Shown in pieces: positions 1 to 64,000 of a stretch of 64,000 nt of DNA. Origin of the DNA: Bacteroidales bacterium (GTDB lineage Bacteria; Bacteroidota; Bacteroidia; Bacteroidales; WCHB1-69); the NCBI GenBank assembly GCA_017549765.1, contig JAFYNM010000003.1:1-64000 (forward strand). The letters are read 5' to 3'. The translations under genes were made by a program, and so were the position numbers. Within the stretch, counting starts at the first letter, position 1. Every line of letters starts with the position of its first letter. The notes under the pieces are model-generated. The model searched no databases and had not been told where the DNA came from. It worked only from the letters and a program-made list of their open reading frames with translations.

Positions 1-1
1 A

Positions 2-691
2 CAGATGGCCACAAGCAATTACTACGCGGCGGTGCGCGGCATTATGCGCGACAGCGTGGAGAATCTGCAGACGCTGGCGGCATGGCACTCGGCCGCAGGC
101 ATCTACGCCGACCCCTACTCGCTGACGGAAGTCGCCACGGCATTGGGCACTGCGGACGTGTCGAATATATCCTCCGCGCAACTGTCCCAGCCGGAGCTCG
201 ACAATTTCATAGCTTTCCGCACACTGGCGGCCACCCTGCGCCCCAATGCGAACAACCCCGCCGTCAACTGGCCCGCGGCCACGCCCGCGCAAGTGGTGGA
301 GCTGCAGCGCATAGCCGAGGCCAACACGGGCCGTTCCTCCGCCATGGCCAAGGGCGTGCTCTGCTTCTTCTTCGACATCTGCTACGAGGAGGATGAGACC
401 AAGGGACTCCTCGTGGAGACGTTCCATGGAACGTCTCCACAGAACGGCACCGACGGCGGCCTGCTGGTATATCCGAACCCCACGGACGGCACCATATATG
501 TAGAATTATCAGCTGCTGATATACAATACATAACCATTTTCAATTTACAAGGAGAAGTGATGAAATATATCTCAACGCCACAAGGAAAGAATTCTTTTAT
601 AAGCATCAAAGATTTACCCTCAGGAATCTATATGATACGTGTTACTGGCAGCAATGGACACATCTATCATCACAAACTGATAAAGAGATAA
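2..691 (+). CDS. C-terminal part of a secreted protein with type IX secretion sorting domain (5' end outside window)
   Basis: The reading frame is open from the first full codon of the window, so the gene very likely starts upstream; the ATG at base 5 is probably internal. About 229 residues are visible. Residues 1-140 are a helical, Ala-rich region I do not recognise, ending in a Cys/Phe-rich patch (LCFFFDICYEED). The last ~75 residues are a typical type IX secretion sorting domain: VYPNPTDG, then IFNLQGE, LPSGIYMIRV and a basic end HHKLIKR. Proteins with this tail are exported by the Sec and T9SS systems and attached to the cell surface or released. Base use changes sharply: the front is GC-rich, while the sorting domain from about base 490 is AT-rich, as if the tail were a separately acquired module. 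The ligand or enzymatic role cannot be told. Confidence 0.8.
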   Translation, partial: QMATSNYYAAVRGIMRDSVENLQTLAAWHSAAGIYADPYSLTEVATALGTADVSNISSAQLSQPELDNFIAFRTLAATLRPNANNPAVNWPAATPAQVVELQRIAEANTGRSSAMAKGVLCFFFDICYEEDETKGLLVETFHGTSPQNGTDGGLLVYPNPTDGTIYVELSAADIQYITIFNLQGEVMKYISTPQGKNSFISIKDLPSGIYMIRVTGSNGHIYHHKLIKR

Positions 692-735
692 CAATAATAT
701 AAACTTAATTATTAACCCATAATCACACAACATCT

Positions 736-1998
736 ATGAAAGACATTTTCGAAAGAATCAAAGAGTCCTCCGGTGGTCCGATCGGACAATACCGTGAGAA
801 GATAGACGGTTATTTTGCATTCCCGAAGCTGGAAGGCGAGCTCGGTCCGCACATGCGTTTCAACGGCAAGGATGTGCTCTGCTGGAGCATCAACAACTAC
901 CTCGGCCTGGCCAACCATCCTGAGGTCCGCAAGGCTGACGCGGAAGGTGCCGCCCGCTGGGGCATGGCCTACCCGATGGGCAGCCGTATGATGACCGGCC
1001 AGACCGCCCTCCACGAGCAATTAGAGAGAGAACTGGCTGAGTTCGAGCACAAAGAGGCCGCCTTCGAGTTCAACTTCGGCTACCAGGGTATCATGTCCAC
1101 CATCGATTCTCTCGTATCGCCCCATGATGTCATCGTATATGACGCGGAGGCCCACGCCTGTCTGCGCGACGGTATCCGTATGCACATCGGCAAGAAAATC
1201 AAATTCCGCCACAACGACATCCAAGACTGTGACAAAGTGCTGGCCAAAGCCTGCAAGATGGCTGACGAGCAGAACGGCGGCGTGCTGTTGATCACGGAAG
1301 GTGTCTTCGGCATGACCGGTGCCCTCGGCATCCTGGATCAGATCGCGGCCCTCAAGAAGAAATACCAGTTCCGCATCCTCATTGACGACGCACACGGCTT
1401 CGGCGCCATGGGTCCTCACGGAAGAGGCACCTCTGAACATTTCGGCGTCATGGACGACATCGATGTCTATATCGGCGCGTACGCCAAGTCCATGGCCACC
1501 ATCGGCGGCTTCGTAGCCTCCGAGAAGAGCATCATCAACTTCCTGCGCTACAACATGCGCTCCCAGATGTATGCCAAATCGCTCCCGATGCCCATTGTGG
1601 TCGGCTGTCTGAAACGTCTGGAGATCATCCGCAGCGAAGAAGGCGACCGTCTCAGGGCCCATCTGTGGGAAGTCACCCGCGCCCTACAGAAAGGATTCCG
1701 CGAACTCGGCTACGAGATCGGACCTGCTGAGGCATGCGTCACCCCCGTACACCTGTACTGCGGTGTAGATCAGGCCGCCAACATCGCCGTCGATCTGCGC
1801 GAGAACTACAACATCTTCTGCTCCATCGTCACCTACCCCGTCATCCCTCCAGGAATGCTCATCTTCCGCATCATCCCCACGGCTGCCCACAGCATGGAGG
1901 ACGTGAATTACACGCTGAACGCCTTCCGCGACATCAAAGAGAGACTGGCCAAGGGAGACTACGACAAGCCCATGCCGGATATGGCGCTCATTAAATAG
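736..1998 (+). CDS. spt: Serine palmitoyltransferase (PLP-dependent alpha-oxoamine synthase)
   Basis: A 420-residue fold-type I PLP enzyme of the alpha-oxoamine synthase family, which condenses an amino acid with an acyl thioester. Visible motifs: a His likely stacking on PLP in DAEAHACLRDG (His140), the Asp/His pair in LIDDAHGFGAMG (about 217-220), and the PLP lysine in GAYAKSMATIGGF (Lys251). The N-terminal part (SINNYLGLANHPEV, GSRMMTGQTALHEQLE) is typical. The alternatives are 8-amino-7-oxononanoate synthase (BioF) and 2-amino-3-ketobutyrate ligase. I prefer serine palmitoyltransferase because the extended N-terminus and overall sequence resemble the Bacteroides/Porphyromonas enzyme, no biotin genes are nearby, and a reductase and acyl-activating enzyme follow downstream. 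It would be cytosolic and start sphingolipid (dihydroceramide) synthesis from serine and a long-chain acyl donor. Confidence 0.8.
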   Translation: MKDIFERIKESSGGPIGQYREKIDGYFAFPKLEGELGPHMRFNGKDVLCWSINNYLGLANHPEVRKADAEGAARWGMAYPMGSRMMTGQTALHEQLERELAEFEHKEAAFEFNFGYQGIMSTIDSLVSPHDVIVYDAEAHACLRDGIRMHIGKKIKFRHNDIQDCDKVLAKACKMADEQNGGVLLITEGVFGMTGALGILDQIAALKKKYQFRILIDDAHGFGAMGPHGRGTSEHFGVMDDIDVYIGAYAKSMATIGGFVASEKSIINFLRYNMRSQMYAKSLPMPIVVGCLKRLEIIRSEEGDRLRAHLWEVTRALQKGFRELGYEIGPAEACVTPVHLYCGVDQAANIAVDLRENYNIFCSIVTYPVIPPGMLIFRIIPTAAHSMEDVNYTLNAFRDIKERLAKGDYDKPMPDMALIK

Positions 1999-2050
1999 TT
2001 AGGAGTTAGAAGTTAAGAATTAAGAGTTAAAAGTTAAGAGTTAAGAGTTA
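1999..2050. repeat. Short AT-rich tandem repeat (AGTTAAGA-like units) between two genes
   Basis: The 53-base gap holds about six degenerate copies of an 8-base unit of the type AGTTAAGA. A weaker version of the same kind of sequence (AGAAGTTTGGAATTAGAAGTT) follows the next gene at about 3282-3325. Such low-complexity spacers are common between genes in Bacteroidetes; function unknown. Confidence 0.7.
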
Positions 2051-2051
2051 C

Positions 2052-3281
2052 ATGAGCAAATACGAACTTAAATGTACCCAATGCGGCAAGGTCATCCCCG
2101 ACTTTGCCATTTGGTTTGATATGAACCAGGAGTGTTCCTGCGGCTGCAAGCGCGCCGAGGTCGTCTATAGTGCCGACTACCACCAGATTACCGAGCTCAC
2201 CAAGCCCGAGCACAAGCCGAGCAATTTCTACCATTACTTCGACTTCCTGCCTGTCATGGACAAGCAGAACATCGTCTCCTTCGGCGAGGGTGCCATTCCC
2301 ATTGAGGAGTGGGACTTCCTGGAGAAGTTGGCGAAGGAGAAGTACGGTATCGACTGTCGGGTGATGGTCTATCGCAACGACCTGAACGGTGGCAGCAACA
2401 CCTTCAAGGACATTGCCGCCTCGCTGGCCGCCTCCCTCTTCAAGGAGAACGGCGTGAAGGAGTTCTGTGTCGCCTCCACAGGCAACACCGCCACCGCCTA
2501 CGCCCGCTATCTGGCCGAGGCCGGCATCAAATTTACGGTCTTCATGCCTTCTGACGCCTGCGAGGACACCGTCAAGGCCATCAAATCCTACGGCCAGACG
2601 GTAGTCGTATGCGACGGCAACTACGGTTTTGCCAAGAAAGAGGCCAACGACTTCCACGAGAAGAACCACGTGCTCATCTCCACGGGCAACATCGATCCCA
2701 TCCGTGTGGAGGCCAAGAAGACGATGGTCTTCGAGTACCTGCGCCAGTTGGGCAAGATGCCCGATGTGTATATGCAGGCTGTCGCGGGTGGCACCGGTCC
2801 CATCGCCTTGGACAAGGGCATCCGTGATCTGCAGACCGCCTTCCCGGAGACCAAGCTGCCCCGCATGCTGCTGGTCCAGCAGGACACCTGCGACCCGATG
2901 GTGCAGGCCTGGAGCAAAGCGGTCGCCGCTGGCTTCCCTGAGGGCTATGAGAAGGACTATCCCATCATCGCGGATCCCAAGACCTTCGTGTCCATCCTTA
3001 CGGCCGGCAACCCGGGCATGTACCCCATCGTGGCACCCATCGTGCGCAAGAGCGGGGGCACCTTCCTGCGGGTCAAGGAGAGCGAGCTGGCAAGATACGG
3101 CAAGATCGTCAAGGACGAACGCGGCATCTACCTCGGACCCGCCTCCATCGTCTGCTTCGCCGGCTTCTACAAAGCACTCGAAGAGGGACAGATCCGCAAC
3201 GGCGAGACCGTCCTCCTCAACACGGGCGAGGGAGCCGCACGGGCCACTTTCTTCAAGAAGATGATAGACGAGATCCGTTAG
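2052..3281 (+). CDS. Threonine synthase-like PLP enzyme with N-terminal zinc ribbon
   Basis: A 409-residue fold-type II PLP enzyme. The N-terminus holds a small Cys cluster (Cys8 and Cys11, then ECSCGC at 27-32) like the zinc ribbon of plant/archaeal-type threonine synthases. The PLP lysine lies in GGSNTFKDIAA (Lys119), and the phosphate/substrate loop is ASTGNTATAYARY. Family members convert O-phosphohomoserine to threonine, but some homologues work on other beta- or gamma-leaving-group substrates. No thrA/thrB neighbours are present, so the true substrate is open. It lies 53 bases after the palmitoyltransferase gene on the same strand and is followed by a clear terminator, so the two may form one transcript. 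A role in supplying serine or a serine-like head group is conceivable but only a guess. Confidence 0.75.
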   Translation: MSKYELKCTQCGKVIPDFAIWFDMNQECSCGCKRAEVVYSADYHQITELTKPEHKPSNFYHYFDFLPVMDKQNIVSFGEGAIPIEEWDFLEKLAKEKYGIDCRVMVYRNDLNGGSNTFKDIAASLAASLFKENGVKEFCVASTGNTATAYARYLAEAGIKFTVFMPSDACEDTVKAIKSYGQTVVVCDGNYGFAKKEANDFHEKNHVLISTGNIDPIRVEAKKTMVFEYLRQLGKMPDVYMQAVAGGTGPIALDKGIRDLQTAFPETKLPRMLLVQQDTCDPMVQAWSKAVAAGFPEGYEKDYPIIADPKTFVSILTAGNPGMYPIVAPIVRKSGGTFLRVKESELARYGKIVKDERGIYLGPASIVCFAGFYKALEEGQIRNGETVLLNTGEGAARATFFKKMIDEIR

Positions 3282-3338
3282 AAGTTTGGAATTAGAAGTT
3301 AGAAGTTTCTAGTTTTTAGTTTTGAAGAATTATATACT

Positions 3339-3371
3339 ATGGGCACTTCCTGAAGGAGGTGTCCATTTTTT
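3339..3371 (+). terminator. Rho-independent terminator after the threonine synthase-like gene
   Basis: A 12-bp stem (ATGGGCACTTCC / GGAGGTGTCCAT, with two G-T pairs) closed by a TGAA loop is followed directly by five Ts. It ends the first transcript and separates it from the reductase operon. Confidence 0.85.
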
Positions 3372-3374
3372 AAG

Positions 3375-3382
3375 TATCTTTG
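3375..3382 (+). promoter_or_regulatory. Bacteroidetes-type -7 promoter element TATCTTTG
   Basis: It matches TAnnTTTG and lies 41 bases before the reductase start, right after the terminator. It probably drives the four-gene operon 3423-8811. Confidence 0.65.
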
Positions 3383-3422
3383 CCGCCGATTATTCATACT
3401 TCGTTTTAAAAGAGAAAAGATT

Positions 3423-4223
3423 ATGAACGACTATACCCATAAAGTAGTCTGGATCACGGGGACCTCCTCCGGCATTGGCAAGGAGACGGCCTTCCGTTTT
3501 GCGGAGGCGGGTGCGCGGCTCATTCTCACGGCCTTGGAGCCCGACCTCTTGGAGCAGGTGCGTGAGGAGTGCCTGCAGCGCGGTGCCGAGACGGTGACCA
3601 ACCTCCCCTTCGACCTTTCGCAGACCGATGCGCTGATGCAGTTGGCAGAGGACGCCTGGAACGCCTACGGGCGCATCGACCTCTTCTACAACAATGCCGG
3701 CATCAGCCAGCGGGGCACCACCGTGGAGACCGACATGGCCGTCATCCGCAAGGTGATGGACATCGACTACTACGCACCTGTCATCCTCACAAAATCCGTT
3801 TTGCCCAAGATGATCGAGCAGGGCGGCGGTCAGCTGGCCGTCACCACCAGCATCGCCGGGCTCTTCGGGTTCCCCTTGCGCTGCGCCTACTCGTCGGCCA
3901 AGCATGCCCTTTACGGATTCTTCGAGACCGTGGCGGCGGAGAACTACAAGGACAACATCCGAGTGACCATCCTCACGCCGGGGCGCGTGCAGACCAACAT
4001 ATCCGTCAACTCGTTGGAGAAAGACGGCAGCCGGCACGGCAAGATGGACGCGGGCCAGGCGGGCGGCATCACACCCGAGAAGGCCTCACACATCATCTTC
4101 AAAGCCATCGCCAAGGAGAAACGGGAACAGCTGGTGGGCAGCTCCGAACTGATCATGGCCCACATCAAGCGCTTCTTCCCAGGACTCTGCGCCAGACTGG
4201 CCCGCAAAATCAAACCTATGTAA
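3423..4223 (+). CDS. Short-chain dehydrogenase/reductase
   Basis: A 266-residue classical SDR. The cofactor motif TGTSSGIG is at 12-19, the structural motif NNAG at about 90-93, and the catalytic Ser-Tyr-Lys set is Ser143, Tyr156 and Lys160 (YSSAK). The C-terminus is basic and hydrophobic (AHIKRFFPGLCARLARKIKPM), which suggests membrane contact, as in lipid-acting SDRs. It lies downstream of serine palmitoyltransferase and 12 bases upstream of an acyl-adenylating enzyme, so 3-ketosphinganine reductase is an attractive but unproven assignment; a general ketoacyl reductase is the alternative. The cofactor preference was not determined. Confidence 0.8.
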   Translation: MNDYTHKVVWITGTSSGIGKETAFRFAEAGARLILTALEPDLLEQVREECLQRGAETVTNLPFDLSQTDALMQLAEDAWNAYGRIDLFYNNAGISQRGTTVETDMAVIRKVMDIDYYAPVILTKSVLPKMIEQGGGQLAVTTSIAGLFGFPLRCAYSSAKHALYGFFETVAAENYKDNIRVTILTPGRVQTNISVNSLEKDGSRHGKMDAGQAGGITPEKASHIIFKAIAKEKREQLVGSSELIMAHIKRFFPGLCARLARKIKPM

Positions 4224-4235
4224 TTTGACCATTCT

Positions 4236-5900
4236 ATGACCAAACATTTCTTTGAATATTTCAACGACGTCTTCCCAGCACGCTGGAACGAGCACGCCCT
4301 CACCGACTATAATGGTGATATAGATTACACCTTCGGCGATGTGGCGGCGCAGATACAGCGTATCGGCAACTATTTCAGGGCCATCGGCATCCAGCCAGGC
4401 GACAAGATCGCCATCTGCGGCCGTAACTGCGCCAACTGGGCCGTTGCCTACCTGGCCATCGCCAACTACGGTGGCATCATCGTCTCCATCCTGCAGGACT
4501 TCCACGGAGACGACATCCGCGACCTCCTCAACCACTCCGATGCCAAAGTCCTCTTCATCGGTCCATACGTGCTGAAAAACATCCTGGAAGAGGAGACCTA
4601 CAAAAACATACTGGTGGATAACGGGACTATCCCGGAGATGCTTCCGCAGATGAAAGCCATCATCTCCCTGACCGACTTCGCCACCCTCTACTCCACCGCC
4701 GACACAGAGTCGCTGGCCAACTTCGACATACCCTCTTTGGATCCGGAGGAGTTCTCCTTCCCCATCCGTAATATCGACAACCAGCTACTCATCAACTACA
4801 CCTCTGGGTCCATGGGCGCGCCCAAGGGGGTGATGCTCTCCTACCGCTCGCTCTCTTCCAACATTGCCGCAGGTCTGAAGTTCCTGCCCAACAAGCCGGG
4901 CTGGAAGGTCGTCTCCATGCTACCCCTTGCGCACATGTACGGACAATTGGCCGAGTTCCTGTACCCGCTGGCCAACGGCTGCCATATCTACTTCCTGACG
5001 AAGACCCCCACCCCCACCCTGCTGATGAAGGCCTTCTCGGACGTACATCCCTACGAGGTTGTCACCGTTCCGATGGTCATCGAGAAGATCTACAAACGCA
5101 GTCTGGCGCCTGTGCTGGACAAGAAAGTGATCAAAAGCATCATGCACGTGCCCTTTTTCAACCGTGTCATCAAACAGGTCATCAAGAGCAAGCTGATGAA
5201 GGCCTTCGGTGGCGAGTTGAAATACTTCATGGTAGGGGGTGCCGCGCTGAACGAGGATGTAGAGCGCAACCTGCTGAAAGTCGGTTTTCCCTTGGTAGTG
5301 GGCTACGGCATGACCGAATGCGGCCCGCTGATTGGCGGCTGCCATATCAAAGACTTCGTGCCCCGTTCCAGCGGCCATATCCTGCCCAACAACGAGATCC
5401 GCATCGACTCTGCCGACCCATACCATGAGGTTGGCGAGATCCTGGTCCGCGGCGAGCACGTCATGATGGGCTACTACAAGAACGAAGAGGCCACCAAGGC
5501 CACCTTCACCGAGGACGGCTGGCTCCGCACCGGCGACCTCGGCATCATCGACAAGCACAACAACATCTTCATCAGAGGGCGCAACAAGAACATGATCCTG
5601 GGCGCCTCCGGCCAGAATATCTACCCCGAGGAGATCGAAGACAAACTCAACAACATGGAGGGAGTCGTCGAGTCCGTCGTGGTGGAGCGCGAAGGCAAGC
5701 TCGTGGCGCTGGTGTTCCCCGACTATGCCAAGAGTGGCGAGCTGGAGTTCGACTCCCGCATCGTAGCCTTGATGAAGGAAAACCTGCAGAAGATCAACAA
5801 ACTGCTGCCCAAATACAGCCAGATCTCCAAGATCGAACTTCAGAAAGACGAGTTCGACAAGACTCCCAAGAAGAGTATCAAACGTTTCTTATACAAATAA
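4236..5900 (+). CDS. AMP-binding long-chain acyl-CoA (or acyl-ACP) synthetase
   Basis: A 554-residue member of the ANL adenylate-forming family. Visible motifs are the P-loop-like A3 motif YTSGSMGAPKGV (about 188-199), GYGMTECGPL (A5), RTGDLG (A7), the hinge IRGRNKNMILGASGQNIYPEEIED (A8), and the C-terminal catalytic Lys in KTPKKSIKRFLYK. The enzyme activates a fatty acid with ATP and passes it to CoA or another thiol. It sits 12 bases after the reductase and 15 before the NagB-LmbE fusion, so it is in one operon. Joined to the palmitoyltransferase and reductase, it could supply acyl chains for sphingoid base or ceramide formation. The exact acyl chain length and acceptor cannot be read from sequence. 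Confidence 0.85.
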   Translation: MTKHFFEYFNDVFPARWNEHALTDYNGDIDYTFGDVAAQIQRIGNYFRAIGIQPGDKIAICGRNCANWAVAYLAIANYGGIIVSILQDFHGDDIRDLLNHSDAKVLFIGPYVLKNILEEETYKNILVDNGTIPEMLPQMKAIISLTDFATLYSTADTESLANFDIPSLDPEEFSFPIRNIDNQLLINYTSGSMGAPKGVMLSYRSLSSNIAAGLKFLPNKPGWKVVSMLPLAHMYGQLAEFLYPLANGCHIYFLTKTPTPTLLMKAFSDVHPYEVVTVPMVIEKIYKRSLAPVLDKKVIKSIMHVPFFNRVIKQVIKSKLMKAFGGELKYFMVGGAALNEDVERNLLKVGFPLVVGYGMTECGPLIGGCHIKDFVPRSSGHILPNNEIRIDSADPYHEVGEILVRGEHVMMGYYKNEEATKATFTEDGWLRTGDLGIIDKHNNIFIRGRNKNMILGASGQNIYPEEIEDKLNNMEGVVESVVVEREGKLVALVFPDYAKSGELEFDSRIVALMKENLQKINKLLPKYSQISKIELQKDEFDKTPKKSIKRFLYK

Positions 5901-5915
5901 ACAACAACCTTTGCC

Positions 5916-8228
5916 ATGTCCGATTTTTCATCCGTTGAAAAGAGTTTCTTAAAAGAGAAGACGAACCATTTTGCCACCAACATCCCCTATATCACGGTGG
6001 AGAACTTCCCGACCTTGGGTCTGCTCACCGCGCTGCGATTCTTGGAGTGGGTGGCCGACAATCCCGACGGTGTCATCAGCCTGCCGACGGGCAAGACACC
6101 TGAATACTTCATCACCTGGGTCAAGCGGATCCTGGCGGAATGGGACACGCCCGAGGGTACTACCTTCCGGGAGAAACACGGTTTGCATCTGTCTCGTAAA
6201 CCAGACCTGTCGGGGCTTCATTTTGTGCAGATCGACGAGTTCTACCCCATCAGTCCGAGTCAGCACAACAGCTTCTACAACTATGTGCAGAAGTTCTATG
6301 TGGAAGGATTTGGCTTGGATGCCAGCAAGGGCATCTTCATCAACTGCGACGAGATACCCCTGGCAGACGGCATGAGTTTCAAGGAGGTCTTCCCCGACTA
6401 CAAAGTGGATCTCTCCTTGCGTTATCGCGAGGCCAAGACGCCGGAAGAGGTGTTGAAGCAGCGCTCCATCTTCCTGATTGACGAGTGGTGCAGCCAGTAT
6501 GAGCAGAAAATCCAGAACATGGGCGGCATCGGCTTTTTCTTGGGTGGCATCGGTCCTGATGGCCACATCGCCTTCAACGTGCGGGGCAGCGACTTCCACA
6601 GCACCACGCGGCTGACGGCCACTAACTTTGAGACGCAGGCAGCCTCTGCCGGCGACTTAGGCGGCATTGAGGTGTCGCGCTTTAGACCGGTCATCACCAT
6701 CGGCCTGCACACCATCAGCTACAAGAAAGACGCGGTGGCCATCATCTTCGCCGCTGGCGAGGCCAAGGCCGAGATGGTGCAGTTGGCCTTGGAGGAGGAA
6801 CCTTCCAACCGCTATCCTGCCTCCGTGCTCAGCACAATGCCCAACGCACGCTTCTATCTGACCAACGGCGCCGCCTCCATGCTGCACGACGCTGTCCACC
6901 AATACTACACGGGCACCCCTTGGTCGCAAGAGAAGAGCGACCGCGCCATCATGAACCTCTGCAAGAGAATCGACAAGTTCAGCGACAAGCTCTCCTTGGC
7001 GGACTTGCAAGACGACCCCTACTGCCCGATGATCCCGAACCTATCGATGGACTCCATCCAAGACTCCATCGACTCTATCGTCCAAAAGATCGACAAGGGC
7101 ATGGAGCCCGTTCATGGCAAGGTCATCTACAATACGGCACCGCATCACGACGACATCCTCTTGGGCATGCTGCCCTACCTCCAGCATATCGCCGCCGACC
7201 CGACCAACGAGATGCACTGCTCCATCATGACCTCCGGCTTCAACGCCGTCACCAACCGCTTCCTGATCCTGCATCTCAGCAATACGCTCCGGCTGCTACG
7301 CAAAGGACTCATCCAGATGGTCTATTATCCGAACTTCTTCACGGAAGGATACAAGATGAAACGGGTGAAGGACGTGTATCACTCCCTCATCAAGATCGCC
7401 TCGCAGCAGAAGTCCGAGTTTATGCGAGGTTTTGCGCACCGTCTGGTACGCGACATCGTTGAGATCTGGAACATCCAGTCCGTAGAGGAGTTGGACGCCA
7501 AGCTGGTCAAGCTGATTGAGTTCACCCGCAAATGCTACGACGGGGAGAAGATGCCCCCTGCCATTCAGAAGTTGAAGGGCATGATCCGCGAATTTGAGGA
7601 AGAGCTGGTGTGGGCCCACTTCGGCATGACGGAAGACCGGGTGCACCATCTGCGCTTGGGTTTCTACAAAGGCGACATCTTCACCGAGAATCCGAACCGC
7701 GAGCGCGACGTGATGCCCATTTTAGAGGAGTTGCGCACCATCAAGCCCGACATCATCTCCTTGGCCTTCGACCCCGAGGGCAGCGGTCCCGACACCCACT
7801 ACAAGGTGTTGCAGGCCATCGCCGACGCCATCCGCTTGTGGGGACAGGAGTACGACACCTCCCGATTGAAAATATGGGGTTATCGTAATGTGTGGTACAA
7901 GTTCCATCCTGCGGAGGCCACACATATCATCCCTGTTTCCTTGAACGACATGAGTGCCTTCAGTCATGCCTTCAAGCACTGCTATCTGAGTCAGGTCGAT
8001 GCCTCCTTCCCGAGCTACAAGCTGGACGGCAAGTTCAGCGTGCTGGCGCAGAGCATCTGGGTGGAACAGCTGCGCAATGTGCAGTTGCTCTTGGGCAAGC
8101 CCTTCTTCTTCGAGCACAGCAACCCCATCCTGCGCGCCACCCACGGGCTGATGTTCCTACGGGAGATGACCACCGAGGAGTTCTTGCAGAACGCCCGCGA
8201 GCTGGAGAAGTCGATGCAAGGTTTTTAA
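5916..8228 (+). CDS. nagB: Glucosamine-6-phosphate deaminase-like / LmbE (PIG-L) deacetylase fusion
   Basis: A 770-residue two-part protein. Residues about 30-330 are a NagB/6-phosphogluconolactonase-type isomerase: LPTGKTPEYF (about 56-65), QIDEFYPIS with the catalytic Asp/Glu pair (107-108), and GIGPDGHIAFN (211-221). Residues about 400-640 carry a PIG-L/LmbE-like N-deacetylase domain with the metal motif APHHDD (408-413) and a later SLAFDPEGSGPDTHYK segment. Fusions of this kind are known in Bacteroidetes and are annotated as glucosamine-6-phosphate deaminase. The pair of activities would deacetylate an N-acetylhexosamine compound and deaminate/isomerise the amino sugar phosphate. It is cytosolic, and lies in an operon with a ligase (15-base gap) and a nucleosidase (16-base gap). 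It is longer than the single-domain enzyme by about 500 residues. Confidence 0.8.
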   Translation: MSDFSSVEKSFLKEKTNHFATNIPYITVENFPTLGLLTALRFLEWVADNPDGVISLPTGKTPEYFITWVKRILAEWDTPEGTTFREKHGLHLSRKPDLSGLHFVQIDEFYPISPSQHNSFYNYVQKFYVEGFGLDASKGIFINCDEIPLADGMSFKEVFPDYKVDLSLRYREAKTPEEVLKQRSIFLIDEWCSQYEQKIQNMGGIGFFLGGIGPDGHIAFNVRGSDFHSTTRLTATNFETQAASAGDLGGIEVSRFRPVITIGLHTISYKKDAVAIIFAAGEAKAEMVQLALEEEPSNRYPASVLSTMPNARFYLTNGAASMLHDAVHQYYTGTPWSQEKSDRAIMNLCKRIDKFSDKLSLADLQDDPYCPMIPNLSMDSIQDSIDSIVQKIDKGMEPVHGKVIYNTAPHHDDILLGMLPYLQHIAADPTNEMHCSIMTSGFNAVTNRFLILHLSNTLRLLRKGLIQMVYYPNFFTEGYKMKRVKDVYHSLIKIASQQKSEFMRGFAHRLVRDIVEIWNIQSVEELDAKLVKLIEFTRKCYDGEKMPPAIQKLKGMIREFEEELVWAHFGMTEDRVHHLRLGFYKGDIFTENPNRERDVMPILEELRTIKPDIISLAFDPEGSGPDTHYKVLQAIADAIRLWGQEYDTSRLKIWGYRNVWYKFHPAEATHIIPVSLNDMSAFSHAFKHCYLSQVDASFPSYKLDGKFSVLAQSIWVEQLRNVQLLLGKPFFFEHSNPILRATHGLMFLREMTTEEFLQNARELEKSMQGF

Positions 8229-8244
8229 TGAAAAAGCAGGTATT

Positions 8245-8811
8245 ATGAGAATCGCACTATTTGCCGCCGTAGAAGACGAGGTGAAACCCATCGCATCGAG
8301 AGTTCACCTTACCGGCATCGGGCGTGAGAACGCCACCATGGCGATGATACGTTTTATGGAACAGCATAAGGACGAGGCGTTCACCATGGTGAACGTCGGC
8401 ACAGCGGGAGCGCACACACTTCCCGTGGGCAGTATTGTCAACATCCGGGAGATCACCACCGGCGGGGCCTCTTTCCTGCAAGAACCCATGTTGCTGGATC
8501 AGCTGCCCGGGGCTCCCACAATGCCCGGCGCCACGCTCTTCTCCTCCGACTGCTTCGTATCGCCCCGCGTCTATAGCGCCGACTTCTTACTGAATCTGGC
8601 CCAAAAGGCCGACTGCTTCGACATGGAATCATCGGTGCTCTATACCTTCGCCAAGCAATATGGCAAACCATTCGTCTCGTACAAGATCATCACCGACCAT
8701 CTGGATGTGGACATCACAGAGTGGCAACGCCGTGTGGGAGAGCTGAACAAAGAACTGGCACAATTCGTTACAAAGTTGATTGAAGGTATGGAATTGGTGC
8801 CCCTGAAATAA
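8245..8811 (+). CDS. Nucleoside phosphorylase/nucleosidase family protein
   Basis: A 188-residue protein of the PNP/UDP phosphorylase superfamily, shorter than usual (about 230). The segments MVNVGTAGAH, GSIVNIREI and, above all, DCFDMESSVLYTFAKQYGKPF followed by IITDHLD match the purine-binding Met-Glu and general-acid Asp regions of MTA/SAH nucleosidases. It probably cleaves a purine nucleoside or thionucleoside; the substrate is not certain. It is the last gene of the operon, 16 bases after the NagB fusion. Confidence 0.65.
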   Translation: MRIALFAAVEDEVKPIASRVHLTGIGRENATMAMIRFMEQHKDEAFTMVNVGTAGAHTLPVGSIVNIREITTGGASFLQEPMLLDQLPGAPTMPGATLFSSDCFVSPRVYSADFLLNLAQKADCFDMESSVLYTFAKQYGKPFVSYKIITDHLDVDITEWQRRVGELNKELAQFVTKLIEGMELVPLK

Positions 8812-8848
8812 AAAATTTCAATGGTGTAAAACCGAAAGAAAAAAAGTG

Positions 8849-8856
8849 TATTTTTG
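8849..8856 (+). promoter_or_regulatory. -7 promoter element TATTTTTG for tRNA-Pro
   Basis: A perfect TAnnTTTG element ends 14 bases before the mature tRNA start, the spacing expected for a short leader. Confidence 0.65.
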
Positions 8857-8870
8857 CGGCCTCAAACGTT

Positions 8871-8945
8871 CGGGGTGTGGCGCAGTTGGCTTAGCGCACT
8901 TGCATGGGGTGCAAGGGGTCGTCCGTTCGAGTCGGATCACCCCGA
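8871..8945 (+). tRNA. tRNA-Pro (anticodon GGG)
   Basis: A complete cloverleaf of 75 nt: acceptor CGGGGTG/CACCCCG, D stem GCGC/GCGC, anticodon stem CTTGC/GCAAG with loop ATGGGGT, T arm GTCCG-TTCGAGT-CGGAT, discriminator A. The CCA end is not encoded. Confidence 0.95.
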
Positions 8946-8952
8946 CGAACTA

Positions 8953-8984
8953 AAAAAAAGGATGTCTTTCGACATCCTTTTTTT
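8953..8984. terminator. Bidirectional terminator between tRNA-Pro and the Fn3 gene
   Basis: A 7-bp stem GGATGTC/GACATCC with loop TTTC is flanked by A7 on the left and T7 on the right. It can end both the tRNA transcript (plus) and the large exported operon (minus) that ends at 9009. Confidence 0.85.
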
Positions 8985-9008
8985 GTTGGTCATCATCCGT
9001 CCATACTG

Positions 9009-11207
9009 CTATTTGGGGCTCACGGTGACAGAAGCTGACGGCTGCGAGCGTTTGCCCTTGCCCAAGTACATCCGGATATAATAGGTCACCTCCTCGCCAG
9101 CCTTCAGATCGCAATCTGTATAGGTGGTCTCTCCCCTCTTGAAACTGGCGCAGGCGTATGGCGGATCGTCACCCACCTGTTTGAAGATCACACCATAGTA
9201 GTCGTTTCTGGAGTTGTACTCATAGGTAAAATTCAAAACGGCACACTTCTTGTCTTTGTTGAGGGACGCCTTGAGTGTCAGCGGGATCTCGATGACAGAG
9301 GCACCCCTGAAGCGCACCGTGGTCTGGCCCGTCTTGCCGGAGGAGAGCCGGCTGTTGTCAAAGACCTCAATGCAGTAGTTATAGTTGACGGCAGAAGGCT
9401 CTGGGAAATCGGTAAGGAAGAAGGGCGCCTCAGGTTCCAACTCATCCGGATAGATGACGCGGATAGCCTTCCACTGTTTTTCGTTGTCCTTCTTGCGATA
9501 GACCACGTAAGCAACCACGTCATCGGAGACGCTCTGTAGCCAGGTGAAGGTGACCGACTCGTCAGTCTGGGTATAGTCCTGGAGCAATGCCACACCGGGC
9601 GGAACAATATCAGGTACTGGAATAGCCAAAGTATCGGAAGGATCCGACATATTGTGACTGTAGTCTTCCGCCACGACATAGTAGTAGATATACTTTGTCA
9701 GGGTATGCAGCGAGAGCGTATCCCAGAAGAAGAGATCCTCTCTGCACTGGCTGGTCTTCTGGATGAAATCGTGGTCGAGCTGGTTGGCAAAATAGACGCG
9801 GTAGCCGATCACATCCTTCTCGGGATTCTTGTCCCACTGCAGATAGACCACGCCGGCGGTATCGACCACGCCACCCAGGTTCTTGGGTGCGGAGGGATCC
9901 ACATCATCCTCAATGTTGTTGCTTTGGGAAAGGGAGTAGGAAACGTTGTTGGATTTATCCACGGCGAAGACTCGGTAAAAACCGCGCCCGCGGTCATGGG
10001 CATTCTTGTCGGTCCATTTGCGCGTCTTGGGCGGCAGCAGATCAGAGGCCTCGGTCCAAGGACCTTCCGGCTCATCGGCAAAGGTAACCACAAAGCCTTT
10101 GAGGTCCTCGTCCTGATAGTCCATGTACCACTCCAGATAGCAGATCTTGTTGTCTTCGGGGATGACAAAATCGAGCACGGGTGTGCAGGGTGGGATAAGG
10201 TCAGCCATCTCAAAGGGCTCCGACTGCTGGTACGGGGCATAGTCGCCGAAGGCATCGAAGGCCTTCACCCGATAGAGATATTTCTTGTTCAACTCCAGGG
10301 AGTCGAAGGTTCCGACGTTCCCTTCCAGAATTTCACCGATGGTCTGGCCGAACACCTCGTAGGTGCCCTCGTCAGGATCGTAGGCGAAGATGGGGGCGTC
10401 GTTCAAGGCCTTCCAGCTCTTGCCATTGTCATCGCTACGCTCCACAAAGTAGCCCGACAGCTTACCCTTACCCCAATAGACGAGAACGGTATAGGGAGAG
10501 TTCTGGTAGAATTGAATCTCAGGAACGAGGTCTTCAGCGGTTCGTTCGAATGGAATATTCTCGACATCAAAGATTTTGGTGGGCAACTGAATAATCTCCG
10601 GCGGGATAAGGCTCTCAATGGTATAGGAGTATATCTCACCCTTTTTGAGATTCTTGTCCACGATACGGAGGCCGAGGGCATCGGCAGCGTCGGTATGTCC
10701 TTCGGCAGCGATGTAGGCCATCATCTGACGCTGGGTCTGCTCCTGATCCTTGCGGAAGACATAGTTCTCAAAGCCGTCAGACTCGCGGGGGTTATAGTAG
10801 GACTCCCCATAGAGAGCCTGTGCGGCAACACCGACATAGAAATGCGTGGAGTCGTACCTCTCCTTCATCTCATCCAGCGTCAGGGCCCGGACGGGATTCG
10901 GGGTGAGGAAGATGTCCAGATTGCTACTATCCGACGGGTTGGCGTCCAGTTCCTCTTCTGTCTTGAGACGGGAAACGCGCCATCCGTAATTGCTGGCCAC
11001 GCGCCACACACCTGCATCATGCGGGAGCCAGCGGATGACAATGCTGTCGCCATAACTGCGCGCCATCACCGTATATTGGTACAACGACTGCGGGGAATCA
11101 TCCTCCGTCTCCACCTCCTGCGCTATTGCCGAAGGCATCGTGAAAAGGAAGAAAACAAATCCTAAAAGGATATATATGCTAAAAAATTGAATGTTTTTTT
11201 TCATCAT
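9009..11207 (-). CDS. Exported fibronectin type III-repeat protein
   Basis: A 732-residue protein with a clear N-terminal signal segment (about residues 5-29, ending PSAIAQ). The mature part holds several Fn3-like beta-sandwich domains, seen as repeating patterns of VxLxWxxxxDxxVxGYxVYxxxxxxxxW (for example VVYLQWDKNPEKDVIGYRVY and VTFTWLQSVSDDVVAYVVYR). Two phrases of the type DVDPSAPKNLGG and DIVPPGVALLQD mark domain borders. No catalytic motif and no T9SS sorting tail were seen; the C-terminus (SQPSASVTVSPK) looks like the end of a beta domain. It is the last gene of a three-gene minus-strand operon, 20 bases after the 3166-residue giant, so it probably works with that protein outside the inner membrane. 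Confidence 0.8.
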   Translation of the reverse strand: MMKKNIQFFSIYILLGFVFFLFTMPSAIAQEVETEDDSPQSLYQYTVMARSYGDSIVIRWLPHDAGVWRVASNYGWRVSRLKTEEELDANPSDSSNLDIFLTPNPVRALTLDEMKERYDSTHFYVGVAAQALYGESYYNPRESDGFENYVFRKDQEQTQRQMMAYIAAEGHTDAADALGLRIVDKNLKKGEIYSYTIESLIPPEIIQLPTKIFDVENIPFERTAEDLVPEIQFYQNSPYTVLVYWGKGKLSGYFVERSDDNGKSWKALNDAPIFAYDPDEGTYEVFGQTIGEILEGNVGTFDSLELNKKYLYRVKAFDAFGDYAPYQQSEPFEMADLIPPCTPVLDFVIPEDNKICYLEWYMDYQDEDLKGFVVTFADEPEGPWTEASDLLPPKTRKWTDKNAHDRGRGFYRVFAVDKSNNVSYSLSQSNNIEDDVDPSAPKNLGGVVDTAGVVYLQWDKNPEKDVIGYRVYFANQLDHDFIQKTSQCREDLFFWDTLSLHTLTKYIYYYVVAEDYSHNMSDPSDTLAIPVPDIVPPGVALLQDYTQTDESVTFTWLQSVSDDVVAYVVYRKKDNEKQWKAIRVIYPDELEPEAPFFLTDFPEPSAVNYNYCIEVFDNSRLSSGKTGQTTVRFRGASVIEIPLTLKASLNKDKKCAVLNFTYEYNSRNDYYGVIFKQVGDDPPYACASFKRGETTYTDCDLKAGEEVTYYIRMYLGKGKRSQPSASVTVSPK

Positions 11208-11227
11208 AGTTCCTGTTTTTTTTTACG

Positions 11228-14200
11228 TTAGTCGTTGCTTAATGCATCACTGCTCATGGTACATATAATTCCTTTGGTGAATTTGTCCCGGAAAGTGCTT
11301 CCCATATTTTGTATGCCAACAAAATAGAAGTTGCCTGGCGCAGAATTGCCTATCTGGGCATTGGGGAAGAAAATGAGATTGTTCTGTACGTTACTCTTCT
11401 TGATAGCATCGGCAATCTTCATCAGATTCTCAGTAAAGTTGTCGTTCTGGGAGGTTAAGAAATAAATCTTCACAAAGTTATAGTTGCCGTTTGCATAGGC
11501 ATTCAGCATGTCACCATCGCCATTATACCAACTTCCCAACATTGTCAAGTAATTGTCGTACACATTATGTTTGCCTCCGGCATTGAGGGGCTCCAAGGTG
11601 TTGTAATACCTCTTCTTATCCTCAATATAGAAGGTTCTGTCAAAGCCTTGGTGCTCCAGATCCAGATTCTGCGCATTGGTATGCCACCAATATTTGGCCC
11701 AATAACGATCCTGGAATTGTAGCTGATCGACAGGAATGTAGTCGTTGTCGTGATTGTAGAAGCGGCAGTAGGTACCTGATGTGGTGAGATAGTTTAGCTC
11801 CTTGCGGGTATAATAGACCACCTGGTCGATGATTCTCATGAAGTGGTTGACGCGAAAGACCTCCGGCATATCGTATGGGAATTCCGTGTAGGTCATGAAT
11901 GAATTCAAGTGGTCAGCGTCAGTAAACTTATTGATAATCTTACGTTTATAACTCCATCCTCTCTGATCCAAAGCCTTGGCATGTCGTTGCATGTCATTCA
12001 TGAAGCCACGAATCTTCTTGATATCGTCCACAATAGCCACCGTGGCATAGTCTTTAATGGTCCATTTCCAATTTTCAGTGGCATTCGGTTTGTAAGAAGG
12101 AGCGGCGTAGGCATACTGTGATTGGAAGAATAAATCAGTCAGTGGCTCACGCTGCTGGTTGCTTGCCATTTCAACTTCCAAAATGCAAGGCGCATCCCAG
12201 GTATTGGGGTGATAATTCGCCGCTGTGCACTGCGTGAATGAAGTGTTGCCTTTGATTCGATGATTGACGCTCAGAAAATCGTTGGCACCGCTGCTGGATA
12301 GAATCAGACCGTTCCTGATAATCTTTCCATATTCGGAAGCAAGATTGCCTTGGAACTTCGGAGAACCATCTTCTTTATACTTGATCTGGTCATCATTGCA
12401 ATAGCTATGGAACATCGTCACCAATTGGGTCTGTTTAAAGTCTTTCTCCAGATCGAGCAGGTATTGGAAGATACGTTTGTGACTTGCCATAAGACTATTG
12501 CCGGCATCTCTGTCAAGGGCGAAATAACAGATGGGAGGCATCACACAGCTAGTGTTGTAGCGACCGGGATCTTGCGGATCATATTTTGCAAAGAGGAATC
12601 CAAGTGTCCCTATAACATCATGGGACTCTCCAGGGTTGCTTACTTGGATATAAGAACCTTTGTCAGTGACAGTGCTATACTGCAGAGGATAAGCTAAATA
12701 CTCCATGTTGTTGCCAAACTTGCCTACGAGCATCTCTTGGTAGGTGTTGTAATACGGATCGACAAACCACGTCCACTGATAAATCTCCCTACCGATAGAG
12801 GAGCTGATCTTATAGCCCTCCCTCAGTTTGGTGCGGATATAGGTCATGGAATCCTTGCCATCCTCCTGCATCTCCATATAGATCTCATCCAGCATCTCGT
12901 TCTGGATATTGAGTTGGTCGTTCGAAGAGTATGTCTGGAGGACCATCTGTTCAGTATGTGAATTATATCTGTTATGCTTACTGAGAGTAAGAGACGATGA
13001 GCTGGAAGAACCTCTGATTCTGCGGTTGTTAGCGAGGTTGGAAGTGCTGCTGCCGGAGTTGCTGGAAGAGCTCGTTCTGATTCTCCTGCCCGACGAAGAG
13101 GATGTAGTAGTAGTGGTACTGCTGCTGGAGCCGCGGGAGGTGACCACGGTACCGGAGAGCATGTTGGTACTACTGTTACCATTGCCAGCCAGGCCTTGCA
13201 AAGCACGACCGCTCAAAGAAGCCACCGTGCCGGAGCTACTGCCACCGCTGTTGCTGCTGGAGTTAGCGGCGACTCCTCTAGGAGCTCTGATAGCGGTGCC
13301 ACTACTGCCGCTGGAACTGCCACTACCGCTGCTGCTACCTGCCAGATGAATGCCAGAGGTGCCACCAGACAAGGAGCCCACCACGATTTGGTTGCTGCCA
13401 CTGCCGGAACTTGAGCTGCTACCGCCGCTCCCAACTTTACCAGCCAAGTGCATACCAGAGGAGCCTGGCGCGCCATTTACGAGATTCAGATTACCACCTC
13501 CGCCACCTGAGTTGGTATTGCCTCTTCTGCCCCGTCCAGATGCCTGCGCATGAGCCTGCGCAGCCATGTCATAGGTTTGGTCACTGATACGGCTGCTGTA
13601 CTCAGACTGTCTCATGGTGATGTCGGCAGCCTCCATGGCTGCGGCCAAGGCATTGTCGTATGCATCCTTTTCCACAATAAAGAATTTCAGCATGCGGGCG
13701 CCGAAACCTCCTTCAAGGCCATACTCCTTGGCGGGCAGCTGGACAGACATATAGGGCACCGTAGTGGTGTTGTAGTATGTGTAATCACACTCTGCCAACT
13801 CACCGTCTTCCATACCAGCCTTCAGGAGATAGATTTTCAACTCGAAACCGTTCTTTGCCAGCGTGTACTTATCTAATATGTCTTGGCGTTGCTTGAAGAG
13901 ATACATGTTGCAAGACGGAATAGGACCCGAATTGGTATTACCTGAGGAGTGGTATTGATTATAGAGCAGACCGCTGGCGTTGCTGTTGCCATAACCTGAG
14001 GAGTGGGCATATTCTTTAGCGGGGAAGTGGGTCTCGCCATTGTAAGGCCAGGAGAACACCACCTGGTCTCTCAAACTGGTATCCATCGCGTTGGTCTTGA
14101 AATAGAAGACGGAGTCCTTAACGAACGGTCTGACATCATAACGGTTGGTATTGTCGTTGAAGAAGACGGGGTCAAACCAGCCATAATAAGTGTTGCTCGG

Positions 14201-17200
14201 ATTCGTTTGGTCAACTGCGCCGGTGAGGGGATTATAGGTGACATCCTTTTTCGAGGCATTCTCAAACTTGCCCACATCCTTGGTGAGCTTGGTACGGTAC
14301 TCAAAAGCGCGAGCGTTCAAGGTCAGCCTGTTGAATGCGTTAGGGACCAGACCGCCCTCTTGGCTTTCGAAGAGCATCACGTTGGCATCCTTGTTGCTGT
14401 AAGTGAATGTGAGCGCCTGACTACTGGTTACATTCGTATAATTACCATTGGCGGTAGCTTTTGTATTGTATTTGCATTTGCTACCCATCAGTTGGAAGCG
14501 GAATCTACGGGCATTTTTTCCATCCTGGTCGGCCAAAAAGACATCCCGGTTCCAAGGCATATTGGAAACGATGGTACCGATCTGGAGCGGGGACTGCAGA
14601 TTCTCTTTCTCTGATGCTATCTTTTCCGTCTCGAAGCCGGGCGTGACATTTTCGAAGAGTTTCACGTTGGCCAACGGATCGCCAGCACCGGGCACGCACA
14701 CATCGCCCAACTTGAAGTCGCAGGAAGTACTGAACTTAACCAGGCCGTTGAGCAAGCTCACCTTGAAGCGCAGCAGACCATAACAATAAGATGGGTTGGG
14801 ACCACCGCCTTGTAACAGGGCACCGACACCCGCGCTGAAGAGCGAGAACTTGCCTTTCCAGAATCCTAAGTTGATCTTGAGACCCACATCGCCCTGCAAA
14901 GCTGCATAGAGACGGCCCAATGCGTAGAAGTCGTTCTGACCGATCCTTGGATAGCCCGGACAGCCTAAACCGTTGACATCCAGCAAGGCCACGTCGAAGC
15001 CCAAATCAGCGGAGATGTCGATGTAGAGGAAGAAGTTCAACTCCATGGCGGCATGGAAGGTGGCACCCAGACAAAAGCCGCCGGCCTTGTCAATCTTCAG
15101 CCAGTCGGTGTTGCTGATCCTTCGGCTGTTGGACACCTGCTCCTTATTGGCATCCAGTTTCTTGTCACCATTAGAGATACCAAAAAAGTCCTGAAGAGCT
15201 TGACTCAACGGAGGCATCTCATACGCAAAGGCATTACCGGTCTGCATGTAGAAAGTAAACTCAGATTCAGCTTTTACAACTACCAGGTCTAATTCTGCCT
15301 TGAGCAACAGACGATCTTCGTATTTAGGCTTGCCGAGGGCAAGATACCAATCCACAGCACCCTTCTTGTTTCCTTCGTAGTTCTTCTTGTAGTGCTTTAG
15401 CTCGAAATCGAAAGGAATCCGGATTTCCAAAGAGGCACTGATTTTGGGCTTTTTGGTAGATGCACCTGAATTGCCGGCATTGGCGGCAGCCTCTCGCTCG
15501 CCCTCATCGTGAGACGACAGGTCGGAACCGCTCTCATCCACTGCATTAACAAGAGCAGTGGCTATGTTCGGGGTAGTCACCATGGCGACACCCGAGTGGA
15601 TAGCGCCTTTGACTTTACCTGCCAATCCATCTAGTTCGGAAGTGTTGGTGCCCGCCAACAAGTCGGACAAACTCATTTTTGCCCTGAGACATACGGAGAA
15701 TCGGAAGTAGTGGTAGTTGGGCGTATTCTCAAAGCCGATAATGGTCTTCGCCTTGACGAGGGTACCTTTATTATTACCACCGTCACCCGGGGTGGCTCCC
15801 TTGTCCATCTTGGTTACCATATAGGCGTTGGCCTCGATGAGGATGCCGGCGAAGTGACTATCGACAAAGCGTACCGTCACCAGACCATCGGCATTCATCG
15901 TATTCTCGGCACCGGTCAGAATCAGACTGATACCTGCGTTGGCCACCCAGCAGTCGCGCGCCGGATCAAAGTCCATGCCCGAGGTCTGCAGCGTTTCTTT
16001 GTCGTCATTTTTACTAGCCACTTCCAACAGTCCTTTGGCACTGTATTTGTCGCTGGTAAGATCCACATTGGACTTCATATTGTAGGCGAAGCCACCGGAG
16101 AAGCCGTTGATGCTGACGACACCACCTAACGGAATGCCACCGGGGAACTTGCAAGCTCCGTCGAAGAACCACCACGAGAACTCGCCCTTGCTGTCCTTTT
16201 GTTTACCAAAACCAGCAGCCATGGTAAGGTCTATCACATCCATGACGGTAACGGAGAGATTGCCTTTGAAGCCGGTCACTTTCGTACAGGTTGCGCACTC
16301 ATAGGTAAAGTTCAGCACACCGCTCATCTTGAAGATCATGAAGTCGATCTTGTCCAAACGAATAGAGTCCAAGCGGGCTTTCACTTCTTTGACATGGAAC
16401 TTGTTCTTGGGTTCGCAGATGCCCCAGATGGCGAAGCCTGTCGAGGCGCCGAAATCACAGTCTCCCGAGGCAAACTTCATTTTGCCAGCCAAGGAGACAC
16501 CTAGTTTGAGATCATCACCCATATATTCAACCACCGGTTCGATATTGGTGAGACTGAAGGTGAAGCCGCCGATATCGATAGAGCCCAGGGCGTCATCACC
16601 GCCTTTGCCCTTGTCAAGGGTCTCGGGAATGGTGCCGCCAATGTATTTCTGCGGAGAGGCGAACGACCATTCGCCGATGTCGAACTCAAATTTGTCGATA
16701 GAGGCGGTGCCCTTGCCAGGCTTGCCAGACAGGTTGTAGTTGCGCATGCCCATGTGCTCGAACTTCATGAAGCTGAAATCGCCAGGCAAACCTATATTGC
16801 TGCCGTTGATGGTTATATGTCCGTTCAGGGTCAGATCCACGCGGGTGCCTGACTCTTTGTAAACCTTCTGCACGCGGAAATAAGACGACTCCTTTAAGAA
16901 GTTGACAGAAGCGGCCCACAGGTCAAGCTCCATGGTGTCTTTGCGCGGTTGCACGTTGAAAGTCAGGCTGTCGGCACCGATGGAGCACTCATAGACAAAG
17001 CCGCCCTTGAACAACGGCACGCCCATACCGCCCTTGATGATCGAGTTTTTGTATTTGTTTTTCACGAACTTGATGGAGATGGTGTCCAGGGAGAACGCCC
17101 AGCCCCACCCTTCTTTGGTACTGGCACTGAGGATATCGTGTACAAAGATGTCCGTGGTGAAACCATATTTGTCGATGATCAATCCCTTGGCACCGAAATT

Positions 17201-20200
17201 GATACGGGAGCCTGGATAGTTATAGTGTACGGAGTCCGTGATCGTATTGTTAAGTCCGTATTTGTACACCACCATAGAGTCTTTACGGTCCACGGTATCG
17301 GTAAAGGTATTGCTGATCTCATCGGAGAGGAAGACCTTGACCTCGTCCCAATAGAAGCCCGTCCACTCTCCGGTCGCCTTAGTGAGTTTCTTCTTGTCCT
17401 CATCAGACATCTCGGAGGGTGCCGGGGTGCCGAAGAGATATTCATAGGTAAGGGAGACCTCATTCGGTGTTTGTTTCTCGGAATGGTCATAGTAAATGCC
17501 TCTGCCGGTCGGGAAGAAGGTATAACGTTCGGAGCCGGCGATTGCGAACGGGTCCATGCTGATCTTGACCACCCAGTTGCTCCAACTGGCAATGTTCGCC
17601 TGCATATTGGCATGCACGATGATGCCCTTCTGCGGGAGACCGTCTTTGCTAAGACCCACCAGATCGTTATTGTCAAAGTCAATCTCTATCTCAGCGCGCA
17701 AATAAGAGAACTTGCCCGTGTCGATGGAGATGAGGGTGCCGTCCTTCGGATTGGCGAAATCGGAAGAGGCTTTGAAGCGCAACACGTAGTCGTCGTTAAG
17801 CTTTGTCTCGTAACTACGGGCCATGAAGAGATCGATATGCTGGTCTATCTTGCCAAAGAAAGACTTTTGGTCCATACAGATATTATTGGCCACAAAAGGC
17901 ACATAATAGTCATCCTCCTGTGCCGCAAAGATAGCCCACATGTTCATGAGTGCCGTAACGGGCGAGAAGAACATATTGTTAACGGAGAAGATGACGTTCT
18001 CTGAACCGGTGATATCCTTGTCGGTGATGCTCACGGGGAAGGTCAGCACCTCGGTCGCGACATTGCCTCCCGTCAACGGTCCCGCCAGTCCGCCGTATTT
18101 CTTGCCATACTTCTCACCATATTTCTTGAATTTGTCATAGTAATCCTTCACCTCTTCTTCTGCACCGAACTGCGAGGCCAAACGATTGATGTCGTCCTCG
18201 GTCCAGTCTCCCAGATCCAGATCATTCATCAATGCCGACAGATAGGTGCTGGAGTCAGTAGCTGTGCTCACCGCCGTACCATTGATGATCTGGTAGTCCT
18301 TGTTGATCTGGATGGTGTCCACCTTGACTTTCAGCCGGACATCCACATCCATGGGACGCCAGATGATGTATCCATCGCCGCTATAGCGCTTCTTGTCCTT
18401 GTCGAGGGTACCTTCCTGCAACACCAGCGGGAAATCGCCCATCTTGAGTTCCACCCGATGAGTGATCAAGCTGTCCACCGATGGCGTGATGATATCTTTG
18501 CTCAGATCATCTAACGCCTTGGGGTTACACTTGTATTTGGTGTTGAGGTCGGCCGTATAGGCGCGCGGCTCCACCAGCTTAAAGGTGGTGTAAATAGATT
18601 TGCCGTTGTTGATGAAATTATAATGCTGGCTCTGGTCATCCGTCTGTTTGACATACACCCACAGCACTGCCATATACTGCTCGCCCGTCTTGAGTGAGTC
18701 TCTGAGGACGGTATCCATATAGGAAGTGGTGGCGATGGAGTCCTTGAAGTAGAAGGTATCCTTCACCTGTTGGGGCGTCTTACCGCTGGGCAACTTGGCG
18801 ACCAGCAACTTGTAATAGACGGAGTCCTGATAATCGACACCGGTGGCTGCCTTCCACTTGAACTTGAAATCGCTATGTTTCTCCACTGAAGGGATGTCGA
18901 ACATGAGGGTGTCGTCCCACTGTTTGGTAGTGAGGTTCTGCGGATAGAGGAACTGCGGCGGATATACCTGGTCGAGGGCGCCGGAGTCGATACCCCACGA
19001 GAAGACCACGTCGGAGAACATCTCCTGGGAGCCGAAAGCCACCGTATAGACCACGCTGTCTCGATCCACCGGCACATTGTGGATGTAGTCGGTGATAGTA
19101 TAGGTAGTGGTCTTTCGGTAGCTGTAGTAGGTCTCAGCCTTGAGATGAACGAGATACTTGTAGCCCTCCTGCAGTGAGGAGGCCCAGTCGTTGCCGGCTA
19201 CCGACATCAGTTCGGTGGCCGACGGTGAGAAGTCGTGCACCTGCTGCACGCTGGTGGTGTACGATTTCAGCGGGAGCCCGATCATGGAGTTGTTCACGGC
19301 ACCGCCGTTATATTCATAGAGTTCTGCGGTATAGTCAACCTTCAGCACTGAGTCGCCACGCACGGGCATCCAGCTGATTCCTAACGTGTCCGCGACGGGC
19401 ACCTGGTAGTAAGGCATATCGCCATGATCCACACCAGTCACGTATGGGTTCGTACCTTCGGCAGGCACCAAGGCACTCTCCGAGGCGATGGCTGCCTTCA
19501 GCGCATCCACGGTGTTCTTGTCCTGTCCCGGAGAAACGATATAGGGGTTGCGCAGCAGCGACACAATGTCATCGTGATTATCGCTGACCACCGAGTTCTG
19601 TTGCGTCTCATCGCCACCGCCCATGATGATGGGGCCCGTCTCGCCCCATACGAAGGTGATGATCTGGCTCTTGCCTTCATTGCTGAGCTGTATCTTGGTC
19701 ATCAGGTTTTTCTTCAAGACCGCCTGCACCTGCGCGGCATAGACATGCCCCGGCTGCAGACGGAAATGGCGGTTCGCAATGGTGTCGTGAATATAGGTGG
19801 TACTCGACTGGTTGTTGTAGGTGGTCACCGTGCCGTTCTGGTCGATCGCCTCCTGCACATTCTGGTTGGTTGTCACCTCTACAATCTTGAAATAATAGTC
19901 AAAATCATTGGGATTCAAACAGTTGGAAATAACGCCAGTCCAATTGAAAATCAACTGGCGGGTTAACGGAAGACGTGTATATTGTGAGTTTTCACGGATA
20001 TCGGAACTACCGGCCATAAATCTATTGCGGTCAATATCACCAAAATTATTGCTGGGAGTAAGACTATTGGTAGTAGCACTGTTATTGGTGCCCGCGGGTC
20101 TGAAGCGGCCTGAGGTAGGCTGCAGCAAGTTGTTGGTAGGATTGCTGTTATTGAGGTTATTGGAACTCAAGCCGCTGATGGGGGCGGTGAACTCAGGCGC

Positions 20201-20728
20201 CGAGCCAGTGTAGCAGATGGTGAACGTGAAACACGTCCGCTCACCCACCTGCAGAGGATTCGGGTTGTTGTAGCCGTCCCACTGGTAAGGCGTGATACAG
20301 AAACTGTACTGTCCTTCCGGCAGCGACAACAGGTCCTGTACCAACTTGTTACGGTCATAGTTGGTCTCGTAGGCCGATGAGTTGAGATGGCCCACCACCT
20401 GATCGAAGATCGCCCGGTTGATGATCACCGGGGCCGCTCCGACCGACAGAGGCGTCAACGGTTGGATCTCCTTCTTCGTGCGGATGAAGTAGTTCTGGTT
20501 CGTGGCGGTGAACTCTGCCGTCAGCTCGATGGTGAAGAAGACATCCATAGGGGTGCCGGTGGTGTTCACCATCTGGATAGTAAAGTATCGGGCCGGGTCA
20601 TCCACATAGCTCAGTCCCGTATTAGGGAACTGACTCACCTTGGGCGATATGGTGGTGATGATCTGATTCTGCGCCCATATCGACTGGCACAAGAGAATCG
20701 CTGCTATTAGGTAAAAGTACTTTTTCAT
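11228..20728 (-). CDS. Giant (3166-residue) exported protein of unknown function
   Basis: The largest gene of the window. It has a signal peptide (MKKYFYLIAAILLCQSIWAQ). Residues ~20-180 form a beta-rich domain that looks like the N-terminal region of Bacteroidetes TANFOR/Fn3-type giants: it ends with LPEGQYSFCITPYQWDG and a Cys. An Fn3-like segment (about 255-360) ends in LQPGHVYAAQVQA. Long beta-rich stretches follow, including many GxFxFxG strands that recall adhesin or filament proteins. About residues 2394-2583 are a Ser/Gly/Thr-rich low-complexity linker with recurring HLAG phrases. The last ~550 residues are mixed and globular. No protease, glycosidase or T9SS tail was recognised. It lies between a barrel-like protein (50-base gap) and an Fn3 protein (20-base gap). 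I infer a surface or periplasmic structural role. Confidence 0.75.
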   Translation of the reverse strand: MKKYFYLIAAILLCQSIWAQNQIITTISPKVSQFPNTGLSYVDDPARYFTIQMVNTTGTPMDVFFTIELTAEFTATNQNYFIRTKKEIQPLTPLSVGAAPVIINRAIFDQVVGHLNSSAYETNYDRNKLVQDLLSLPEGQYSFCITPYQWDGYNNPNPLQVGERTCFTFTICYTGSAPEFTAPISGLSSNNLNNSNPTNNLLQPTSGRFRPAGTNNSATTNSLTPSNNFGDIDRNRFMAGSSDIRENSQYTRLPLTRQLIFNWTGVISNCLNPNDFDYYFKIVEVTTNQNVQEAIDQNGTVTTYNNQSSTTYIHDTIANRHFRLQPGHVYAAQVQAVLKKNLMTKIQLSNEGKSQIITFVWGETGPIIMGGGDETQQNSVVSDNHDDIVSLLRNPYIVSPGQDKNTVDALKAAIASESALVPAEGTNPYVTGVDHGDMPYYQVPVADTLGISWMPVRGDSVLKVDYTAELYEYNGGAVNNSMIGLPLKSYTTSVQQVHDFSPSATELMSVAGNDWASSLQEGYKYLVHLKAETYYSYRKTTTYTITDYIHNVPVDRDSVVYTVAFGSQEMFSDVVFSWGIDSGALDQVYPPQFLYPQNLTTKQWDDTLMFDIPSVEKHSDFKFKWKAATGVDYQDSVYYKLLVAKLPSGKTPQQVKDTFYFKDSIATTSYMDTVLRDSLKTGEQYMAVLWVYVKQTDDQSQHYNFINNGKSIYTTFKLVEPRAYTADLNTKYKCNPKALDDLSKDIITPSVDSLITHRVELKMGDFPLVLQEGTLDKDKKRYSGDGYIIWRPMDVDVRLKVKVDTIQINKDYQIINGTAVSTATDSSTYLSALMNDLDLGDWTEDDINRLASQFGAEEEVKDYYDKFKKYGEKYGKKYGGLAGPLTGGNVATEVLTFPVSITDKDITGSENVIFSVNNMFFSPVTALMNMWAIFAAQEDDYYVPFVANNICMDQKSFFGKIDQHIDLFMARSYETKLNDDYVLRFKASSDFANPKDGTLISIDTGKFSYLRAEIEIDFDNNDLVGLSKDGLPQKGIIVHANMQANIASWSNWVVKISMDPFAIAGSERYTFFPTGRGIYYDHSEKQTPNEVSLTYEYLFGTPAPSEMSDEDKKKLTKATGEWTGFYWDEVKVFLSDEISNTFTDTVDRKDSMVVYKYGLNNTITDSVHYNYPGSRINFGAKGLIIDKYGFTTDIFVHDILSASTKEGWGWAFSLDTISIKFVKNKYKNSIIKGGMGVPLFKGGFVYECSIGADSLTFNVQPRKDTMELDLWAASVNFLKESSYFRVQKVYKESGTRVDLTLNGHITINGSNIGLPGDFSFMKFEHMGMRNYNLSGKPGKGTASIDKFEFDIGEWSFASPQKYIGGTIPETLDKGKGGDDALGSIDIGGFTFSLTNIEPVVEYMGDDLKLGVSLAGKMKFASGDCDFGASTGFAIWGICEPKNKFHVKEVKARLDSIRLDKIDFMIFKMSGVLNFTYECATCTKVTGFKGNLSVTVMDVIDLTMAAGFGKQKDSKGEFSWWFFDGACKFPGGIPLGGVVSINGFSGGFAYNMKSNVDLTSDKYSAKGLLEVASKNDDKETLQTSGMDFDPARDCWVANAGISLILTGAENTMNADGLVTVRFVDSHFAGILIEANAYMVTKMDKGATPGDGGNNKGTLVKAKTIIGFENTPNYHYFRFSVCLRAKMSLSDLLAGTNTSELDGLAGKVKGAIHSGVAMVTTPNIATALVNAVDESGSDLSSHDEGEREAAANAGNSGASTKKPKISASLEIRIPFDFELKHYKKNYEGNKKGAVDWYLALGKPKYEDRLLLKAELDLVVVKAESEFTFYMQTGNAFAYEMPPLSQALQDFFGISNGDKKLDANKEQVSNSRRISNTDWLKIDKAGGFCLGATFHAAMELNFFLYIDISADLGFDVALLDVNGLGCPGYPRIGQNDFYALGRLYAALQGDVGLKINLGFWKGKFSLFSAGVGALLQGGGPNPSYCYGLLRFKVSLLNGLVKFSTSCDFKLGDVCVPGAGDPLANVKLFENVTPGFETEKIASEKENLQSPLQIGTIVSNMPWNRDVFLADQDGKNARRFRFQLMGSKCKYNTKATANGNYTNVTSSQALTFTYSNKDANVMLFESQEGGLVPNAFNRLTLNARAFEYRTKLTKDVGKFENASKKDVTYNPLTGAVDQTNPSNTYYGWFDPVFFNDNTNRYDVRPFVKDSVFYFKTNAMDTSLRDQVVFSWPYNGETHFPAKEYAHSSGYGNSNASGLLYNQYHSSGNTNSGPIPSCNMYLFKQRQDILDKYTLAKNGFELKIYLLKAGMEDGELAECDYTYYNTTTVPYMSVQLPAKEYGLEGGFGARMLKFFIVEKDAYDNALAAAMEAADITMRQSEYSSRISDQTYDMAAQAHAQASGRGRRGNTNSGGGGGNLNLVNGAPGSSGMHLAGKVGSGGSSSSSGSGSNQIVVGSLSGGTSGIHLAGSSSGSGSSSGSSGTAIRAPRGVAANSSSNSGGSSSGTVASLSGRALQGLAGNGNSSTNMLSGTVVTSRGSSSSTTTTTSSSSGRRIRTSSSSNSGSSTSNLANNRRIRGSSSSSSLTLSKHNRYNSHTEQMVLQTYSSNDQLNIQNEMLDEIYMEMQEDGKDSMTYIRTKLREGYKISSSIGREIYQWTWFVDPYYNTYQEMLVGKFGNNMEYLAYPLQYSTVTDKGSYIQVSNPGESHDVIGTLGFLFAKYDPQDPGRYNTSCVMPPICYFALDRDAGNSLMASHKRIFQYLLDLEKDFKQTQLVTMFHSYCNDDQIKYKEDGSPKFQGNLASEYGKIIRNGLILSSSGANDFLSVNHRIKGNTSFTQCTAANYHPNTWDAPCILEVEMASNQQREPLTDLFFQSQYAYAAPSYKPNATENWKWTIKDYATVAIVDDIKKIRGFMNDMQRHAKALDQRGWSYKRKIINKFTDADHLNSFMTYTEFPYDMPEVFRVNHFMRIIDQVVYYTRKELNYLTTSGTYCRFYNHDNDYIPVDQLQFQDRYWAKYWWHTNAQNLDLEHQGFDRTFYIEDKKRYYNTLEPLNAGGKHNVYDNYLTMLGSWYNGDGDMLNAYANGNYNFVKIYFLTSQNDNFTENLMKIADAIKKSNVQNNLIFFPNAQIGNSAPGNFYFVGIQNMGSTFRDKFTKGIICTMSSDALSND

Positions 20729-20778
20729 ACCTATATATATATTATGTTCAACTTCAAAGATAATTCGTATTGGTATTG

Positions 20779-22653
20779 TTATGGTTGATCGACGTGTTGC
20801 TTCTTGTCCAGTTTCTTGGCAGCGCGCTCCACACGGTTGGCGGTTCTTTGCTCTTTGGTCTTCTTCTTGATGACGCGCGCAGCGAACGTATAGGAGTACG
20901 AGAAGGTGAAACGGGTGTCCAAGTTGGTGTGCACCCGCTGTCCGATGCGCTCCATATCGCTGAAATTACTCAACGAGAGATACAGCGAGGCTGAATGCTT
21001 CTTGTAGCTGAAGTTGCTGCCGATACTGTTACTCAGTGAGAAGTCGTTCTTCACACCTTCGTCTTTCTGGATATTATAGGCAGCATAGCCGTTGTAGTTG
21101 ATGGTCCAGTTGAGCTTTTCCTTCTGCATGATGCGGTAATTGAGTCCAAAATTCAGGCCGTGGGAGTTGTAGTGGGAGAACCTGGACGATGACATGGAGA
21201 AGTCGTAGCCCGTGTTGATACTCATGCGTATGTCTGACAAGTCGATGCCGTAAATAGCACCGATGGTCAATGTCTGCGCATCCATACCGTTATGGTTCAG
21301 CTTGTTGAGATTTTTGTTTTGGATAAAGTTGGCGGTCAGGCCGATAGAGTGAGTATTGGCTCTCTCAATGGTGAAGGTGGGAGACAGGGAGATTGTATGC
21401 ACGATAGAGTTGATTCGCAGGGAGTCCACGACTGCGGCGCTGCCGTCATATTGGTTTTGCTTGATACCGCTGTAGAGGATGCCCATGTTGAAGAGGTTGC
21501 CGATGGAGTTGTGCCAGTTGAGGGAGTATGTAGCCACCTGGTTGGTGTACATCTGCTTATGATTCATATTGTCGCGCTGTACATAGCCCACAAGACCGAG
21601 GTTGGAGCGGCCCTTGAACATATTGAAGTTCATCACGGCACCGAGGCTGTGGGCATTCTGGTTGAAGTTCTGGGCGCCAAGAGAGACGTAGTCGGGCTGG
21701 ATAAAACGGTAGGTAAGGGAACCGTTGAAGTGTTTGGACATGAAGTTCATGGCGGCATCGCCGGCAAAGCGCACCTTAAAGCCGTTGCCCGGCGTGAAGA
21801 GCCAGTTGATGTAGCGCTCATATTTCTGGTATCCCTCTATATGGATAGAGTCGAGCAGGTCGGGGTTGTGCAAGCTGGCACCGACATTGGCGGTGAAGGC
21901 AAACCAGCGACCGATGGCAAAACGTCCCGACAGGCCGATGGCAAAGTTGTCCTGCGGCTTAATGGTGTCCCGCCACTCCTCCGGCAACGTCTTGATCCGG
22001 TCTTTGGCCTTCAAAAAGCTGATGTCGATAAAATTGCGAGTATTGCCGACACCCAGTTTCACGCCGACAGCATCACGGCGATACTGGGGCAGTGTGGACT
22101 GGGGCACATTGAGACCCAACAAGGAGTCGGCCAGCTGCTGGATGGCGTTACGGTCATCATAGCCTTTCATGCGGGTGGCCTGTTGCAACAAACCTCCGAA
22201 GGCACCCATGCGGAAGAGCTTGCCCTGGTACTCCGCACCAGCACCAAGGAAGGTCAGCCCCGAATAGGTATAGTTGGAGAAATGCATGCTGCTACTGCCG
22301 AGGTGAAACTTCCAGTTGCGCCAAGTGGGCATAAAACCAAGATGGAAAGTAGGCATCTGCGGATAGTTAAAGGAGGTGGTGTTGTTGGCGAAATAGAAGG
22401 AGAAAGGGAGTTGGAAACTATAGAAAGAGAGATTCAGACTGGCATAGATGCTGCCTGAGAACGGGGTGCAGGAAGGATAGTTGGAGTTGTAGGAAAGACC
22501 TACAGCCGTACCCACGGTGCCACTGATGGCAAAAGGATCCGCATTTTTGATGCTTTGGATCCTTCCTTTTATACCACTCTGTCCGAAAACATGCAGGACA
22601 CTGACACTCAAAAGGAGCAACAAGACCCAGAGTTTTAAAAATCTATTCTTCAT
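20779..22653 (-). CDS. Exported barrel-like outer-membrane protein
   Basis: A 624-residue protein. I chose the ATG at 22653 because it gives a clean signal peptide (MKNRFLKLWVLLLLLSVSVLHVFGQ); the longer frame begins in a Phe/Cys-rich run. The mature part is rich in alternating aromatic strands (SGSIYASLNLSFYSFQLPF, FNFGLNYRIMQKEKLNWTINY), which suggests an outer-membrane beta-barrel of perhaps 20 or more strands. It ends in a lysine-rich tail after the last strand (TFSYSYTFAARVIKKKTKEQ). No TonB-box or plug domain was recognised. It is first in the operon with the giant protein and the Fn3 protein; it could anchor or export them. Exact family unknown to me. Confidence 0.7.
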   Translation of the reverse strand: MKNRFLKLWVLLLLLSVSVLHVFGQSGIKGRIQSIKNADPFAISGTVGTAVGLSYNSNYPSCTPFSGSIYASLNLSFYSFQLPFSFYFANNTTSFNYPQMPTFHLGFMPTWRNWKFHLGSSSMHFSNYTYSGLTFLGAGAEYQGKLFRMGAFGGLLQQATRMKGYDDRNAIQQLADSLLGLNVPQSTLPQYRRDAVGVKLGVGNTRNFIDISFLKAKDRIKTLPEEWRDTIKPQDNFAIGLSGRFAIGRWFAFTANVGASLHNPDLLDSIHIEGYQKYERYINWLFTPGNGFKVRFAGDAAMNFMSKHFNGSLTYRFIQPDYVSLGAQNFNQNAHSLGAVMNFNMFKGRSNLGLVGYVQRDNMNHKQMYTNQVATYSLNWHNSIGNLFNMGILYSGIKQNQYDGSAAVVDSLRINSIVHTISLSPTFTIERANTHSIGLTANFIQNKNLNKLNHNGMDAQTLTIGAIYGIDLSDIRMSINTGYDFSMSSSRFSHYNSHGLNFGLNYRIMQKEKLNWTINYNGYAAYNIQKDEGVKNDFSLSNSIGSNFSYKKHSASLYLSLSNFSDMERIGQRVHTNLDTRFTFSYSYTFAARVIKKKTKEQRTANRVERAAKKLDKKQHVDQP

Positions 22654-22993
22654 AAACACCCTATTAAAGAAAAAACAAAAACACCCCCAAAAAAGCACGC
22701 TACATCATCCTTGCAAAACTAAAAAGAAAAAAATAATAAACCAAAAAAATAATCATTTTTAATCCATGGCGCGGTATTCCAACTATATATTGCGATAGCC
22801 TTATTTTAGAGAGATTTTGGAATAGTGTTTTCGGCAGCAAATCCATAAGTAAATTTACTCATGCCACTCTTTTTTTTCGGAGGATTGGGGTGCTTTTTCG
22901 GGAAAAGTCACAACTTCCGATCTCACCACATGGCAACAAAAAAATGTGGGGGCAGAACCCTCACATTTTCCATATGTAAAATCGACAATCCGT
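22654..22993. other. Intergenic region upstream of the barrel-giant-Fn3 operon
   Basis: 340 bases without a convincing gene. It holds the promoter candidate for the minus-strand operon and an A-rich run at 22660-22760. A short open frame on the plus strand (22861-23061) runs into the antisense of the next gene and is not credible. Confidence 0.6.
22714..22721 (-). promoter_or_regulatory. -7 promoter element TAGTTTTG for the giant operon
   Basis: Plus-strand CAAAACTA, i.e. TAGTTTTG on the minus strand, 61 bases upstream of the barrel start codon. It matches TAnnTTTG. Confidence 0.5.
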
Positions 22994-25066
22994 TTACTTC
23001 TCTATACGGATGCGGGCATCCACGGCGGTCACGTAGCGCGGGTTGCCGAGCAGCGGGTTGAGGTCCATCTCCACGATCTCGGGAGCAGCCTGCACCAACG
23101 CGCTCACGCGGGCGATCTGGTCGGCATAGAGGTCGATGTTGACAGGCTCCTGGCCACGCACGCCTTGCAGGATCTTGTAGCCGCGCAGCTTGGTGAGCAT
23201 CTGCTTGGCCTCATCGGCGGTAATAGGTGCCAACGCGCTCTGCACGTCTTTCAGCACCTCAATGAAGATGCCACCCAGACCGAAGAAGATCTGATGGCCG
23301 AACTTGTCGTCGCGGATGGCTCCGATATAGACATCGGTACCGTCCAACATGGGGTACATCTCCACAGCGTAGGTCTCGGGGATGACAATCAGACGGTCGA
23401 ACTCCTTGGCCACGGTGTCCAAGTCCTTGACTCCCAGGGTCACACCGCCCACATCGGACTTGTGAAGCGGACCCACGACCTTCATCACCAGCGGTACATC
23501 CTTGCTGCAGCCGACCTCCTTGGCGAATGCCAACGCATCTTCCTTTTTGGAAACCTCCACAGATTTCTTGCGGCTGATGCCGGCAGCATCCAGCAGCTCG
23601 TTGTAGTCGGCGATCTCCAGATAGCCGCTCTCGCACTTGTCGATGGTCTTGCGGATGCGGGCCACGTCAACTTGCGGCAGCTCCACATGCTCAGGCTGCG
23701 GCTTGGGCGTATTATATACTTTCACGAGGGCATTGCCCAAGACACACTCTTCCGGGAAGTTGATGCGGCCTTTGGCGATGAAGTCCTCGATTTCCTGCTT
23801 CACATTGATAATGGAAGGCAGCACCGGGAAGATGGGCTTCTTGCAGGTCTTCATCTTCTCGTCCAAGAGGTCATAGACCTCCTTGTTGCTGAACAATCCG
23901 GGCGAACCGAAAATAACAACGGAGAAGTCGATTTCGTCGTACTCGTTCTCCACAGTGTCGATGATATAGCCGAGTTGTTCGGCGGTGCCGGTGGCGAGGA
24001 AGTCGATGGGGTTGCCCACGGAGGAGCCGCCGAAGAGCTTCGCCAAGAGGGCGGGACTGGCGGGGTGATCCTTGAGAGGTGGAACCTCCATGCCACCGTT
24101 GCTGAGCACGTCGGTGAGCATCACGGCAGGACCGCCGGCGTGGGTGATGACCGCGCAGCGCTTGCCCTTGATCTCAGGATACATGAAGACACCGCAGACA
24201 GTGGTCAGCTCCTGACGGTTGTGGCAGCGCACGATGCCTGCCTTCTGGAAGAGAGCATCCACAGCGGCGTCGTTGGTGGCCAGGGCGCCGGTATGCGACG
24301 AGGCGGCGCGGGAGCCGGCAGCACTGCCACCGCTCTTGATGGCCGCGATGTGGCAGCCCTTGTTGATGAGCGAGCGGCTATGCTTGAGCAGACGCTGCGG
24401 ATCGCCGATTTTCTCCATGTAGAGCATGATGACGTGCGAGGACTTCTCAGGGTCGAAGGTCTCGTCCAAGTGCTCGAGCACATCTTCAATGCCCAGTTGG
24501 GCGCTGTTGCCGACTGCCCATACACTGTTGAACTTCAGCCCGTTGCTCATACCATATTCTTTGATAAAGACAGCCGTGGCACCGGAACCGGTGATGAAAT
24601 CGACACCCTTGGGGTCGAGTTTCGGAATCGGCGTGTCGAAACAGCCGCTGTAGTTGGTGTTCAGGAAGCCCGTGCAGTTGGGGCCGATGAGCGAACCGCC
24701 GACACTGTTGATGGTATCGACGATGTGCTTTTCAACTTCAGCACCCTCATGGCTCTCTTCCGAGAAGCCGGCACTGACGATGATGAAGCCCTTGCAGCCC
24801 TTCTCCTTGGCCAACACGTCAACCGTCTGGGCGCAGAACTTGGCCGCGATGCAGAGGATGGCGCAATCGACCTGCGGCAGGTCATCGACCTTGGCGTAGC
24901 ATTTCACGCCCTGCACTTCGGTCTCTTTCGGGTTGACGGCGTAAATCTGGCCTTTGAAGGGACTCTCCAAAAGGTTCTTCAGCGACTTGCCGCCGGGTTT
25001 GTGAATGTCACTGGATGCACCGCACACGACGATGCTTTGAGGGTTTAATAATTTGGGGTTTATCAT
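22994..25066 (-). CDS. ADP-forming acetyl/acyl-CoA synthetase (fused alpha and beta subunits)
   Basis: A 690-residue NDP-forming acyl-CoA synthetase. Residues 1-130 are the CoA-binding Rossmann domain (SIVVCGASSD at 11-20). Residues about 140-450 are succinyl-CoA-ligase-like domains with the phosphohistidine in AASSHTGALA (His258). The C-terminal third is an ATP-grasp domain (VPLVMKVVGPLHKSDVGGV, GQIFFGLGGIFIEVLKD-like). It makes acetate (or another acid) plus ATP from acyl-CoA, ADP and phosphate, the energy-conserving end of amino-acid or peptide fermentation in the cytosol. It follows the phosphoglucomutase gene by 29 bases, so both are probably on one transcript. The protein-acetyltransferase subfamily is excluded because no GNAT domain is present. 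Confidence 0.85.
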   Translation of the reverse strand: MINPKLLNPQSIVVCGASSDIHKPGGKSLKNLLESPFKGQIYAVNPKETEVQGVKCYAKVDDLPQVDCAILCIAAKFCAQTVDVLAKEKGCKGFIIVSAGFSEESHEGAEVEKHIVDTINSVGGSLIGPNCTGFLNTNYSGCFDTPIPKLDPKGVDFITGSGATAVFIKEYGMSNGLKFNSVWAVGNSAQLGIEDVLEHLDETFDPEKSSHVIMLYMEKIGDPQRLLKHSRSLINKGCHIAAIKSGGSAAGSRAASSHTGALATNDAAVDALFQKAGIVRCHNRQELTTVCGVFMYPEIKGKRCAVITHAGGPAVMLTDVLSNGGMEVPPLKDHPASPALLAKLFGGSSVGNPIDFLATGTAEQLGYIIDTVENEYDEIDFSVVIFGSPGLFSNKEVYDLLDEKMKTCKKPIFPVLPSIINVKQEIEDFIAKGRINFPEECVLGNALVKVYNTPKPQPEHVELPQVDVARIRKTIDKCESGYLEIADYNELLDAAGISRKKSVEVSKKEDALAFAKEVGCSKDVPLVMKVVGPLHKSDVGGVTLGVKDLDTVAKEFDRLIVIPETYAVEMYPMLDGTDVYIGAIRDDKFGHQIFFGLGGIFIEVLKDVQSALAPITADEAKQMLTKLRGYKILQGVRGQEPVNIDLYADQIARVSALVQAAPEIVEMDLNPLLGNPRYVTAVDARIRIEK

Positions 25067-25095
25067 AACAGTTATTAATTGATTATTCTCGATTA

Positions 25096-26832
25096 TTAGA
25101 AAGCCAGCATGGCCTCTTTGAGCATTTCGATCTTCTTTTGCAGTTCCTCCTTGACGAGAGCCACCTCGCTGCGCTTCTTGGCGCGGGCGGTCACGCTGAA
25201 GTAGAACTTGATCTTGGGTTCGGTACCGGAGGGTCGCACGGTCACCTTGCTGCCGTCTTTCAAGAAGAACTGCAGCACATTGGAGGTGGGCAGATTGAGC
25301 GGACCATTGGTGCCATATCGATAGTCGAAATACTTCTGCAACTGCACGTCGTGCATCTTCACCACCTCTATCTTGGCAATGCTCTTGGGCGGTTGGGTGC
25401 GGAACTTCTCCATCATCTGACGGATTTCGTTCAAGCCGTCCTGGCCTTTCTTGGTCAGGGAGAGCAGACCCTCTTGATAGACGCCGTAACGATAATAGAT
25501 ATCGTCGAGCACTTCGGTGAGCAGTTTATGATGTTCGCGATGGGTCACCAGATAGCAGGCGGCCATCTCGGCGATGAGGCAGCAGGCGGAGACAGCGTCT
25601 TTGTCGCGCACAAAGTCGCCCACCAGATAGCCATAGCTCTCCTCGCCACCCACGAGATAGGTGGCCTTCTGCTCGTATTGGCGGATAGTCTCGGCGATAT
25701 ACTTGAAGCCTGTCAGCACCTCGTGGCACTCGATATTGTAGTCCAGGGCGATCTCCCTGAGCAGGTCGGTGGTCACGATCGTCTTTACCACAAAAGGATT
25801 CAGGATCTCATGACCAGCCTTGAGGCGGTTCTCCAGCACATAGTTGAACAGCAGCGTGGCGGTCTGGTTGCCGTTGAGCAGTTGCATCTTGCCTTCTGCG
25901 TTGCGCACGGCGATACCCACACGGTCAGCGTCCGGGTCGGTGGCCAGCACCAGGTCGGCCTGGATCTCATCAGCACGTTCCAGCGCCAATTTGAGGGCCT
26001 CGTGCTCCTCGGGGTTCGGATAGACCACCGTGGGGAAGGTACCGTCGGGAATGGCCTGTTTCTCCACAATGGTCACGTTGTTGAAGCCATAGCGTTTCAG
26101 CGCCTGGGGCACCAAGGCGATGCCGGTACCATGGAGAGGAGTATAGACGATCTTCATACTCTTGGCCCGTTCGGATTTGGGGATATGAAGCGACAACGCA
26201 CGTACCTTCTTGAGATAGACCTCGTCGATCTTGGCACCGATGACCGTCACCAGCTTGGGATTGCGTTTCCACTGGATCTGATCTATGTCGGTCACCTTCT
26301 GGACCTCATTCATCACCTGTTTGTCATAAGGTGCCACCAGCTGTCCGCCGTCGTCGCCATACACCTTGTAGCCATTGTACTCTTTGGGGTTATGGGAGGC
26401 GGTGATCATGACGCCGGCATTGCATCCCAGCTCACGGACAGCGAAGGAGAGCTCCGGTGTCGGGCGGATGCCATCGAAGAGATAGGTCTTGATGCCATTG
26501 GCAGAGAATATGTCGGCGGAGATCTGGGCGAACTCCTGACTCATGATGCGGGAATCATAGGAGATGACGATCTTGCGGGTCCCGTGCACGTTGGCTTTCA
26601 TGAAGTTCGCGATACCTTGCGCTGCGGCACCGACCGTATATTTGTTCATTCGGTTCGTGCCGACCCCGATGATGCCTCGCATGCCGCCGGTTCCGAACTC
26701 CAGATCACAGTAGAAAGCATCCTCCAAAGCCTTGGGGTCCTCTTTCTGCAGTCGCTTGATCTCTTTTTTTGTCGCTTGATCATACGCTCCGTTGAGCCAT
26801 TTCTCAATTCTACGTGTAGTTTTATCGTCCAT
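25096..26832 (-). CDS. Phosphoglucomutase/phosphomannomutase
   Basis: A 578-residue alpha-D-phosphohexomutase of the long PGM2-like type. The start at 26832 (MDDKTTRRIEKWL) fits the family; the open frame upstream runs through the promoter. Motifs: FGTGGMRG (about 46-53), the phosphoserine loop TASHNPKEYNGYK (Ser146), the Mg loop DPDADRVGI, the sugar loop GGEESYGY, and the phosphate loop RPSGTEPKIKFY near the end. It interconverts glucose-1- and glucose-6-phosphate (or the mannose or ribose equivalents) in the cytosol. It is first of two genes on the minus strand, with its own promoter at 26859-26866. Confidence 0.9.
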   Translation of the reverse strand: MDDKTTRRIEKWLNGAYDQATKKEIKRLQKEDPKALEDAFYCDLEFGTGGMRGIIGVGTNRMNKYTVGAAAQGIANFMKANVHGTRKIVISYDSRIMSQEFAQISADIFSANGIKTYLFDGIRPTPELSFAVRELGCNAGVMITASHNPKEYNGYKVYGDDGGQLVAPYDKQVMNEVQKVTDIDQIQWKRNPKLVTVIGAKIDEVYLKKVRALSLHIPKSERAKSMKIVYTPLHGTGIALVPQALKRYGFNNVTIVEKQAIPDGTFPTVVYPNPEEHEALKLALERADEIQADLVLATDPDADRVGIAVRNAEGKMQLLNGNQTATLLFNYVLENRLKAGHEILNPFVVKTIVTTDLLREIALDYNIECHEVLTGFKYIAETIRQYEQKATYLVGGEESYGYLVGDFVRDKDAVSACCLIAEMAACYLVTHREHHKLLTEVLDDIYYRYGVYQEGLLSLTKKGQDGLNEIRQMMEKFRTQPPKSIAKIEVVKMHDVQLQKYFDYRYGTNGPLNLPTSNVLQFFLKDGSKVTVRPSGTEPKIKFYFSVTARAKKRSEVALVKEELQKKIEMLKEAMLAF

Positions 26833-26858
26833 AGTGAAAGATTTTAAAATCAAGATTG

Positions 26859-26866
26859 CAAAAGTA
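26859..26866 (-). promoter_or_regulatory. Promoter of the phosphoglucomutase operon
   Basis: Minus-strand TACTTTTG (plus CAAAAGTA) with a TTG about 20 bases further upstream (plus CAA at 26887-26889) matches the Bacteroidetes TTG-N19/20-TAnnTTTG pattern; the start codon is 27 bases downstream. Confidence 0.7.
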
Positions 26867-26934
26867 ATATTTTTATATGATAAAAACAAGTTGCAAAAAA
26901 CAACCCGATGCCTTTGAAAAAATAAAAAAAAGAG

Positions 26935-26942
26935 TATTTTTG
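26935..26942 (+). promoter_or_regulatory. -7 element TATTTTTG before the DUF4332 gene
   Basis: A TTG at 26914-26916 lies 18 bases before this TAnnTTTG element. It is divergent from the phosphoglucomutase promoter and 83 bases ahead of the ATG. Confidence 0.65.
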
Positions 26943-27024
26943 CACCTGTCATTCACACGTGTGAACAACGGAGGAGGCTGAAAATCCGAAAAAGAGTAAG
27001 CGAAACCTTATTAAAAACTATTAA

Positions 27025-27432
27025 ATGTCCTATAAAATCATCCAAATCGAAGGTGTCGGCGACACTTATGCCGAGAAATTAAGCCAAGCAGGCATCAACA
27101 CCACCGAAGAGCTGTTGGCCAAATGCGCCAAGCCCGCCGGCCGTAACGCACTCGCCGAGTCCACCGGCATCAGCCCCAAGCTCATCCTGAAGTGGACCAA
27201 CCATGCCGACCTGTTCCGCATCAAGGGTGTGGCCGGTCAGTTTGCCGAGCTGTTGGAAGCCTCCGGCGTGGACACCGTCAAGGAGTTCCGTCACCGCGTG
27301 GCCGCCAACCTGCATCCCAAAATGGTCGAGGTGAACAACGTCAAGAATCTCTGCAACCGCGTTCCTTCCGTCTCCGAACTGGAGAAAATGATCGACCAAG
27401 CCAAGGCTCTCGACCCCATGATGGAGTACTAA
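27025..27432 (+). CDS. DUF4332-type helix-hairpin-helix protein
   Basis: A 135-residue small protein made of two helix-hairpin-helix-like halves: IQIEGVGDTYAEKLSQAGI at about 7-25 and LFRIKGVAGQFAELLEASGV at about 63-82. This matches the DUF4332 pattern found in many Bacteroidetes and cyanobacteria. Such motifs bind DNA or RNA backbone without sequence specificity, or mediate protein contacts. No signal peptide; cytosolic. It is a stand-alone gene with its own promoter and a following hairpin. Function is unknown. Confidence 0.75.
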   Translation: MSYKIIQIEGVGDTYAEKLSQAGINTTEELLAKCAKPAGRNALAESTGISPKLILKWTNHADLFRIKGVAGQFAELLEASGVDTVKEFRHRVAANLHPKMVEVNNVKNLCNRVPSVSELEKMIDQAKALDPMMEY

Positions 27433-27474
27433 AACCTCCTCACAAACAAGCCCTCTTGGGCGCATTATTCACAT

Positions 27475-27502
27475 ACGGAGACACCAAAAAAGGTGTCTCC
27501 GT
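27475..27502 (+). terminator. Stem-loop after the DUF4332 gene
   Basis: An 11-bp perfect stem ACGGAGACACC/GGTGTCTCCGT with a six-A loop. The T tract after it is weak (TCATTT), so termination is probable but not certain. Confidence 0.55.
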
Positions 27503-27574
27503 TCATTTCCACCCAACCCAAGAGGCCACACAACCTCTTGATTTCCAGCATGGAAAAATAAATCTTGAGAGATG

Positions 27575-27604
27575 TTGACTATTTGAAAAAAAAATGTACT
27601 TTTG
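27575..27604 (+). promoter_or_regulatory. Promoter of rpsT
   Basis: TTG at 27575-27577, a 19-base spacer, then TACTTTTG at 27597-27604: a textbook Bacteroidetes promoter, with the start codon 48 bases downstream. Confidence 0.8.
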
Positions 27605-27651
27605 CCGCTCTAAAATATTAGCATAAAAATCAATAACAAATCAAGTAAGAA

Positions 27652-27903
27652 ATGGCAAATCATAAGTCATCTATCAAAAGAATTAGAGCAAACGAGAAAA
27701 AGAGACTGGCTAACCGTTATTATTCCAAGACCATGCGCAATGCCTTGAAGGACATCCGCAACACGGAAGACAAGAACGAAGCCACCCAGAAGTTGTCTGC
27801 TATGACATCCATGATTGACAAACTTGCCAAGAAGGGTATGATTCATAAAAATAAAGCAGCCAACCTCAAGTCTGGTTTGATGAAGAAAATCAACGCGCTC
27901 TAA
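27652..27903 (+). CDS. rpsT: 30S ribosomal protein S20
   Basis: An 83-residue basic helical protein starting [22 protein letters not shown], with the S20 pattern through [18 protein letters not shown]. It binds 16S rRNA in the small subunit. It has its own strong promoter and is followed by an efficient terminator, so it is expressed alone. Confidence 0.97.
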
Positions 27904-27910
27904 TCGAACA

Positions 27911-27939
27911 ACGAAGGCTCCACGGCCTTCTTTTTTTTT
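27911..27939 (+). terminator. Rho-independent terminator of rpsT
   Basis: Stem GAAGGC/GCCTTC followed by nine Ts, right after the rpsT stop. The next gene starts nine bases later. Confidence 0.85.
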
Positions 27940-27947
27940 ATAATCCC

Positions 27948-28370
27948 ATGGCACCGCACTTTCAGTTCTCCGTCCCGATACAGGTCCGTATGAGCGACTT
28001 GGACCCGTTTGTGCATGTCAACAACGGTGCGCAATGCCATTACTTCGACTATGGACGGAGCAACTATCTGGAGCATGTTTTGCAGATGACCATTGACTGG
28101 GCCACCTTCGACCTCGTGCTGGTGCATGTGGGCATGGATTTCAAAGACAGCATCGGCTTTCACGACCAGCTCGTCTGCGAATCCAGAGTCTCGGCCATCG
28201 GCAACAAGAGCTTCCGGATGGAGCAGCAGCTGCGCGACACCCGCACCGACAAGGTCAAGACCACCTGCGAGTGTGTGTTGGCGGGCTTGGACCGCACCAC
28301 CGGATGCGGCATTCCCATTCAGGAAGCATACAAGGAGAGATTCCGCACTTTTGAGCATTTAGATGATTAG
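27948..28370 (+). CDS. Acyl-CoA thioesterase (4HBT/hotdog family)
   Basis: A 140-residue hotdog-fold protein. The N-terminus reads VRMSDLDPFVHVNNGAQCHYFDYGR, where the Asp near DLDPFVHVNN is the usual catalytic residue of the YbgC/FadM-like 4-hydroxybenzoyl-CoA thioesterase group. It hydrolyses an acyl-CoA, perhaps as a housekeeping or lipid-turnover step. It overlaps the next gene by 8 bases, so translation is coupled; the link to an RNA methyltransferase is not functional in any obvious way. Confidence 0.8.
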   Translation: MAPHFQFSVPIQVRMSDLDPFVHVNNGAQCHYFDYGRSNYLEHVLQMTIDWATFDLVLVHVGMDFKDSIGFHDQLVCESRVSAIGNKSFRMEQQLRDTRTDKVKTTCECVLAGLDRTTGCGIPIQEAYKERFRTFEHLDD

Positions 28371-29115
28371 CAAACAGAGAATTTCCGACATCCGCAAGCT
28401 GCATCAGAAGAAATATCGTGATGCAGAGGGTCTCTTCATCGTGGAGGGCCGCAAAAGCGTGGAGATGCTGCTATCGTCAGATTTTGTGGTGGAGGAGATC
28501 CTGGCCACCGAAGAGTTCCTATCGCATTATCCCAAGCTGTTGTCTGGACGTGCCATCACGACAGGCTCCCCGACCGATTTGGAGCGCGTCAGCACCATGA
28601 GCACGCCGCCGGAAGTGCTGGCTGTTGCGCGACAGAAGCGCCCCACCCCACCCGCGCCATCCAGCAACCAGCCATTGCTTGTCCTCGACCGCATCTCAGA
28701 TCCCGGCAATATGGGCACCATCATCCGCACCGCCGACTGGTACCACATCCAGCATATCGTCTGCTCCCCCGACAGTGTGGAGTTTTACAATCCCAAGACC
28801 ATCCAGGCCACCATGGGCTCCTTCTGTTTTGTGGAGGTCTCGTATCTTCCGCTTGTGCCTTTCTTGCAGGAGGCCTCGCGCACGCGCCGCGTCTTGGGCA
28901 CCTTCATGGACGGTCAGCCGCTGGCGACCTTCGTCCCGCAAAGTGGAGACATCCTCGTCATCGGCAACGAAGCCAACGGCATCACCCCGGAGGTCGCCGC
29001 GCTCGTCACCGACCGTGTCTCCATCCCCAAGGTGGACCCCGCGCGCCCCTCGGCTGAGTCGCTCAACGCCGCCATCGCCGCCGGGATTACGATGAACCAG
29101 CTATTTGGGAGATAG
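28363..29115 (+). CDS. SpoU/TrmH-family RNA 2'-O-methyltransferase
   Basis: A 250-residue SPOUT enzyme. Residues about 1-85 are the substrate-binding domain (RKLHQKKYRDAEGLFIVEGRKSVEML). The catalytic knot shows SDPGNMGTIIRTADW (motif 1, with the catalytic Arg), VIGNEANGITPE (motif 2) and SIPKVDPARPSAESLNAAIAAGI (motif 3). It methylates a ribose in rRNA or tRNA with S-adenosylmethionine; the target nucleotide is unknown. It starts inside the thioesterase gene and ends directly against the convergent DUF262 gene with no spacer between the stops. Confidence 0.88.
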   Translation: MISKQRISDIRKLHQKKYRDAEGLFIVEGRKSVEMLLSSDFVVEEILATEEFLSHYPKLLSGRAITTGSPTDLERVSTMSTPPEVLAVARQKRPTPPAPSSNQPLLVLDRISDPGNMGTIIRTADWYHIQHIVCSPDSVEFYNPKTIQATMGSFCFVEVSYLPLVPFLQEASRTRRVLGTFMDGQPLATFVPQSGDILVIGNEANGITPEVAALVTDRVSIPKVDPARPSAESLNAAIAAGITMNQLFGR

Positions 29116-30225
29116 TTATTTCCCGCTTTTCTTTCGATTACAATCACGACACAGCATCTGGCAGTTCTCAGCCACGGTGCGGCCTCCCGCGTGCCACGGC
29201 GTGATGTGGTCGGCCTCCATCTGCGAAAGTTCAAAATGATGGCCGCAGTCTGCACAATAGCCTCCCTGCCGCTCGTAGGCCGCCAACTTCTGCGCATCGG
29301 TGAAAGCCCTGATAGACAGATATTTCTCTTTTCGAGTTAAGATGTAAGGATAGATGCCCGTCTTCTTGGTCACGTCATCATCCAGAATCAGCCGTTTTAC
29401 CTCATTATCAATCTCTTGAAAATCAAACACTTTGTCCTTATACTGCTTGTAAAGCCAACCCCAATCCACTCCTTTCATGATCTTCTTGCGCTCCTTGGTA
29501 GGACGGAAGGAGGTCTCCACCCAGGTAATGACGGCTTGGAAAAACTGCCACAAGGGAGCCGCACTCGCATCGTGCTGATGGTTTGACATATACACCTCGA
29601 TATTACCGTCCGAAATCCAAGAGATGGCAGTCTCCAGATAATCCTGGCGGATGGCCGATCCAGCAAGGTAGTCGCCGCCGATCTTGGCCGCCGGGGCACC
29701 GTTCTTGCTGAAATAGCGTTTCGCATCGCTCACCCACGAGCCCGCATATACCGCGTTGCGCAGCTCCTGCTCTGTCAGTTCTTCACCAGCTATATTGATG
29801 GTCTTGAACCACTTGAGCTTTTCGCTGTCGGTGCCGCTGCAAATGTAGATCTGGAGCTCGTAATTGAGAATCTTCTCCTGTTCGTCATCCTGCAAATTGT
29901 GAAAAGCTCGGTATGTCGGGACATTGAAGCATACCGCCGAGAATTCTCCAAGCACGTACTGGCAGATGGAGATGGTGCGCTGCTGCCCGTCTATGATCTC
30001 GTAGGTGCCGTCCTCGCGCACCGCCCAATACATCACATTGAGCGGAAAGCCCTGCGTGAGGGTATCAATGACGGCATCGCGCTGTTTCTCCTTATAGACG
30101 AACTCGCGCTGGTATGGCGGGCGCACATCCAAGCGGCCACCGTAGGCGCGCACGCCATTCTCGTTGTTGTCCTCGTAGCCCGCCGCCAACTCGCGGACCG
30201 TGATTTTGTGTAGTTCGATTTGCAT
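29116..30225 (-). CDS. DUF262 protein with C-terminal HNH endonuclease domain
   Basis: A 369-residue protein with two domains. Residues about 30-130 are DUF262 (ParB-like), with PPYQREFVY and the invariant DGQQR (79-83), a motif tied to nucleotide hydrolysis in GmrSD/BrxU-like restriction factors. Residues ~320-369 are an HNH nuclease with two zinc-type CxxC pairs (CADCG and CRDC) around MEADHITPW. Proteins of this build cut foreign, often modified, DNA. The methyltransferase gene lies directly upstream on the same strand, 151 bases away, so a restriction-modification-like pairing is plausible. Substrate and modification dependence cannot be read from sequence. Confidence 0.85.
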   Translation of the reverse strand: MQIELHKITVRELAAGYEDNNENGVRAYGGRLDVRPPYQREFVYKEKQRDAVIDTLTQGFPLNVMYWAVREDGTYEIIDGQQRTISICQYVLGEFSAVCFNVPTYRAFHNLQDDEQEKILNYELQIYICSGTDSEKLKWFKTINIAGEELTEQELRNAVYAGSWVSDAKRYFSKNGAPAAKIGGDYLAGSAIRQDYLETAISWISDGNIEVYMSNHQHDASAAPLWQFFQAVITWVETSFRPTKERKKIMKGVDWGWLYKQYKDKVFDFQEIDNEVKRLILDDDVTKKTGIYPYILTRKEKYLSIRAFTDAQKLAAYERQGGYCADCGHHFELSQMEADHITPWHAGGRTVAENCQMLCRDCNRKKSGK

Positions 30226-30274
30226 AATATGTCTTTTTATTCGTTAATCCTAGTTATTCGACTCATATTTTGAA

Positions 30275-30355
30275 GTGATTGTCGTCATCTTTTGCCGCAG
30301 AAACATAAAAACATTATAAGCCATTGGCGATGACGTGAAAAAACGCCGTAATCAC
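30275..30355. other. Hairpin-forming spacer between methyltransferase and DUF262 genes
   Basis: Two nested complementary pairs (GTGATT with AATCAC, and CGTCATC with GATGACG) can fold the 151-base spacer into a bulged stem. No TAnnTTTG promoter was found here. It could be a processing site or a weak terminator of the methyltransferase transcript. Confidence 0.35.
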
Positions 30356-30376
30356 CTCATTTTTTGATACGATTAA

Positions 30377-31516
30377 TCAATCCTCTTTGTTTACGGGATT
30401 ATACGATTCAGGGTCTTCCGCCGCCATGGGCAGTGGGATTTCGGGTAGTTTGTAGGATGTTGGTTGGCCGACCTGTAGGGGCGAATAATGATTCGCCCCT
30501 ACAACGTCACCTATTCGTTTGCGCCGGCGAATGAGGATGCGGGAATAAACACGTTTGTTATTCAATACTGCACAACCTCCTCTATCTTCAACATGAGGAG
30601 AATACGGAACTATTCCATAAAACTTGTTCAACCTGCTATTCCCAGCACATATTCCTAATATTTCAAATTGGTCTGGACTATATTTATCCATGAAAGTGAT
30701 AGGCACGCCCATAAAACCATCATAATCAATGGGTATATCTGCTGTTTTATCTATATTGATTGCATCATAGTTGTCATATTTTGGATATTCCTCCTCATTA
30801 TACATTTTATAGAGAATCATATCTTCATGGCGTTTGGGTATCTCCAAATTGGTAAACCAATTCACACCAGAGACACGAATCATTCCTTCTCTATGATCGC
30901 CTGCGGTTGCTGTATCTTCATATTTACTGATAAAATGCGCTGCTCCACCCTTAAACCCATATCCTAACCATACTTTGTTGTCTCTGATGAGAGGGAAAAA
31001 ATCTTTATTAGTAATTGCATTTTGATTACCAATTATCACAAACTTCTTCTCATATTTCATCAATTGCGCCACATATTCCCGAAATAGCGAGAACGGCGGA
31101 TTGGTCACCACAATGTCAGCTTCTTTCAGCAATTCAACGCATTCTTTTGAACGAAAGTCACCGTCTCCTTCAAAATAATGGATTCCGATTTCTTCAGGAT
31201 CGGGTACACGATTACCGTTACGGTCGCCGAAGTACTCCAACCAAATTGCCCTCTCGCTATCGTTCTGACTAAATAGGTCTCTATTTTGGCTTTTGTAACA
31301 GGTGGTAATCAGTTTTTTTAAGCCCAACTGTTCGAAATTGTAACTGAAATAGTGAAAAAAATTGCTAACACGCGGGTCGTCGCAGTTACAAAGCACTGTT
31401 TTGCCTTTAAAATGCGCCTTGTAATGCCTCAATTCGTTTTCAATATCTACAAGCTGAGTGTAAAACTCATCTTTCTTGTTTTTATTTGCTGCATGAAGAT
31501 TAACATTCCCAGCCAT
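30377..31516 (-). CDS. M.EcoRI-like adenine-specific DNA methyltransferase
   Basis: A 379-residue N6-adenine methyltransferase of the EcoRI-methylase family. The first ~150 residues line up closely with what I recall of M.EcoRI: KKDEFYTQLVDIENEL (about 14-29), VLCNCDDPRVSNFFHYF, GDGDFRS, and the catalytic TNPPFSLFREYV (NPPF at 139-142). The later YPKYDNYDAIN and PIDYDGFMGVPITFMDKY segments also match. It probably methylates GAATTC-like sites. The C-terminus after SRILIRRRK differs: it runs through a mobile palindrome (see 30474-30503) and ends about 45 residues later than expected. No EcoRI-type nuclease is next to it; the only nuclease nearby is the DUF262-HNH gene downstream. Confidence 0.85.
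   Translation of the reverse strand: MAGNVNLHAANKNKKDEFYTQLVDIENELRHYKAHFKGKTVLCNCDDPRVSNFFHYFSYNFEQLGLKKLITTCYKSQNRDLFSQNDSERAIWLEYFGDRNGNRVPDPEEIGIHYFEGDGDFRSKECVELLKEADIVVTNPPFSLFREYVAQLMKYEKKFVIIGNQNAITNKDFFPLIRDNKVWLGYGFKGGAAHFISKYEDTATAGDHREGMIRVSGVNWFTNLEIPKRHEDMILYKMYNEEEYPKYDNYDAINIDKTADIPIDYDGFMGVPITFMDKYSPDQFEILGICAGNSRLNKFYGIVPYSPHVEDRGGCAVLNNKRVYSRILIRRRKRIGDVVGANHYSPLQVGQPTSYKLPEIPLPMAAEDPESYNPVNKED
30474..30503. repeat. Interspersed palindromic repeat inside the methyltransferase gene
   Basis: A 13-bp perfect inverted repeat, TGTAGGGGCGAAT with ATTCGCCCCTACA around an AATG loop. The same motif type is scattered in many bacterial genomes. Here it lies in frame and encodes part of VVGANHYSPLQVG in the methyltransferase tail. 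Confidence 0.85.
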
Positions 31517-31552
31517 AGTGATTGATAGTTTGTTGCAATGCTATCAATCACT
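31517..31552 (-). promoter_or_regulatory. 12-bp inverted repeat immediately before the methyltransferase start
   Basis: AGTGATTGATAG and CTATCAATCACT around a 12-base spacer abut the start codon (ATG at 31516-31514). The placement fits an operator or a translation-control hairpin for the methyltransferase. Confidence 0.55.
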
Positions 31553-31557
31553 TATCG

Positions 31558-31740
31558 GCAAAAAGAAAGGTGCAGGCCTTTCTATCGCATTCACGAGGAG
31601 CGTCGGAGAACCCCGCTGTACTAGTAGTCAAGCCCACACCTATTGGTGCGAGCATTGCTTTTACCTAGTACAACAGAACTACGCGCTTCCGTGAGCTTGC
31701 TTTATCCGATAATTCTAAATCATCAGTTTCCGACGCTTTT
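31558..31740 (-). ncRNA. Candidate structured RNA with pseudoknot and terminator
   Basis: Read on the minus strand, this 180-base spacer shows ordered complementary blocks. The outer pair AGCGTCGGA/TCCGACGCT is 9 bp (31729-31737 with 31599-31607). A second pair, TCACGGAAGCG with CGCTCCTCGTGA (31684-31694 with 31591-31602), shares bases with the 3' side of the first and crosses it, giving a pseudoknot. An inner hairpin TGTACTAG/CTAGTACA (31665-31672 with 31617-31624) is topped by CACC/GGTG. The 3' end forms AGAAAGG/CCTTTCT followed by five Ts, a terminator on this strand. No long open frame fits. It lies between the DUF3791-DUF3990 operon and the methyltransferase. I do not recognise the family. 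Confidence 0.55.
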
Positions 31741-31752
31741 GATTTGAATGCG

Positions 31753-31776
31753 AATAATAGCTAATGCTTTGGTTTA
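31753..31776. repeat. Downstream copy of a 24-bp imperfect direct repeat
   Basis: It matches 32705-32728 at 21 of 24 positions (common core AATAGC/CAATGCTTTGATTTA type). The upstream copy spans the start codon of the first DUF3791 gene; here the ATG is lost. The two copies bracket the DUF3791-DUF3990-DUF3791 operon. Confidence 0.6.
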
Positions 31777-31794
31777 TACTATGTTATTAAAATC

Positions 31795-32019
31795 TTACTT
31801 TTTACTATCTCTATTAGTTTTAAATTCTTTTTCTAAAACGTCATATATGTACACCGGGCTTTGGAAATAAAGGCCGGTTTCTTTATTGCTCAAATTTTCG
31901 AAGGTCCTGGAATTGTAAAACGCATCCATCGCCTCCAGAATGGACATATTCCTCTTTTCCACCAGCATGGTGATAACATCCCGTGCCGTACATTCATTCA
32001 TATAGTCCATCTCGCTCAT
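31795..32019 (-). CDS. DUF3791 small protein (second copy)
   Basis: A 74-residue acidic helical protein (CTARDVITMLVEKRNMSILEAMDAFYNS, then TGLYFQSPVYIYDVLEKEF), which fits DUF3791. It overlaps the end of the DUF3990 gene by 4 bases (ATGA type). DUF3791 genes regularly sit beside DUF3990 genes; an antitoxin or adaptor role is plausible but unproven. Differs clearly in sequence from the first copy. Confidence 0.6.
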   Translation of the reverse strand: MSEMDYMNECTARDVITMLVEKRNMSILEAMDAFYNSRTFENLSNKETGLYFQSPVYIYDVLEKEFKTNRDSKK

Positions 32020-32492
32020 ATCCGCACCAATTTTGAAATTGCTTTTTCCGTGCCAAAGAAATACTGGAATGTGATTCCATGCATATACTTGAGTCTTTCC
32101 AAAAAGACTTCCATATCTATATTATGCTCCAATAGATTACGAACCTGAACACCCACCTTGTCATTTGCAATGGGGCCATAGACCACATCATAGGAATGAA
32201 CATTAATGTCTTGATCATTTGTCCTGTTTTTCAAGATGAACTCTGCCCATTCTTTTGAATACTCGTCAAATCTTAAAAAGGACAATGTGCCATCCGTCAA
32301 CAAATCCTCCTCAAATTGGTATGGAAGAACCACAGGTGCAGCCTTGAACTGCAAGGCTTTAAATATTGCTAATTTATACGCTTGTTCATAATTGTCTGAC
32401 AAATAAAAGCCTTTGCCAAAATCCTTTCCCTTATGGGATTTTGACAAATCAATGACATCAAAATCAGCATATGTTCCGTGATACAGCCTCAT
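32016..32492 (-). CDS. DUF3990 protein, probable ADP-ribosyltransferase-fold toxin
   Basis: A 158-residue protein starting LYHGTYADFDVIDLSKSHKGKDFGKGFYLSDNYEQAYKLA. The HGT near the N-terminus and the GKGFYLSDNYEQA block are typical of the ADP-ribosyltransferase superfamily, and the whole fits DUF3990. Such proteins are toxin-like. It overlaps both neighbours by 4 bases, so the three genes are translationally coupled. Target and active-site details were not established. Confidence 0.7.
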   Translation of the reverse strand: MRLYHGTYADFDVIDLSKSHKGKDFGKGFYLSDNYEQAYKLAIFKALQFKAAPVVLPYQFEEDLLTDGTLSFLRFDEYSKEWAEFILKNRTNDQDINVHSYDVVYGPIANDKVGVQVRNLLEHNIDMEVFLERLKYMHGITFQYFFGTEKAISKLVRI

Positions 32493-32707
32493 GATAGATA
32501 ACCTCCGTTCCTTTTGCAGTAATCTGTCATGGTAGCAACCATATAGGGGAAACTCATCGTATGGGCTATTTCATACTGATTCTCCAGAAAATCCAAAGCC
32601 TTGTACTGCCGCAGATAACAATACGTCTGCCGGATATTCAAATGATGATGTTGTGCAAACTCACTAATGAAAATCACGAGGTATTCTATTCTGTCACGAA
32701 AGTTCAT
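32489..32707 (-). CDS. DUF3791 small protein (first copy)
   Basis: A 72-residue protein if the ATG at 32707 is used (MNFRDRIEYLVIFISEFAQHHHLNIRQTYCYL); a TTG 9 bases upstream is the alternative. It fits DUF3791 and opens the three-gene operon. The stop overlaps the DUF3990 start by 4 bases. Function unknown; toxin-antitoxin partner inferred from context. Confidence 0.65.
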   Translation of the reverse strand: MNFRDRIEYLVIFISEFAQHHHLNIRQTYCYLRQYKALDFLENQYEIAHTMSFPYMVATMTDYCKRNGGYLS

Positions 32708-32728
32708 AATAGCCAATGCTTTGATTTA
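32705..32728. repeat. Upstream copy of the 24-bp imperfect direct repeat
   Basis: Partner of 31753-31776; it overlaps the start codon of the first DUF3791 gene. Confidence 0.6.
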
Positions 32729-32794
32729 AAATAAGTTCATATGATTGTTTTATACCAATTCTCCATGATGGATTTGACGTTCAAAAAACAAGGG

Positions 32795-32802
32795 CAAAGA
32801 TA
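32795..32802 (-). promoter_or_regulatory. -7 element TATCTTTG for the DUF3791-DUF3990 operon
   Basis: Plus-strand CAAAGATA reads TATCTTTG on the minus strand, about 88 bases before the ATG. It is divergent from the SGNH operon promoter. Confidence 0.55.
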
Positions 32803-32846
32803 AAATTTATTCTGAAACAATCCACACCAAATCAAGATGTTTTTCC

Positions 32847-32854
32847 TATCTTTG
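32847..32854 (+). promoter_or_regulatory. -7 element TATCTTTG for the SGNH-MBOAT operon
   Basis: A perfect TAnnTTTG match ending 29 bases before the ATG at 32884. Confidence 0.65.
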
Positions 32855-32883
32855 CAGCCCTCAAAAAAGAGCCTTATCAAATA

Positions 32884-34320
32884 ATGAAAGCGTACCGCGT
32901 CCTGATATTTATCGTCTTAATACTCACCGCTTTGGGAGCATTATGCTATTTCTTCCCGAAGAAGGGGGTGAAGATCGGAAATACGGAATTGCACTTCCCT
33001 TCCATCGAAGAGGTGCTGGTGGGTGACACGACTGTGAAGGACATCAAGGAGCTGGTACCGGAAAAAGACTCCGTTGAACTGGCCCATCTGAACAGTCTGC
33101 GCGACACGCTGGAGCAGTACGAAGAGGCCATCACCGAGGGGGTGGGCCACTTCTACCTACCTAACAACGACGCCACCTTCTTCGATCCTTTGTTTCGCAA
33201 GCTGGCCAGCGCCAAGTCTAAAGGTGAGGTGGTGCGCATCCTGCATTACGGCGACTCGCAGATCGAGATGGACCGCATCTCGTGCAACATCCGTCGTTTC
33301 TTCCAGCGCACCTTCGGCGGCGGCGGTCCGGGACTCGTGCCCGTCATCCAATCGATACCTTCCTTTGCTGTCAGCCAGTATGCCTCCGGAGACCTTGTAT
33401 TGCACACCTCCTACGGCGAGGGCGCGCGGGCCAAGGGCAACTACGGACTCATGTGCAAGTGCTACCAGCTGACGGGCGCCGCCACCTTCAACGCGGTGGC
33501 TTCCCGGCACAAGGACACCGACGGGCGCGTCAAGCGTTTCTCGACCATCACCATGCTCTACAACGACCGCAACGGCAACTTGACGGCCACGCTCAGCGAC
33601 CGCAACAGTACCTACCGCGACACGGCCACCTCCACGCAGACGGGCATTCACGCCTTCCGTTGGCAAATGGACAGTGCCACTGCCTCGTTGCGTATCTCCA
33701 TGAAGGGAAACGCCGACATCTACGGCATCTTCCTCGACGACGGTCCCGGCGTGGCTGTCGATAACATCCCGCTGCGTGCATCTTCCGGCGACCAGTTCAC
33801 CTTGATCACCGACACCCTGCTGAAGGCCTGCTACCGCGAGTCCAACGTGGGCATGATCATCCTGCAATTCGGCGGAAACTCCGTGCCAGTCATCTATAAT
33901 GACAAGTCCTTGAACAACTACCTCACCCGTATCGAGCAACAGATCCGGTACGTCAAGCGGTCGTGTCCACAGGCCACCATCCTGTTCATCGGTCCGTCCG
34001 ACATGAGCAAGAGTCAGGGCGGCGCCATGCGCACCTACCCGATGCTGCCGCGGCTCATCGACAGTCTGCGCACCATAGCCCTGCGCAACAACACCGCCTA
34101 CTGGGACCTCTACGAGGTGATGGGCGGACAGAACTCCATGGTCTCCTGGGTCCGCAACGGACTCGCAGGCCCCGACTATGTGCACTTCACCCCCGCAGGC
34201 GCCAGAAAGGTGGGCAACATCCTCGCCGAGAACTTTGCTACAATGTACGAGTATTACCGCACCCGCCGAAGCATCCCTAAAGAACAATACGAAACGTTAT
34301 GGAACGAGTCCGGACAATAA
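32884..34320 (+). CDS. SGNH-hydrolase-like envelope protein (first of pair)
   Basis: A 478-residue protein with an N-terminal signal anchor (residues about 5-24). From about residue 115 it has an SGNH/GDSL fold: block I RILHYGDSQIEMDR (Ser125), an oxyanion Asn in LQFGGNSVPV, and the final Asp-x-x-His in GPDYVHFTPAGARKVG. These enzymes act on O-acetyl esters in the periplasm or outside. It is followed by a second SGNH gene that overlaps it by 22 bases and by an MBOAT acyltransferase, the set used for O-acetylating peptidoglycan or exopolysaccharide. The substrate cannot be told. Confidence 0.8.
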   Translation: MKAYRVLIFIVLILTALGALCYFFPKKGVKIGNTELHFPSIEEVLVGDTTVKDIKELVPEKDSVELAHLNSLRDTLEQYEEAITEGVGHFYLPNNDATFFDPLFRKLASAKSKGEVVRILHYGDSQIEMDRISCNIRRFFQRTFGGGGPGLVPVIQSIPSFAVSQYASGDLVLHTSYGEGARAKGNYGLMCKCYQLTGAATFNAVASRHKDTDGRVKRFSTITMLYNDRNGNLTATLSDRNSTYRDTATSTQTGIHAFRWQMDSATASLRISMKGNADIYGIFLDDGPGVAVDNIPLRASSGDQFTLITDTLLKACYRESNVGMIILQFGGNSVPVIYNDKSLNNYLTRIEQQIRYVKRSCPQATILFIGPSDMSKSQGGAMRTYPMLPRLIDSLRTIALRNNTAYWDLYEVMGGQNSMVSWVRNGLAGPDYVHFTPAGARKVGNILAENFATMYEYYRTRRSIPKEQYETLWNESGQ

Positions 34321-35630
34321 TCCTACTGATCATCGGCTTGTGTGTGGCCATGTGTTGCCAGGCTCAGGTGGACATCACCCAGGAGGACTCCATCCCGCAG
34401 ATTCCGACGTACACCGATACGCTGCTGACCATCGACAGTTCCAACGTCATTATCAGCGACACGGACATCGTGGAGGACACTGGCATCGAAGACCCCTTCA
34501 TCCGTTACGATCTCAACCATCTCGACTGGGGGCGCGACAGCATGAGTCTGGTTCGTTTCTTCGACAAGCTGGCACAGGTAATGGAGACCAAAGAGGGCAA
34601 CCTCCACATCCTCCATATCGGCGCCTCCCATGTGCAGGCGGGCACGATGACACACCGCTTCCGCACACGGCTGTTAGACGAATATGGGGAGGTCGCCGCC
34701 CGTGGCTTCATCTTCCCCTACTCTGCCGCGTCCAACTGCAACAACCCCAGCGACTACCGTGTCAGCAAGCGCGCCACCTTCAACCTGATCCGCAATGTCT
34801 ATCAGAACTACACCTTCCCTCTGGGTGGCAGCGGCATCGCCGTCTGGTGCTCTGATACCGCCAACAGCATCACCATCAAGATGAATGCTCCCGGTTACGA
34901 CTTCTTTGCAGACACCATCATCCTGCTGGGCGAAGCGCACGGCTGGCCCATAGACCCCATCCTGCAATACGACACCATCTACCATTTTCCAGACAGTGAG
35001 GACTTGGACCATGGCCGTTACTTCTTCTATTTCGACCAACCCGTGCAAGACTTCACCATCCACATCCCCTGCAGTGCACGAGACACCTTTGCCGTCAACG
35101 GCATCCTGCTGCGCAATGGACGCACAGGCATCACCGTCTCCTCCATCGGCGTCAACGGGGCACAGGTCACCTCGTACCTGCGCTGTCAGAACTTCGTCCG
35201 CGACATGGAACTGCTGAAACCAGACCTCGTCATCTTCGGCATCGGCGTCAACGACGCCTATGGTTCCACCTTCGACTCCTTAGCCTTCAAGAACAATTAC
35301 CTGAAGCTGGTGGCCCGTATCCGCGAGGCCAGTCCCGACTGCGCCTTCATCTTCCTGTCCAACAACGACACCTGGAAGAAGGGCAAGAAAGGCAAGTACT
35401 ACGTCAACCCCACAGGCCCTGCGGTCAGCGACGTGATGCACCGGCTCGCCGACCTTACCGGTGGCGCCGTGTGGGATCAGTTCCACATCATGGGCGGCCT
35501 GCGCTCCATGAACACCTGGCGCAAGAAAGGGCTGGCACAGAAAGACCATGTCCACTTCACCGCCGCCGGCTACCAGAAGATGGGCGACCTGCTATATGAG
35601 GCTTTTATCAACGAAATAAAGAAACGATAG
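34299..35630 (+). CDS. SGNH-hydrolase-like envelope protein (second of pair)
   Basis: A 443-residue exported protein with a signal segment (TIILLIIGLCVAMCCQAQ). SGNH-like blocks: LHIGASHVQAG (about 105-115), where the usual GDS reads GAS; IFGIGVNDAYGS with the Asn; and QKDHVHFTAAGYQKMG with the Asp-His pair. The GAS variant keeps the serine. It overlaps the previous gene by 22 bases and lies 3 bases ahead of the MBOAT gene, so the three are one operon and probably one acyl-transfer machine. Confidence 0.78.
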   Translation: MERVRTIILLIIGLCVAMCCQAQVDITQEDSIPQIPTYTDTLLTIDSSNVIISDTDIVEDTGIEDPFIRYDLNHLDWGRDSMSLVRFFDKLAQVMETKEGNLHILHIGASHVQAGTMTHRFRTRLLDEYGEVAARGFIFPYSAASNCNNPSDYRVSKRATFNLIRNVYQNYTFPLGGSGIAVWCSDTANSITIKMNAPGYDFFADTIILLGEAHGWPIDPILQYDTIYHFPDSEDLDHGRYFFYFDQPVQDFTIHIPCSARDTFAVNGILLRNGRTGITVSSIGVNGAQVTSYLRCQNFVRDMELLKPDLVIFGIGVNDAYGSTFDSLAFKNNYLKLVARIREASPDCAFIFLSNNDTWKKGKKGKYYVNPTGPAVSDVMHRLADLTGGAVWDQFHIMGGLRSMNTWRKKGLAQKDHVHFTAAGYQKMGDLLYEAFINEIKKR

Positions 35631-35633
35631 CAG

Positions 35634-37493
35634 ATGACCTGGGAGAACTTGAAGATATTTCTGCACAACATTTTCTCCTTCAACGAGGAGTACCCGCTGT
35701 TGTTCACACAGTTCAACTTCTGGGCTTTCTTCGCCCTCGTGTTCGCCCTCTTCGCCGTCTTCCACCGCAAGCGGCTTCTGCGCAACAGCTTCCTCTTCTT
35801 CGCCAGCGTCTTCTTCTACTACAAGACCAGCGGCCTCTTCGTGCTCATCCTCATCTTCGACATGTTCTACAACTACCTCATCGGCATCCGGCTGGACAAG
35901 TCGCCGAGGCAGTGGGCGCGCAAGACCTATATGATCGTCGGTGTGGTGCTCAACCTCGCCATCCTCTGCTATTTCAAATACGCCTACTTCTTCACCGACG
36001 CCTACAACACCATAGTGGGCAGTCAGCACGAAGTCATCAACTGGCTGGCCCAATGGACAAACGACTGGACAGGAAAAAACTATTTTGACGCCTCCAAGAT
36101 CCTCTTGCCCGTGGGCATCTCCTTCTACACCTTCCAGAATATCAGCTATGTGGTGGATGTCTATCGCAAGAAGGTGGCACACGTCAGCAACATCCTGGAT
36201 TTCGGCTTCTACGTCTCCTTCTTCCCGCAGCTGGTGGCCGGTCCCATCGTGCGTGCCGACAGCTTCGTGCCGCAGTTGTACAAGCCCTTCTCTTTGAGCA
36301 AGCGCCAGTTCGGCATCGCCGTCTTCTGGATCCTCAACGGCCTGACCAAGAAACTGATCATGAGCGACTACCTGGCCGTCAACTTCGTAGACCGCGTCTT
36401 CAACAACCCCTCGTTGTTCACGCCTTTTGAGAACTTGTCGGCACTGTTTATCTACTCGTTGCAGGTCTATGCCGACTTTTCCGGCTATACGGACATCGCC
36501 ATCGGCGTGGCCATGCTGATGGGCTTCCATCTGCCCAAGAACTTCAACTCGCCCTATAAGGCCACCAACGCCGGCAACTTCTGGAAACGGTGGCATATCT
36601 CTCTGTCCAACTGGCTGAAAGACTACCTCTACATCCCGTTGGGAGGCAACCGGAATGCCACTTTCGGCACCTATTTCTGCATCCTGTTCATCGCCTTCGT
36701 CATCATCATGCTCACCAAGAGCGCGGCCATCACCATCATCATCGCGACTATAACGGTCATCCTGACTGTCTTCTCTATCGCGTCCAAGAAGGCACGTTTA
36801 AAGATCAGCACCAACCTCAACAACATGAACACCATGCTGTTGGGCGGTCTGTGGCACGGTGCCTCCTGGAACTTCATGATCTGGGGCGGTCTCAACGGAC
36901 TCGGCATCCTGGGCTACAAGATCTGGCGGCACTGCAACAACTGGGTGAAACCACTCGTCATAGGACTCATCTTCACGGGCTTTATGGTCAGCAACTATTT
37001 CTTCCCCGCCCCCATCCTGCGCATCGCCTGCGTCTGGACCGGCGCTATAGCAGCAGGCACCTTGATCAAGTCGATCTATACCGCTATCTGCCCGAAGCAT
37101 GATGTGCCATGGCTCGACAAAGTGTGGGGGATCACGCAGACCTTCGTCTTCATCACCTTCACGCGGTTGTTCTTCCGTTCCGGCTCCAACCTCGATCCCG
37201 CAGTGGCCAACGAGACCGCCTGGAACACCGCCAAGAGCATGGTCAACAGCATCGGCAGCACGTGGAATGTGAGCGTCATCCCCAACATCCTGAACAACTA
37301 CCGAACCGTCTTCATCCTCTTCGCCCTCGGCATGATCATCCATTGGCTACCCGACCGATGGAAGAGATGGTACCGCATGAACTTCGCCTTGCTGCCTGTG
37401 TGGGTCATCGGCATCATCGTGGTGGTAGCCGTCTTCGTGCTCTACCAGTTCGTCACCGCGGACCTGCAGCCGTTCATCTATTTTCAGTTCTAA
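35634..37493 (+). CDS. MBOAT-family membrane O-acyltransferase (AlgI/DltB/PatA type)
   Basis: A 619-residue polytopic membrane protein with about ten or more hydrophobic segments. The MBOAT core is seen in VGISFYTFQNISYVVDVYR, FFPQLVAGPIVRA, ADFSGYTDIAIG, NFWKRWHISLSNWLKDYLYIPLGGNR, and the catalytic His in LLGGLWHGASWNFMIWGGLNG. It moves acyl groups from a cytosolic donor across the inner membrane to the SGNH partners encoded just upstream. An additional insertion (about 345-390) is very hydrophobic and repetitive in Ile/Thr. The likely product is O-acetylated peptidoglycan or surface polysaccharide. Confidence 0.9.
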   Translation: MTWENLKIFLHNIFSFNEEYPLLFTQFNFWAFFALVFALFAVFHRKRLLRNSFLFFASVFFYYKTSGLFVLILIFDMFYNYLIGIRLDKSPRQWARKTYMIVGVVLNLAILCYFKYAYFFTDAYNTIVGSQHEVINWLAQWTNDWTGKNYFDASKILLPVGISFYTFQNISYVVDVYRKKVAHVSNILDFGFYVSFFPQLVAGPIVRADSFVPQLYKPFSLSKRQFGIAVFWILNGLTKKLIMSDYLAVNFVDRVFNNPSLFTPFENLSALFIYSLQVYADFSGYTDIAIGVAMLMGFHLPKNFNSPYKATNAGNFWKRWHISLSNWLKDYLYIPLGGNRNATFGTYFCILFIAFVIIMLTKSAAITIIIATITVILTVFSIASKKARLKISTNLNNMNTMLLGGLWHGASWNFMIWGGLNGLGILGYKIWRHCNNWVKPLVIGLIFTGFMVSNYFFPAPILRIACVWTGAIAAGTLIKSIYTAICPKHDVPWLDKVWGITQTFVFITFTRLFFRSGSNLDPAVANETAWNTAKSMVNSIGSTWNVSVIPNILNNYRTVFILFALGMIIHWLPDRWKRWYRMNFALLPVWVIGIIVVVAVFVLYQFVTADLQPFIYFQF

Positions 37494-37658
37494 CTTATCG
37501 GCTGCTGTTTGTTGCCTTTTTCTTACCGGAAAACTTGATTTAGGGGCCAAGACTGTAATAACGAGTCAGAAAGTTTCGTCTACCTTAGTGATTATTCAGT
37601 GATGGCTTTTTATCCAAGGCCCCAACAACAACTTCTATCAACGTAAAAAAGTAAGACA

Positions 37659-38561
37659 ATGAAAAGAACCTATCTCTTAAGCATGGTGTCAGCATGCCTC
37701 TTGCTGCTTTTCTCCTGCGATCCGAATCCAAACCCTGCCCCTATTCCGGAACCTTCTGAACTTCCCGGCGCTCTTGGCGGTGAATTTTCGGTCAGTTCTA
37801 CCCAAAAGGTGGTTTTCGCACAGGGCAATCTGCAATACCAGGCGAGCACAGGAATGTGGCGTTTTGCAGACGAACAGTATCAGATGTTAGGCGAGAGCAA
37901 CACGCACATCTCCGCCACCTACAGTGGATGGATTGATCTCTTTGGCTTTGCCACCAGCGGCTGGGATAACGGGAATACCTACTATCATCCTTACGATATC
38001 GCAACATGCGGTTGCAACTCCTGTGGATACGAATATGGTCCCACGGATGCTGACCACAACTACGACCTCGACCTGGTGGGCGACTATGCCAATGCCGACT
38101 GGGGTGTCTACAATGCCATCAGCAATGGCGGTAATCGTACCGGTCTATGGCGTTGCCTAACAGAAGAGGAAGTCAAATATCTCATTACACAGCGTCCCAA
38201 CGCCCAAGAGTATTGCTTCCACGCATCCGTGGACACCATCCACGGCATCGTACTCCTACCCGACAATTGGGTCAGACCGACAGACATTGACATCTCGGGC
38301 CACCAGTACTCCACGGAGCAATGGAAGAAGATGGAGCAGGCAGGGGCGGTATTCTTGCCTGCTGCTGGCTTGAGGCACGAACAGTCCGTATGGGTCTTCA
38401 ACCAAACCGGCGACTATTGGACCTCTACTGCCATCGGCGGATTTACCCCTGAAGCCGCTTACTCGCTTTATTTCAACCACAATAACGGGGTCATCTCCTA
38501 CTATGGAAGGCCCACTCGCTATTATGGATGCAGCGTGCGGTTGGTGCACGATCTGCGCTAG
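37659..38561 (+). CDS. Bacteroidales surface lipoprotein with SUMF/major-paralogous-like domain
   Basis: A 300-residue protein with a lipoprotein signal (SACLLLLFSC, Cys about 20) followed by a Pro/Asn-rich linker (DPNPNPAPIPEP). The mature part has the phrase GGEFSVSSTQKVVFAQGNLQYQASTGMW, common in Bacteroidales lipoproteins, then a Cys-rich loop (CGCNSCGY) and an end (GDYWTSTAIGGF, YYGCSVRLVHDLR) like the DUF1566/Fibrobacter-major-paralogous beta domain. It would sit on the outer membrane. Function is unknown. No clear operon partner. Confidence 0.7.
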   Translation: MKRTYLLSMVSACLLLLFSCDPNPNPAPIPEPSELPGALGGEFSVSSTQKVVFAQGNLQYQASTGMWRFADEQYQMLGESNTHISATYSGWIDLFGFATSGWDNGNTYYHPYDIATCGCNSCGYEYGPTDADHNYDLDLVGDYANADWGVYNAISNGGNRTGLWRCLTEEEVKYLITQRPNAQEYCFHASVDTIHGIVLLPDNWVRPTDIDISGHQYSTEQWKKMEQAGAVFLPAAGLRHEQSVWVFNQTGDYWTSTAIGGFTPEAAYSLYFNHNNGVISYYGRPTRYYGCSVRLVHDLR

Positions 38562-38721
38562 CGGAATCCTCTGCAGTCATTCTTCCCTATAAAGCTCTGT
38601 TCACTGCGCGTCTCAGGAGTGAACTGCGTCAGCACGGATCATTAAACAGGATTGACATAATCCACCTTTCTTTGTGACGATTCTATTTCATTGCAAGCAA
38701 TTGACTTTATATAAAAAATAT

Positions 38722-38729
38722 TACTTTTG
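38722..38729 (+). promoter_or_regulatory. -7 element TACTTTTG before the small exported gene
   Basis: TTG at 38701-38703 plus an 18-base spacer plus TACTTTTG; the start codon is 23 bases downstream. Confidence 0.75.
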
Positions 38730-38751
38730 CCGACAATTAATACTTGTAACG

Positions 38752-39252
38752 ATGAAAAGAATTGTACAAGCACTTTTCCTTATCGCCGGTTTTGCTGCCA
38801 CCCTCTCCGCGCAGGAACGCGACACCACGCTCTCATCCTCCACACCATTCCGATTGGAACCCTACGGAGGCCATTTTGAATACGCCGGAACCAATCAGGA
38901 AGTGGATGCCAGCACGCTGCAGATATTGCTCACGCCCGACCAGTTCAGAACCTATCAGCGGGCACACAAAGAGTTCATCGCGAGCATCGTATTATGGAGT
39001 ATCGCCGGGGCTTCGGTTTTGAATGCCCTGACCTGTTTGAGCCTTTCCGAGCTACTTTACGGAGACATAGACTTCTCTAACATAGGGATAGGGGTCAGCG
39101 CTTACTGTTTCGTGATGTCCATGATCCCCGCCATCGTGCTGACGGTGGACAGCCAGCGCAAGCTGCATCGGGTGGCCAATGCTTACAACCAGAACCTATC
39201 GCTCCGCATCGGAGGCACTCCCAACGGCTTCGGACTGACACTGAATTTCTGA
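38752..39252 (+). CDS. Small exported membrane protein, paralogue of 57989-58696
   Basis: A 166-residue protein starting MKRIVQALFLIAGFAATLSAQ, a clear signal peptide; an upstream in-frame ATG lies before the promoter and is rejected. After a LTPDQFRTYQRAHKEF block there are two hydrophobic segments (about 77-100 and 112-135), then HRVANAYNQNLSLRIG and a C-terminus GFGLTLNF. The gene at 57989 has the same order: a SASEYEEYRKAKRN block, two membrane segments, VNGYN, and a GITLSF end. Function unknown. Confidence 0.7.
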   Translation: MKRIVQALFLIAGFAATLSAQERDTTLSSSTPFRLEPYGGHFEYAGTNQEVDASTLQILLTPDQFRTYQRAHKEFIASIVLWSIAGASVLNALTCLSLSELLYGDIDFSNIGIGVSAYCFVMSMIPAIVLTVDSQRKLHRVANAYNQNLSLRIGGTPNGFGLTLNF

Positions 39253-39349
39253 CAGAAATCCCAAAGGCTCACCAGTTCCAGACCATATCAGTGCCGAACA
39301 AAACACAATAATAATCATCCAACAATTCCAGCTTTTCCAATAAAAAAAC

Positions 39350-39357
39350 TATTTTTG
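39350..39357 (+). promoter_or_regulatory. -7 element TATTTTTG before the propeller gene
   Basis: A TAnnTTTG match 22 bases before the ATG at 39379. Confidence 0.6.
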
Positions 39358-39378
39358 CAGCAAATATCAAACAGTAAT

Positions 39379-40359
39379 ATGATGAAAAGCTATTTAAAAA
39401 CCTTGATAATAACCTGTTTGTGTGCCATAGCCACTTCTTGGTGCCTTGGGCAGAACGTGAAAACATACGACACCTCCAATTCGGGTCTCGTGGACAACGA
39501 CCTTCGTGCCGTGGTGGTGGACAATCACGGCAACAAATGGCTGGGAACCACGAAAAGCGGGCTGATCAAATTCGACGGCAAGACATTCACCGTTTTCAAC
39601 AAGGAAAACTCTGTCATCAAAGGCGATTGCGTGACGACACTGTTTGTGGACTCCAAAGGAAACCTGTGGGCGGAGTTCTCTCGTCCGGAAGAAGGCATCG
39701 TCAAATATGACGGCACCAACTGGACGGTCTTCACCGCCGCCGATCTGGGTGTTGACAGCATCGATGTGCGCGACATCCGCGAAACGCCCGACGGCACCCT
39801 GTGGTTTGCCTTCCCCGGCAAAGCGGTGTCTTTCAAAGATGGAAATATATCCACCAGCAATATCTCCTCCATAAAAATCCCCAACAGCAACATTCTCTGC
39901 ATGGATGTGCGGGAGGACGGCGCCATCGCGGTGGGTTGTAGCGGGCAATTGCTCATCTATTCGAACGGGAAATGGAAAAAAAATACGGAGAAAAACTCCG
40001 AGCTACAGCTGGGCACCATCCGCGGTCTGAAGTTCCGTCCCGACGGCTCCTTAATGATCGGTTATGGCGGCGGTTTCGGCAACGGCGGTCTTTCCGTGTT
40101 GAGCAAAGACTTCACCGCGTGGACCCACTACAACAAATTGAACTCGCGAATGCCCGACCACATGATCCGAGACATCGAGTATGACGGTCATGTCTATTGG
40201 ATGGCTTCCAACAACGGATTGGTAAAAATGGACGGCACCGAAATATCTGCCGTATTTTTCAGAACCGGGATGTATAAGAATGTGATCACCGACATTGCCA
40301 TGGAAGGCAACACCTTATGGGTGGCCACCAATTTCGGCTTGGTCCGGTACAAACCGTGA
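39379..40359 (+). CDS. Exported two-component-regulator-propeller-like protein
   Basis: A 326-residue protein with a signal peptide (LIITCLCAIATSWCLGQ). The mature part is a beta-propeller of Reg_prop-like repeats: AVVVDNHGNKWLGTTKSGLIKFDGKTF, LFVDSKGNLWAEFS, IRETPDGTLWFAF, and the final ITDIAMEGNTLWVATNFGLVRYKP. Such blades form the periplasmic sensor of hybrid two-component systems, but here no kinase is attached. It could sense a ligand or just be a binding protein. A second ATG lies 3 bases downstream. Confidence 0.75.
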   Translation: MMKSYLKTLIITCLCAIATSWCLGQNVKTYDTSNSGLVDNDLRAVVVDNHGNKWLGTTKSGLIKFDGKTFTVFNKENSVIKGDCVTTLFVDSKGNLWAEFSRPEEGIVKYDGTNWTVFTAADLGVDSIDVRDIRETPDGTLWFAFPGKAVSFKDGNISTSNISSIKIPNSNILCMDVREDGAIAVGCSGQLLIYSNGKWKKNTEKNSELQLGTIRGLKFRPDGSLMIGYGGGFGNGGLSVLSKDFTAWTHYNKLNSRMPDHMIRDIEYDGHVYWMASNNGLVKMDGTEISAVFFRTGMYKNVITDIAMEGNTLWVATNFGLVRYKP

Positions 40360-40386
40360 ATCCGTTTCTTTTCGTCTTTTCTCTGA

Positions 40387-40962
40387 ATGCGTATGGTATA
40401 TGTGAACGACCACACCGACCAGTTGGACATTGCAACAGCACTGAACATGGTGTCCATGCAACGACGCGAGCAGGCGTTGAGATTCCGCTTCGAGGCAGGG
40501 AGACGCCTTTGTTTGGCCGCATACCTACTGTTAATGGAAGGATTGGAAAAAGAGTACGGAATCACAGAACCCCCCATATTCGACTACACTCCAGAGGGGA
40601 AACCTTTTCTCGCCCACCATCCCGACATCCACTTTAGCTTCAGTCATTCTGGGACTGTAGCTCTGTGCGCCATCAGCAATCAGCCTGTAGGGGCAGATGT
40701 GGAAACACCTCGCAAAATCTCCCCCGAGTTGATCAGACATACGATGAACGACGAGGAAGTAGGGCTTATCAACTCCTCTCCAGACCCCACCATGCAGTTT
40801 CTCTATTTCTGGACACGCAAAGAGGCCTTCCTCAAGCTCATCTCCAAAGGAATTCTCAACGACATGAAAATGGTATTGACAGAAGCGGAGAACTATCTTT
40901 TTGAAACCATTCAATCAGACCATTACATTTATTCCATTGCGAGGCATAGACATCTAACTTGA
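40387..40962 (+). CDS. 4'-phosphopantetheinyl transferase (Sfp family)
   Basis: A 191-residue protein. The magnesium and CoA motifs are FSFSHSGTVALCAISNQPVGADVE (the GADVE Asp/Glu near 103-106) and FWTRKEAFLKLISKG. It moves phosphopantetheine from CoA to acyl or peptidyl carrier proteins. It is shorter than the 230-residue Sfp type. It stands alone after the propeller gene, 27 bases downstream, and converges with the pseudouridine synthase. Confidence 0.88.
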   Translation: MRMVYVNDHTDQLDIATALNMVSMQRREQALRFRFEAGRRLCLAAYLLLMEGLEKEYGITEPPIFDYTPEGKPFLAHHPDIHFSFSHSGTVALCAISNQPVGADVETPRKISPELIRHTMNDEEVGLINSSPDPTMQFLYFWTRKEAFLKLISKGILNDMKMVLTEAENYLFETIQSDHYIYSIARHRHLT

Positions 40963-40992
40963 TTTTTAATAGCTCCCGCATAACAAGCATAC

Positions 40993-41526
40993 TTACTTGA
41001 CAATCCGCCACTCCCCTGGCTGGAGTGAGCCCAAGTCGAGGTCGCCGATTTGAACACGGATGAGCCGAAGGGTTGGGAAGCCCACCGCTGCAGTCATGTG
41101 GCGCACCTGGCGGTTCTTGCCTTCGGTGAGGGTAAGGCGGACCCAACTGGTGGGGATATTGGCGCGGTAACGGATAGGCGGCACGCGCTCCCAGAGGTCT
41201 TCCGGCGGCAGTGCCCGCTCGGCCTTGCAAGGTCGAGTATGATACCCTTTGATGACGACCCCCTTCCTCAGCTTTTGCAGAGCCTCATCGGTAATTTCCC
41301 CATCCACTTGGGCGAGATAGGTGCGCGGGTGGGCATTCTTCGGATCCAGCAGTCGCTTGACCAGCCGTCCGTCGTCCGTTAGCAGCAACGCCCCCTCGCT
41401 GTCGTGGTCCAGCCGTCCCGCGGCATAGACTCCGGGAGGAAATCCGAACTCGTCGAGGGCTCGATGCCCCGCCTCGGGGGTGAACTGGCTCAGCACGCCG
41501 TAGGGTTTGTTGAAGAGAATTATCAT
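40993..41526 (-). CDS. rRNA pseudouridine synthase, RsuA/RluE type
   Basis: A 177-residue enzyme, a short RsuA-family member without S4 domain. The catalytic Asp lies in AAGRLDHDSEGALLLT (Asp40). The NKPYG N-terminus and the GKNRQVRHMTAAVGFPTLRLIRVQIG block are typical of RluE, the enzyme that modifies 23S rRNA at U2457. It probably changes a single uridine in rRNA. It lies 23 bases after the DUF4143 gene; a TATCCTTG promoter-like element 6 bases before the ATG would give a nearly leaderless mRNA. Confidence 0.85.
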   Translation of the reverse strand: MIILFNKPYGVLSQFTPEAGHRALDEFGFPPGVYAAGRLDHDSEGALLLTDDGRLVKRLLDPKNAHPRTYLAQVDGEITDEALQKLRKGVVIKGYHTRPCKAERALPPEDLWERVPPIRYRANIPTSWVRLTLTEGKNRQVRHMTAAVGFPTLRLIRVQIGDLDLGSLQPGEWRIVK

Positions 41527-41549
41527 CTTTGCAAGGATACTATAAGGAC

Positions 41550-42887
41550 TTATTCAACTGGACTCAGTGAAGAAAGTGCATACAACGGAACAACTTTGAC
41601 CAATCTGTCATTATGCGTGTAGGACGAAACGTTTTCGAGCGAAGTGCGGATGCCGTAAGCGGAATGGCGGTCGGCAATGAAATTATAGAGACTTTGCATT
41701 TTGCCTTGTGTGCCGGCCTTTACTTCAACTGGTATGATGTGACCGTCTATAACGGTAAGATAGTCAATCTCGCCACTGGTTCCTTTGTCCGTATTTTGCC
41801 AGTAGAACATCTCTGCCTTGACAAAGCAGTCGCTGTTCTTCAGCAATTCCAACCCCGCAAACATCTCAGAGGCAGCTCCTTTGTTCACAAAGTCCACATC
41901 AGAAGCCAGCAGGATATCGGAGGCGGGCAACGACAGCATGGTTTGCATCAAACCCAAGTCGAGAAACAGATACTTGATGTACTTCTCGTTTTCTTCAGCG
42001 CCTAAGGGAAGCCCATTGGCAACCGTATGCTTGACAGGGGTGATGAGTCCTGCCAAGGCGAGAAGGTGCAGTGCCTCTTTCACTGATGCCGCTGGAATGT
42101 CACGGCTGACCTGGGCGAAGACGAATTTTTTGCCCGCCTGAAGCGCAACAGAACGAAGAACCTGCCGCAAAAGGACAGGCGACACACGCTTCTTGTATTT
42201 GGCAAAGTCTTGTTGATAGGTGTCCAGTATGTCATTATGTACTCGTTGGCAGTCCAAAAAACTATGGCTGTCAATCCATTTGCTAACCGCTTCCGGCATT
42301 CCCCCTACCAAGTAAAATGTGCGCAGCTGGTCTTTCAGTTGATTGTAGATCGGTTCAGGCAAGGCCTGCCCATCTCTGACGGATTGCGACTTGAATTCCA
42401 CCAATGTATCCAAGCCTTGAGCGGACAGAAAATCATCAAAGGAGAATGGGTACAGGTAGAACGAGCGTATACGCCCTACAGCAAAAGAGGGAAGCTCTTC
42501 GAGAGCAAACTCCAAAAGGGAACCGGCAGCTATTACGTGTAAATCAGGATAATCCTCGCGGAAATAGCGCAAGGCCTTTATAGCATTTGGACATTCTTGT
42601 ATTTCATCAATGAAGAGCAAGGTTTCTCCCGGAATGATAGGTATGCCTGTGAAGAGACTCAACAATTGGCAGGTCCGCTTGACATCAATGTTTTCAAAAA
42701 ATAACTGGTGCAAGTCTGGCTGTTTTTCCAAATTGAGTTCTATGTAATACTTGAAAGTTTTGCCCAACTGTCGTACAGCAGTCGATTTGCCAACTTGACG
42801 GGCACCTCGGATAAGCAAGGGCTTATGATCTGCAGATTGATGCCAAAGTTCCAACTGGTGGTCTATGTTTCTCTTATAATATGCCAT
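41550..42887 (-). CDS. AAA ATPase with DUF4143 domain
   Basis: A 445-residue protein of the AAA_14/DUF4143 family. Walker A is GARQVGKST (28-36), Walker B is LLFIDEIQ (about 90-97), and the C-terminal half is DUF4143, here seen as EMFAGLELLKNSD, FYWQNTDKGTSGEIDYLTV and IIPVEVKAG, which looks like a PD-(D/E)xK nuclease-like end. Bacteroidetes carry many copies of these genes, often near toxin or mobile regions; the role is not settled. It is expressed from a promoter at 42912-42919. Confidence 0.88.
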   Translation of the reverse strand: MAYYKRNIDHQLELWHQSADHKPLLIRGARQVGKSTAVRQLGKTFKYYIELNLEKQPDLHQLFFENIDVKRTCQLLSLFTGIPIIPGETLLFIDEIQECPNAIKALRYFREDYPDLHVIAAGSLLEFALEELPSFAVGRIRSFYLYPFSFDDFLSAQGLDTLVEFKSQSVRDGQALPEPIYNQLKDQLRTFYLVGGMPEAVSKWIDSHSFLDCQRVHNDILDTYQQDFAKYKKRVSPVLLRQVLRSVALQAGKKFVFAQVSRDIPAASVKEALHLLALAGLITPVKHTVANGLPLGAEENEKYIKYLFLDLGLMQTMLSLPASDILLASDVDFVNKGAASEMFAGLELLKNSDCFVKAEMFYWQNTDKGTSGEIDYLTVIDGHIIPVEVKAGTQGKMQSLYNFIADRHSAYGIRTSLENVSSYTHNDRLVKVVPLYALSSLSPVE

Positions 42888-42911
42888 ATTTCAAGGGGAT
42901 TATATTCTTGG

Positions 42912-42919
42912 CAAAAATA
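42912..42919 (-). promoter_or_regulatory. -7 element TATTTTTG for the DUF4143 gene
   Basis: Plus CAAAAATA, i.e. TATTTTTG on the minus strand, 24 bases before the start codon. A repeat array (42929-43005) begins right behind it. Confidence 0.6.
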
Positions 42920-42928
42920 CAAAAAATA

Positions 42929-43005
42929 AAATACAGAGCAAAAAGCAATTGATTTTTGATAAAATACAGAGCAAAACACATTTGTTGTTTGACAAAAGAA
43001 AGAGC
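42929..43005. repeat. About 31-bp imperfect tandem repeat behind the DUF4143 promoter
   Basis: TAAAATACAGAGCAAAA occurs twice in exact form, at 42928-42944 and 42959-42975, with a third, shortened copy (AAAGAAAGAGCAAA) at about 42995-43008. The spacers are both Thr-codon-free T-rich. The array may bind a regulator; no gene is encoded. Confidence 0.6.
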
Positions 43006-43098
43006 AAATCATGAAACAAAAGTACCATACTACTTGCCCCCAAAATTATGATCAGCAGCTTCGGTGCATTTTTGGTGCATTTTTTTAGGCATAAAAAA

Positions 43099-43131
43099 TC
43101 TCATAAGTCTGTTTTACAGCAACTTATGAGA
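43099..43131. other. 9-bp inverted repeat near tRNA-Ser
   Basis: TCTCATAAG and CTTATGAGA around a 15-base spacer, in an otherwise gene-free stretch (42888-43308). Confidence 0.5.
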
Positions 43132-43139
43132 CAATATCA

Positions 43140-43156
43140 GCGGAGAGAGAGGGATT
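43140..43156. repeat. Partial duplicate of the tRNA-Ser 3' end
   Basis: A 17-base exact copy of 43308-43324, covering the acceptor/T-arm end of the tRNA gene plus one flanking base, in the same orientation and 168 bases away. It may be a remnant attachment site. Confidence 0.6.
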
Positions 43157-43270
43157 GCAGATCCCTTCGCTGCCGCTGGCGACCTGGCGAGAAAAAAGCC
43201 CTTGCACCGCAAGACCCTTTTTGTTCGCTTCCAGCCTTTTGCCTGCAAGCAGTCAACGGCTTTCAGCAAA

Positions 43271-43304
43271 CAAAAAAGACGACACTTCGTATGTCGTCTT
43301 TTTT
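43271..43304 (-). terminator. Terminator after tRNA-Ser
   Basis: A 13-bp perfect stem, AAAAAAGACGACA/TGTCGTCTTTTTT with a 7-base loop. Symmetrical A and T runs let it work in both directions; on the minus strand it follows the tRNA directly. Confidence 0.85.
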
Positions 43305-43308
43305 CTCG

Positions 43309-43393
43309 CGGAGAGAGAGGGATTCGAACCCCCGGAGGTGTGACCCTCAACGGTTTTCAAGACCGCCGCATTCGACCGCTCTGCCATCTCTCC
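43309..43393 (-). tRNA. tRNA-Ser (anticodon UGA)
   Basis: An 85-nt tRNA with a long variable arm. The acceptor stem is GGAGAGA/TCTCTCC, the anticodon loop holds TGA (…GGTCTTGAAAACC…), and the T arm reads GGGGGTTCGAATCCCTC, discriminator G. Confidence 0.95.
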
Positions 43394-43478
43394 GTTTTGA
43401 GGCCGCAAAAGTACATTTTTTTTTCACATTCCCTAACAGCCAACGGTAAATAACAATAACCCATTATATACAAGACCG

Positions 43479-44249
43479 TTACTCTACGATCCTCGTTACC
43501 AACCCCTGTTCTGTGACCTGCAACGAATCATCCAATGCAAAGCATTCCCGAAGACTGTCAGGCGTGAGGACCGCACGCACATCATCATGGGCCAGCACCC
43601 TGCCCGACTGCATCAGCAATGCCTGACGGGCATACTCAATGGCCATGGTGAAGTCGTGAATCACGATGACGATGGTAACCTTCTCGGCAGTATTCAACTC
43701 CGCCAAGATGTCCATGATCTCGAACTTATGAGACACGTCCAGATTGGAGAGCGGCTCGTCAAGCAACATGACGGGGGTCTGCTGCGCCATGGCACGGGCA
43801 ATGAGCGTACGCTGCAACTCGCCACCACTCAAAGCACTGATATTGCGGTCTTTATATTGAGCAATGTGACACTTTTCCAGCATTTCCATCACGACATCCT
43901 CGTCTTCCGCCGACTGCATCTGCCAGTGCTTCTGATAAGGATTTCGTCCCATCATGACCATCTCAAAAACCGACATGTCGAAGATAGTATCCTGATGTTG
44001 CGGCACAAAGGAGACCTTTCGGGCAAACTCCATATGGTTGTACTGCCTAAGATCCTGACCACCAACCAGAATGTGACCCGACGCGGGATTCAGCAGTCCT
44101 GCTATGCATTTGAGCAAGGTAGTCTTGCCAGAACCATTGGGACCGACTACTGCACAAAACTCGCCCTCCTCCAACGTCACTGACAGATCTTGAAAGATAG
44201 GCTGCTGATTGTATTGAAAATCAATATGTTCTACTTCTATTCGATGCAT
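43479..44249 (-). CDS. ABC transporter ATPase, FecE/BtuD type (iron-chelate or cobalamin uptake)
   Basis: A 256-residue ATPase. Walker A GPNGSGKTT (36-44), signature LSGGELQR, Walker B VMLLDEPLSNLD and the H-loop VIHDF are all intact. The overall sequence fits the iron-siderophore/vitamin B12 import group. No permease or binding protein lies in the window, so the partner must be elsewhere. Its start codon abuts the mutL stop with no spacer, so it is translated with mutL. Confidence 0.85.
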   Translation of the reverse strand: MHRIEVEHIDFQYNQQPIFQDLSVTLEEGEFCAVVGPNGSGKTTLLKCIAGLLNPASGHILVGGQDLRQYNHMEFARKVSFVPQHQDTIFDMSVFEMVMMGRNPYQKHWQMQSAEDEDVVMEMLEKCHIAQYKDRNISALSGGELQRTLIARAMAQQTPVMLLDEPLSNLDVSHKFEIMDILAELNTAEKVTIVIVIHDFTMAIEYARQALLMQSGRVLAHDDVRAVLTPDSLRECFALDDSLQVTEQGLVTRIVE

Positions 44250-46112
44250 CTATGCAAAAAGGGCGTTCAAAGACTCTGGATCAAAATAGTGGATGATCTT
44301 CTTCTGGGAAGGAGTTACGGTAGGGCAGTCGCAGCTGAAGAGCTGATGGAGGAGTTCGGAGACAGCCGCACTCGTCTGCAAAGCAGGTTGCCGATGGCGG
44401 AACTGTTTGGCTGTACAGAGGGCAATATTCTGATATTTGTCAGCCTTATGAAGGAAAGCGTTGCTTTTGAAGTCATCCAAGATGCTGGTGATGATCATCT
44501 GGAGGTCACCTTCCACATCCTCGTCGTTCGGGGTCCCGTTCACCGCGAAATGGGTCATATCAATCTTCTCCAGCTCATAGCCCATCTGCAGGAACTCGTT
44601 CTTGAGTGAATCGGCCAGATCGGCCTGGGCTGGGGTCAGCGACACGGTGATGGGAAAGAGACTTTGTTGCACCCGGATAGGGGTCTCCATCAAGGCTTTC
44701 ATATTCCGCTCATAAAGGATGCGCTCACGGGCATTGGGGACATGGATCACCATGGCCTGGTTGTTCAGCTGCAGGAAGAGGTAGCAATCGCCCATCATAA
44801 AGAAGGGAAAAGACTCCGGCAGTTCCCATTGGGACTGCTCCTGCGGTATGAGGTTGGCTGCCAGCTGTTCAGGCTCCTGACGTTCTATCTGTTCTGTCTT
44901 GAGACCTTGCAGAAAATTGTTCCAAGCAGAGGTGTCCACGCGCTCATTCCACTGAAAGGCTTTCGTGCCTCCATATTTCTGCCGGCTGTACTGAGGCACC
45001 GTGTCAAAGGGGTTGTAGTTGGGGTCGTGATCCACTGTGGGCAGGACGATGGGACGGTCGGCAGGACGTTGTGGCATCTGTTCGAAAATCGGATCCAGAT
45101 CGAAGTCAATCTGCGGCGACAGTGCCATGGTGCCGAGACTCTTCTTTACGGCAGCCATCACAAAGCCGAAGAGCAGTTTGTCGTCTTGCAGTTTCACCTC
45201 CACCTTTGTCGGACTCACATTGACGTCGATATTGGCAGGGTCCACCTCCACCGTGATAAAATAGGCCGGACGATAGCCTTGAGGAATCAGCTGGGCATAG
45301 GCTTGTTCCACCGCATAGTTCAGCAGCGGATGGCGCACAAAGCGGTCGTTGATGAACATATACTGCTCGCTTTTCTTCTTCTTGGCATTCTCAGGCTTGG
45401 CGATGAAGCCGTGGATATTCACGATGTCGGATTCCTGATCCACGGGGTACAACTTGTCCTTAAAGGAGTTTCCGAAGATATTGATAATCCGTTGTTTCAG
45501 ATTGGAAGGAGGCAGATGATAGACTGTCTTGCCGTTATGATACAGTGAGAAGGCCAGGTCGTGATGGATGAGCGCCACACGGTAGAACTCCTCCTCCACG
45601 TGGGTCATCTCCACATTGTCGGACTTGAGGAAGTTGCGGCGGGCGGGCACATTGAAGAACAAATTCTTGACAGCAATGGAGGTTCCATCCTGAGTGGCGC
45701 AGTGCTCATGGCTTTTGACCTCGGCACCTTCAATAGACACCACTGTGCCCACAGTCTCTTCCGCCTGCTTGGTCTTCAGCTCCACATAGGCGATGGCAGC
45801 GATAGAGGCGAGGGCCTCTCCGCGGAAGCCTTTGGTCCGGATACGATAGAGGTCGTCGGCCACCTGCAGTTTGGAGGTGGCGTGCCGCTCAAAGCAGAGA
45901 CGGGCATCGTTGAAAGACATGCCCTTGCCGTTATCGATCACCTGTATCAGCGTCCGTCCGGCATCCTTCACGATGAGCTGTATCTCCGTAGCTCCCGCAT
46001 CCACAGCATTCTCCAGCAACTCCTTCACGACAGAAGCGGGCCGTTGGATCACCTCTCCGGCTGCAATCTGATTCGCCACCGCCTCCGGCAACAACTTGAT
46101 AATGTCACTCAT
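44250..46112 (-). CDS. mutL: DNA mismatch repair protein MutL
   Basis: A 620-residue GHKL ATPase. The N-terminal motifs are ELLENAVDAGATEI (motif I), DNGKGM (motif II), RHATSK, and TKGFRGEALASI (motif III). The C-terminal dimer domain follows a variable linker. The usual endonuclease motif DQHAxxE appears degenerate here: the matching place reads MVIHVPNARERILYE, and the C-terminal Cys/Pro zinc motif is not recognised. It couples MutS to strand removal. Start chosen at MSDIIKLLPEAVANQIAAGEV, which fits the family. Confidence 0.92.
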   Translation of the reverse strand: MSDIIKLLPEAVANQIAAGEVIQRPASVVKELLENAVDAGATEIQLIVKDAGRTLIQVIDNGKGMSFNDARLCFERHATSKLQVADDLYRIRTKGFRGEALASIAAIAYVELKTKQAEETVGTVVSIEGAEVKSHEHCATQDGTSIAVKNLFFNVPARRNFLKSDNVEMTHVEEEFYRVALIHHDLAFSLYHNGKTVYHLPPSNLKQRIINIFGNSFKDKLYPVDQESDIVNIHGFIAKPENAKKKKSEQYMFINDRFVRHPLLNYAVEQAYAQLIPQGYRPAYFITVEVDPANIDVNVSPTKVEVKLQDDKLLFGFVMAAVKKSLGTMALSPQIDFDLDPIFEQMPQRPADRPIVLPTVDHDPNYNPFDTVPQYSRQKYGGTKAFQWNERVDTSAWNNFLQGLKTEQIERQEPEQLAANLIPQEQSQWELPESFPFFMMGDCYLFLQLNNQAMVIHVPNARERILYERNMKALMETPIRVQQSLFPITVSLTPAQADLADSLKNEFLQMGYELEKIDMTHFAVNGTPNDEDVEGDLQMIITSILDDFKSNAFLHKADKYQNIALCTAKQFRHRQPALQTSAAVSELLHQLFSCDCPTVTPSQKKIIHYFDPESLNALFA

Positions 46113-46130
46113 ACGTTTCTATATGCTCAG

Positions 46131-46376
46131 TTATGCAAAAAACTTGAAGAAAACGAATGCCAACACGAGCGTAAAGAAGACGATGGTAATGATCGGCAAC
46201 CAGGCAAATTTGTTGTCATTTGCCCGATGATGACGCTTGCTGTCCCACTCTCGGTGCAACTTGTTGGCAAAATCCGTCTGCTTGTCGCCCGTGGATTGCT
46301 CCTTGTCCGGATCATAAAAACGGGGTTTGTAGTTGAACTCCCGCGGTTCCTGTTTTTCAAATCCAAAAAAACTCAT
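46131..46376 (-). CDS. Small single-pass membrane protein
   Basis: An 81-residue protein (MSFFGFEKQEPREFNYKPRF…). A polar, basic N-terminal half is followed by one strong membrane segment (LPIITIVFFTLVLAFVFFKFFA) at the C-terminus. The start at 46376 is chosen because the open frame upstream runs through the promoter at 46398. It is 18 bases ahead of mutL and may be in the same transcript. Function unknown; the type is common in Bacteroidetes. Confidence 0.7.
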   Translation of the reverse strand: MSFFGFEKQEPREFNYKPRFYDPDKEQSTGDKQTDFANKLHREWDSKRHHRANDNKFAWLPIITIVFFTLVLAFVFFKFFA

Positions 46377-46397
46377 AACATCAATTTTTAGAGACTG

Positions 46398-46405
46398 CAA
46401 AGATA
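46398..46405 (-). promoter_or_regulatory. -7 element TATCTTTG for the small membrane protein and mutL
   Basis: Plus CAAAGATA; it lies 22 bases before the ATG at 46376. Confidence 0.65.
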
Positions 46406-46498
46406 CATATTTAATTTTAGGTGGCTGAATGTTCCTTGAAAAAAACAACGCTTTCCTAAAAAAACATTCCACCAAGCTCTTCTCTTCCTTCTTTTTTA

Positions 46499-46506
46499 TA
46501 CTTTTG
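46499..46506 (+). promoter_or_regulatory. -7 element TACTTTTG for the thioredoxin-hydrolase fusion
   Basis: A TAnnTTTG match 36 bases before the ATG at 46542. Confidence 0.65.
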
Positions 46507-46541
46507 CAGCCTGAATTGTTTAATAGATAAAAACTTTGACA

Positions 46542-47855
46542 ATGAAAAACCTCACTCGCACCATGCTGACTTGGTTGTTCCTGTCTGCGCTGCTCTGCCT
46601 GCAGGCACAGATACCCGATCTTGACGAAAAGTACGCCGCCGAGCTGCTGAGACCCGGCGCCCTCGCCCCCGACTTCCAACTGCAGACCCCAGAAGGCAAG
46701 ACTCTCAAATTCAGTGATTTTGCCAAAGGAAAGTATGTCGTCATTGACTTCTGGGCATCGTGGTGTCCCGACTGCCGCAAGGATGCGCCGGAGATCATCC
46801 GCCTCTACAACAAATTCCACGACAAAGGGGTGGAGTTCCTCGGGGTCTCTTTTGACACAGATAAGGAGAGTTGGGTAAAATGCATCGAAAAGCTGGGCAT
46901 CCCCTACGCGCAGGTAAGCGAACTGAAACGCATGGCGCAGTCAGACGTGGCCAAGGCATACGGGATCAGATGGATTCCTTCACTCTATCTCATCGGTCCA
47001 GACGGCAAGGTGCTGGTGAGCACGGTACTGTCGTATAAGATAGAGAATACACTATATGAACTTTTTGAAAAAACTCCATCGACAATTGTGGGAGACACGG
47101 AGGTGCCAATCTCCATAGACGGCAGCAAAGGAAAGTTGTCGGCGCTTCTGTATGTGCCCAACACCCATCCTGGCGGAAGCAGTGATCTGGTGATCCTGTG
47201 CCACGGCTTGAATTGCGACCACAACTTCGACTTGATGCACAGGATTGAGGAGCAGCTACATGCGAATGGCTTTGCCACATTGACATTCGACTTCAACGGG
47301 CACGGCAAAAGTGAAGGCAAGTTTGTAGATATGACCATCCCCAATGAAATAGAGGACTTGGAGCAGGTGCTGGCCTATGCGCGCGACCTGCGCTTTGTGG
47401 ACGATATCGCGCTGGTGGGCCACTCGCAGGGCGCGGTGGTGGCGGCCATGGTGGCAGGCAAGCATCCTGAAGATATCAAGGCGGTGGTGCTCTTGGCACC
47501 GGCCTCCTCCGTACGCGACGACGTGGTGCGCGGTAACCTCTTCGGCATTGAATTCAACCCCCTGGACCTGCCCGACAGTCTCGTGCTGAGCAACGGCATA
47601 GCCCTCGGCTACCGGTATCTGAAGACCGCATCGCACCTGCCCATTTTCGAGACCTCCGCCAACTATCACGGCAACGCCTGTATCATCCACGGCACTGGCG
47701 ACCGCCTCGTTCCTTATACCTGCGGGGAGCGCTTCCACCAGACCTGGTCAGGCAGCGAATACTATGAGCTTGAATACTACGACCACAACTTCACCGTGTG
47801 TCCGTACCGTCCCGTGGAGATCACGACAGGATTTCTATCAAGGGTGTTGCGGTAG
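46542..47855 (+). CDS. Exported thioredoxin-like / alpha-beta hydrolase fusion
   Basis: A 437-residue protein starting at MKNLTRTMLTWLFLSALLCLQAQ, a signal peptide. Residues about 38-175 are a TlpA/ResA-type thioredoxin domain with the redox motif FWASWCPDCRK (Cys75, Cys78). Residues about 185-437 are an alpha/beta hydrolase with LCHGLN, the nucleophile elbow GHSQG (Ser295), HGTGDRLVP and a late His in YYDHNFT. TlpA-type domains alone reduce disulfides in the periplasm; the joined hydrolase is unusual. A shared substrate carrying both a thiol/disulfide and an ester or amide bond is possible. Convergent with the GH97 gene. Confidence 0.85.
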   Translation: MKNLTRTMLTWLFLSALLCLQAQIPDLDEKYAAELLRPGALAPDFQLQTPEGKTLKFSDFAKGKYVVIDFWASWCPDCRKDAPEIIRLYNKFHDKGVEFLGVSFDTDKESWVKCIEKLGIPYAQVSELKRMAQSDVAKAYGIRWIPSLYLIGPDGKVLVSTVLSYKIENTLYELFEKTPSTIVGDTEVPISIDGSKGKLSALLYVPNTHPGGSSDLVILCHGLNCDHNFDLMHRIEEQLHANGFATLTFDFNGHGKSEGKFVDMTIPNEIEDLEQVLAYARDLRFVDDIALVGHSQGAVVAAMVAGKHPEDIKAVVLLAPASSVRDDVVRGNLFGIEFNPLDLPDSLVLSNGIALGYRYLKTASHLPIFETSANYHGNACIIHGTGDRLVPYTCGERFHQTWSGSEYYELEYYDHNFTVCPYRPVEITTGFLSRVLR

Positions 47856-47888
47856 TCTTACAGTGCCATATTCTCACTGGCACTTCTC

Positions 47889-49958
47889 TTACTCGGTATA
47901 GATGACGGCGCCTCCGCCCGGGGCCAGCTCCAAGGTCAACACGTCTGCTTGACGGATGCTGTAGCTCTTTTTCTGATAATCCATCCCTTTTTTATGGGCG
48001 TTAGGCCCGTCCGTGAAGGTGGTGACACGTCCCCCTTGGACGCCCAGAGCGGAGAGGTCAACCTTGACCTGACGCCGCTCCCAGTCATTGATGGCACCAA
48101 CATACCACATATTGCCTTTGCGGCGTGCGATGACGACATAGTGACCGACTTCGCCATCCAAGACTCGCGTCTCGTCCCAGACGGTGGGCACTTGGGCAAT
48201 AAACTCCGTACATTCCGGCTCCTGCAGGTAGGCGGTCGGAGCGTCGCAGAGCATGGCAAACGGCGCCTCGAAAATGATGTACTCGGCCAGTTGGCGGCAG
48301 CGTGTGCCCTGACTCATCGGCTCGCTCCAGACAGGCGCATAACAGCCCTTGGCAGCATTGCGCATCGCCCCCTGGGTGAAGTCCATCGGTCCCGCCAACA
48401 TCCGGATGAAGGGAATGGTGACCTCGTAAGTGACCATATCAATCTCGGCGCCAGCCCACTTGCACTGCTCCAGTCCGAACACACCCTCATAGTTCAGCAC
48501 ATTGGGATAGGTCCGGCTCAAGCCCGTCGGCTTGTAGGCCCCGTGAAAGTCGATGAAGAGATGATATTTGGCCGCCATGGCTGCCATCCGTTCATAAAAG
48601 TTCACCACGATCTGGTCATCACGGTCCATGAAATCGACCTTAAAACCCTTCACACCCATCTCGGAATAGTGACGGCACACCTTTTCCATATCCTTGTCCA
48701 TGGCCGCATAGCCCGCCCACAAGACAATGCCCACGCCCTTGGAGTCGGCATATTTCACCAACTCGGGCAGGTCTATCTCCGGCACCACCTGGAAGAGGTC
48801 GGCCTGCTTGTTGACGGCCCAGCCTTCGTCCAAGATGACATACTCGATACCCTTCTCCGCCGCAAAGTCGATGTAATACTTATACGTCTCGTTGTTGATG
48901 CCGGCCTTGAAGTCCACGCCCCAGATGTTCCAGTTGTTCCACCAGTCCCAGGCCACCTTGCCCGGTTTGATCCAGGACAGATCGGTCACCTTGGAGGGTT
49001 CGGACAGCAGATAGACGAGGTCGTTGTCGGCCAGCTCTTTCTCTTCGGTGGCGATGGCGATCACGCGCCACGGGAAGGCCCGTGTGCCAACTGTCTTGGC
49101 GATGTAATTCTCACGCTCCTTCACCACATACTGCAGGTTGTTGTGACCACCCTGTTCCCACTTTTTGGGGAGCCGCGCAAATACGCCCTCCATGGAATGG
49201 TCATACACATGATGCAGATACATGCCTGGGTAGTCGTGCAGGTCGGCCTCGGTGATCACGGCCATACGAGTGTGCAATTTGTCGAGGGTTCTTTCCCATA
49301 ATGGCACATATCCCTGTGCCACCAACATCGGGAGGAATGCCAACCGATGGTCATCCATCTCTTTCAGCGGGATCTTCGTGTAGGTGTTTTCAAAAGAGGT
49401 GCAGAACTGCTCCGAGAAGTCGAAGCCTTGAGCTGCCGGACGGTTCACATAGGGGACAAAAGCCTCTGTCTCCCGATAGGGACCTTCCAACGGTTCCGTC
49501 CATCCAGACGAGAAGTTGAAGCCCGCCATTTCTTTTTTCACCACGATAGAGTCCTGTATCTTGGTCACAAAGCGGTATGCTACGCCGGAGTTATAGGCAC
49601 GGAAGACCACCTGATAGTTACCTTTAAAACTGATGGCCAGCTCGTTATAACGGTCTTGGACCTTCGCTTTCTTGTAAAAAGGGGCAGCCACCTCCCTATC
49701 TACAGACTTCCGCTCTGTCTTGACGACCTTGGGATGTTCGCCCAGCATGATACCGTTGCCCAGCTCCATGCCGATATAGGAAGGTGTGATGAATGGGTAT
49801 TTATTATTATCGGAGGTATAGACCGAATAACCGAGCATGTCCGAGCAGTTGATTTCCACAATCAAGTTGCCGCTCGGAGAGAGCAGCTTGTACTGCTGTG
49901 CATGAGTGGTAATGGCTGTAAGCAACAGCAGGGACAGGGTGATGATAAAGGATCTCAT
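47889..49958 (-). CDS. Glycoside hydrolase family 97 (alpha-glucosidase/galactosidase)
   Basis: A 689-residue exported enzyme (signal peptide ending ITTHAQ). The N-terminal beta-supersandwich is followed by a TIM barrel: AWDWWNNWNIWGVDFKAGIN, IEYVILDEGWAVN, VGIVLWAGY, GVKGFKVDFMDRDDQ and HLFIDFHGAYKPTGLSRTYPN, YEGVFGLE. The Asp in GFKVDFMDRDD suggests the retaining branch of GH97, as in alpha-galactosidase type, rather than inverting SusB, but I cannot be sure by eye. It acts in the periplasm on alpha-linked sugars. It is the last gene of the minus-strand operon 55482-47889. Confidence 0.88.
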   Translation of the reverse strand: MRSFIITLSLLLLTAITTHAQQYKLLSPSGNLIVEINCSDMLGYSVYTSDNNKYPFITPSYIGMELGNGIMLGEHPKVVKTERKSVDREVAAPFYKKAKVQDRYNELAISFKGNYQVVFRAYNSGVAYRFVTKIQDSIVVKKEMAGFNFSSGWTEPLEGPYRETEAFVPYVNRPAAQGFDFSEQFCTSFENTYTKIPLKEMDDHRLAFLPMLVAQGYVPLWERTLDKLHTRMAVITEADLHDYPGMYLHHVYDHSMEGVFARLPKKWEQGGHNNLQYVVKERENYIAKTVGTRAFPWRVIAIATEEKELADNDLVYLLSEPSKVTDLSWIKPGKVAWDWWNNWNIWGVDFKAGINNETYKYYIDFAAEKGIEYVILDEGWAVNKQADLFQVVPEIDLPELVKYADSKGVGIVLWAGYAAMDKDMEKVCRHYSEMGVKGFKVDFMDRDDQIVVNFYERMAAMAAKYHLFIDFHGAYKPTGLSRTYPNVLNYEGVFGLEQCKWAGAEIDMVTYEVTIPFIRMLAGPMDFTQGAMRNAAKGCYAPVWSEPMSQGTRCRQLAEYIIFEAPFAMLCDAPTAYLQEPECTEFIAQVPTVWDETRVLDGEVGHYVVIARRKGNMWYVGAINDWERRQVKVDLSALGVQGGRVTTFTDGPNAHKKGMDYQKKSYSIRQADVLTLELAPGGGAVIYTE

Positions 49959-49992
49959 AATGTGATGATATTGGTTGATATGGTATGATTTT

Positions 49993-51915
49993 CTATTCGC
50001 TCAGCTCCAGCCATTCCATCTCCTTCTCTTCCAGCTGCTGCTTGGCCTCCTCGTATGCCCGATACAGTTCACCGGAGGCTATCTCGGCAGCATACTGGTC
50101 AGGCTGGGCCAGTTTCTCCTCGATGTCGGCCACCTGCTGCTGCAACTGCTCCACCTCATCCTCCAACTTGCGCAGGCGGTTCTTCTTTTTCCGGTCGGCA
50201 GCCTCCTGGGCCTTGCGCTGCTCATAGCTCTCCTTGTTGCTGGAGACGGTCTTGTCGCCCGCTCCGGAAGTTGACGCCTGATTGCGTTGCAACTCGTTGA
50301 GCGACTCTATCTTGCGCTGTTGCAGAAAGTCATAGACATCACCCATATAGCCGCGCAGCTGTTTGTCTTTGAATTCGTAAGTCTTGGTGGACAGTCCTTG
50401 CAGGAAGTCACGGTCGTGGGAGACCAGGATCAGACTGCCCTCATATTGCAGCAGGGCGTTCTTGAGCACATCCTTGGAGGGCATGTCGAGATGGTTGGTG
50501 GGCTCGTCGAGGATAAGAAGGTTGAAAGGCGAAAGCAGCAACTTGGCCAATGCCAGACGGGCCTTCTCGCCGCCGGAGAGCACCTTCACCTTCTTCTCGG
50601 TGGCCTCTGTGTCGAACAAGAAACTGCCGAGGATGGTCCGTATCTTGGGTCGGATGTCGCCTACGGCCACATCGTCGATGGTCTCAAACACTGTCTTCTC
50701 AGGATCCAGCAGTTTGGCCTGGTTCTGGGCGTAGTAGCCGATGACGACCTGATAGCCCAGCTCCAACTTGCCGCCCTGCGGGGCCAGCTCGCCCACGATG
50801 GCCTTCACCATGGTGGATTTGCCTTCGCCATTGCGCCCCACAAAGGCCACGCGCTCGCCACGCTCCAGATGGAAATCTATCTTGTCCAACACATTCAGCG
50901 TGCCGTAGCCCAACGAGAGCTGCTGGGCATCCACCACCATACGGCCGGAGTGCGGCGCCGGCGGGAACTTGAAGGTGATGGAACTGCTGTCGTAATCGTC
51001 AATCTCCACCCTATCCATCTTCTCCAGCATCTTGATGCGACTCTGCACCTGCCGCGCCTTGGTGGCCTTGTAGCGGAAACGCTCGATGAAACGCTCGATC
51101 TGTGCAATCTGCTGCTGCTGGTTTTCGTAGGCAGCCTGCTGATGCTCAATACGCTCCAGCCGCTGCTCCACATATTGCGAATAACTGCATTTGTAGTCCT
51201 GGATGGTGCCACAGGTAATCTCGACCGTCCGGTTCGTCACCCGGTCCAGGAAGGCACGGTCGTGGGAGACCAATATGACACAGCCGCTATAGTTGGCCAG
51301 ATAGTCTTCCAGCCACTGGATGGATTCGATGTCGAGATGGTTGGTGGGCTCGTCGAGGAGGACAATCTCCGGCTTCTGCAACAGGATCTTGGTCAGGCAG
51401 ACACGCATCTGCCAGCCGTTGCTGAACTCGGCCATGGGCCGTTGGAAGTCGGTGCGCTTGAAGCCCATGCCCATGAGCACCTTCTCCGCCTCGCCCTCGA
51501 TGGTGTTGCCGCCGAGATGCTGATGGCGGTCGTTGGCATCCGACAGCTGCTGGGCCAGCTGGGCATATTCGTCCGATTCATAGTCGGTACGTTCCGACAG
51601 CTGGTTGGTGAGGCGCTGTATCTTGCTCTCCAACTGTTTCACCTCCACAAAGGCCGACATGGTCTCCTCCCAGACGGTCTTGTAGGAGGTCTCCGCCAGC
51701 TCTTGCGGCAGATAGCCGGTCTTGTAGCCAGTGGTGATGACCATCGTGCCGGAGGCAGGCTCCATCTCCCGATGGATAATCTTGAGCAACGTGGACTTTC
51801 CCGCCCCGTTGTGCCCGACCAAACCGATGCGGTCACGGTCGCCCGCCACAAAGGAGATGTCGCGGAATAGAAAATCACCCGTGAAGTTGACAGAGAGCTT
51901 GTTGATCTGAATCAT
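49993..51915 (-). CDS. ABC-F family ATPase
   Basis: A 640-residue soluble protein with two ABC domains and no membrane part. Walker A1 is GHNGAGKST (34-42), Walker A2 is GRNGEGKST; Walker B/D-loop pairs read LLDEPTNHLD twice. The first signature is FSNGWQMR, the second LSGGEKAR. The linker is a charged helix pair (IEHQQAAYENQQQQIAQIERFIERF), and the C-terminus is a coiled coil (KKKNRLRKLEDEVEQLQQQVADIEEKL). Such factors act at the ribosome. Antibiotic protection versus housekeeping cannot be told; no resistance context is present. Confidence 0.9.
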   Translation of the reverse strand: MIQINKLSVNFTGDFLFRDISFVAGDRDRIGLVGHNGAGKSTLLKIIHREMEPASGTMVITTGYKTGYLPQELAETSYKTVWEETMSAFVEVKQLESKIQRLTNQLSERTDYESDEYAQLAQQLSDANDRHQHLGGNTIEGEAEKVLMGMGFKRTDFQRPMAEFSNGWQMRVCLTKILLQKPEIVLLDEPTNHLDIESIQWLEDYLANYSGCVILVSHDRAFLDRVTNRTVEITCGTIQDYKCSYSQYVEQRLERIEHQQAAYENQQQQIAQIERFIERFRYKATKARQVQSRIKMLEKMDRVEIDDYDSSSITFKFPPAPHSGRMVVDAQQLSLGYGTLNVLDKIDFHLERGERVAFVGRNGEGKSTMVKAIVGELAPQGGKLELGYQVVIGYYAQNQAKLLDPEKTVFETIDDVAVGDIRPKIRTILGSFLFDTEATEKKVKVLSGGEKARLALAKLLLSPFNLLILDEPTNHLDMPSKDVLKNALLQYEGSLILVSHDRDFLQGLSTKTYEFKDKQLRGYMGDVYDFLQQRKIESLNELQRNQASTSGAGDKTVSSNKESYEQRKAQEAADRKKKNRLRKLEDEVEQLQQQVADIEEKLAQPDQYAAEIASGELYRAYEEAKQQLEEKEMEWLELSE

Positions 51916-51930
51916 CGTCCGTAGATAGTT

Positions 51931-53295
51931 TTAGAAGAGCAGTGTATCCATCGTTTCCTCAATCTCCCCATTGAGTTCAGAGAGCCGCTTGTAGTCGTCC
52001 GAATGACGGATATAGCGGGCACGGAAGATGGCCAAAAGTTTTTTGAGTTGTATCTTATAATGATGGACCAGAAAGGCGGTTCCAAAAGTGAGCAGGATAT
52101 AGAGCAACGCTATCCAAAAATGCTTGCTGACAATCCAGACCACCGCGATGAGCAGCAGATACCAGATGGGGAAGGTGAGCAGCGTGCCGATGACGTATTG
52201 GAAGGAAGAGTGCAGCATCGGGTCCTTCACCTTGTCGGTGAAATGTTTGGTGACATAGCGCGGCACGAAGTTGTTGATGCATCCGAACAGGAAGAAGGGG
52301 AGCGTCACCAACAGGAAGAGGATACGCAAGCAGATGGAAGGGATATGGAGTTTCCGGTTGATGACCCAGTGGTTCAGATTGGTCTTCTTGAGCAGCGACA
52401 GATAGTCGCGCGTCTGGTTCATCAGGTGCGTAAATGCCTCCGGAGCAGTCTCCTTGTACTGCTTGATCTTGGCGATGATGGTCATGGCAGCGTCCTTCTG
52501 GTTGGGCAGATAGTTCACCTTCAGCTTCTTCTTGCGGAGCAGCGGCACGCTCATCATCTGGGTCAGCGACTCTATCTCGTTGTAATATTCGGGGATGTCA
52601 ATATCGGGAGTCAACTCCTTGACACGGGCACGGGCCTTGTCGATGAGGGCATGATAGGCGGTGTCGTGGTTCTCCTTGTACATATCCAGAAACTCTTCAA
52701 AGGTGAAGGGTTCTCCGATGGTGACCATCAGGTCGCTCTGAAAAGAGAAGTAATTGGAGTAGTGGATGTTGACGGGCAGAATCTTCACCCCGAGGTTATA
52801 GTCTTTCATCTCCTCAGCGGCGAAGGCGATACGGGCGAAACCCTTCTTGAAGGTGCTCATGTAGTGGCCATGTTGATGGGCCGCCTCGGGAAAGATGACG
52901 ATAGTGCCTCCATCGGCCAGCACCTTGGCAGCGCGGTTGAAGAGGCCCAGGTTACTGCGCACGTCGTCCACGTTGCCGTCTCTGGTACGGAAAGTGGGCA
53001 TGATCTTGAGGAAACGGAGGATCTTGGCCACACGGTCCTTCTTGAAGATGTCGCCACGCGCGATGAAGACGGGCTGGCGGCGGTCTTTGAACATCGTATG
53101 CAGGAGCGCCATCGCATCCATGAGGCCATTCTGATGGTTCGCGATGACCAAGGTGGGCTCGCCCTTGGGCGGGATATTCTCCTGATTCAGGATGTAGAAG
53201 TTACGATAGTAGATATGGTTATGAACCAGACAGAGGTAGTTCATATACAGATCATACTGTCGGTCGTATTTGTCTATATCGTCAAAAGAGATCAT
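51931..53295 (-). CDS. PlsC-type acyltransferase (1-acylglycerol-3-phosphate acyltransferase-like)
   Basis: A 454-residue protein. The acyltransferase motifs are ANHQNGLMDAM (about 52-62) and the later FPEAAHQHGHY block. The His-to-Asp spacing is five residues, not four, as in the Gat/GPAT-like branch. Two hydrophobic segments (about 320-345 and 370-410) anchor it in the membrane. It adds an acyl chain to a glycerol-phosphate-type acceptor. It is 15 bases ahead of ABC-F and 12 behind DPP11. Confidence 0.82.
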   Translation of the reverse strand: MISFDDIDKYDRQYDLYMNYLCLVHNHIYYRNFYILNQENIPPKGEPTLVIANHQNGLMDAMALLHTMFKDRRQPVFIARGDIFKKDRVAKILRFLKIMPTFRTRDGNVDDVRSNLGLFNRAAKVLADGGTIVIFPEAAHQHGHYMSTFKKGFARIAFAAEEMKDYNLGVKILPVNIHYSNYFSFQSDLMVTIGEPFTFEEFLDMYKENHDTAYHALIDKARARVKELTPDIDIPEYYNEIESLTQMMSVPLLRKKKLKVNYLPNQKDAAMTIIAKIKQYKETAPEAFTHLMNQTRDYLSLLKKTNLNHWVINRKLHIPSICLRILFLLVTLPFFLFGCINNFVPRYVTKHFTDKVKDPMLHSSFQYVIGTLLTFPIWYLLLIAVVWIVSKHFWIALLYILLTFGTAFLVHHYKIQLKKLLAIFRARYIRHSDDYKRLSELNGEIEETMDTLLF

Positions 53296-53307
53296 GGCGT
53301 GAAGGAA

Positions 53308-55482
53308 TTAATCTTCTACAATGGTCATCTCATCGATGAGGTTCTGGGCGTTGGCGAACTTGTCCACAATGAAGAGGAAGTAGCGCGCGTCGAGACTGAT
53401 GTTGCGGCAGCGGTTCACGTCGTAGTGGATGTCACTCATGGTGCCTTCCCACACGCGGTCGAAGTTGGTGCCGATGAGATGGCCGTTGGCGTTGATGACC
53501 GGACTGCCGGAGTTGCCGCCCGTGGTATGGTTGCTGGCGATGAAGGCGACCGGCAGTTCTCCCTTGCTGTTGGCATAGCGGCCATAGTCCTTCTTCTCCC
53601 ACAGCTGCTTCAGCTTCGGATCTACCTTGTAGTCATACACATCCGGATCCTCTTTGGCGATGATGCCGTCCAAGGTGGTGTAGTAACCATACTGCACCCC
53701 GTCGGCAGGCTCAAAGCCGTTGACCTGTCCGTAGGTGACACGCATTGTCAGGTTGGCATCTGGATAGAAGACTTTGTCTTTCTCTTTGACCATCAAGGCA
53801 TTCACATAATCGCGATAATGCTTGTCCAATGCTTTTTCGGTCTCCCGAGACTTGTTGTATGTATCAACATAAACCTTGAAAAGCTCATTATAGAGCGTCA
53901 CAATCTCGCTGTTGGCGATCTTGGCGACCTTCTTATAGTTGGCCTTGGAGAGAAAATCCAAGAACTTGTCTGGGTCAGTGAAATAGGGTGCCGTAGTGGA
54001 CATTTTCTCCCAAAGTTGCTCCATTTTAGCCTTGACCTCCGATTCGGCGCCACAATAATCACCGCCACAATACTTCTGCAGTGCGGTGGGTATTTGGCTG
54101 ATATCCTGGGAGGTGAAATAGTAGGTCAGCAGGTTCACAAAGCACTCCTTGTCGATGGGCTGGTAATAGCTTTCACAGAATTTCTGGTAGTTGGCCATGA
54201 TTTTGTCGCGATTGGCGGCAAAATTGGCCTCATCACCCTGCACGAGGGTACGCACGAAGGGATGCACCACTTTCTGGATCATCTCAACACCAAAGAGGCA
54301 CTCTGAGATGTAGGTAGTGGTTTGAACTTGTGAACGATAATCCTTGTACAGACTCTTCATCTCGGGGATCAGGTTACCCAGTTCGCTTTTCAGGGAGGGA
54401 TCGGCGTTGACCCATCGGATGAAGTCCTGTTCTTCCTTTTGTTTCATCTCCACCACATTACACTCGCGGATGCCCTTGCTCTCGCCCTGCCATTTCTTCC
54501 AACCGTTGGAGATGCTGTTGGCCTTGGCGGAATACATGAGACGGATGCGGGGATCCTGGTTCATATAGCGTTTCATCGCATCCAGACGGATGGTGCGGGC
54601 CTGGATGGCGATGGGGTTCTGCACGTTGGCCACAATATCGACTGCATCGGAAGTGTAGAACTGATGGGTGGTGCCCGGATAGCCAAAGACGAGCGTGAAG
54701 TCGTTCTCTTTCACCCCGCCGATGGAGATGGGGAACCACTTGGCCGGCTTCATCGGCACATTGTCGGGTGAGTAGTCGGCGGGCTGGCCGTTCTTGTCGG
54801 TGTAGATACGCCACAAGGAGAAGTCGCCGGTATGGCGGGGCCACATCCAGTTGTCGCTGTCGCCGCCGAACTTGCCGATGCTCTCCGGAGGCACGCCGAC
54901 CAAGCGGACATCGCGATAGGTCTGTGTCACGAACATGAAGTATTGGTTGCCATAGTAGAACGGCTTGATGGCCGCCTTGAAGGGCGTGGTTTTCTCTATC
55001 CTGGCAATGATGGCATCTATATTGCGCTTCACCAACTCCTGACGCTCTTTCTCGCCAGTGTTGCTGTTGACATCCTCCAGCACCTGCTTGGTCACATCCT
55101 CCATGAAGATGAGAAAGGTGACGATAAGCCCGGGCGTGGGGATCTCCTCGGCCATCGTCTTGGCCCAGAAGCCGTCTTGCAGATAGTTGTGCTCCATCGT
55201 GCTGTGCGCCTGCACATTGGAATAGCCGCAGTGATGGTTGGTCAACAGCAGCCCTTGGGAAGAGATGAGCTCGCCGGTACAACCACCGCCAAAGAGGACG
55301 ATGGCATCCTTCATGCTGTGATGGTTGACACTATAGACATCTTCCGCAGTCAGCTTGAAGCCGAGCGACTGCATCTCTGCCTCATTATATTTCAGAAAAA
55401 GTGGCAGCCACATGCCCTCGTCAGCGCGGGCAATGCTGAAAATAGCTGCGAATAAAAGAGTGAAAAGTAAAGACTTACGCAT
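53308..55482 (-). CDS. dpp11: S46-family dipeptidyl peptidase, probably DPP11 (Asp/Glu-specific)
   Basis: A 724-residue periplasmic serine peptidase with a signal peptide (MRKSLLFTLLFAAIFSIARA). The triad is seen in TNHHCGYS (His84), GGDSDNWMW (Asp) and GGNSGSP (Ser658). Eighteen residues after that serine an Arg lies in NFDRVWEG (Arg676). In Porphyromonas DPP11 the equivalent Arg673, 18 after Ser655, gives preference for Asp/Glu at P1, while DPP7 has Gly there. So DPP11 is the better call. It removes dipeptides from peptides for uptake, fitting an amino-acid-using lifestyle. It heads a four-gene operon. Confidence 0.88.
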   Translation of the reverse strand: MRKSLLFTLLFAAIFSIARADEGMWLPLFLKYNEAEMQSLGFKLTAEDVYSVNHHSMKDAIVLFGGGCTGELISSQGLLLTNHHCGYSNVQAHSTMEHNYLQDGFWAKTMAEEIPTPGLIVTFLIFMEDVTKQVLEDVNSNTGEKERQELVKRNIDAIIARIEKTTPFKAAIKPFYYGNQYFMFVTQTYRDVRLVGVPPESIGKFGGDSDNWMWPRHTGDFSLWRIYTDKNGQPADYSPDNVPMKPAKWFPISIGGVKENDFTLVFGYPGTTHQFYTSDAVDIVANVQNPIAIQARTIRLDAMKRYMNQDPRIRLMYSAKANSISNGWKKWQGESKGIRECNVVEMKQKEEQDFIRWVNADPSLKSELGNLIPEMKSLYKDYRSQVQTTTYISECLFGVEMIQKVVHPFVRTLVQGDEANFAANRDKIMANYQKFCESYYQPIDKECFVNLLTYYFTSQDISQIPTALQKYCGGDYCGAESEVKAKMEQLWEKMSTTAPYFTDPDKFLDFLSKANYKKVAKIANSEIVTLYNELFKVYVDTYNKSRETEKALDKHYRDYVNALMVKEKDKVFYPDANLTMRVTYGQVNGFEPADGVQYGYYTTLDGIIAKEDPDVYDYKVDPKLKQLWEKKDYGRYANSKGELPVAFIASNHTTGGNSGSPVINANGHLIGTNFDRVWEGTMSDIHYDVNRCRNISLDARYFLFIVDKFANAQNLIDEMTIVED

Positions 55483-55507
55483 AATCGTTAATTAAGATTT
55501 TAAGGTG

Positions 55508-55515
55508 CAAAGATA
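55508..55515 (-). promoter_or_regulatory. -7 element TATCTTTG for the DPP11 operon
   Basis: Plus CAAAGATA, 26 bases before the ATG; divergent from the promoter at 55565. Confidence 0.65.
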
Positions 55516-55564
55516 AAAAAAAAGATACACGGAGACATCTACTATCAGCAACCAAAAAAATTTG

Positions 55565-55572
55565 TACTTTTG
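55565..55572 (+). promoter_or_regulatory. -7 element TACTTTTG for the amphipathic-repeat gene
   Basis: A TAnnTTTG match 26 bases before the ATG at 55598. Confidence 0.7.
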
Positions 55573-55597
55573 CTACTCTATTTAAAACTTCAAAATT

Positions 55598-56203
55598 ATG
55601 GCAGAAAATTACAATTCAGATTCCGAAAAGAAATCTTGCTTCCAAAGATTTTTGGATCTCTTCAGAAAAACTTCGAAAGAGGTGAAAGAAAAAGTACAAG
55701 ACACCGTGGAAGATGTCAAGAATTCCGACTTTGGCGGAAAAGTGGCGGATGTCGCTGAGAAGGCCCGCGACAAAGCCAAAGACATGGTGGAGGACATCAA
55801 AGACAGCAAGTTCGCCGAGAAGGTGGGCGACGTGGCCGAGAATGTCCGTGACAAGGCCAAAGACATGGTCGATGACATCAAAGACAGCAAGTTCGCCGAG
55901 AAGGTAGGCGACGCTGCCGACAAGGCCAAGGAGATGAGCGGCAAGGCTCTCGAGAAACTGGGCACACTGGCAAATCTCCCTGTGCTGATCAAGGCCGGCA
56001 AGAAACTCCAGGAGTCTCCGGAAGACACCACCGAGAAAGAGAATCTGCTCAACGCCCTTGACACCAAGGTGGCAGCCATCCTGGAAGACGGCGTCATCAC
56101 GCCCGAAGAGGAGGCAACCCTCGTGGAAGAGGCCAAGGCCATCGGCATCGATGTGGATGAATTCCTGGCAGAAGTGCGCGGAAGACTAGAGAAGAAAGAG
56201 TAG
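55598..56203 (+). CDS. LEA/apolipoprotein-like protein with 27-residue amphipathic repeats
   Basis: A 201-residue protein, highly charged (Lys, Asp, Glu), no signal peptide. Residues about 48-110 hold two near-identical 27-residue units of the form VADVAEKARDKAKDMVEDIKD…SKFAEK, with a shorter third one. They predict long amphipathic helices like those of LEA or apolipoprotein-type stress proteins. The C-terminal ~50 residues (VAAILEDGVITPEEEATLVEEAKAIGI) look like a TerB/EF-hand-like helical module. It has its own promoter and terminator. A role in membrane or protein protection under stress is an inference. Confidence 0.7.
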   Translation: MAENYNSDSEKKSCFQRFLDLFRKTSKEVKEKVQDTVEDVKNSDFGGKVADVAEKARDKAKDMVEDIKDSKFAEKVGDVAENVRDKAKDMVDDIKDSKFAEKVGDAADKAKEMSGKALEKLGTLANLPVLIKAGKKLQESPEDTTEKENLLNALDTKVAAILEDGVITPEEEATLVEEAKAIGIDVDEFLAEVRGRLEKKE

Positions 56204-56226
56204 TCCGCAACAGCACGCCTTCCCTG

Positions 56227-56267
56227 AATCTCCAGCCAAACTCCATTTTGGCTGGAGATTTTTTTTG
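56227..56267 (+). terminator. Strong terminator after the repeat protein
   Basis: A 14-bp stem AATCTCCAGCCAAA/TTTGGCTGGAGATT with a 6-base loop, ending in a run of eight Ts (shared with the stem end). Confidence 0.9.
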
Positions 56268-56870
56268 GTGATTATATACCTGATGGCCCACATTCCCCTT
56301 TCGCGGCGGGCACGTTACATGCATCATGGCTGGTGTTCCCCGCGCCGCGAGTTTCATCCCACGCACATGCCACACCCCACACTCAGCTCCTTCGTCGCTC
56401 GTGTGGGGTTACTGAAATAGTGTTTCTCCGAGACACCTCCCCATAGAGCACGCGGGTGGGAAGGCCGACATGGTGAGGCGGACGCGGCGTGAATGGCCGG
56501 CCTCCAACAGCGGCGTGCAAAGGCGCTTGCGTTTACAAAAATGCAAAGCCTCCGGAGTCTTTTCCCCTTTTGCATTAGCCGGCATTTTTGTTCACGTTTG
56601 CCGCCGCTGTCAGAGGGCGGACAGAGCGGGCGGCTTTCATGTCGGCTTGATCTTTTGTAACTTTTCTATCAAGAGAAAAGTTAAGGAAACATCTTGAAAC
56701 TTGGCATGTATCTTGCAAAGAAGCACAATACCACCAATTAACAAAAAACATTTAAACACAACTATCATGGTGCCATCATGCACCTATGTTGCAAAAAAAA
56801 TCGGCCTGCTGCAACCATTGACTATTTCTGCATCCTTTTATTATATGAAATGTGCAAAAGCAGATGTTGG
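56268..56870. other. Gene-free, partly GC-rich stretch with hairpins
   Basis: About 650 bases without a credible gene. It contains a 9-bp inverted repeat ACCCCACAC/GTGTGGGGT (56374-56382 with 56401-56409) in a setting I recall as an interspersed Bacteroidales repeat. A 10-bp inverted repeat TAACTTTTCT/AGAAAAGTTA follows at 56658-56667 with 56674-56683. Short frames here look like translation of repeat DNA. The last ~200 bases turn AT-rich and lead to the sigma factor promoter. Confidence 0.6.
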
Positions 56871-56878
56871 TTTTTTAG

Positions 56879-56886
56879 TATTTTTG
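56879..56886 (+). promoter_or_regulatory. -7 element TATTTTTG for the sigma factor operon
   Basis: A TAnnTTTG match 34 bases before the ATG at 56920. Confidence 0.7.
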
Positions 56887-56919
56887 CGCCCCCTAGCAAC
56901 ATACCAGGATTAAGGCAAT

Positions 56920-57984
56920 ATGACGAAATCGTTTTGGACAAGGCAATATCAGCGGCACATCGACGAGATGATCGGGTTGTGTTACCGCTATGTGGCGAAC
57001 CGCGAGACGGCGGAGGACTTGGCGCACAATGCTTTCCTGAAGGCCATCGAGAAGGCTGACACTTTCAAGGGGCTGGGCAGTTTCCGTCAGTGGCTCAACC
57101 GCATCACCATCAACACGGTGCTGATGCACTTGCGCGAGCACGAGCGAAAGAATCTCAGCGACGGACAGCGGCGTGTGGAAGAGCTGGCGGACACCATGGC
57201 CGACTATGAGGAGATGGATGGCGAAGGGGTGATGGAGGCCATAAGGAGTGCCCACTTCACACAGGAGGAGATCATGGAGGCCATCTCGGAGCTACCGGAG
57301 CACCATCGGGTCGTGCTGAACCTCTTCGTCTTCGACCATTTCACCCACAAGCAGATAGCCGAGCTCCAGGGGATCTCCGTCAACACCTCGAAGTCGCATC
57401 TGCTGCGCGCCCGCAAAGAGTTGCAACAGATATTATTCAACAAATCCAAAGATAAAAAGAGACCGCTTATGACCTGGTTTATCCTCTTTCCCCATTCCCT
57501 GGCTTTCGACCGCTATTGCCGTCAGCAGATGCAAGGGTTTTCGATGGCGCCGCTGCATCCTCTTTCCGATGCCGACCTGATGGCTGCCTCGCAGCAGCAG
57601 ATCCCACTGGGCCTCCGATTCCACGACATGCGTGCTCCCATCGCGGCGAGCCTGGGCACTGTCGCGGTAGGATCCCTGCTTTTCACCGCACTACCCCACT
57701 CCCCCGGCACCAGCGCCTCCCCGGGACCAGCCTCTCTGCCTGTCACGGAGACCATCGACACCCTACGACAGGACCTCGCCACCACTATCGTGGCCCCGCA
57801 GGAGTCCGAGACTCCCCAGACAGTCCCCGCCACCGCACCATCAAGACACAAACCCGAAGGACCGGCCGAGACCATGGCCGTCGACTCGCTCCAGCCTTCG
57901 GAGGACCCCACCCCTGTGGTGGTCAAGAAGATCGTGCGCAAACGACAACAGACCGTCATCATCCAAGACACCACCAAACAGTAA
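56920..57984 (+). CDS. ECF RNA polymerase sigma factor with membrane-anchored C-terminal tail
   Basis: A 354-residue protein. Residues about 8-73 are sigma region 2 (IDEMIGLCYRYVANRETAEDLAHNAFLKAIE) and about 117-172 region 4 (ISELPEHHRVVLNLFVFDHFTHKQIAELQGISVNTSKSHLLRAR). Ordinary ECF factors end near 180. Here about 170 residues follow: a linker (FDRYCRQQMQGFSMAPLHPLSDADL), one hydrophobic segment (about 239-258), then a Pro/Thr/Ser-rich extracytoplasmic-type tail. This looks like an anti-sigma-like or sensory tail fused to the factor. It is 4 bases ahead of an envelope protein gene, so the tail and that protein may act together. Confidence 0.85.
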   Translation: MTKSFWTRQYQRHIDEMIGLCYRYVANRETAEDLAHNAFLKAIEKADTFKGLGSFRQWLNRITINTVLMHLREHERKNLSDGQRRVEELADTMADYEEMDGEGVMEAIRSAHFTQEEIMEAISELPEHHRVVLNLFVFDHFTHKQIAELQGISVNTSKSHLLRARKELQQILFNKSKDKKRPLMTWFILFPHSLAFDRYCRQQMQGFSMAPLHPLSDADLMAASQQQIPLGLRFHDMRAPIAASLGTVAVGSLLFTALPHSPGTSASPGPASLPVTETIDTLRQDLATTIVAPQESETPQTVPATAPSRHKPEGPAETMAVDSLQPSEDPTPVVVKKIVRKRQQTVIIQDTTKQ

Positions 57985-57988
57985 CGCT

Positions 57989-58696
57989 ATGATTCACAGA
58001 CTATCACTGACTGTCATTCTGACCTTGTCGGGTCTTTTCGCCGGATCGGCGCTCTTCGGACAGGTGGACGAGCCCGTCACTGGGCAAGACACGCTCTATA
58101 TCATCGAGGAAGAAATCGTGTATGACACACTCTATCTCTACGACTCCCTCCCACAGCCCTCCCTGCTGACCAAGGAAGATCTGATAGAGGCTTTCAAACA
58201 TGATCGCGGCGTCGGGGAACTCTACTATCACAGAGGCAAGATGCACCTCACGGGTCCTGACGGGCTCTACAAGCTGGGGAACAACGATTTGCAGTCATTG
58301 TTCTCCGCTTCCGAGTATGAGGAATACCGCAAAGCCAAACGAAACATCTACGGCAGCATCCCCCTTTATGTGCTTGGCACTGGGGCTGCCGTCTGTGCAG
58401 GCGTCGGGCTATACCAGTTCGCCTCCTCCTTCTGGCTGATGTCCAAAGCCGGGGACCACATGCTGGACAGCGACAATCTAGGGCATGACATCTGGATGAG
58501 TGCCATGGGTGGCTTCTTCGTGCTTGCGGGGAGCGCCATCGTGGCCACGGGCTGTTTCACGCCCGCCATCATCATGACTATCAGAAGCAAAGTGCGGATC
58601 AACAACCTCGTCAACGGCTACAACGCCCCCTCCACTACCGCACGGCTGAGCTTCGGCCCGGCACCCGGAGGCACCGGCATCACCCTCTCCTTCTAA
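57989..58696 (+). CDS. Exported membrane protein, paralogue of 38752-39252
   Basis: A 235-residue protein with a signal segment (LTVILTLSGLFAGSALFGQ). It carries a polar middle part (LSGLYKLGNNDLQSLFSASEYEEYRKAKRN-like), then two membrane segments (about 121-146 and 170-195) and a C-terminus GGTGITLSF. Shares order and end with the 166-residue protein at 38752. It follows the sigma factor by 4 bases; it might be the cue-sensing or regulated partner. Function unknown. Confidence 0.7.
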   Translation: MIHRLSLTVILTLSGLFAGSALFGQVDEPVTGQDTLYIIEEEIVYDTLYLYDSLPQPSLLTKEDLIEAFKHDRGVGELYYHRGKMHLTGPDGLYKLGNNDLQSLFSASEYEEYRKAKRNIYGSIPLYVLGTGAAVCAGVGLYQFASSFWLMSKAGDHMLDSDNLGHDIWMSAMGGFFVLAGSAIVATGCFTPAIIMTIRSKVRINNLVNGYNAPSTTARLSFGPAPGGTGITLSF

Positions 58697-58726
58697 AAAA
58701 GTATCATCATAATACCATCACGAAAT

Positions 58727-58939
58727 ATGAGAAAACCAATCATCCCCATAACCGCCCTCCTGCTGTTAGCCGCCCTGACTACTTCCTGCAACCGGACAGG
58801 CTGCCAGTGCTACGTCAAGAGCGACATCGCCCACACCCATGCGATCTTCGAAGACGACAACATGAGCGAAGAAGACTGCATGGCCAAGGAAGCAGAGCTG
58901 AACGACGAGGTCAGCATGGACGTTTACCGGTGCCGCTAG
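58727..58939 (+). CDS. Small lipoprotein
   Basis: A 70-residue protein with a lipobox (LLLLAALTTSC, Cys about 21). The mature part is acidic with four Cys (GCQCYVKSD, EEDC, YRCR), which may form disulfides. It is third in the sigma-factor operon, 30 bases after the membrane protein. Function unknown. Confidence 0.65.
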   Translation: MRKPIIPITALLLLAALTTSCNRTGCQCYVKSDIAHTHAIFEDDNMSEEDCMAKEAELNDEVSMDVYRCR

Positions 58940-58942
58940 AGG

Positions 58943-58997
58943 CTTACAGATTTTCCAAGATATACTTCGCTAACTTGTTATAGAGGTAGGTGCGGGT
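58943..58997. repeat. Left copy of 55-bp direct repeat (fragment of S9 peptidase 3' end)
   Basis: It matches 63336-63390 at 54 of 55 positions. Read on the minus strand it encodes TRTYLYNKLAKYILENL-stop, exactly the end of the S9 peptidase at the right copy; upstream sequence then differs. It marks the left border of the AT-rich island. Confidence 0.9.
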
Positions 58998-59106
58998 GAT
59001 CTCTTGCTCTTTCATTCATTATCTTTTGCCATACAACTTCTGTAATCAAAGAATTGCCATCCAAAAAGATACACAAATTGTGTCTATATTGGATATTGTT
59101 ATCTTG

Positions 59107-59136
59107 TTGATAATGAGCTTTCATTGTCTATTTTTG
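59107..59136 (+). promoter_or_regulatory. Promoter of the SPFH operon
   Basis: TTG at 59107-59109, a 19-base spacer, and TATTTTTG at 59129-59136. A 13-base palindrome ACACAAATTGTGT at 59071-59083 lies about 25 bases further up and may be an operator. Confidence 0.7.
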
Positions 59137-59165
59137 CGTTTCGTGAATTGAAAAACAGAATGCAT

Positions 59166-60275
59166 ATGGCAATAATTGATGTTGTAAAATGTGAGATGAA
59201 TGATTCGGAATTGTGCAAGAAATTCCACTCCGAAGATTTAAGGCTTGGTTCACAATTAGTTGTATATCCTTCGCAAGTAGCTATCTTTGTCAAAGGCGGA
59301 CAAATCTTTGACATGTTTGAATCAGGAACACACACCCTGAAAACCAGTAATATTCCATTACTCAACAAAATAATCAACTTGCCTTTTGGAGGGAATTCCC
59401 CTTTTCAAGCAGAGGTTTGGTTTTTAAATCTTACAGCTAAATTGGATGTAAAGTGGGGCACAATGACCCCAATCCAACTGGAAGACCCTAAATATGAGAT
59501 AATTGTCCCTGTGAGAGCTTATGGCCAATATGGAATGAAAGTAACAGATCCACAACACTTTCTAAAAACCTTGATTGGTAACATGACCTCTTTTTCTTCC
59601 GAGAAAGTCAACAGTTATTTCAAAGGGAAAATGCTTTCGCTATTAAATTCCACTCTGGCAAAGAAGATCGCCAATGATAAAATTTCCATCTTGGACATCA
59701 ACACGCATTTGGTAGATACTTCCGAGTTTTGCGAGGTGGAAATGAACAAGCAATTTAAAAAATATGGTCTTCAGTTGCTTGATTTTGCCATCATATCAAT
59801 TAATGTTCCTGAAGATGATCCGAGCATTGTCAAGTTAAAGGAGGCTAAGGACTTGGCTGCCAGACTGAAAATCACAGGAAGGGATGTTTACCAGATGGAA
59901 AGAAGTTTCGATGTTCTTGAAACTGCAGCAGGCAACGAAGGAGCGGGAGGTCAAATGATTGGCATGGGCGCAGGTATTGGTGCAGGGATAGGGCTTGGCT
60001 CCACTATGGGTAACATGACCAACCAGTTTATGAACACCAATCCCAACACTCCGCCTCCATTGCCACAGGAATCTACCTATTTCATTTATATAAATGGCCA
60101 ACAATTGAGCGGCCAAACCATGCAGAACATGGTTGTTTACATCCAAAACGGCATGATGAACGGAGACACTTTAGTTTGGCAACAAGGAATGCCACAGTGG
60201 ACAAAGGCTTCTCAAGTTCCTCAACTAGCCTCGTTGTTCAACACACAGACACCACCACCTATTCCAGCAATGTAA
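59166..60275 (+). CDS. SPFH/YdjI-like (virion-core-protein-like) protein with C-terminal GYF_2 domain
   Basis: A 369-residue protein. I place the start at MAIIDVVKCEM (59166), because the upstream TTG start would overlap the promoter. Residues about 1-235 form the SPFH/band-7-like fold of the YdjI group (LRLGSQLVVYPSQVAIFVKGGQIFDMFESG, then YEIIVPVRAYGQYGMKV). A Gly-rich stretch follows (GMGAGIGAGIGLG). The C-terminal ~60 residues are a GYF_2-like domain (YFIYINGQQLSGQ, then GMPQWTKASQVP). In Bacillus YdjI recruits PspA to membranes under stress. Here PspA is absent. First gene of a four-gene AT-rich operon. Confidence 0.82.
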   Translation: MAIIDVVKCEMNDSELCKKFHSEDLRLGSQLVVYPSQVAIFVKGGQIFDMFESGTHTLKTSNIPLLNKIINLPFGGNSPFQAEVWFLNLTAKLDVKWGTMTPIQLEDPKYEIIVPVRAYGQYGMKVTDPQHFLKTLIGNMTSFSSEKVNSYFKGKMLSLLNSTLAKKIANDKISILDINTHLVDTSEFCEVEMNKQFKKYGLQLLDFAIISINVPEDDPSIVKLKEAKDLAARLKITGRDVYQMERSFDVLETAAGNEGAGGQMIGMGAGIGAGIGLGSTMGNMTNQFMNTNPNTPPPLPQESTYFIYINGQQLSGQTMQNMVVYIQNGMMNGDTLVWQQGMPQWTKASQVPQLASLFNTQTPPPIPAM

Positions 60276-60287
60276 AATGTATTTATT

Positions 60288-60626
60288 ATGAAAAAAGGCT
60301 TGTATTTATTCGGTGCTATTTTGCTTGTTGCCAATATTTTGGTTGGCTTAATCGTCACTTCATACGAACCCTTCAACTGGATTCTTTCCAGTGTGGTTAT
60401 CATCGCTACCATCCTGCTCTTAGGATGGCTATCATCCTCGTCACTCAAGGATGCTTTCAAAATCTCCTTGTCTTTCTTATTCTCATTTCTCGGGCTGGTA
60501 GAGTACATTTTGGCCATTGTTGCCCCAAGCCAATTTGCCGACAACTGGTATCTTATTGTGATTATTGGCCTGATTATCATAGAATCCTTGTTTGTCATTG
60601 CAAGCAATCAAGCTTCAAAACATTAA
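60288..60626 (+). CDS. Small four-helix membrane protein
   Basis: A 112-residue hydrophobic protein with about four membrane segments (LFGAILLVANILVGLIV, ILSSVVIIATILLLGWL, ISLSFLFSFLGLVEYILA, WYLIVIIGLIIIESLFVIA). No motif recognised. It lies 12 bases after the SPFH gene and 18 before the zinc-ribbon gene, so it is part of the same operon. Confidence 0.7.
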   Translation: MKKGLYLFGAILLVANILVGLIVTSYEPFNWILSSVVIIATILLLGWLSSSSLKDAFKISLSFLFSFLGLVEYILAIVAPSQFADNWYLIVIIGLIIIESLFVIASNQASKH

Positions 60627-60644
60627 ATAATAAAAACAATAACT

Positions 60645-61385
60645 ATGGATGTTAAAACTATCGTTTGCCCCAATTGCGGTGCCAGTGCAACAAACTTTCA
60701 CAATTGTGAATATTGCGGTTCTTTTCTCGTGCAAAGAGCTCATGAAGATGTTGATTTAACAGACTATGTTAAATCTTCCAGCAAATATGTCAATGAAGGT
60801 ATCTTAAAGGAAGTTAAAAAGTTTATTGAGTTTGTGAAAAACAATCCAGATTCTGATTCTTCTTTAAATATATTGTACAAAGATCGTGATATTATATCTC
60901 TGGAATCAAATTCTAACCCAATTCTCATGGAAGCTTATGATTTGGAAATTCCAGGGGTTTGTATTTGTTTATTACCAGAAGAATATGAAGGTATATTAAA
61001 CAAAAAAATGACAGAACGATTTGAGAACAGCAGTTTGTACAATACATTTAAGAAAGAATCATGTTATGCGGATGACAATCGCCTTCCCTCTGAGATACCA
61101 TGGAATGAGAGTCAGTACTACGTAGATTTTGGCTTTGACCACCAAGGGGCAGCTTTAGTTGTCAGTCAATTTTTAGAAGATGTGGTTCAACTAAAATACG
61201 AATACATTAAATATAGTTTTGAGGGTCTTGAATATTCTCCAAAAGATGCTGACAACATAGATTTTAATAGTATATATTTGAATAGATTAAATACCCGTAC
61301 AACCAAGGAGAAAAAAAAGTCTTGGATATGGTATGTTGTTGCGGCAATTATACTCATAATTTACTTAATCTTAGATTTATTATAG
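60645..61385 (+). CDS. Zinc-ribbon protein with C-terminal membrane anchor
   Basis: A 246-residue protein. The N-terminus is a zinc ribbon with four Cys (Cys8, Cys11, Cys21, Cys24: CPNCG…CEYCG). The middle (about 40-210) is acidic and unassigned. The C-terminus is a basic stop (TKEKKKS) followed by one membrane helix (about 225-245). Zinc ribbon plus tail anchor is the architecture of YdjG, which in Bacillus is encoded with YdjI and PspA. Together with the SPFH gene this suggests a membrane-stress module. Confidence 0.7.
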   Translation: MDVKTIVCPNCGASATNFHNCEYCGSFLVQRAHEDVDLTDYVKSSSKYVNEGILKEVKKFIEFVKNNPDSDSSLNILYKDRDIISLESNSNPILMEAYDLEIPGVCICLLPEEYEGILNKKMTERFENSSLYNTFKKESCYADDNRLPSEIPWNESQYYVDFGFDHQGAALVVSQFLEDVVQLKYEYIKYSFEGLEYSPKDADNIDFNSIYLNRLNTRTTKEKKKSWIWYVVAAIILIIYLILDLL

Positions 61386-61425
61386 GACATTATACAAACA
61401 TTTACGTTATCAAATTCATACAATC

Positions 61426-61923
61426 ATGGTTTTACTTTCTATAGGTGTAACAGAATACACACAAATTGTATCTGTAACAATTGCATTTGTTGTGTGCATA
61501 TTCACGTGTGTCCAGATTTGGAAGAAAATAGAAATGTCACATGCTGAGCAAGTGGCAAAAATGCTGGATAAGGTGTGGTCAAATCCAGAAATGGTGAAAC
61601 TATATTATCAGATAGAGTACGGTGGCGCTGCTACGTGGTATAACGGTTCTTTTCATAATAGCGATATGGAGAAGACTATGGATGAATTTCTCCGCCAGTA
61701 CGAGTATATTATGTTACTTCGAAAGAGAGGTTTGCTTAGGAAAGGAGAATTTCATTTTTTCGAATACTACATACAACGTATTGTTAAAGATAGAGGTATG
61801 CAAAACTATTTCTGTACCATTTCTTTGATTTCCAAAAACGCCGGTCTAAAGTTTCCATACCCAAAGTTACTAAAGTATATGAAAAAGAATGGCAATGTAG
61901 ATCCCAATATATTTAAGGATTAG
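61426..61923 (+). CDS. Hypothetical protein with N-terminal membrane segment
   Basis: A 165-residue protein: one N-terminal membrane helix (about 12-31), then a soluble helical domain (VAKMLDKVWSNPEMVKLYYQIEYG…) with FLRQYEYIMLLRKRGLL. I do not recognise the family. It is the last gene of the operon, 40 bases after the zinc-ribbon gene. Confidence 0.6.
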   Translation: MVLLSIGVTEYTQIVSVTIAFVVCIFTCVQIWKKIEMSHAEQVAKMLDKVWSNPEMVKLYYQIEYGGAATWYNGSFHNSDMEKTMDEFLRQYEYIMLLRKRGLLRKGEFHFFEYYIQRIVKDRGMQNYFCTISLISKNAGLKFPYPKLLKYMKKNGNVDPNIFKD

Positions 61924-62053
61924 TTTTTCTCACGAGCCAGAAAAGATGTGTTAAACGTATTTACAATCGAAACATACAAATAGGAATTCGGTCTGTGATT
62001 TGAAAAAGAAACGATAAATTCCCATTAAAAATCAAACCGAAGGCCATTTTTTG

Positions 62054-62061
62054 TATTTTTG
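62054..62061 (+). promoter_or_regulatory. -7 element TATTTTTG upstream of the long hairpin
   Basis: A perfect TAnnTTTG match. Transcription would start near 62068 and run through the hairpin to the HTH gene at 62291. Confidence 0.65.
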
Positions 62062-62067
62062 CCACCT

Positions 62068-62290
62068 GATATTTTGTTTCACCAAACAGACGATAAATAG
62101 AATAGTAAAAGATAGATTATAGACATATTAACGGCGTTTTCGCTTTTCATCGGTCGCCCGAAATCAGGAAAATTTCAAAGGCACACCACCAAGAAAGTAG
62201 AAACGCTCACGGTTAAACCGTGGGCTTTCTTGTTTGTGGTGTGGGTCTTTCCTGAACCTCGGGCTTCAACAAAAAGTTCGCGGTTTTTTT
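62068..62290 (+). ncRNA. Candidate leader or small RNA with a 107-nt hairpin
   Basis: The core 62157-62263 folds almost end to end. CCCGA/TCGGG and TCAGGAAA/TTTCCTGA form the base, CACACCAC/GTGGTGTG and CAAGAAAG/CTTTCTTG the middle, and CACGGT/ACCGTG the tip with a TAA loop. A run of seven Ts precedes the ATG at 62291. The extents are estimates: start from the promoter, end at the T run. It could be a separate small RNA or a structured 5' leader of the HTH gene. I could not assign it to a known family. Confidence 0.6.
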
Positions 62291-62557
62291 ATGGGAACAA
62301 AGAGCACCAATTCGGGAAACATCCACATCGGCAGCCTCATCGAGGCGCAGCTCAAGCGCGACGAGCGCAGTGCTAGCTGGCTCGCCAGGCAAATTCCCTG
62401 CACCCGCAACCACGTCTATAAAATCTTCCGCAAATCCTCCATTGACTGCGCCCTGCTCCTGCGCATCTCCAAAGCCATGCAGTTCAACTTCTTCCAGTAT
62501 TATGCCGCAAACGTTGGGGAAGCCATGGCTGAACGGCTAGGAACGCATCATGACTGA
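62291..62557 (+). CDS. Small helix-turn-helix protein
   Basis: An 88-residue XRE-like DNA-binding protein. The helix-turn-helix is IGSLIEAQLKRDERSASWLARQIPCTRNHVYKIFRK, then a third helix pair (LLLRISKAMQFNFFQYYA). The start is at MGTKSTNSGN, directly behind a T run; the longer frame upstream would run through the hairpin and is rejected. It may regulate its own leader or the nearby genes. Confidence 0.75.
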   Translation: MGTKSTNSGNIHIGSLIEAQLKRDERSASWLARQIPCTRNHVYKIFRKSSIDCALLLRISKAMQFNFFQYYAANVGEAMAERLGTHHD

Positions 62558-62621
62558 GAATAAGATGGTTAATCACCCCGTTATCCCTTTACAGCCAGAT
62601 GTGGCAATTGGAAAAAATGTG

Positions 62622-62629
62622 TATTTTTG
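62622..62629 (+). promoter_or_regulatory. -7 element TATTTTTG for the MntA-HepT pair
   Basis: A TAnnTTTG match 19 bases before the ATG at 62648. Confidence 0.65.
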
Positions 62630-62647
62630 CGCAAAATTAAACACATA

Positions 62648-62950
62648 ATGAGTAGGAACGAAATTATCAGTTCAGTTAGTGAATATTTCAGGAGCCAACC
62701 CGTAGAGCGGGCTTGGATTTTCGGCTCTTATGCAAGAGGCGAAGAGACACCTGACAGCGACATTGATTTATTGGTGGTTTTTGACCATCACAATGCGGAA
62801 ATTGGTCTCATGGAATACGCACGAATGATTAACGACCTTACAAATAGGTTGGGCCGACCCGTGGATCTTGTGGAAGAGGGTACGTTATTGCCCTTTGCTG
62901 AAAAATCCGTCGAACAAGACAAACAATTAATCTATGAGAGAATCAATTAA
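62648..62950 (+). CDS. mntA: MntA-type nucleotidyltransferase antitoxin
   Basis: A 100-residue minimal nucleotidyltransferase. The active site GSYARGEETPDSDID (Gly26-Ser27, Asp38, Asp40) is the exact GSX10DXD motif of MntA, which adenylylates its HEPN partner and so blocks it. The start MSRNEIISS is chosen because the upstream TTG lies in the promoter. It overlaps hepT by 17 bases. Confidence 0.85.
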   Translation: MSRNEIISSVSEYFRSQPVERAWIFGSYARGEETPDSDIDLLVVFDHHNAEIGLMEYARMINDLTNRLGRPVDLVEEGTLLPFAEKSVEQDKQLIYERIN

Positions 62951-63287
62951 GGATCCGGGCCGCCTTGAGCATATTCTGATGGCCATAGATAACGTCTTTG
63001 AATTTCTTCAAGGGAAGAACTATGAGGACTTGGTAAATGATAAATTGCTATTTTTTGGTGTTGTGAAAAATATTGAAATCGTTGGTGAGGCCGCGAATCA
63101 TATCACCAAAGAATTACAGAATAAGCATCCTGAAATAGATTGGCCTTCTGTGGTGGGAATGCGCAATGTTCTTGTGCATGACTATTACCATATCAATCCC
63201 CGAATCGCATGGCTTACCGCCACAAAGAATCTACCCCAATTGCGTGAGCAAATTGAGGCGATTCTGGCAGATATGAATAATCAATAA
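62934..63287 (+). CDS. hepT: HepT-like HEPN RNase toxin (DUF86)
   Basis: A 117-residue helical HEPN protein. The RNase motif RX4HXY is complete: Arg77, His82, Tyr84 in MRNVLVHDYYHI. Tyr84 would be the residue modified by MntA. Paired and overlapping with mntA, it forms a standard toxin-antitoxin unit at the right end of the island. Confidence 0.85.
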   Translation: MRESIKDPGRLEHILMAIDNVFEFLQGKNYEDLVNDKLLFFGVVKNIEIVGEAANHITKELQNKHPEIDWPSVVGMRNVLVHDYYHINPRIAWLTATKNLPQLREQIEAILADMNNQ

Positions 63288-63335
63288 AACAGTTTTGTGG
63301 ATAATACGTTGAATTACGTATTATCACTCTCTCCT

Positions 63336-63390
63336 CTTACAGATTCTCCAAGATATACTTCGCTAACTTGTTATAGAGGTAGGTGCGGGT
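63336..63390. repeat. Right copy of the 55-bp direct repeat
   Basis: Partner of 58943-58997. It lies within the 3' end of the intact S9 peptidase gene and begins one base outside its stop codon. Confidence 0.9.
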
Positions 63391-64000
63391 ATTACCGCCC
63401 ATGATGAAGTGGTTCTTGTTGGGGAAGAAGAACTGGTCGTACTCTTTACCCGCCTCGTTGAGGCCTTTCACCAGCTCCATGGCATTCTGAAAGTGCACGT
63501 TGTCATCGGCAGTGCCGTGGATGAGGAAATACTTGCCGTTGAGCTGGTCGGCGTAAGTGGTCGGTGAGTTGAGGTCATAACCGTCCGGGTTCTCCTGCGG
63601 GGTGCGCATGAAACGCTCGGTGTAGATGTTGTCATAGTAGCGCCAGTTGGTCACCGGAGCCACGGAGATGGCCATCTTGAAGGCACCGTCGCCACGGAAC
63701 ATGGAGAGCGCGGAGAGATAGCCGCCAAAGCTCCAGCCCCAGATGCCGATACGGTCGCCATCCACAAAGGGCAACGTCTTGAGGTAGTTGGCCGCCGCTA
63801 TTTGGTCGATAGCTTCATATTTGCCCATCTGCTGGTAGATGACCTTCTTGAAGGCATCGCCACGAGTGGCTGTGCCGCGACCATCGACACAGACGGAGAT
63901 GTAGCCATGCTGCGCCAACATCTGATAGAAAGCCAGATCCTGGGCACTGCTGTAGGCGTTCATCACCTGCTGGCTGCCCGGACCACCGTAACAGTTCATC
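63337..64000 (-). CDS. S9 prolyl oligopeptidase/DPP IV-like peptidase, C-terminal catalytic domain (partial)
   Basis: About 221 residues of the catalytic alpha/beta hydrolase domain; the gene continues beyond the window's right edge (the first in-window Met lies inside the YGGPGSQQV motif region). The catalytic Ser is in IWGWSFGGYLS, the Asp in LIHGTADDNVH, the His in FPNKNHFIMGG. The DGRGT and FMRTPQENPDGYD segments fit dipeptidyl peptidase IV / prolyl tripeptidyl peptidase. It would act in the periplasm on proline-containing peptides, complementing DPP11. Its last 17 codons plus the stop are duplicated at 58943. Confidence 0.88.
   Translation of the reverse strand, partial: MNCYGGPGSQQVMNAYSSAQDLAFYQMLAQHGYISVCVDGRGTATRGDAFKKVIYQQMGKYEAIDQIAAANYLKTLPFVDGDRIGIWGWSFGGYLSALSMFRGDGAFKMAISVAPVTNWRYYDNIYTERFMRTPQENPDGYDLNSPTTYADQLNGKYFLIHGTADDNVHFQNAMELVKGLNEAGKEYDQFFFPNKNHFIMGGNTRTYLYNKLAKYILENL

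Follow-up and report, generated by a model that had tools for sequence, protein, structure and literature searches.

A 4338-bp AT-rich island (positions 58998..63335; 38.6% GC) lies between an S9 peptidase gene and its native neighbour in this Bacteroidales genome (G000) and is missing at the corresponding site of a relative, G011. We consider it probable that this 4.3-kb DNA is foreign and was inserted once, recently, in the last codons of the peptidase gene, without a dedicated recombinase of its own. Here, the window denotes the whole stretch of 64,000 nucleotides that was analysed.

The island is bounded by two reverse-strand copies of one sequence, at 58943..58997 and 63336..63390, which are identical at 54 of 55 positions and have the same orientation. 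The right copy is the functional terminus of the peptidase gene, whose C-terminal 220 codons occupy 63337..63999 on the reverse strand (PF00326, E 1.4e-54), its 775-aa open frame continuing past the window. The left copy is a relic of that end, composed of 17 codons, the stop codon and 1 base, and it forms the native junction with the neighbour, a lipoprotein-like gene of 70 aa on the forward strand (58727..58939) with its stop codon 4 bases from that of the relic. Both copies encode the identical final 17 codons plus stop, and the initial annotation had thus identified correctly both the 55-bp direct repeat and its origin in the peptidase end. Such a pair is expected by chance in the contig at about 6e-21, and a 43-base pattern of the repeat, searched with up to 3 mismatches in the draft genome (36 contigs), matched only at these two places. 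The convergent stop codons of the peptidase and its neighbour are 4 bases apart here and 5 in G011, so close that DNA inserted there without a repeat would in almost every case disrupt a gene.

The drop in GC content that had been noted between the repeats is pronounced: at 38.6%, against a mean of 51.7% (sd 3.0), no other 4.3-kb stretch of the 295-kb contig is as AT-rich, and none of 581 intervals of the island's size along the contig has a lower value. Its content also agrees with the first description, with an SPFH and GYF protein, an RNA followed by an HTH-like gene, and a nucleotidyltransferase/HepT-like pair, all on the forward strand. The first gene (59163..60275) encodes a 370-aa protein with the Pfam domains SPFH (Band_7_1) and GYF_2, and is followed by a hydrophobic protein of 112 aa that matches no family (60288..60626), a 246-aa protein whose zinc-ribbon-like start scores under the curated cut-off (60645..61385), and a 165-aa protein with no assigned function (61426..61923). 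The 246-aa protein was found only in the own genome among the 80 searched, and the 165-aa protein in 3 of the 80, own included. Presumably, this SPFH/zinc-ribbon gene group is reminiscent of the Bacillus ydjGHI envelope-stress genes. Downstream of the RNA (62134..62295) lies an HTH-like protein of 88 aa (62291..62557), which passes the cut-off of no Pfam family, its relative in G027 passing that of HTH_26. The last two genes encode a minimal, MntA-like nucleotidyltransferase (62648..62950) and a HepT-like protein (62934..63287). They resemble type VII MntA-HepT toxin-antitoxin systems in being adjacent and overlapping and in exceeding the cut-offs of both Pfam families (PF01909 and PF01934), but they fall under the NCBIfam cut-offs for the named systems (57.3 bits for MntA and 37 bits for HepT, the cut-off being 60 for each). 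In PADLOC, the nucleotidyltransferase was the sole island match, to single-gene models. None of the seven island proteins matched a recombinase family in Pfam, NCBIfam or PHROGs, in agreement with the earlier observation that no integrase lies inside. We regard the cargo as a passenger.

The initial annotation had named an empty site with a single copy of the repeat as the sign of an insertion, and G011 carries precisely this arrangement: a single peptidase end, then directly the neighbour gene that adjoins the left copy here, and then the same next genes. Apart from gaps, the two contigs are collinear for about 190 kb (77-93% identity), and the alignment arms at this junction overlap in G011 (the left one ending at 32330, the right one starting at 32277), both copies corresponding to the same 54 bases. 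Overlapping arms were seen at only 1 of 8 indel junctions between the own contig and G011, the peptidase one. The copies differ from each other at 1 of 54 bases and each of them from G011 at 8, and the duplication would consequently have followed the split between G000 and G011, unless gene conversion homogenised the copies; distances on 55 bp are coarse. On these distances, the insertion appears to be recent, post-dating that split. Among 30 gene ends of the genus, which include the own one and that of G033 (out of register), the differing codon is GAG, as in the right copy, in 23 and GAA, as in the left copy, in 3, so that the left copy looks like the changed one. G011 encodes neither the 246-aa nor the 165-aa protein, and loss of the island from G011, instead of a gain here, is the poorer reading. 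As a mosaic test for a foreign gene end, we counted 8 differences to G011 in the last 54 nt of the peptidase and 47 in the preceding 546, which are too few for this purpose.

The two copies are not the only arrangement of this kind. Elsewhere in this contig, outside the window, a second island comprises 2.07 kb at 35.1% GC with two genes, lies between guaA and an ABC transporter gene, and is flanked by a 151-bp repeat (150/151 identical) that takes in the initial 13 codons of a lipoprotein-like gene of 68 aa together with its upstream region. Among 21 loci compared, G005 and G062 present an empty site with one copy, the remaining 19 aligning over guaA and up to about 50 bases further and being uninformative. 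The repeats of the two islands are unrelated, their best local match (13/16 bases) having a score attained in 16% of 500 shuffles. G035 carries, at this very peptidase end, a 4.44-kb insert of 38.4% GC with a 360-bp repeat, 95% identical, made up of 29 nt of the gene, the stop codon and 328 nt beyond. In G026, the last 76 codons plus stop are copied 1 kb downstream and fused to another, internal peptidase piece, the pieces being 86% and 91% identical to the full gene; judged by this composition, the G026 copy represents a decayed second peptidase (a pseudogene) and not a short end. The three repeated ends all share the last 29 nt plus stop and differ in extent.

A full, close peptidase orthologue was found in 29 of 35 genus relatives by protein search, the G007 version being truncated. 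Together with the own locus, these 29 make up 30 genus loci, 3 of which have a repeated peptidase end; at least 5 kb of downstream DNA was available in 21 of all 31 fetched loci. In a set of 80 named genomes, 6 of which belong to this genus and are partly the same genomes, none of the 78 testable loci had a repeated end, and five had matches of 18-38 nt only. A scan of 1.43 Mb of genus DNA (0.79 Mb from the own genome) for direct repeats of 40 nt at 90% identity with a gap of 0.5-20 kb yielded 19 pairs, of which 3 bound inserts at least 15 GC points under their flanks, two in the own contig and one in G035. Repeat-bounded AT-rich inserts are a minority class, yet recognisable. An insert in G020, also repeat-bounded, came near this criterion with 14 GC points. 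In the 8 genomes with both genes in the fetched stretch, the interval between the peptidase and the next shared gene, a peptidase S46, measures 84, 373, 2992, 4556, 5942, 6563, 7858 and 14662 bp. In G004, a separate MntA-HepT-like pair follows the peptidase at a distance of 21 bp, in the opposite orientation. We do not claim the peptidase end as a hot spot, because the relatives' loci were selected around the peptidase; moreover, two repeat-bounded islands already occur within 295 kb of one genome, and a further one at this gene in 1 of 29 relatives is uncompelling.

How the island entered is best explained, in our view, by recombinational capture, in which the insertion would duplicate 55 bp of host sequence, leaving the peptidase with its full end and the other copy as a relic beside the native neighbour. 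Most likely, a circular DNA that contained a short piece of the peptidase end would have joined the chromosome by a single RecA crossover; alternatively, linear DNA may have been captured by homology-facilitated or template-switch events. In favour of capture are repeats made of host sequence whose length varies by event (55, 151 and 360 bp), the empty site with its 54-base arm overlap, the rare island proteins and the outlying composition. Counting against it, 7 of the 8 indel junctions with G011 have no repeat, indicating that most insertions here take another route, and the last 29 nt plus stop are common to all three repeated ends, as a fixed site would give. The island DNA is also absent from the plasmids and phages searched, which provided neither a donor nor a circle. 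The peptidase-end pattern had 0 matches in viral contigs, where the zinc-ribbon-like, HTH-like and SPFH proteins had no confirmed relatives; the 165-aa protein had no relative in phages, and the SPFH protein matched 25 plasmid records, every one under 60% identity. Ku was not found in the own genome and ComEC is present, which is compatible with capture and proves nothing, the ComEC profile matching also in 10 of 14 control genomes. The 55-bp copies cannot separate donor from recipient sequence, and the genomes compared are drafts.

The 55 bp could instead be the attachment sites of a site-specific integration at the peptidase end, with an integrase acting in trans or since lost, which we regard as unlikely. 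The rebuilt gene 3′ end, the direct repeat and the empty site would all fit, as would the 29 nt plus stop shared within the genus, and G037 and G039, from other families of the same order, have a gene for a tyrosine recombinase at 0.7-0.9 kb from the end of the peptidase orthologue. Three matches to tyrosine recombinases were found in the own genome, all of them on other contigs. In a search that covered 23 of the 35 genus relatives, 18 of these 23 had the full peptidase gene end, and for those 18 none of the matches listed was on the peptidase contig. Furthermore, the repeats are unrelated between the two islands and range from 55 to 151 and 360 bp, unlike an attachment core. Thus, of the original proposal of an element that entered at a gene 3′ end as integrative elements do at tRNA ends, entry at the peptidase end with the gene left whole is supported by the empty site in G011, while the analogy with integrases and tRNA ends is not, given that no recombinase was found inside, that the second repeat is unrelated and that the extent varies. 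A palindrome at 63300 (10-bp arms, 6-bp spacer) was considered as a recombination site and discarded, such repeats being common in the contig (40 perfect inverted repeats with 10-bp arms and a spacer of 3-10, 13 of them with a spacer of 6). We know of no transposon target duplication that the direct repeats of these islands resemble.

The fallback explanation offered initially, a tandem peptidase duplication of which the left copy would be the last remnant, had been linked to a lack of empty sites in related genomes; the site in G011 is empty, and we judge this history very unlikely. G026 does have a decayed second peptidase copy at the same place, but the left copy here is 98% identical to the gene end and natively joined to the neighbour gene, and the island holds no convincing further peptidase piece: the best other blastn match had E 0.38, and the best tblastx matches (E 0.008 and 0.015), which fall antisense within the region of the HTH-like gene, were read as chance. 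A false join at the repeat during assembly is conceivable in a draft of 36 contigs, but hardly credible here, as both flanks track G011 over about 190 kb of contig, with gaps, the copies differ at one base, and similar islands exist in the same contig and in another genome. Beyond the capture that we favour, such islands could be mobiliser-free units that carry a host gene end (here that of the peptidase) as an "address", exit as a circle via their own repeats and re-enter whichever strain possesses the gene by a single crossover that rebuilds it, an idea that we put forward as speculative and quite unlikely.

The RNA inside the island (62134..62295) constitutes a separate lead. It folds as one long interrupted hairpin that leads up to a T run at the HTH-like start codon, and belongs to a dispersed family. 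Five related copies share 54 pairs, 16 of them with compensatory changes, and a covariance model of these five detected the family in 36 of the 40 genus genomes, with a maximum of 13 matches in one genome. Under stricter filters, 25 of 80 genomes sampled from the whole order, among them the own one, had matches, at most 21 each. For 31 aligned matches, 30 of them distinct, taken from 30 fetched loci (one locus per genome), the share of pairing cells was 93.3% vs 80.1% in shuffled alignments, with 224 double changes vs 67, and slid controls gave pairing of 37-47%; the alignment was fitted to the model and is biased toward it. A same-strand frame of at least 80 aa begins within 150 nt of the RNA at 22 of 25 loci with room, and on the divergent side at 8 of 30. 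Ten downstream proteins were scanned, among them an Eco57I-type methylase, a PLD/helicase, an AAA and a radical SAM protein, the others including Fib_succ_major, phage-collar-domain and HTH_26 proteins and two without a match. We read the RNA as a putative cis-acting leader of accessory genes. No Rfam 15 family exceeded its gathering threshold on the island copy or on copies at 20 further loci, and a literature search found no paper on structured RNAs that precede HTH genes in Bacteroidetes; broader surveys exist (PMC2864571), and the family may have been published before. Apart from the island copy, the own genome gave a single, weak match, on another contig (C23), and the sole match in G035 is off its peptidase-island contig, indicating that the RNA is not the mover of these islands. 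Its interest lies in being covarying, dispersed and placed ahead of accessory genes, in the genus and in part of the order.

Integrase-type genomic islands at gene 3′ ends are known to rebuild the gene end and to leave a direct repeat and an empty site. The present island shares all three features and differs in that no recombinase was found inside and in repeats that are of variable length and unrelated within one genome. Events of this general type, repeat-bounded variable segments, are already known. In PMC2884548, which examined four data sets from E. coli, S. aureus and S. pyogenes, direct repeats flank 10-18% of the small variable segments, and 66-94% of those repeats are under 30 bp. 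Those segments likewise are short and accessory, occupy one site with a direct repeat at the base and are empty in other genomes, whereas the repeats described here are longer (55-360 bp) and each holds part of a host gene. According to PMC3240628, an E. coli experiment on homology-facilitated illegitimate recombination gave 60 clones, of which 56, identified by a diagnostic PCR product, carried the homologous locus partly duplicated (109-950 bp in 14 sequenced clones); this was explained by a single crossover of a circle, a product itself inferred. PMC5361080 proposes a one-anchor model for displaced effector genes in Vibrio cholerae. Both resemble our case in the duplicated host-homologous patch of variable length, with foreign DNA between and a displaced gene end, and differ in concerning laboratory transfers or the displacement of toxin modules, the step here being inferred. 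Our literature searches on integrase-less repeat-bounded islands and on Bacteroidales transformation with illegitimate recombination returned nothing pertinent.

The island exemplifies, at the resolution of single bases, accessory genes that probably entered beside an intact gene without a recombinase of their own; its contig holds one further such example and a relative another. Island finding based on integrases would overlook this route.

Beyond the window, our own contig (C10, 295 kb) carries a second AT-rich mini-island of 2.07 kb with two genes (C10:234862-237229, within the fetched locus L179), which is bounded by a 151-bp direct repeat; the repeat comprises the upstream region of a lipoprotein-like gene together with its first 13 codons. 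These 13 residues also open the foreign 147-aa protein of this mini-island, and the empty site, with a single repeat copy and no insert, was found in two of the compared genomes, G005 and G062.

An independent AT-rich insert was observed at the same end of the S9 peptidase gene in G035 (L128, the peptidase end and the 4.4 kb that follow it); it has a 360-bp repeat, and its cargo includes DUF2752 and TM2-domain proteins. In G004 (L111), a further MntA-HepT-like pair, with identities of about 58% and 50%, starts 21 bp past the peptidase stop and is followed by tandem RhuM-family genes repeating one another. About 0.75-1.2 kb after the peptidase in G026 (L117) lies a second copy of the peptidase gene, decayed and with an internal deletion, which is 86-91% identical to the full gene. 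Directly 3' of the peptidase stop, L117, L108, L109 and other loci of the genus carry short GACGCTTCCAAGCGTC-type palindromic repeats, which are tandem in places. Genomes from two further families of the order (G037:C52 and G039:C96) have a tyrosine recombinase gene 0.7-0.9 kb 3' of their peptidase orthologue, and this may be a plain chromosomal Xer gene.

Within the island, a long-hairpin RNA of ~163 nt (window 62134-62295, + strand) belongs to a dispersed type, represented by loci L261-L290, that showed strong covariation (alignments A1 and A2; covariance model R1). It was present in 36 of the 40 genomes of the genus and in 25 of 80 drawn from across the order. Accessory genes usually lie directly 3' of the copies, and the Rfam 15 search returned no family over threshold. 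Relatives of the 165-aa island protein (window 61426..61923, +) in G016:C99 (L233) and G020:C172 (L234) lie near copies of the hairpin RNA and of the HTH-like gene that directly follows it in the island (62291..62557, +). Because of this proximity in both genomes, the protein, the RNA and the HTH-like gene may travel together.
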